Shown here: positions 1 to 21,076 of the stretch, one piece after another
Numbering within the stretch: the stretch's first letter is position 1
How the letters are laid out: each line of letters begins with the position of its first letter
Origin: a virus
IMG/VR virus record: IMGVR_UViG_3300017781_000180
Coordinates: 1-21,076 of that record
Reading direction: 5' to 3' (one strand)
DNA: 21,076 nucleotides
The notes under the pieces: model-generated
What the model saw: only the letters and a program-made list of their open reading frames with translations
Told to the model about the DNA's origin: nothing
Database searches by the model: none
Position numbers and translations under genes: made by a program

Positions 1-269
1 CAATGTTAGAAGCAGGTCATCCTAATTTAACTATGATAGAAGCAATGGCTGCAGGCCTTCCAGTTATAGCTGATTGGGAAAAAGAAGTTGATCTACATGG
101 ATGTTGGAGATCTCCTCGTAATGTATTTGAAATGGATAAAGGATTAAAAAATATTTTAGATAAATGGGAACTTTATAAATTAAATTGTTTAAAAACTTCT
201 ACTGAATTATCGTGGTTTAATCGTACAAAAGAATTAATAAAAATATATAATGAAAAAAGTTTTAATTAA
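1..269 (+). CDS. Glycosyltransferase group 1 (GT4-type), C-terminal part, 5' truncated
   Basis: The first 269 bases hold the last ~89 codons of a gene that begins upstream of the window; the ATG at 3 is probably internal. The visible part carries the typical C-terminal signature of GT-B fold group-1 glycosyltransferases: EAGHPNLTMIEAMAAGLPVI near residues 3-22, where the E...E pair normally contacts the nucleotide-sugar donor, followed by the closing helices. Such enzymes move a sugar from a nucleotide-sugar to an acceptor in the cytoplasm. The acceptor cannot be read from this fragment. Its stop overlaps the next gene, a TibC/Aah-type glycosyltransferase, by 20 nt, so the two are probably translated together and may act in one glycosylation route. 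Family is fairly sure, substrate unknown. Confidence 0.72.
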   Translation, partial: MLEAGHPNLTMIEAMAAGLPVIADWEKEVDLHGCWRSPRNVFEMDKGLKNILDKWELYKLNCLKTSTELSWFNRTKELIKIYNEKSFN

Positions 270-1449
270 AGAATATAATAATCTTAAAAAGATAATAAAA
301 AAACCTTTATTTCCTAATAATAATGTTTATTGTACTTTTATTAATGGAGCTAAAGTTGAAATTTTAGGAGAAATAAATAAAAAATATAATGTTCAATTTA
401 TTGATCAATTAGATAATTCAATTGTTCATGAAACTGAAATAAAAAATAATATGTGGTCTAAATTAAATAAACAATATTTTATTGATTGTTTAGTTAAGGT
501 AACAGATTTAGATACTAATGAAGTTATAGAACATAAATATGATGCGAAAGATAAAACAGTATACATTCATTTTGCTTCTAAAGCATTAGGTGATACTATA
601 GCTTGGTTTCCATATGCAGAAGAATTTAGAAGAAAACACCAATGTAAATTAGTAGTATCTACTTTTCACAATAAAATGTTTGAAGATAATTACCCAGATA
701 TAAAATTTATTGAACCTGGTACCCCTCAAGATGGTTTATATGCTATGTATGAAGTTGGGTGGCATTATGATGAAGATGAAAACATTGACCATAATAGAAA
801 TCCTTTAGATTTTAGAAAAATACCATTACAAGGAGCTGCTTATGATATATTACGTTTAGATAATAAAGAAATTAAACCTAATTTAACTTACAAAAATGTA
901 GGATCAACAATAAAAGGTAAATATGTTGTAATAGCCCCCCATGGTTCAGCTCATGCTAAATATTGGAATCATAAAAATGGATGGCAAACTGTAATAGATT
1001 ATTTAAATAATAAAGGTTATAAAGTAGTAATGATTACCCAAGAACCTTTAGGAGATGAATGGCATGATTCTAAATTAGGAGGTACTCTAACAGGAGTTGT
1101 TGATAAAACAGGTAATCATCCTTTAAGTGAAAGAGCTAATGATATAATGAATGCCCAAGCTTTTATAGGCATTGGAAGTGGGTTAAGTTGGTTAGCATGG
1201 GCTTTAAATACTCCTGTAGTAATGATTTCAGGGTTTAGTGAAGCATATAGTGAATTTGAGGATTGTGAAAGAATAACCTCTCCCCAAAATAAATGTTCAG
1301 GATGTTTTAATAGATTAAGATTAGATGGAGGAGATTGGGAATGGTGCCCCGATCATAAGGATTCTGATAGAATGTATGAATGTACTAAGTCTATTACTCC
1401 TAATATTGTAATAGATGCTATAAATCGTCAATTAGAAAAATCTTCCTGA
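250..1449 (+). CDS. TibC/Aah-like (BAHT family) protein O-glycosyltransferase
   Basis: This 399-aa protein matches the layout of the bacterial autotransporter heptosyltransferases (TibC, Aah), which attach heptose to Ser/Thr of strand-loop-strand beta-helical proteins. Visible parts are an N-terminal beta-rich domain (about 25-100), the LGDTIAWFPYAEEF segment (113-126) whose Asp (D115) corresponds to the family's catalytic Asp, a donor-site segment HGSAHAKYWNHKNGW (231-245), and IGSGLSWLAWAL (308-319). A C-terminal four-cysteine cluster (C349, C352, C366, C378) matches the iron-binding finger known in TibC. Length is close to the family's ~400 aa. The ATG at 250 overlaps the upstream glycosyltransferase by 20 nt and preserves the whole N-terminal domain. 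The next gene, 26 nt downstream, is a probable fibre, a plausible substrate. Sugar identity cannot be told from sequence; heptose is only the family precedent. Confidence 0.85.
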   Translation: MKKVLIKEYNNLKKIIKKPLFPNNNVYCTFINGAKVEILGEINKKYNVQFIDQLDNSIVHETEIKNNMWSKLNKQYFIDCLVKVTDLDTNEVIEHKYDAKDKTVYIHFASKALGDTIAWFPYAEEFRRKHQCKLVVSTFHNKMFEDNYPDIKFIEPGTPQDGLYAMYEVGWHYDEDENIDHNRNPLDFRKIPLQGAAYDILRLDNKEIKPNLTYKNVGSTIKGKYVVIAPHGSAHAKYWNHKNGWQTVIDYLNNKGYKVVMITQEPLGDEWHDSKLGGTLTGVVDKTGNHPLSERANDIMNAQAFIGIGSGLSWLAWALNTPVVMISGFSEAYSEFEDCERITSPQNKCSGCFNRLRLDGGDWEWCPDHKDSDRMYECTKSITPNIVIDAINRQLEKSS

Positions 1450-1458
1450 TATTTATAA
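1449..1458 (+). promoter_or_regulatory. Candidate late promoter, ATATTTATAA box
   Basis: An exact ATATTTATAA sits 17 nt before the ATG of the fibre-like gene and overlaps the stop of the glycosyltransferase. The same 10-mer recurs before other structural genes at 6111, 7772 and 10401. No -35-like element is shared between the copies. The role as a late promoter is inferred from recurrence and position. Confidence 0.55.
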
Positions 1459-1475
1459 CAAAATTCTAGAACAAC

Positions 1476-3449
1476 ATGGCAATAACTCTCTCCAATTCAG
1501 GAATCACTTCAGGTTCAGTAGTAAAATCTGCTGAAGTATCACAATCAATAGATGCTTTTGCGGGTTTAGTAGCTTATGATATTCACCAATCAGGATCTTT
1601 TAATCAAACAGGATCTACAGTTTTATCTGGTTCAGTTAGTCTTGCAAATAACACCCATTTAGGCATTGGAGCTATAGCCAACCCACAATATCCAATTTAT
1701 GTAAAAGCTCAAGATTCTACTGATGATCCTGTAATTTTATTAGAAGGATTTGATGTAGCGGATTCAGCAACTTTAGGTTTTAAAAATGCTGATATAAGAT
1801 GGAATATAGGATTATTTGGAGGAAGTTCAGATTCATTTCTGCTTCAAAATCAAGAAACAAATACATACCCTCTTTTAGTAGATTACTCTTCTTCTAATGG
1901 AATTGTAATGAGAAATGATACAGGTACAGCTTTATTCCAAAAAGTAGGTATTAATTGGCCTTATGGTGAGATGGGATTAACAAATCCAAACCATACACTT
2001 TTAGTCAGTGGATCAATTACAGCTTCAAGTGGGTTTCATGGAGAACTTGTAGGTACAGCTGCTCAGGCTGATAAAGTTTATACGGCTACTGCAATTGCAA
2101 ATTTCACTAATCCTGTTTTGTTTAAACCTGGGGTAGGGCTTGATGAGTATTCTACAGCTATGGTTGATATAAATAACTTAACTTATAATAGTGCTACAGG
2201 GGTACTAAATGGACTTATAACTAATGCAGAAGCAGCAACCTCAGCATCTTATGCTCTATCAGCTTCCTATGTATTAATTTCAACAGCATCTCAAGCTTCA
2301 ACATCATCAGTAATTTCCTTACCAGAGAAAAAAATTCCATTTGGAAATAGTGTAGGAGTAAGTACATACCATTCAAACCTTGAATATGACCATGCAGCAA
2401 CAATGTTCTATGCTCCAAATGCTACAGTTGATGGTAATGTTAGTGCATCAAGTTTTTCAGCATCTAAGTTAGATAGTGCAACAAGTGAAGAAATAAGAGG
2501 AACATTTGACGCAAGTACTCTATATTTCAGTCGAAACCAAGCCACATATTTAGGTAATAGAAATACAGGATCAAATGCTAATTTAACAGTAGTAGTAGGA
2601 GGTCCTAGTTCAGTTACATACTCAGCATTAATAATTAATAAACACCAAGAATTAACATTTGGTAACCCTGGGACTAGTTTTGATTATCCTTTAGGTTATA
2701 GTGTTGGTGAATTTAATTCATATGCTCAATTTGAGAATAATAATGAGTTATCAGCATCATGTGTTGCTATAAAAGGAGCAACTGGTGCTGATGGTATTTT
2801 ATATTTGGGGGGTAGTAATGAATATGGAGGTGGTATTTTACATCATGGAAGTGATTTAGGATCAAATATTCCAGGTACATTTGAGGAATCATCAACAACA
2901 ATATATAGAAGTAGTAAATCGGTAGCAGAACCTGTAATAGACTTCCCTACAGATAATAACCATGTTATGGTTAGATTAGATAATACTCCTGTAAGTAATA
3001 CCAATTTAGATTACTTTGGTATGGGGCCTGTAGGAGGTGCTGCTCAAAAACCATGGAAAAAAACTTTTATGTTACAAGGTGCTATTACCTCAAACAGTTC
3101 TGCAGTTTCTTTAGGTCAAGTACAGGTTAGTGGAGGAGGTGCTTATATGGTTAAATTTACAGTAATGAAAACCGAAAATGCATCCCCAATAACTAGATGT
3201 TTAGTACAAGAAATTACAAACTGTTTTGTAATAGCCTCTAGTCAAATTGGAACTAACCCAACAGCTTTAATAAATGGATCAACCCCTACAGCTGTTAATA
3301 TTCAAGCTTCACTTGGAACTATAAGTACAACCCAAACAATATCTATTGTATCCGGTGGTTTTGATTTCCGTAGTACAGGTAATGTTGGAGCTAGTATAGT
3401 TCATAATGGATTTGTAGAAATAACATTTACCCCTTACAGTATAGTATAA
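1476..3449 (+). CDS. Probable tail fibre / virion appendage protein
   Basis: A 657-aa protein rich in Ser, Thr, Gly, Asn and Ala, with no transmembrane segment and almost no charge clustering. The N-terminus (ITLSNSGITSGSVVKSAEV) and the SGSITASSGFHGELVGTA stretch (near 177-196) are in the style of fibre and appendage proteins of large aquatic myophages. The last ~120 residues (from about 535) are beta-strand-like with alternating small and hydrophobic residues, fitting a distal tip or trimerisation domain. It lies between two glycosyltransferases and the tail sheath, and starts 17 nt after an ATATTTATAA box. Its many Ser/Thr residues make it a candidate acceptor for the upstream TibC-like enzyme. 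Function as a fibre is inferred from composition and context; a head or collar fibre is also possible. Confidence 0.55.
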   Translation: MAITLSNSGITSGSVVKSAEVSQSIDAFAGLVAYDIHQSGSFNQTGSTVLSGSVSLANNTHLGIGAIANPQYPIYVKAQDSTDDPVILLEGFDVADSATLGFKNADIRWNIGLFGGSSDSFLLQNQETNTYPLLVDYSSSNGIVMRNDTGTALFQKVGINWPYGEMGLTNPNHTLLVSGSITASSGFHGELVGTAAQADKVYTATAIANFTNPVLFKPGVGLDEYSTAMVDINNLTYNSATGVLNGLITNAEAATSASYALSASYVLISTASQASTSSVISLPEKKIPFGNSVGVSTYHSNLEYDHAATMFYAPNATVDGNVSASSFSASKLDSATSEEIRGTFDASTLYFSRNQATYLGNRNTGSNANLTVVVGGPSSVTYSALIINKHQELTFGNPGTSFDYPLGYSVGEFNSYAQFENNNELSASCVAIKGATGADGILYLGGSNEYGGGILHHGSDLGSNIPGTFEESSTTIYRSSKSVAEPVIDFPTDNNHVMVRLDNTPVSNTNLDYFGMGPVGGAAQKPWKKTFMLQGAITSNSSAVSLGQVQVSGGGAYMVKFTVMKTENASPITRCLVQEITNCFVIASSQIGTNPTALINGSTPTAVNIQASLGTISTTQTISIVSGGFDFRSTGNVGASIVHNGFVEITFTPYSIV

Positions 3450-3490
3450 CAAAAATAAATTTTAATAACAAGTTTTAATACGTATAAAAG

Positions 3491-3736
3491 ATGACAAAAT
3501 TATCAAATGAAGAAATAAAAAAAGTTAGTGAATTAAAATTAACTTATTCTAAGTTAGTAGAATCCCTAGGAACACTAGAAATTCAACTTATTAATTTAGA
3601 TAACAAAAAACAAGAACTTAAAGTGGAATTGTTAAAAGTTCAAAATGAAGAACTAGAACTTGCTAAAGATTTAGAAAAAAAATATGGTAGTGGAACTATT
3701 TCTTTAGAAACTGGTGAATTTTCTCCAGATAAATAA
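3491..3736 (+). CDS. Small coiled-coil protein of unknown function
   Basis: An 81-aa protein. Residues about 4-65 are almost all helical with Leu/Ile spaced in heptads (LSNEEIKKVSELKLTYSKLV and onward), so a coiled coil is likely. It ends in a short Gly/Ser tail with GTISLETGEFSPDK. There are no cysteines and no signal peptide. It sits between the fibre-like gene and the tail sheath in the same direction, with 41 nt before it and 52 nt after it, so it is probably a late gene, perhaps an assembly factor or minor virion component. The role is not recognisable from sequence. The leader reads TATAACAAAAATAAA, like part of the late-box leaders elsewhere in the window. Confidence 0.6.
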   Translation: MTKLSNEEIKKVSELKLTYSKLVESLGTLEIQLINLDNKKQELKVELLKVQNEELELAKDLEKKYGSGTISLETGEFSPDK

Positions 3737-3755
3737 ACTTTTGACAAAAAACCAT

Positions 3756-3765
3756 ATATTTATTA
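3756..3765 (+). promoter_or_regulatory. Candidate late promoter, variant box ATATTTATTA
   Basis: ATATTTATTA differs at one position from the ATATTTATAA box found four times in this window and lies 23 nt before the sheath start. A TTGACA (3741-3746) precedes it, but the spacing to any -10 candidate is too short for a normal sigma70 promoter. Confidence 0.45.
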
Positions 3766-3788
3766 TCAAAATATAACAATTACATAAC

Positions 3789-6095
3789 ATGGCAGAAACA
3801 TTAATTTCCCCAGGAGTATTAGCAAGAGAAAATGATCAATCCCAGATTACTTCTCAACCAATACAAGCCGGAGCAGCAATAGTAGGACCAACAGTTAAAG
3901 GTCAAGTAAATATTCCAAAGCTTATTACTACTTATAGTGAGTATCAAGCTAATTTTGGTACTACCTTCGAAAGTGGGTCAGCAAATCAATTAAGTGAATA
4001 TACTTTCTTAACATCTATCTCAGCTTATAATTACTTCCAAAATGGGGGTACTTCATTAATTGTTACTAGAGTAGCTTCAGGTTCATTTACCCCAGCTTCC
4101 TCATCAGCAATTTTAAATGATGTTGAAAGTGGAGAAATTCCAGTAGGAACAAATTTATTCTCACAAACCTCTGGTGGTGATGGAGGTAGTGCTATATTCT
4201 CAGGATCAGCTGCATTTACAGGTGGTTCAGGTACAGGATTAACATTAACAGCTCAAACAACTTCAGGTAGTGGTAAATTAATTGAAGGTTCATTATTAGT
4301 CCAAACAAGTGGTGTAGGTTCAGATTATGATGTAATGGCTGGTACAGTAGTAGCACCTACAGGTGGAACTAATAGTGGTACAGGAGCAACATTTACATTA
4401 ACATTTGCAGGAGGTGCAGGAGCATCTACCTTAACAGCTATTACAGCAGCAACAACAGGTTCAGGATATGTTCAAGGTGATACTTTTATATGGTCATCAA
4501 CAGCATTAAATACTGCAATTGGTTCTGGTACTGGTACTGGTGATTTAACATTAACCTTAACAGCTGCAGGATTTTTTGTAGAATTAACAGGAGTTAATGC
4601 TTTAACAGCTGGAACAGGATATGTAGTAGGAGATCAATTAGTAATTGCAGGTGCTACTTTAGGAGCAGGAGCATCAGCTGCAACTATTACATTAGCAGAT
4701 GCTAATATTACAGATTCAGATGCATTTGTATTAGAATCAATTGGTCAAGGTGAAATAATGAATAGCTCAGGAGCTGAAAATTCTCAAGGTGCTTTAACAA
4801 ATGGAACATCAGATAATTTAAGATGGGAAATTACATCACCTAACACTTCTTCAGGTACATTTAGTGTAGTAATTAGACAAGGTAATGATAACACAAGAGC
4901 TAAATCAGTACTTGAAAGCTTTAATAATGTATCATTAGACCCAAAATCATCAAATTATATTTCAAGAATAATTGGTGATCAAACACAAGTAGTAAGAGGA
5001 TCAGGAACAGATGTTTATTTACAAACAACTGGATCTTATGCTAATGCTTCAAGATATGTAAGAGTAAAACAAGTTAATTTTAAAACTCCAGATTATTTAG
5101 ATAATAGTGGACAAGCAAAATCACAATATACAGCTTCAATCCCAGTAGCAGCTTCAGGAACATTTGGAGATGCAGTAGGTAGTATTTTAACTGGAACTGG
5201 AAAATATTATGAAGAAATTGATGGTAATGATACTCAAGGATTAGTTGGAGCTAATTATACAACAGCATTTAATTTATTAGCAAATAAAGATGACTTTAAA
5301 TATAATATTATTTCAACACCAGGTTTATACCAATCAGATTATAGTTCAGTATTAAATACTTTAATAGCAAATACTGAAAATAGAGGTGATAATATTGTAG
5401 TATTAGATCTTGAAGCTTATGATTCTTCAATAACAGCTACAACAACAACAGCAGCTAGTAAAGATACTTCATATGCAGCTTCATATTGGCCTTGGTGTAT
5501 GGTAACAGATCCAGATTCAGGACAAAGAGTTTGGGTACCAGCAGGAACATTAATTCCAGGAGTATATGCTAATAATGATAGAACAGCAGAAGCTTGGTTT
5601 GCACCAGCAGGTATTAATAGAGGTGGATTAGGTCAAGTAATTCAAGCTGAAAGAAAATTAACTCAAGCTAATAGAGATGAGTTATATATTAATAAAGTAA
5701 ATCCAATTGCAACATTCCCAGGTAGAGGAGTTGTAGTATTTGGTCAGAAAACATTACAAAATACAGCAAGTGCTTTAGATAGAGTAAATGTTAGAAGATT
5801 ATTAATAGCTCTTAAAAATTACATTTCACAATTATCTGATAATTTAGTATTTGAACAAAATACAGCAGCAACAAGAAATGTATTCTTAAGTCAAGTTAAC
5901 CCATATTTAGAATCAGTACAACAAAGACAAGGTTTATACGCGTTTAAAGTTGTAATGAACGATTCAAATAATGGACCCGATGTAATTGATAGAAACGAAT
6001 TAAGAGGTGCTATATACATACAACCTACTAAAACGGCTGAATTCATTTACTTAGATTTCAACATTCTACCAACAGGAGCTGAATTTCCTGCATAA
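3789..6095 (+). CDS. 18: Contractile tail sheath protein (T4 gp18-like) with a Gly-rich insertion
   Basis: A 768-aa sheath protein. The N-terminus has the family opening (ISPGVLARENDQSQI, then AIVGPTVKGQ and a YSEYQANFG segment), and residues ~80-95 give YNYFQNGGTSLIVTRV. The C-terminal core has GRGVVVFGQKTL, NVRRLLIALKNYI, and a final domain rich in conserved polar/aromatic positions (YLESVQQRQGLYAFKVVM, NELRGAIYIQPTKTAEFIYL). It is about 110 aa longer than T4 gp18 (659 aa). The extra length appears to lie in a Gly/Thr/Ser/Ala-rich stretch around residues 120-315, with two related units containing GYVQGD (226-231) and GYVVGD (277-282), 51 residues apart. Six copies per ring would surround the tube made by the next gene and contract during injection. 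The start follows a variant late box. Confidence 0.93.
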   Translation: MAETLISPGVLARENDQSQITSQPIQAGAAIVGPTVKGQVNIPKLITTYSEYQANFGTTFESGSANQLSEYTFLTSISAYNYFQNGGTSLIVTRVASGSFTPASSSAILNDVESGEIPVGTNLFSQTSGGDGGSAIFSGSAAFTGGSGTGLTLTAQTTSGSGKLIEGSLLVQTSGVGSDYDVMAGTVVAPTGGTNSGTGATFTLTFAGGAGASTLTAITAATTGSGYVQGDTFIWSSTALNTAIGSGTGTGDLTLTLTAAGFFVELTGVNALTAGTGYVVGDQLVIAGATLGAGASAATITLADANITDSDAFVLESIGQGEIMNSSGAENSQGALTNGTSDNLRWEITSPNTSSGTFSVVIRQGNDNTRAKSVLESFNNVSLDPKSSNYISRIIGDQTQVVRGSGTDVYLQTTGSYANASRYVRVKQVNFKTPDYLDNSGQAKSQYTASIPVAASGTFGDAVGSILTGTGKYYEEIDGNDTQGLVGANYTTAFNLLANKDDFKYNIISTPGLYQSDYSSVLNTLIANTENRGDNIVVLDLEAYDSSITATTTTAASKDTSYAASYWPWCMVTDPDSGQRVWVPAGTLIPGVYANNDRTAEAWFAPAGINRGGLGQVIQAERKLTQANRDELYINKVNPIATFPGRGVVVFGQKTLQNTASALDRVNVRRLLIALKNYISQLSDNLVFEQNTAATRNVFLSQVNPYLESVQQRQGLYAFKVVMNDSNNGPDVIDRNELRGAIYIQPTKTAEFIYLDFNILPTGAEFPA

Positions 6096-6110
6096 GAATT
6101 AGAGAGTATA

Positions 6111-6120
6111 ATATTTATAA
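6111..6120 (+). promoter_or_regulatory. Candidate late promoter, ATATTTATAA box
   Basis: An exact ATATTTATAA lies 28 nt before the tail tube ATG, in the 53-nt gap after the sheath gene. The leader after it is A-rich (TAAAAAAATAAAACAAAC). A promoter here would let the abundant tube protein be expressed separately from the sheath. Confidence 0.55.
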
Positions 6121-6148
6121 TTGAATAAAAAAATAAAACAAACATAAA

Positions 6149-6637
6149 ATGGCAGTATTAGACCCAAACGAAATATTTTTCACCGCTTTTGAACCAAAAG
6201 TAGCTAATAGGTTCATAATGTATGTTGATGGTTTTCCATCCTACATTATTAAAGGAGTTAGTGGATTAGGATTTGCACAAGATGAAATTACATTAAATCA
6301 TATCAATACTTATAGAAAAGTTAAAGGTAAGTTAAGATGGAATGATATCACTATGCAACTATTTGATCCAATTACTCCATCTGGAGCCCAAGCCGTGATG
6401 GAATGGGTAAGATTACACCACGAATCAGTAACTGGTAGAGATGGTTATAGTGATTTCTATAAGAAAGACTTAACTATTGATGTATTAGGTCCTGTAGGTG
6501 ATGTAGTATCTGAATGGATTATCAAAGGTGCATTTATTAAAGATGGTTCATTTGCTGATATGAATTGGGATACTGATGGTGAAGCAATGAATATTGATTT
6601 AACAATTGGAATGGATTACTGCGTGTTAAATTTCTAA
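6149..6637 (+). CDS. 19: Tail tube protein (T4 gp19-like)
   Basis: A 162-aa protein, almost the same length as T4 gp19 (163 aa), directly after the sheath gene as in T4. Recognisable features are an N-terminal PNEIFFTAFEPKVANRFIMY, the FPSYIIKGVSGLGF strand (about residues 29-42), the YRKVKGKLRWNDITMQLFDP segment, and a C-terminal MNIDLTIGMDYCVLNF strand. This is the tube-fold signature of stacked hexameric rings that line the DNA channel. It is followed within about 26 nt by an intrinsic terminator, so the sheath-tube pair can be made in excess over the baseplate genes downstream. The identification is strong. Confidence 0.93.
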   Translation: MAVLDPNEIFFTAFEPKVANRFIMYVDGFPSYIIKGVSGLGFAQDEITLNHINTYRKVKGKLRWNDITMQLFDPITPSGAQAVMEWVRLHHESVTGRDGYSDFYKKDLTIDVLGPVGDVVSEWIIKGAFIKDGSFADMNWDTDGEAMNIDLTIGMDYCVLNF

Positions 6638-6662
6638 CAGAAATATATATTTTTTTAAAAAT

Positions 6663-6689
6663 AGCTTGGCTTCGGTCAAGCTTTTTTTT
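6663..6689 (+). terminator. Intrinsic terminator with C(UUCG)G tetraloop
   Basis: AGCTTGGC (6663-6670) pairs with GTCAAGCT (6675-6682) through 8 bp including one G-U, closing a TTCG loop (6671-6674) on a C-G pair, the extra-stable tetraloop form. A run of eight T (6682-6689) follows. It separates sheath/tube from the chaperone-tape measure block. Confidence 0.92.
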
Positions 6690-6738
6690 ACATTATATAT
6701 GTATACATGACAATTAAGTTATAACAAATAAAATTTAT

Positions 6739-7485
6739 ATGGAAGAATTAAAACTCCCTACTGAACAAGTAGATTTACCTTCAAAAGGATTAGTATATCC
6801 TACTGATAATCCCTTATCCTCGGGAAAAATCGAAATGAAGTACATGACCGCTAAAGAAGAGGATATCTTAACAAACCAAAACTATATTAAAGATGGATCT
6901 GTTATTGATAAACTTTTAAAATCATTAATTGTTACTAAAATAAATTATGATGATTTAATTGTTGGAGATAAAAATGCTATTATGGTAGCTGCTAGGTTAT
7001 TAGGATATGGTAAAGATTATACCTTTATGTATGAAGGTGAAGAAATTACAGTAGATCTATCAGAATTAGAACAAAGATTTATTGATGAGGAAAAATTAGT
7101 AGAAAAAAATGTAAATAATTTTGAATTTACTTTACCTCATTCAAAGGTTGAGATTACTTTTAAGTTACTTAACAATAAAGATGATAAAAAGATTAAAGGT
7201 GAAGTTAAAGGATTACAAAAATTAGATAAAAAATCATCACCTGAATTATCAACTCGTTTAAAATATATGATTACATCTATAAATGGTAACAGTGATGTAA
7301 AAACTATTAGAGAATTTGTAGATAATTATATGTTAGCCAGAGATTCAAGAGCGTTTAGAGAATATGTAAAAACATTTCAACCAGATATTGAAATGAAATT
7401 TAACCATGAGAGTAGTGACGGCGTTGAAAGGGATATCACCCTTCCAATGACCGTCTCGTTTTTTTGGCCTGACACCGACCTATAG
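6739..7485 (+). CDS. 26: Tail assembly chaperone / baseplate hub gp26-like, zero-frame product
   Basis: A 248-aa protein in the T4 gp26-like baseplate/tail chaperone style: N-terminal LPTEQVDLPSKGLVYP with the short strand KIEMKYMTAKEEDILTN, a helical middle (IVTKINYDDLIVGDKNAIMV, AARLLGYGKDY), and a C-terminal helical domain ending ITLPMTVSFFWPDTDL. It lies just before the tape measure gene, the usual place of the tail assembly chaperone. The frame runs into TTTTTTT at 7459-7465. The downstream frame is open from 7451 to 7762 and carries clearly protein-like sequence, so a fraction of ribosomes probably switches frame and makes a ~340-aa extended product. The start at 6739 is supported by the CAAATAAAATTTAT leader. 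Assignment to gp26 is by sequence style and position, so moderate. Confidence 0.75.
   Translation: MEELKLPTEQVDLPSKGLVYPTDNPLSSGKIEMKYMTAKEEDILTNQNYIKDGSVIDKLLKSLIVTKINYDDLIVGDKNAIMVAARLLGYGKDYTFMYEGEEITVDLSELEQRFIDEEKLVEKNVNNFEFTLPHSKVEITFKLLNNKDDKKIKGEVKGLQKLDKKSSPELSTRLKYMITSINGNSDVKTIREFVDNYMLARDSRAFREYVKTFQPDIEMKFNHESSDGVERDITLPMTVSFFWPDTDL
7459..7465 (+). other. Probable programmed frameshift site, T7 run
   Basis: Seven T in a row, read TTT TTT TGG in the incoming frame. Moving +1 (or -2) gives TTT TTT GGC and enters the frame that stays open to 7762. Both frames are open together only over 7451-7482, and this is the only slippery run inside that window. A one-base sequencing or assembly error in the run would look the same. 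Confidence 0.65.
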
Positions 7486-7762
7486 AGTTAATTTATTTAA
7501 AACTATCCATGAGATAGTTTACTATGGGAATGGTGGGTATGATTGGAATACAGTTTATAATATGCCTATATGGTTAAGAAAATTTACATTCCAACAAATT
7601 TACGATACTAGAAGCAAAGAAGCAGAAGCAAATAAAAAAGCATCTCAAGGTAAAGGAACTAATATAGATTTAAATTCAGCCACAAAAGCCAAAATCCCAA
7701 AAGAAGCTTTACGACCAAAAACTACTTCCCCCAATTATATTACGAAGGTATCAAAAAAATGA
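7466..7762 (+). CDS. Frameshifted extension of the tail assembly chaperone (gp51-like C-terminal part)
   Basis: After the T7 run the second frame encodes 98 residues. The first part, with YRVNLFKTIHEIVYYGNGGY, DWNTVYN and MPIWLRKFTFQQIYD, looks like a real conserved domain in the style of T4-type gp51/baseplate assembly proteins. It is followed by a Lys/Ala-rich low-complexity tail ending ITKVSKK. The first ATG (7562) lies inside the conserved stretch, at MPIWLRKF, so starting there would remove 32 well-formed residues; entry by frameshift is the better reading. With the upstream 242 residues the fused product is about 340 aa. It ends 35 nt before the tape measure gene, matching the G/GT chaperone arrangement of many tailed phages. 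The gp51 likeness is from memory of family style and is less certain than the frame evidence. Confidence 0.68.
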   Translation, partial: GLTPTYRVNLFKTIHEIVYYGNGGYDWNTVYNMPIWLRKFTFQQIYDTRSKEAEANKKASQGKGTNIDLNSATKAKIPKEALRPKTTSPNYITKVSKK

Positions 7763-7771
7763 TGCCTTCTA

Positions 7772-7781
7772 ATATTTATAA
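7772..7781 (+). promoter_or_regulatory. Candidate late promoter, ATATTTATAA box
   Basis: An exact ATATTTATAA, extended as CTAATATTTATAATAAAAC, lies 16 nt before the tape measure ATG. The extended form is nearly identical to the copy at 10401. Confidence 0.6.
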
Positions 7782-7797
7782 TAAAACCATCACTTAA

Positions 7798-10401
7798 ATG
7801 GCTAAAAAGGAAGACGTTCAAAATCAAAAAGATCTTAATGAAGAACTCAGAAATGAGATTTCTTTAGAGGAGCAAATACTATCCCTATTAGCTGATAGAA
7901 GAGGTATAGACTCTGAAATAATCTCAGACCAACAAAATTTAAACAATGTTCTTATAGATCAGGTAAAGAACATGAATTTTGAAGTAGTTCAAAGAAAACA
8001 AATTAGAGATTTAAGTGCATCCGTTACTAAAATAGCAAATGAAGCTTATTCTATTGGTAAAGATCAATTAGGTCTTACTGAAACCAATGTTAGTATTGCA
8101 AAACAGCAAGAAGCATTAACTAAAAACATATTTCTTTTAGAACAACAAAGAAAACAATTAATAGCAGCTATTAATGATGGTACAGCTACTGATGCTGAAT
8201 TAAATGCTGATATAGCTCAATCAATTTCTGATCAAGTTAAAGAAGCTAAAAATCTTAAAAATCAATTAGCAAAAGTAGCAAAAAATTCTGAAGAAATTAG
8301 TGATAACCTTGGAGTATCAGCTTTTGGGGGCCTTGATGAGGTGTTGGGTAAGTTGGGAATGGGGAAAATTGGTAAGCAACTAGGAGTAGAACAAGCTGCA
8401 GAATCAGCAAGAGGAATGGCTCAAAATCTTCAAGAAGCCATGAATATGGATGGTAGAAAGCTTACCAAAAATAAAATCAAAGAATTAGGTCTACAAAAAG
8501 AATTAAATGGTTTAACTCATAACGCTGCAAAAGCTAGGTTAAAAGGTATGGGGGGCATGAAAAAAGGAATGATAGCCCTTAAAGCAGGATTTAAAACTAT
8601 GTTTGCTATAGCTAAAAAGATGTTAGGTCCTATTGGTCTTATTGTTGAAGCTATTCAAGCTATTATAAGAGTAGATAAAGCATCAGGTGAAGTAGCAAAA
8701 GCCATGGGGACTTCCGCAGCTAGAGCAAGAGAAATTAATGCTGAAATGGCAGATGCTGCTTCTAACTCTGGGGATTTATTGGTAACTACTCAAAAGGTAG
8801 TAGCTGCAAATATGGAACTTAATAAAATATTTGGAACAGCTGTAGTAATGTCTGGAAAACTAGCTGCTGAATTTGCTGCTGTAAAAGAAAGAACAGGTTT
8901 ATCAGGACATGCCATGGAAGTGTTTGCGGAAAAAGCACTTTTATCTGGTACATCAATTACTAAACAATTAGAAAAAGTTAGAGGGGTTACTATGGAATTA
9001 AGTGCCCAAACTGGTATAATGCTTAATGCTAAAGATATTCAAGAAGGTATTGGACAAATGTCTAAAACACAGATGTTAAACAACCAGATGAATACTAAAG
9101 AAATGGCTAAACAAGTATTCCAAGCTAAAATGTTAGGTCTTTCTCAATCCCAATTAGAAAGTACTCAAAATAGTCTATTAGACTTTGAGAGTTCTATAGC
9201 AGCTGAAATGGAAGCTGAATTATTAACTGGTAAACAACTTAATTTAGAAGGAGCTAGAGCAGCAGCACTAGCAGGAGATCAAGCAGCATTAGCAGCTGAA
9301 CTAAGAAAAGAAGTAGGTACAGCAGCTGAATTTGGTAAAATGAATGTTATCCAACAGGAAGCTATGGCTAAAGCATTTGGTATGTCTCGTGAAGACATGG
9401 CAGGGATGTTAATAGAACAAGAAAAATTAGAAGCAATAAAAGCCCAGGGTTTTAAATCAGCTAGTGATGCTCAAAACCAATATAATGAAGCTCTAGAAAA
9501 CGGTACTATGACCGAAGAGCTTAAAAATAAATTAATCAAAGCTGGTGTACATGAACAAATGGCATCTGCAACCCAAGCAGATAAATTAGCTGCTACTATG
9601 GAAAAATTAAGTGATTTATTTGTTCAGTTAATGGACCCTTTAATGCCTATATTTGATGCAATAATAAATGTTTTAAAACCTGTAATGGCTATACTAGCCC
9701 CAGTAGCAAAACTATTAGGGGATATAATTGGTTTAGTAATGAAAGTTGTTAAACCCTTTATGGATTTTATGTCAGGTAATATGGCAGAATTTGCTGATAT
9801 ATTTACAGGTATATTTACTCTTGATGGCGAAAAAATTATGGGTGCTGTAAGTGGAATTATGGGTAATGTAGGTCAGTTAGTAACTGATGTTATTGTATCT
9901 CCATTTAAATCAATTGGTGGATTTTTTAGTGGTCTATTTGGAGATGAACCTGAAACTCCGGATGTACCTCAATTAGCTTCAGGAGGTATTGTAACAAAAG
10001 CTACTATGGCTATGATAGGTGAAGGTTCAGAACCAGAAGCTATTATTCCTTTAAGTAAATTATCTTCAATGATGCCTAGTGGGATGGATATGGGTAATTC
10101 ATTAATGAAAGCAGTTACAGCTCCAATGAGAGCAATAGGAAGTTTAATACCATCAGAAGGTATTCAATCTTCAATATCATCATTTGAAGAAGACCCAATG
10201 GGTAGTATAGGAAATATTTTTTCAAGTGCAAAAGAAGGTATTTCAAATATATTTGGGGGTAATGATGAAAAATCTAATAATGATGAAGTAGTAGTACTAC
10301 TAAAAGAATTAATAGTAGCTGTTAAAGAAGGTGGGGATGTATTTATTGATGGAGCTAAAGCAGGTAAATCATTAGCATTGGCAACTTCCAAAATGGGTTA
10401 A
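7798..10401 (+). CDS. Tail tape measure protein
   Basis: An 867-aa protein with tape measure architecture. Residues ~1-175 are a long helical, coiled-coil region. Around 250-290 comes a hydrophobic helix block (MFAIAKKMLGPIGLIVEAIQ), then a Met/Ala-rich helical middle. A second hydrophobic block at ~605-660 (MAILAPVAKLLGDIIGLVMK) may be the part that inserts in the host membrane. From ~727 there is the typical C-terminal motif GGIVTKATMAMIGEGSEPEA followed by IIPLSKL. It follows the chaperone and precedes baseplate genes. T4 gp29 is 590 aa; using the usual ~1.5 Angstrom per residue, this length would fit a tail near 130 nm (inference). It probably sets tube length inside the growing tail and leaves ahead of the DNA. 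Confidence 0.88.
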   Translation: MAKKEDVQNQKDLNEELRNEISLEEQILSLLADRRGIDSEIISDQQNLNNVLIDQVKNMNFEVVQRKQIRDLSASVTKIANEAYSIGKDQLGLTETNVSIAKQQEALTKNIFLLEQQRKQLIAAINDGTATDAELNADIAQSISDQVKEAKNLKNQLAKVAKNSEEISDNLGVSAFGGLDEVLGKLGMGKIGKQLGVEQAAESARGMAQNLQEAMNMDGRKLTKNKIKELGLQKELNGLTHNAAKARLKGMGGMKKGMIALKAGFKTMFAIAKKMLGPIGLIVEAIQAIIRVDKASGEVAKAMGTSAARAREINAEMADAASNSGDLLVTTQKVVAANMELNKIFGTAVVMSGKLAAEFAAVKERTGLSGHAMEVFAEKALLSGTSITKQLEKVRGVTMELSAQTGIMLNAKDIQEGIGQMSKTQMLNNQMNTKEMAKQVFQAKMLGLSQSQLESTQNSLLDFESSIAAEMEAELLTGKQLNLEGARAAALAGDQAALAAELRKEVGTAAEFGKMNVIQQEAMAKAFGMSREDMAGMLIEQEKLEAIKAQGFKSASDAQNQYNEALENGTMTEELKNKLIKAGVHEQMASATQADKLAATMEKLSDLFVQLMDPLMPIFDAIINVLKPVMAILAPVAKLLGDIIGLVMKVVKPFMDFMSGNMAEFADIFTGIFTLDGEKIMGAVSGIMGNVGQLVTDVIVSPFKSIGGFFSGLFGDEPETPDVPQLASGGIVTKATMAMIGEGSEPEAIIPLSKLSSMMPSGMDMGNSLMKAVTAPMRAIGSLIPSEGIQSSISSFEEDPMGSIGNIFSSAKEGISNIFGGNDEKSNNDEVVVLLKELIVAVKEGGDVFIDGAKAGKSLALATSKMG

Positions 10402-10410
10402 TATTTATAA
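10401..10410 (+). promoter_or_regulatory. Candidate late promoter, ATATTTATAA box
   Basis: An exact ATATTTATAA begins on the last base of the tape measure stop codon and lies 26 nt before the next ATG. The surrounding TTAATATTTATAATAAAAC matches the copy at 7772 over 17 bases. Confidence 0.6.
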
Positions 10411-10436
10411 TAAAACAACAAATAAAATTAAAAATT

Positions 10437-10733
10437 ATGGCTGAATCAATCAAAAAACAATTCGACACAAATGGCTCATCATTAGCTGTTCCTGTATCTC
10501 CTGCTGATGGGGTTACTCCTGATAGTGTTAGTATAGTAGGTAATTCATTACTTCACAATCAATACTCTAATATAGGTGATCCTCAAATTAACAAACCAGC
10601 TTACAATAACTTTGGTGCTGGTGCTATGGGTTATACTAATCCTAACACATCTCAATTAGGTGAAGCAACTCAAGCTTATCAAGAAGAAGGAAAAAGATAC
10701 AAATCAAACGCACCTGAAGGACGCTCATTTTAA
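10437..10733 (+). CDS. Small protein of unknown function in the baseplate block
   Basis: A 98-aa soluble protein with no recognised domain. It is rich in Asn, Ser, Gly, Pro and Tyr (for example LHNQYSNIGDPQINKPAYNN and YTNPNTSQLGEATQAYQEE), so it may be largely extended or disordered. There is no signal peptide, membrane segment or cysteine. It sits between the tape measure and a large baseplate-like protein, 9 nt before the latter, and follows a late box, so it is likely a structural or assembly component of the tail tip. The A-rich leader CAAATAAAATTAAAAATT supports the ATG at 10437. Nothing in the sequence says more. Confidence 0.6.
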   Translation: MAESIKKQFDTNGSSLAVPVSPADGVTPDSVSIVGNSLLHNQYSNIGDPQINKPAYNNFGAGAMGYTNPNTSQLGEATQAYQEEGKRYKSNAPEGRSF

Positions 10734-10742
10734 TAAGCAAAT

Positions 10743-12860
10743 ATGCCTCTAATTAATTTCCAAACAGATTTAACTAATCTGCCTTGGGGGAAAGATAAAC
10801 GTGATGGTGGTGATAGTAATCAACCATATGTTACTAAAGATATCCCTACAGGGTTGGAATCTGATGACCTTCCAGTAAGGTCAGGCCCAGATTTTATAGT
10901 TAGAGGAGGATTAAAATCAGTATCTAATGCTTTAGATGATGTAAGTAGGTTAGCTCAAATGTTTATTGATACTAAAAACATTTCAGCAGGTTTAGGATTT
11001 ATAGCTAAACAAAATATATTATCTAGAACATCAGTTAAAACCCCAGCTTCATTTGGATTAGGATATGCAGGTTTAGCTCCATATGTTTTTTCAGAAGGTT
11101 CAGGTGGTTTAGAAGCTACTGGAGGTGGTAATATAAATCAAGGAGTTTATACTCCTATAGGAACTATAGCAACAGCTTTAGGTAATGGTTTAGGTTTTCA
11201 TGCAAATTTATTAGGTTTAGATCCATTTTCTCCAATGACTGGAGTAGTAGAAGGATCATTATTTAATGGTAATTTAGGTTTAAACACTTATGAAGCTGCT
11301 ACTAAAAAGTTTAATGAAACCGCTGAAGGTAATAGATTAGTAATATTTAATAATAGAGCTAATGAAGTAGGAAATAACCCAGATGTAAATGTATATTCTT
11401 ATTCAGGGGGACCTGGTGCTGTTTTAGGAATTGGAAAAACTAATATTAAATTTGCAGATCAAAGAACAGGAGTTGCAAATAATTTATCAGTATCTACCCC
11501 AGGACAATTCTATTTAGGAGGGGTAAAAAATAGAGGATATCAAATTGATCCTTCATTATCTAAATTAGATTATCAATTATCAAGACAAAATAGTGCTACT
11601 GCAGTATATGCACAAAATTATCTTAAAACAGTATTTAAATATCAATCAGATAGAGAGTTTATATTTAATGATTCTCTTTCTAATGGTCCCGCTATACAAA
11701 TAGGAGCTAATGGTCCTTACCAAAACTTTGTTTACAAAGTAAACGGTCTTATACCAGAAATAAATGAGTTTGAAGATGAAGATGGAAATGTTCAATCTTA
11801 TACATCATTTGCCTTTAAAACCAACCCAGAAGTTTTATATAAAAATTCATCACGTACTTATGATCAACCACAATTAATAGCTAAAGAGAATGTAATTGAA
11901 GGGGGTGGTGCTGGTCTATATCCTACAGATTTTAGAAAGGAATTATATGATGTTAATGGTGTAAATTTAGAAGATACAGAACAATCTTCAGTAATAAGTT
12001 TATCTCCTAATTATAGAATAAAAAATATAGATAATAGAACATATCAAGGATCCCCTGGTAAAGAAGGTGGACAAAAAAGAGCAAATTATTCAGGAGGTAA
12101 AAATGTATGGAATTATGGTGTAGCAGCTAATGAATTACAAGCATTAGATAAAATTACAGCAATGCCTATGTATACTGGTAGTCTTGATACTAATCAGTCA
12201 ATTAATGATTTATGTAAGTTTAGAATAGCTTCTATTTCTAATAGTGGTACTGATGGTAGTAAAGATGTTTATATGCATTTTAGAGCATTTTTAGATGATT
12301 TTAGTGATGCTTATAGTGCTAATTGGAATGCTGTAAATTATGTAGGAAGAGCAGAACCTTTATTTAATTATGGAGGATTTGGGAGAAGTATATCATTAGG
12401 ATTTACAGTTGCAGCTCAATCAAAAGCAGAATTAATCCCAATGTATAAAAAATTAAATTATTTAGCATCTACTTTAGCCCCAGAATATACAAGTGCTGGA
12501 TTTATGCAAGGTAATTTAGTAAGATTAACTGTAGGTGGTTATTTATATGAACAACCAGGATTTATTACAAGTTTAAATTATAGTGTACCTCAAGAAGCAA
12601 CTTGGGAAATAGCTCTTAATGAAAAAGGTGGATCGGATTCAAGTGTTAAAGAATTACCACATATTATTAACGTAACCGGGTTTTCGTTTACTCCTATTCA
12701 TACATTTGTACCATCTAAACCATCATTTAATGAAGATCCAAATAACCCAAATCAGAAATTTATTGCGTTGTCTAATGGGGTTAATACTAATTATAATGAT
12801 GTTTATAAAAAATATGTAGCTGATGGAGGAGATGGTGATAATAATATTGAAACAACATAA
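10743..12860 (+). CDS. Large baseplate protein, possible tube-cap/initiator (gp48/gp54-like)
   Basis: A 705-aa protein with no Cys-based or enzymatic motifs except scattered residues. The first ~330 residues are Gly/Asn-rich with hydrophobic stretches (ISAGLGFIAKQNILS; IGTIATALGNGLGFHANLL). Residues ~490-635 form a compact, conserved-looking domain: VYMHFRAFLDDFSDAYSANW, GRAEPLFNYGGFGRSISLGF, ELIPMYKKLNYLASTLAP, GNLVRLTVGGYLYEQPGFIT, then TWEIALNEKG. That pattern of long strands around a central helix resembles tube-like baseplate proteins that cap the baseplate and seed the tube. Its stop overlaps the following gp53-like gene by 1 nt (TAATG). Role as tube cap or initiator is inferred from position and pattern; a hub component is the main alternative. 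Confidence 0.55.
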   Translation: MPLINFQTDLTNLPWGKDKRDGGDSNQPYVTKDIPTGLESDDLPVRSGPDFIVRGGLKSVSNALDDVSRLAQMFIDTKNISAGLGFIAKQNILSRTSVKTPASFGLGYAGLAPYVFSEGSGGLEATGGGNINQGVYTPIGTIATALGNGLGFHANLLGLDPFSPMTGVVEGSLFNGNLGLNTYEAATKKFNETAEGNRLVIFNNRANEVGNNPDVNVYSYSGGPGAVLGIGKTNIKFADQRTGVANNLSVSTPGQFYLGGVKNRGYQIDPSLSKLDYQLSRQNSATAVYAQNYLKTVFKYQSDREFIFNDSLSNGPAIQIGANGPYQNFVYKVNGLIPEINEFEDEDGNVQSYTSFAFKTNPEVLYKNSSRTYDQPQLIAKENVIEGGGAGLYPTDFRKELYDVNGVNLEDTEQSSVISLSPNYRIKNIDNRTYQGSPGKEGGQKRANYSGGKNVWNYGVAANELQALDKITAMPMYTGSLDTNQSINDLCKFRIASISNSGTDGSKDVYMHFRAFLDDFSDAYSANWNAVNYVGRAEPLFNYGGFGRSISLGFTVAAQSKAELIPMYKKLNYLASTLAPEYTSAGFMQGNLVRLTVGGYLYEQPGFITSLNYSVPQEATWEIALNEKGGSDSSVKELPHIINVTGFSFTPIHTFVPSKPSFNEDPNNPNQKFIALSNGVNTNYNDVYKKYVADGGDGDNNIETT

Positions 12861-13180
12861 TGAATAGGTACGCTGATATACAAAAATTAAGAAATAAAAA
12901 TGAGTTTGTAGGAACTCTAGGGACAGAATACTATACTAATGTAACCTATCCTGAAATTCCTATCTCAGAAAATGATATTTGGGTAGAAACTGAATTTGGG
13001 GATAGATTAGATAGTTTAGCTTTTCAATTTTACAATGATGTTACTTTATATTGGATTATTTCCATAGCTAATCCTAATAAAATTAATATGGGTTCTATTT
13101 TTTTAGAACCAGGTAGTCAAATTAGAATCCCCCAAAACATATCATCAATAGTAGAAAGTTATAATATATTAAATAGGTAA
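12860..13180 (+). CDS. 53: Baseplate wedge protein, gp53/LysM-like
   Basis: A 106-aa protein. Residues about 30-90 carry the pattern of the gp53/tail protein X group, a LysM-like fold: YPEIPISENDIWVETEFGDR, LDSLAFQFYND, LYWIISIANPNKI, and GSQIRIP. The DRLDSLA-FY-WII-ANP-PG-IRIP string is typical. T4 gp53 is 196 aa, so this is a shorter, domain-only version, closer to the small LysM proteins of other contractile systems. It would bind near the hub-wedge interface of the baseplate. It starts inside the stop codon of the preceding gene and ends 5 nt before the hub-like gene, so the three are probably translated in a coupled way. Confidence 0.75.
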   Translation: MNRYADIQKLRNKNEFVGTLGTEYYTNVTYPEIPISENDIWVETEFGDRLDSLAFQFYNDVTLYWIISIANPNKINMGSIFLEPGSQIRIPQNISSIVESYNILNR

Positions 13181-13185
13181 AAGTT

Positions 13186-16100
13186 ATGAGTAATATCTTA
13201 AATGAGCCATTTGATAATTGGGTACGAGAACAAGTAGAAACAAGACAAATGTCTTTAGGAAAGGGTGGGGGTGTTAACCCTACTATTAGTCCTGTAGATT
13301 ACCAATATCAAAATACTAAAACTCCATTTTTAAGATTAGCAAGTTCTGTTAATTTATATCGTCAAAGGGATGCATCTACAAATGCGGAATTACCTTCTGT
13401 TTTAAAAAAATTAGTAGATGTAGGTGTCCCCGAAGATCTAATTTCAGGAGATGAATTAGCTCAAAATTTTATATTACAGGGAGGAGCAATTTCAAACCCA
13501 TCAGGTTCAAATAATTTAACATTAAATTCAGGCTTAACTGATGGTAATATTTTTAATGGAGCTTATGGATGGGGGGGAATATCAGAAAGGGGATATGTTC
13601 CTATGCCTGGTATTACAGATGCGGATGTTACTTATTTTAATAATGGTGCTTTATCAAAAACAACAATCAATATTAAATGTTTTAGTAAAGCCCAATTTCA
13701 ATTAGTAGATGTTTTATATTTAAGACCTGGTTATACATTATTAATGGAGTTTGGGTGGAGTAATTTTTTAACTAATGCTGATGATCAAGGGAATTATTCA
13801 TTAGAAACTATAACTCCTTTTAGAACTAATCCTTTAAGTTTATTTTTATCTCCTAATGCTAATACTAGTCAATATACTATTTATACATCTATTGAAAAAG
13901 AAAGAGAAAAATATTATGGTAATTATGATGCTATTTATGGAAAAATTAGTAAATTTAATTGGCAGTTTAACCCTGATGGAAGTTATGATTGTCAAGTTCA
14001 ATTAACTTCTGTAGGGGATGCAATTGAATCTTTAAAAACCAATATTACTCCTGTAGGTAAAATTGAAACACCACCTTCAGGATCAACTACAACTACACCT
14101 GGGGAAACACCAAAATCACCTTTAGTAGCGAATAAAAATGATTCTGTTATTAATCAAGAGTTATGGAATATCTACCAATCAGTTAAATCCTCAACAACCG
14201 CAGGAAAAAAAATAATTGGTAATAGAGATTATACCGTTAAAGGTTTTAGAGATGGCACAGGAAAATTAAGAGATATTACTTTTAAAAATGGTTTATTGTA
14301 CGCCCAAGGAGCTACAACAGATGATGGTTCAGAAAGTCCTCAAGTATGGATTAAATATGGTGCTTTTTTAGCTTTTATTCAAGCTAAATGTTTATTATAT
14401 GATAAAACTACAGAAACCCCTATGTTTACATTCGATATGAATTTTGATGATATCGATAATGATGAAAACGTTATACTAACAATCCCCGGGCAAATCTCAT
14501 CAGATCCAAGAGTATGTTTAATACCTATACAAAACTCAAATATTGAAGGATGTGCTGCTTTTCCCTCAAGTGCTTTAAATGATACTTTAAGAAAAAGTTC
14601 TTTTCAATATAAAGAAAATAATTATTTAGGAAGAATATCTAATTTATTTATTAATATAAATTATTTAGCTAATACTTTAAAGGGAATGACTTCTGATGAA
14701 GAAGGTAAAGTTGTTTTATTAGATTATTTAAAATCATTAAATAAAGGAATGATTCAAGCTACAGGGGGAATTAACAAATATGACTTTAAATTAAGTCAAA
14801 GTGGACTAAAAGTACAAATTATTGAAGATATACCCCAACGTTTTAATTCTAAGAAAAAACAAAATAAATATACTAAATTTAATGTTTTTGGGGTTAAACC
14901 GGGTATTGAAGGTAGCTTTATAAGAAATATAGATTTAACAGCAGATTTATCCAATAATTTTGCAACTATGATTTCTATAGGTGCCCAACAAAGTGGCAAT
15001 CAAATCTCAGAAAATGCTACTTCATTTTCAAATTATAATGCTGGGTTAAAAGATAGAATTATTAAAGAAAAAACTTCATCCCCAGATATTGAATCCCAAA
15101 CGGGGGCTGAAGAAGTAGTTGATAAACCTACTCAATTATCTGAAATATATTTAGCTCAAACCGAAAACTACAGTCAAGTAATTAATCAAATTAATTTTCT
15201 TGAAGAAAATATATTAGCACTAAAAGAAAATTTCCTTACAGCAACTCAATTAGCATTAGGAATTTTAACATCTCCTTCTGAAGCTCAATTAAGTGCTCCT
15301 TTCTTTTTACCCTTTAATCTATCTTTAGAAATGGATGGTTTAAGTGGTATGGCTTTATATCAAAAATTTGAAATGACAGATGATATATTACCTCCTTCAT
15401 ATGAAAAAAATGGTGTAGAATTATCTATTAAAGGAATTAACCATTCAATAAATTCTAGTGCTTGGATAACTAAAGTAGATACTTTATCTACTCCTAAATT
15501 TAAAGAAACACCAGTAAATCCACCTCCTAAAATAACAAAATCAGCAGGAATTCCATCAAATGGCACAACCCCAGGAAATGGTAATACACCTCCTCCCCCA
15601 CCAGGTGAACAACTTAGAGAAGATGAAAAATTAAGATTAAGGTTAACTAGAGTAATGGATGATGGGACTCAAACTTTAGGGTATTTAGATATATTAGCTG
15701 AAGATGAATCAACAATATTATACACAGTTGCAACATCAGAACTTTCTTGGAAAAATAATGCAAATAGTATTAGTTGTGTGCCTGTAGATGAATATAGAGT
15801 TAAGTCAAATGTTTCTCCTAAATATAAACAAACCTTCTTATTAGATGGTAATAAAGCAGGAGGTTTTGCTCCTAATGCAATTGTTGGTAATGGTTACACA
15901 AGAAATTGGGTATTAATTCATGAATATCCAAAAGCTCCTGGTTGGGCTCAAGGATGTATAGGTCCTGGTCTTTATTTTAATGAAACTAATAATCAAATAG
16001 GTAGGCAAAAAGGAACAGGTAAAATTTATACAGGCTCACCAACAAAACCTTATCCGGTAGTTAAGCAGTCTAGACAAGCTTTAGATAGAATACTAAAAGA

Positions 16101-16239
16101 TTTATATCCTTTAGGTTCATTTAAAATGGAAATACAAAATAAGGGAGGAATACTTACTGTATCATTACCTTCCAAATGGACTGATCCATCAGTTCAAAGC
16201 ACATTTAAGTCCAAAGGTTTAATTCCAAATAGATTATAA
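13186..16239 (+). CDS. Baseplate hub-like protein with C-terminal DUF5675-like domain
   Basis: A 1017-aa protein. Residues ~120-290 form a beta-rich domain (GAYGWGGISERGYVPMPGIT, STKAQF-type strands, VDVLYLRPGYTLLMEFGWS) in the style of large myophage hub proteins. The middle is mixed alpha/beta. A Pro/Gly/Thr-rich linker at about 780-810 (TTPGNGNTPPPPPGEQ) leads to a separate final domain. That domain has the DUF5675 layout: a strand pair LRLTRVMDDGTQTLGYLDIL, SCVPVDEYRV (C864), then NWVLIHEYP and GCIGPGL with H912 and C924 as possible active residues. The His...GlyCys pair recalls L,D-transpeptidase-like folds. By position it could replace the lysozyme part of T4 gp5. Catalysis is unproven. 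It starts 5 nt after the gp53-like gene and overlaps the next by 1 nt. Confidence 0.6.
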   Translation: MSNILNEPFDNWVREQVETRQMSLGKGGGVNPTISPVDYQYQNTKTPFLRLASSVNLYRQRDASTNAELPSVLKKLVDVGVPEDLISGDELAQNFILQGGAISNPSGSNNLTLNSGLTDGNIFNGAYGWGGISERGYVPMPGITDADVTYFNNGALSKTTINIKCFSKAQFQLVDVLYLRPGYTLLMEFGWSNFLTNADDQGNYSLETITPFRTNPLSLFLSPNANTSQYTIYTSIEKEREKYYGNYDAIYGKISKFNWQFNPDGSYDCQVQLTSVGDAIESLKTNITPVGKIETPPSGSTTTTPGETPKSPLVANKNDSVINQELWNIYQSVKSSTTAGKKIIGNRDYTVKGFRDGTGKLRDITFKNGLLYAQGATTDDGSESPQVWIKYGAFLAFIQAKCLLYDKTTETPMFTFDMNFDDIDNDENVILTIPGQISSDPRVCLIPIQNSNIEGCAAFPSSALNDTLRKSSFQYKENNYLGRISNLFININYLANTLKGMTSDEEGKVVLLDYLKSLNKGMIQATGGINKYDFKLSQSGLKVQIIEDIPQRFNSKKKQNKYTKFNVFGVKPGIEGSFIRNIDLTADLSNNFATMISIGAQQSGNQISENATSFSNYNAGLKDRIIKEKTSSPDIESQTGAEEVVDKPTQLSEIYLAQTENYSQVINQINFLEENILALKENFLTATQLALGILTSPSEAQLSAPFFLPFNLSLEMDGLSGMALYQKFEMTDDILPPSYEKNGVELSIKGINHSINSSAWITKVDTLSTPKFKETPVNPPPKITKSAGIPSNGTTPGNGNTPPPPPGEQLREDEKLRLRLTRVMDDGTQTLGYLDILAEDESTILYTVATSELSWKNNANSISCVPVDEYRVKSNVSPKYKQTFLLDGNKAGGFAPNAIVGNGYTRNWVLIHEYPKAPGWAQGCIGPGLYFNETNNQIGRQKGTGKIYTGSPTKPYPVVKQSRQALDRILKDLYPLGSFKMEIQNKGGILTVSLPSKWTDPSVQSTFKSKGLIPNRL

Positions 16240-16898
16240 TGTATATACCTAAAAATAGAATAAAAACCAATTTATACACTGCAGGTGGAGAATATGTCTT
16301 TAAAGGTAATCAAGAAGAATATAAAGGATATTTTCATAGCTTATACGATGGTACCTTTTATACAGGTAGAACCCCAAACGATCCTCCAATAGTTGAAATA
16401 ATTAGTATATTAAATTCATCAAATGCCCAAATTGAGGCAGATGTAGTAGATTTACCATATCAATATTTTGCTGACAACTATGATGGAGTAGTATTTGATG
16501 GTCAAATTCAAGATGTAAAAGCAGTAGGTACATATCATATAGTTAATGATATTAATTATGACAAAACACAACTAATTCCCCAACAATCATATCCAAGACC
16601 TACCCCAGAAGATTATGAATTAGGATCTTTTACAAGATACTTTTGTGTAAAATATAATGAAGATCTTTATACTGAATTATCTAAAGAAACATATGATATG
16701 CTAGTAAATGAAGATCAAAAAATCTCTTGGCAAATGTATATGCCTTTTAAAATCCAATGGACTATAGATGGTGAAAAATCCTTTGTAGAAACAACCAATA
16801 GTAATATAGTTGAAATCCAAGAAAAAAGAATGAAAAGAATAGGATTTGGAAGGTTTTTAAAATTTAATTTTTTAAAATTTTGTAAAGGTATTAACTAA
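16239..16898 (+). CDS. Unknown protein at the end of the baseplate block
   Basis: A 219-aa soluble protein that I cannot place in a family. It opens MYIPKNRIKTNLYTAGGEYV and continues with an aromatic-rich stretch (YKGYFHSLYDGTFYTGRTPN) that looks conserved. The middle (YDKTQLIPQQSYPRPTPEDY) and the SFTRYFCVKYNEDLYTEL segment suggest a beta-rich fold. The C-terminus is basic (EKRMKRIGFGRFLKFNFLKF). There is no signal peptide. It starts within the stop of the hub-like gene (TAATG), so it is likely co-translated with it and made late as a virion or assembly protein. It is the last gene of the tail block before the replication module. Confidence 0.6.
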   Translation: MYIPKNRIKTNLYTAGGEYVFKGNQEEYKGYFHSLYDGTFYTGRTPNDPPIVEIISILNSSNAQIEADVVDLPYQYFADNYDGVVFDGQIQDVKAVGTYHIVNDINYDKTQLIPQQSYPRPTPEDYELGSFTRYFCVKYNEDLYTELSKETYDMLVNEDQKISWQMYMPFKIQWTIDGEKSFVETTNSNIVEIQEKRMKRIGFGRFLKFNFLKFCKGIN

Positions 16899-16901
16899 AA
16901 T

Positions 16902-16930
16902 GTGGCAATTGCAATTTTGTTTCTTATATT
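16902..16930 (+). promoter_or_regulatory. Sigma70-like promoter before the polymerase gene
   Basis: GTGGCA (16902-16907), 17 bp, then TATATT (16925-16930), 17 nt before the ATG. The stretch TTCTTATATT recurs exactly at 18694-18703, and the 19 bases upstream agree at 10 positions. This marks the switch from late tail genes to the replication module. Confidence 0.55.
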
Positions 16931-16947
16931 GAGACAAATTAATAGTT

Positions 16948-18207
16948 ATGTTTTGGTTAGTAGAATCTGAAGATCAAATAAAAAGGTTTTTTCAAAGTAG
17001 TTATAAGGAAGCATTTGTAGAAATAATTCCATATAATGACACCATACACCCTACCCAAAATCAAGTATGTGCTATTTATATTCGTCCGTTAGTATCAACT
17101 AAAGGATTTATATTGCCCATTTCCCATAGTGAGACTATTAATGTTAATATTGACAATATAAAACATATATTATCAAATTATGATGCGTTGTATGTGCGTG
17201 ATAAGAAGGAATTTTTACATTATTTTCCTTTAAAAACTCTTTATGACATTACATTACATTCTCATACGTATATACGACAAACAACACAAACCCATTCCTA
17301 CTTCTACAATAAAATGGGGGATAAAAAAGATATAAACCGCATTATTCCGATAGTAAAACATTATGAATATTGTGAAAATCTATTTAATGAATTAAAAGAA
17401 AAAATAAATGAGCCAATCAACAACTTTTACAACAACAAAGCCACAGTGGTATTCAACGCCTTGGAGCAAAGTGGATTACGAATTGATAGAGAAAAATTCG
17501 AATCGTACTTTCACGATGTCAATGGAGATTACGTCTACACCCAATTCAACTTCAAAACACTTACAGGAAGACCAAGCAACAAATTTAGGGGAGTAAATTA
17601 TGCCGCACTTAATAAAGAAAACGGATCAAGAGAGTGTTTTATCCCTCGTAATAGTACTCTTGTTGAGCTTGACATTAGCGCTTATCACCCTACTTTGTTG
17701 GCTAAGTTGGTGGGTTATGATTTTGGTGATAAAGACATTCATATGGCCTTTGCGGAAATGTATGGAGTTGATTATCAAAAAGCAAAAGAATTAACATTTA
17801 AGCAGCTATACGGAGGAGTTTTTGATCAATATAAAGATCTGGAATTTTTTAAGAAAGTTCAAGTATATACTGATGATTTGTGGGCTCGTTTTCAAAGTGA
17901 AGGCTACATTGAATGTCCTATTTCAAAACACATATACAAACGAGATGAATTAGATAATATGAAACCTCAAAAACTATTAAATTATGTACTCCAAAACTTG
18001 GAGACATCAATGAACATTTGTATATTATGGGAAATATTTAAGATCTTAAAGAGTGCAAATACTAAGTTAGTACTTTACACTTATGATTCATTCTTATTTG
18101 ATTTTGATAAAAATGAAAAAGATCTTTTAAATAAAATAAGTGAAGTTTTTAAAAATAAAAAATTGCAAACAAAGATAAATTATGGAAATACATACGACTT
18201 TAAATAA
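16948..18207 (+). CDS. Compact family-A DNA polymerase-like protein
   Basis: A 419-aa protein with the palm-domain motifs of DNA polymerase I in order: TGRPSN (206-211) leading to NYAALNKENGSRECFIP; motif A LDISAYHPTLLAKL with catalytic Asp D242, then the DIHMAFAEMYGV segment; motif B AKELTFKQLYGG with K280, F284, Y288 and G289 in the places of the O-helix residues; and motif C YTYDSFLFDF with D380. Both metal-binding Asp residues are kept, but the canonical HDE is YDS and the O-helix Arg appears to be Tyr. The usual enzyme is over 550 aa even without the 5' nuclease, so thumb or fingers are shortened. The first ~170 residues may be a worn 3'-5' exonuclease-like domain without clear DxE residues. 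It precedes gp32, UvsX and a 5' nuclease, fitting a replication role. Confidence 0.75.
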   Translation: MFWLVESEDQIKRFFQSSYKEAFVEIIPYNDTIHPTQNQVCAIYIRPLVSTKGFILPISHSETINVNIDNIKHILSNYDALYVRDKKEFLHYFPLKTLYDITLHSHTYIRQTTQTHSYFYNKMGDKKDINRIIPIVKHYEYCENLFNELKEKINEPINNFYNNKATVVFNALEQSGLRIDREKFESYFHDVNGDYVYTQFNFKTLTGRPSNKFRGVNYAALNKENGSRECFIPRNSTLVELDISAYHPTLLAKLVGYDFGDKDIHMAFAEMYGVDYQKAKELTFKQLYGGVFDQYKDLEFFKKVQVYTDDLWARFQSEGYIECPISKHIYKRDELDNMKPQKLLNYVLQNLETSMNICILWEIFKILKSANTKLVLYTYDSFLFDFDKNEKDLLNKISEVFKNKKLQTKINYGNTYDFK

Positions 18208-18217
18208 ACCTGATTAT

Positions 18218-18673
18218 ATGTATAAGGTAGACGACTTTCAAGAGTTGAATAACTTAAATATAACAGATTTGAATAATAAATTATTTTGTACATTTACAAC
18301 TTTAGAAGGTTTAGATGATCTTTTAAATACAATAACATCTCAGTATGCTATTATGTATAATAAGATCTTTGTTCTCCACATTAAGAGTAATGATGAGTAT
18401 GTCTGTACTTACAATATAGAACATGGTAATAATATGGCTCCTATTAGTAAAGAAGGTTTACCTCCTAATACTATAATGGTTCATAGAAAAAAAGACACTA
18501 ATACTCTATATACTATAAATGCTTTAAATGAGCTAATTAAAAAATTAAACGGAGGAGTTGTCGATACTCGTTTCCCTATAGATTGGCATCATTATAAAAA
18601 TACAGTTTTACTAACTCAACATGATGAGTTAAAACAACTAAAAACAAAAATTCACAGAATTATTGAACTATAG
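18218..18673 (+). CDS. Unknown protein in the replication module
   Basis: A protein of 151 aa from the ATG at 18218, or 163 aa from the ATG at 18182, which would overlap the polymerase gene by 26 nt. I prefer 18218 because it lies 10 nt after the polymerase stop and is preceded by TAAATAAACC, the A-rich leader style of other genes here. No known domain is recognised. It is a mixed alpha/beta protein with LFCTFTTLEGLDDLLNTIT and a C-terminal block, PIDWHHYKNTVLLTQHDEL then KQLKTKIHRIIEL, that looks conserved and helical. Close coupling to the polymerase suggests a replication accessory, but nothing shows which one. A sigma70-like promoter begins 2 nt after its stop. Confidence 0.6.
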   Translation: MYKVDDFQELNNLNITDLNNKLFCTFTTLEGLDDLLNTITSQYAIMYNKIFVLHIKSNDEYVCTYNIEHGNNMAPISKEGLPPNTIMVHRKKDTNTLYTINALNELIKKLNGGVVDTRFPIDWHHYKNTVLLTQHDELKQLKTKIHRIIEL

Positions 18674-18674
18674 G

Positions 18675-18703
18675 TTGGAATTTACAAAAAAGGTTCTTAT
18701 ATT
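18675..18703 (+). promoter_or_regulatory. Sigma70-like promoter before gp32
   Basis: TTGGAA (18675-18680), 17 bp, TATATT (18698-18703). TTCTTATATT is identical to the polymerase promoter, with the same -35 to -10 spacing. It leaves a leader of about 30 nt before the gp32-like ATG, ending in an A/T-only run (ATTAAATTTAAAATTAAAAA). Confidence 0.6.
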
Positions 18704-18741
18704 AACACAGTTATTAAATTTAAAATTAAAAAGTTATAAAC

Positions 18742-19581
18742 ATGGATTTAAACGCAATCAAAAAACGCCTGAATGATATGCAAACACAGGCAAGTAATTC
18801 TGGAGGAGGTCAAAAACAACTTTTCTGGAAACCATCAGTAGGTAAGCAAGTAGTTAGAGTTGCTCCTAACAAGTACAACAAAGATTTTCCTTTTACAGAA
18901 ATGAAATTCTATTATGGAATTGGTAGTAAACGAGTAATGGCTTCTCCTTCAAATTGGGGTGAGAAAGATCCAATTATGGAATTTGCTAAACAACTTCGTG
19001 GAACAAATGACAAAGAAAATTGGAGACTAGCTAAAAAGTTAGACCCAAAAACTCGTATATTTGCTCCTGTAGTAGTTCGTGGTCAAGAGGATGAAGGTGT
19101 AAAACTATGGCAGTTTGGTAAAGAAGTTTATCAAGAATTTTTAAATATGGCTGCTGATGAAGAAATTGGAGATTATACTGATGTTGTTGGTGGTAGAGAT
19201 ATTAAATTATCTACAGTAGGACCAGAAACTACAGGTACTCCATATAATAAAACATCAATTGGACCATCATTAAAAACATCACCACTTCATGCAGATGCAG
19301 CAGTTGTTGAAAAGTTAATGACTGACCAAGCAGATCCAATGAAAGTATTCAAACCACTTTCTTATGATGAGATGAAAGAAGCTCTTCAAGAATGGCTATC
19401 ACCTGAAGGAGAAGAAGAAGAAGGATCAATTACTTCAGAACCTGCAGTTGCATTTGATAGTGATGAAAAGAAATCTAATTATTCACTAGATACAACGGCT
19501 TCAACAGTTAAAAAGAGTAAATCACAACAATTCGATGATTTGTTTAATGATAACTCAAAAACTGATGATTTACCGTTTTAA
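18742..19581 (+). CDS. 32: Single-stranded DNA-binding protein, T4 gp32-like, lacking the zinc site
   Basis: A 279-aa protein (T4 gp32 is 301 aa). The family opening is present: a basic N-terminal helix for cooperativity (MDLNAIKKRLNDMQTQ), then QLFWKPSVGKQVVRVAPNK and FPFTEMKFYYG of the OB-fold core, WGEKDPIMEFAKQL (71-85), and RIFAPVVVRGQEDEGVKLWQ. The region that carries the zinc ligands in T4-type proteins has none: the whole protein has no Cys, and Tyr stands at the usual His place. The C-terminus is acidic (EGEEEEG, then SQQFDDLFNDNSKTDDLPF), ending DDLPF, like the tip of bacterial SSB proteins. It would coat ssDNA and work with the polymerase-like protein and UvsX, whose gene starts 10 nt after it. 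Confidence 0.88.
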   Translation: MDLNAIKKRLNDMQTQASNSGGGQKQLFWKPSVGKQVVRVAPNKYNKDFPFTEMKFYYGIGSKRVMASPSNWGEKDPIMEFAKQLRGTNDKENWRLAKKLDPKTRIFAPVVVRGQEDEGVKLWQFGKEVYQEFLNMAADEEIGDYTDVVGGRDIKLSTVGPETTGTPYNKTSIGPSLKTSPLHADAAVVEKLMTDQADPMKVFKPLSYDEMKEALQEWLSPEGEEEEGSITSEPAVAFDSDEKKSNYSLDTTASTVKKSKSQQFDDLFNDNSKTDDLPF

Positions 19582-19591
19582 TTAAAATTAC

Positions 19592-20668
19592 ATGGCAAGA
19601 AAGAAAAAATCACTATCGGAGGCAGTCTCCTCAGAAATTAAAGCAAATTTTAATTTAGATGGATTTAAATCTAAAAAAGGTTTAACATCAAAAGCTAAAT
19701 TTAAAGAACAAGAATGGATTCCTCTTTCTGATGCTTATCAAGAAATTACTTCGGTTCCTGGAATTCCAATGGGGCATATTGTTTTACTTAGAGGTCATTC
19801 AGACACAGGTAAAACAACTGCTCTATTAGAAGCAGCTGTATCAGCCCAAAAACGTAAAGTACTTCCTGTATTCATTATTACAGAAATGAAATGGAATTGG
19901 GAGCATGCTATACAAATGGGTCTAGAAGTAAATGAAGTTGTTGATAAAGAAACAGGAGAAGTTTTAGATTATACTGGTAATTTTATCTATGTAGATAGAG
20001 AATCAATTAATTCTATTGAAGACGTATCAGCCTTTATCTTAGATTTAATTGATGAGCAAAAAGCAGGTAATTTACCTTATGATCTATTATTCTTATGGGA
20101 TTCAATTGGATCAGTACCTTGTGAAATGTCTCTTAAATCAAACAAGAACAATAATGAATGGAATGCTGGTGCTATGTCTACCCAATTTGGTAATAACGTA
20201 AATCAGCGTATTGTATTGTCACGTAAGGAAAGTAGCCCATATACTAATACACTTGTGTGTATTAATAAAGTATGGACATTAAAAGCGGAATCTCCCATGG
20301 GACAACCAAAATTAATGAATAAAGGTGGTTACGCTATGTGGTTTGATTCAACATTTGTAGTAACATTTGGTAATGTTATGTCAGCTGGAACATCTAAAAT
20401 TAAAGCAATTAAAGATGGTAAGCAGGTAGAATTTGCTAAAAGAGTAAATTTACAAGTTGATAAAAATCACATTAATGGTGTTACCACTAGAGGTAAAATT
20501 GTTATGACCCCTCATGGTTTTATACTTGACAATGATAAATCATTGAAAGCATATAAAGAAGAAATGAAAGATGAGTGGAAGAAAATCTTAGGTGGTGGGG
20601 ATTTTATCATTGCTGAAGAAGATCAGGCATATACTGATATCACAACTCATACAGACGAGCCACAATAA
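19592..20668 (+). CDS. uvsX: UvsX, RecA-like recombinase
   Basis: A 358-aa RecA-family ATPase (T4 UvsX is 391 aa). Walker A is GHSDTGKT (68-75) after the strand GHIVLLR. VFIITEMKWNWEHA (93-106) holds a candidate catalytic Glu, and LLFLWDSIGSVPCEMSL is the Walker B strand with its Asp. The DNA-binding loop region (GAMSTQFGNNVNQRIVLSRK) and the later KNHINGVTTRGKIVMTPHG follow the UvsX pattern. The N-terminus is basic (MARKKKSLSE). It would form filaments on gp32-coated ssDNA and carry out strand exchange for recombination-dependent replication. The gene lies 10 nt after gp32 with no promoter visible between, so both are probably on one transcript. Confidence 0.9.
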   Translation: MARKKKSLSEAVSSEIKANFNLDGFKSKKGLTSKAKFKEQEWIPLSDAYQEITSVPGIPMGHIVLLRGHSDTGKTTALLEAAVSAQKRKVLPVFIITEMKWNWEHAIQMGLEVNEVVDKETGEVLDYTGNFIYVDRESINSIEDVSAFILDLIDEQKAGNLPYDLLFLWDSIGSVPCEMSLKSNKNNNEWNAGAMSTQFGNNVNQRIVLSRKESSPYTNTLVCINKVWTLKAESPMGQPKLMNKGGYAMWFDSTFVVTFGNVMSAGTSKIKAIKDGKQVEFAKRVNLQVDKNHINGVTTRGKIVMTPHGFILDNDKSLKAYKEEMKDEWKKILGGGDFIIAEEDQAYTDITTHTDEPQ

Positions 20669-20671
20669 ATT

Positions 20672-20699
20672 TTGATACCCGGAGTATCTTTCGTATATT
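20672..20699 (+). promoter_or_regulatory. Sigma70-like promoter before the 5' nuclease gene
   Basis: TTGATA (20672-20677), 16 bp, TATATT (20694-20699), 22 nt before the ATG. TTTCGTATATT differs by one base from TTTCTTATATT at the polymerase promoter. An inverted repeat (20675-20707) overlies it. Confidence 0.5.
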
Positions 20700-20707
20700 C
20701 CGGGTAT
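20675..20707 (+). repeat. 33-nt inverted repeat over the promoter of the 5' nuclease gene
   Basis: ATACCCGGAGTAT (20675-20687) pairs with ATATTCCGGGTAT (20695-20707) through 13 bp with one G-U, around a 7-nt loop CTTTCGT. The outer nine pairs are perfect and include the GC-rich core CCCGGA. There is no T run on either side that would make it a terminator. It may be an operator in DNA or a stem-loop in the leader RNA. Confidence 0.8.
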
Positions 20708-20721
20708 AAAAAATAAATCAT

Positions 20722-21076
20722 ATGAAACAAAAAGAACTACTTGAGCTCCTCAATAACCTTGATGAGCACGGAAAAGAGACTGTAGAAGGAGAAAGAATAC
20801 TAATGATAGATGGATTAAATCTATTTTTTAGAAACTTTGCAATGATGAATATGGTAAACCCCGATGGAGTTCATATTGGGGGTTTAGGTGGTTTTTTTCG
20901 TTCATTAGGTGCTGAAATTCGAAGAGTTGATCCTACCCAAGTTTATGTAATATTTGATGGAGCAGGATCAGCAAATGCTAGAAAAAATTTATTACCTGAA
21001 TACAAATCAGGTAGAGATTTACAACGTATTACAAATTGGGATGCATTTGATAATAAAGATGATGAGGATGATGCTA
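20722..21076 (+). CDS. rnh: T4 RNase H-like 5'-3' exonuclease / flap nuclease, 3' truncated
   Basis: An ATG at 20722 opens a frame that runs without a stop to the end of the window (118 codons seen). The N-terminal nuclease motifs of the FEN/T4 RNase H family are present: MIDGLNLFFRNF (28-39) with metal-binding D30, and VIFDGAGSANARKNLLPEYK (76-95) with D79 followed by SGR. These enzymes remove RNA primers and 5' flaps behind the replication fork. T4 RNase H is 305 aa, so over half the protein lies beyond the window. The first ~25 residues form an acidic helix not typical of T4 RNase H. The start has the leader AAAAAATAAATCAT and a sigma70-like promoter with an inverted repeat upstream. Confidence 0.85.
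   Translation, partial: MKQKELLELLNNLDEHGKETVEGERILMIDGLNLFFRNFAMMNMVNPDGVHIGGLGGFFRSLGAEIRRVDPTQVYVIFDGAGSANARKNLLPEYKSGRDLQRITNWDAFDNKDDEDDA

Follow-up and report, generated by a model that had tools for sequence, protein, structure and literature searches.

A BAHT-family glycosyltransferase in a phage tail module and its recurrent association with Ser/Thr-rich collagen-like genes

Why should a contractile-tailed marine phage keep, among its tail genes, a relative of the heptosyltransferases TibC and Aah (the BAHT family), and what would such an enzyme modify? The question arises from a stretch of viral DNA of 21,076 bases (the window), which is an entire virus record and, judging by its content, a fragment. 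It encodes a contractile-tail module with sheath, tube, hub, and tape measure. The BAHT gene lies within this module, as the initial annotation, made from the letters alone, had proposed. The features are as follows.

3..269, plus strand: GT4-type glycosyltransferase, C-terminal 88 aa, cut by the contig start; clusters with GT4 proteins of ~318 aa that lie upstream of BAHT in 72 loci
250..1449, plus strand: BAHT-family O-glycosyltransferase (TibC/Aah-like), 399 aa, ATG start; D115 as base, K237/R295/W314 as donor site, C349/C352/C366/C378 as iron finger
1476..3449, plus strand: Ser/Thr-rich fibre-like protein with the conserved N-terminus SNSGIT..VSQS.DAF, from the neighbourhood map
3491..3736, plus strand: small predicted coiled-coil protein; its cluster occurs in 64 loci and precedes the sheath in most loci
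3789..6095, plus strand: tail sheath (phrog_23, E=7e-68); its Gly/Ser/Thr-rich insertion differs in length from one homologue to the next
6149..6637, plus strand: tail tube protein (phrog_4542, E=2e-22)
6739..7485, plus strand: baseplate hub subunit (phrog_150, E=1e-10)
7798..10401, plus strand: tape measure protein (phrog_34082, E=4e-13)

A full-length homologue of the truncated GT4 protein (L001:6269-7225) matches Glycos_transf_1. ORF 3-269 and the start of the BAHT gene overlap by 20 bases, so the two are probably co-translated.

The product of ORF 250-1449 is a member of the BAHT family by sequence and by fold. In a profile search it matches TIGR04414 (hepto_Aah_TibC) at 324 bits (E=1.1e-96), against a curated cut-off of 200 bits, and this model outscores the LPS heptosyltransferase models by far; the nearest solved structure by sequence is TibC (4rap; 212 bits, E=1e-61). 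The AlphaFold2 model, calculated from a 39-row alignment (pLDDT 90, pTM 0.85), has the TibC fold, that is, an N-terminal β-barrel and a GT-B catalytic core. Foldseek returns TibC chains at the top (E ~1e-38, TM 0.82-0.87), the next GT9 match reaching only E 5e-11. Thus, the profile and structure comparisons that had been suggested along with the BAHT assignment both bear it out, and a better match to a GT9 family outside BAHT, which had been named as contrary evidence, was not seen. PHROGs contains no family for this protein.

In TibC, Asp-110 is catalytic and K230, R286, and W305 are donor residues; the structure paper also names T226 (donor), P300 (stereoselectivity), the Cys iron finger, and the thumb, whose hydrophobic tip, F265 and V266, serves dodecamer assembly (PMC4358343). 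The phage ORF is as first described, with 399 aa, the LGDTIAW segment at residues 113-119, and all four Cys. D110 of TibC corresponds to D115, K230 to K237, R286 to R295, W305 to W314, and C339, C342, C358, and C370 to C349, C352, C366, and C378, respectively. D115 and the four Cys are invariant in 39/39 homologues. The claim that all key residues are kept therefore holds for D115, K237, R295, W314, and the Cys, but not for T226, which is S233 (a conservative change), P300, which is G309, or F265/V266, which are D269/E270. Position 300 differs between TibC and AAH too (PMC4358343), and since it is variable between them, it is not family-defining. In addition, F368 of TibC is Y376 in the phage protein.

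The thumb region of the model is a short helix with no strand pair, where TibC has a β-hairpin. The hydrophobic thumb residues on which TibC depends are exchanged for others here, so a TibC-like dodecamer cannot be assumed for the phage enzyme, which must assemble and handle its acceptor in another way. Full-length superposition of the model on TibC suggests that the four Cys would come together, the pLDDT being 67-83 over much of this region. The pairwise dN/dS of the gene, 0.16-0.33, points to purifying selection, and together with the conserved residues it suggests, as was proposed at the outset, that the enzyme is probably active.

Relatives are encoded in at least 596 IMG/VR stretches, and the gene cassette to which the enzyme belongs recurs in hundreds of phage contigs. 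Gene maps of the first 80 fetched loci and the window reveal a conserved order: an enzyme of ~650-900 aa, a GT4, often a methyltransferase, the BAHT, a variable fibre, the coiled-coil protein, the sheath, and the tube. This cassette is conserved in nearly all fetched loci, and in the great majority the BAHT gene is fixed inside the tail operon. The ~650-900-aa enzyme has a GT4 domain, to which the longer form adds a GT25-like C-terminus, weak when taken alone (12/13 members, best E 8e-6) and with no PDB match; PHROGs holds no family for the 900-aa form. The methyltransferase is of FkbM type or class I and is sometimes fused, as in the 568-aa BAHT–methyltransferase of locus L007, and a few cassette loci have a carbamoyltransferase. 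Judged by the sheath, the nearest isolate is a Flavobacterium phage, and this phage lacks the cassette.

Variants of this arrangement were also encountered. In Microcystis phage Mel-JY01, a 1226-aa protein deposited as an FkbM methyltransferase (L082:4750-8430) is a GT4-like N-terminus fused to a full BAHT (residues 864-1224), and a long collagen-like frame at 2-3052 of the same locus is annotated only in part. A distant BAHT type, with 34-38% identity and usually within proteins of ~760-1250 aa, occurs in L143, L184, L230, L236, L242, and L253, in sheath-linked cassettes without S/T-rich collagen genes. Three BAHT contigs in bacterial MAGs (L089, L090, and L096; Flavobacteriales, Winogradskyella, and Chloroflexi) bear cassette or tail genes of phage type and are probably phage contigs binned with their hosts.

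What, then, is the acceptor? The strand-loop-strand repeat TIGR04415, the acceptor of the AIDA/TibA type, was found in none of 14 related phage records and none of five related MAG or chromosome assemblies, and the word "autotransporter" in the first description is therefore misplaced as an acceptor label for this branch. The recurrent neighbour of BAHT is a long Gly-X-Y collagen-like protein, giant, Ser/Thr-rich, and almost Pro-free. The repeats were located by a windowed count, as a strict regular expression misses most of them. Pfam Collagen (PF01391) matches over its cut-off in the proteins of relatives L055, L076, and L569 (E=8e-148, 1e-161, and 0, respectively), and the PHROGs matched are mostly annotated as tail fibre, although such repeats match many such families. 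The absence of a collagen-like gene from the window is explained by the contig's end at base 1, and we infer that its phage carries one beyond that end.

The association is recurrent. Where a BAHT locus includes 1.5 kb or more of sequence upstream, the collagen-like gene immediately precedes that of the 900-aa enzyme in 53/63 cases; the ten exceptions include truncated contigs and loci with the repeat on the opposite flank of BAHT. With sheaths collapsed at 90% identity and a minimum of 8 kb required on the upstream side of the sheath, an S/T-rich collagen-like gene lay upstream in 26/29 BAHT modules versus 4/24 BAHT-less ones (p=1e-7, phylogeny ignored). Beside BAHT, Ser and Thr mostly occupy 0.5-0.8 of the non-Gly sites of the collagen-like protein, and Pro, in nearly all cases, ~0.00-0.02. 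A reverse scan, in which contigs of at least 25 kb were picked by DNA pattern and then searched with TIGR04414 at its cut-off, gave BAHT in 19/47 contigs with (GTS)3G versus 1/38 with (GPQ)3G (p=2e-5), and in 12/20 fetched regions the S/T-rich repeat lay within the same ~20 kb as BAHT. There are exceptions: L003 and L041 have BAHT and no collagen-like gene, L052 has a Pro-containing version, L192 is a BAHT-less phage with a Pro-free S/T-rich collagen gene, and 28/47 of the (GTS)3 contigs show no BAHT over the cut-off. The last two observations imply that BAHT is not the only solution.

In three of the four BAHT-less modules that have a collagen-like gene, its product is Pro-rich (0.23-0.28), and a 2OG-Fe oxygenase gene accompanies it in two or more of the three (L148 and L154); where such an oxygenase gene is present, the Pro fraction of the collagen-like protein is 0.11-0.28. 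Oxygenase genes of this 2OG-Fe(II) type were seen in several cassettes (L041:3809-4450, L041:4453-5046, L148:5077-5670, and L236:3376-3987), with matches to PF13640 in L041:4453 and L148 and to DUF6445 in L041:3809. Some lie near Pro-rich collagen-like genes, and it is possible that they are phage prolyl hydroxylases.

The same pairing occurs in bacterial chromosomes. BAHT over the cut-off is found in 11/151 Methylococcaceae genomes, and in four chromosomes a phage-like BAHT (43-46% identity) adjoins a GTSG protein; most of these proteins have a signal sequence, as predicted by eye. TIGR04415 is absent from these four genomes, and no sheath stands beside BAHT. Overall, 7/8 phage-like BAHTs of this family adjoin GTSG proteins, mostly secreted by prediction, whereas 4/4 canonical ones adjoin strand-loop-strand giants with VNSGGTEVVSSGG-type repeats (by eye). 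A GTSG neighbour had been predicted beforehand for four unseen phage-like BAHTs and was present in three (L611, L613, and L614, not L612); the strand-loop-strand neighbours of the canonical genes had likewise been predicted. The hydrophobic thumb tip is kept in the canonical sequences and missing from the collagen-type ones. In the tree, a fully supported branch of 1.6 changes separates the canonical group, and the methylococcal collagen-type group sits with phage Mel-JY01; several branches are long, and the deep order is unsure.

It is therefore rather probable, in our judgement, that the phage BAHT modifies the collagen-like fibre of its own phage by O-glycosylation of Ser/Thr, most likely with heptose, and that other enzymes extend or cap the glycan. 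From the genomic association we infer the acceptor, the sugar, and the stabilising role. In the infected cell, BAHT would move heptose from ADP-heptose onto Ser/Thr of the Gly-X-Y fibre, whose gene immediately precedes the glycosylation cassette in most relatives, and the neighbouring GT4 and GT25-like enzymes and methyltransferases would then lengthen the glycan and cap it. As the fibres are virtually without proline, the sugar on Thr/Ser may assume the helix-stabilising role of hydroxyproline, giving a heavily glycosylated surface. We hold only tentatively, at a little short of an even chance, a wider proposal: that a largely viral BAHT branch, shared with some methanotroph chromosomes, has Pro-free collagen repeats as its acceptor, that the resulting fibres are O-heptosylated with the sugar replacing hydroxyproline, and that Pro-rich fibre modules may instead hydroxylate via 2OG-Fe oxygenases.

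Other targets have to be weighed. The collagen-like gene could be a mere neighbour, the BAHT acting on another virion protein, either the fibre at 1476-3449 or the Gly/Ser/Thr-rich insertion of the sheath; these are physically the closest genes in the window, and in a number of loci the fibre is directly downstream of BAHT. However, L001, L005, L030, and L035 are BAHT-positive yet without such a fibre, and many BAHT-positive loci have short sheaths of 567-580 aa, in a range of homologues of 567-900 aa, so that neither is needed. Since phage-like BAHTs and GTSG proteins also go together in Methylococcaceae, with no sheath alongside, we regard this reading as unlikely; the 1476-3449 protein is a possible second acceptor, though missing from many BAHT-positive relatives. 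Phage-encoded glycosyltransferases often modify the host surface, and the GT9 fold is common to BAHT and LPS heptosyltransferases, which would fit an enzyme that alters a glycoconjugate or protein on the host surface so as to exclude superinfection or convert the serotype. Against this stand the fixed position of BAHT inside the tail operon, the far better score of the protein O-heptosyltransferase model over the LPS models, the lack of a strand-loop-strand repeat in the 14 phage records, and the association with collagen-like fibres; we consider a host-surface target very improbable. Thus, of the targets first suggested, namely the phage's own fibre, its capsid, or the host surface, the association with collagen clearly favours the fibre over the other two.

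The donor is a separate matter. The fold and cassette might be as described and the donor one other than ADP-heptose, with another sugar transferred, which is compatible with a collagen acceptor. The changes of T226 to S233 and P300 to G309 are in keeping with this, as is the finding of no gmhA in the phage contigs tested; also, the collagen-type enzymes of the methylococcal loci L091, L093, L611, and L614 have another residue where TibC has its adenine-contacting Arg-286, and their donor may therefore differ. On the other hand, K237, R295, W314, and D115 are kept in the window's lineage, and an HldE domain-II-like nucleotidyltransferase gene is present in 6/10 large BAHT-positive phage contigs versus 1/8 BAHT-less ones, one of them over the cut-off. 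In addition, a Flavobacteriales MAG with a cassette contig has strong gmhA-like (194 bits) and HldE-II (184 bits) matches. On balance, a different donor appears somewhat unlikely. A full ADP-heptose pathway of the phage's own is unsupported, no gmhA having been found in the phage contigs tested, and, with the host-side genes of the MAG, the donor, if ADP-heptose, is probably made by the host. A phage homologue of HldE domain II passes the curated cut-off with 183 bits; it lies at L624:7107-7595, on a contig where BAHT and GTS repeats are present as well. In the 158-164 kb contigs the corresponding gene scores 102-112 bits, below the cut-off of 181.5, and no heptose-pathway genes were found near it.

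How does this proposal compare with known systems? The TibC/Aah enzymes (TIGR04414; PDB 4rap, 4rb4) share with the window enzyme the whole-protein fold, the catalytic Asp, the Lys/Arg/Trp donor site, and the four-Cys iron finger. The window enzyme differs in being phage-encoded, on a long branch from the canonical type, with the thumb tip replaced, with collagen-like proteins in the place of TIGR04415 repeats among its relatives, and with a multi-enzyme glycan cassette. BclA of Bacillus is a glycosylated bacterial collagen-like protein (PMC8968730). The phage proteins are likewise Gly-X-Y proteins, with glycosylation predicted, but they are phage-tail proteins whose repeats contain almost no Pro, and in the literature found, no BAHT-type enzyme is described for bacterial collagen-like proteins. 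Mimivirus, too, has both collagens and collagen-modifying enzymes, among them a galactosylhydroxylysyl glucosyltransferase acting on modified lysine (PMC9546862); that enzyme is unrelated to BAHT, and it belongs to a giant virus that infects amoebae rather than to a tailed phage. As regards stabilisation, glycosylated Thr is credited with stabilising the cuticle collagen of a vent worm (Mann 1996, as cited in PMC6953826), an animal protein whose transferase has no known relation to BAHT. In the open-access literature, we found no paper connecting BAHT or heptosyltransferases with phages or collagen-like proteins.

If the collagen-like fibre is indeed the acceptor, BAHT enzymes have natural acceptors of a second class, and phages own a dedicated collagen-glycosylation pathway. 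The folding of prokaryotic collagen-like fibres without hydroxyproline would then become testable by two-gene co-expression, and a glycan coat on tail fibres would also matter for how abundant marine phages recognise their hosts.

Downstream of the tail genes, the window also encodes a 419-aa protein (16948-18207) with a weak match to DNA polymerase A (E 4e-4), unusually short for a polymerase.
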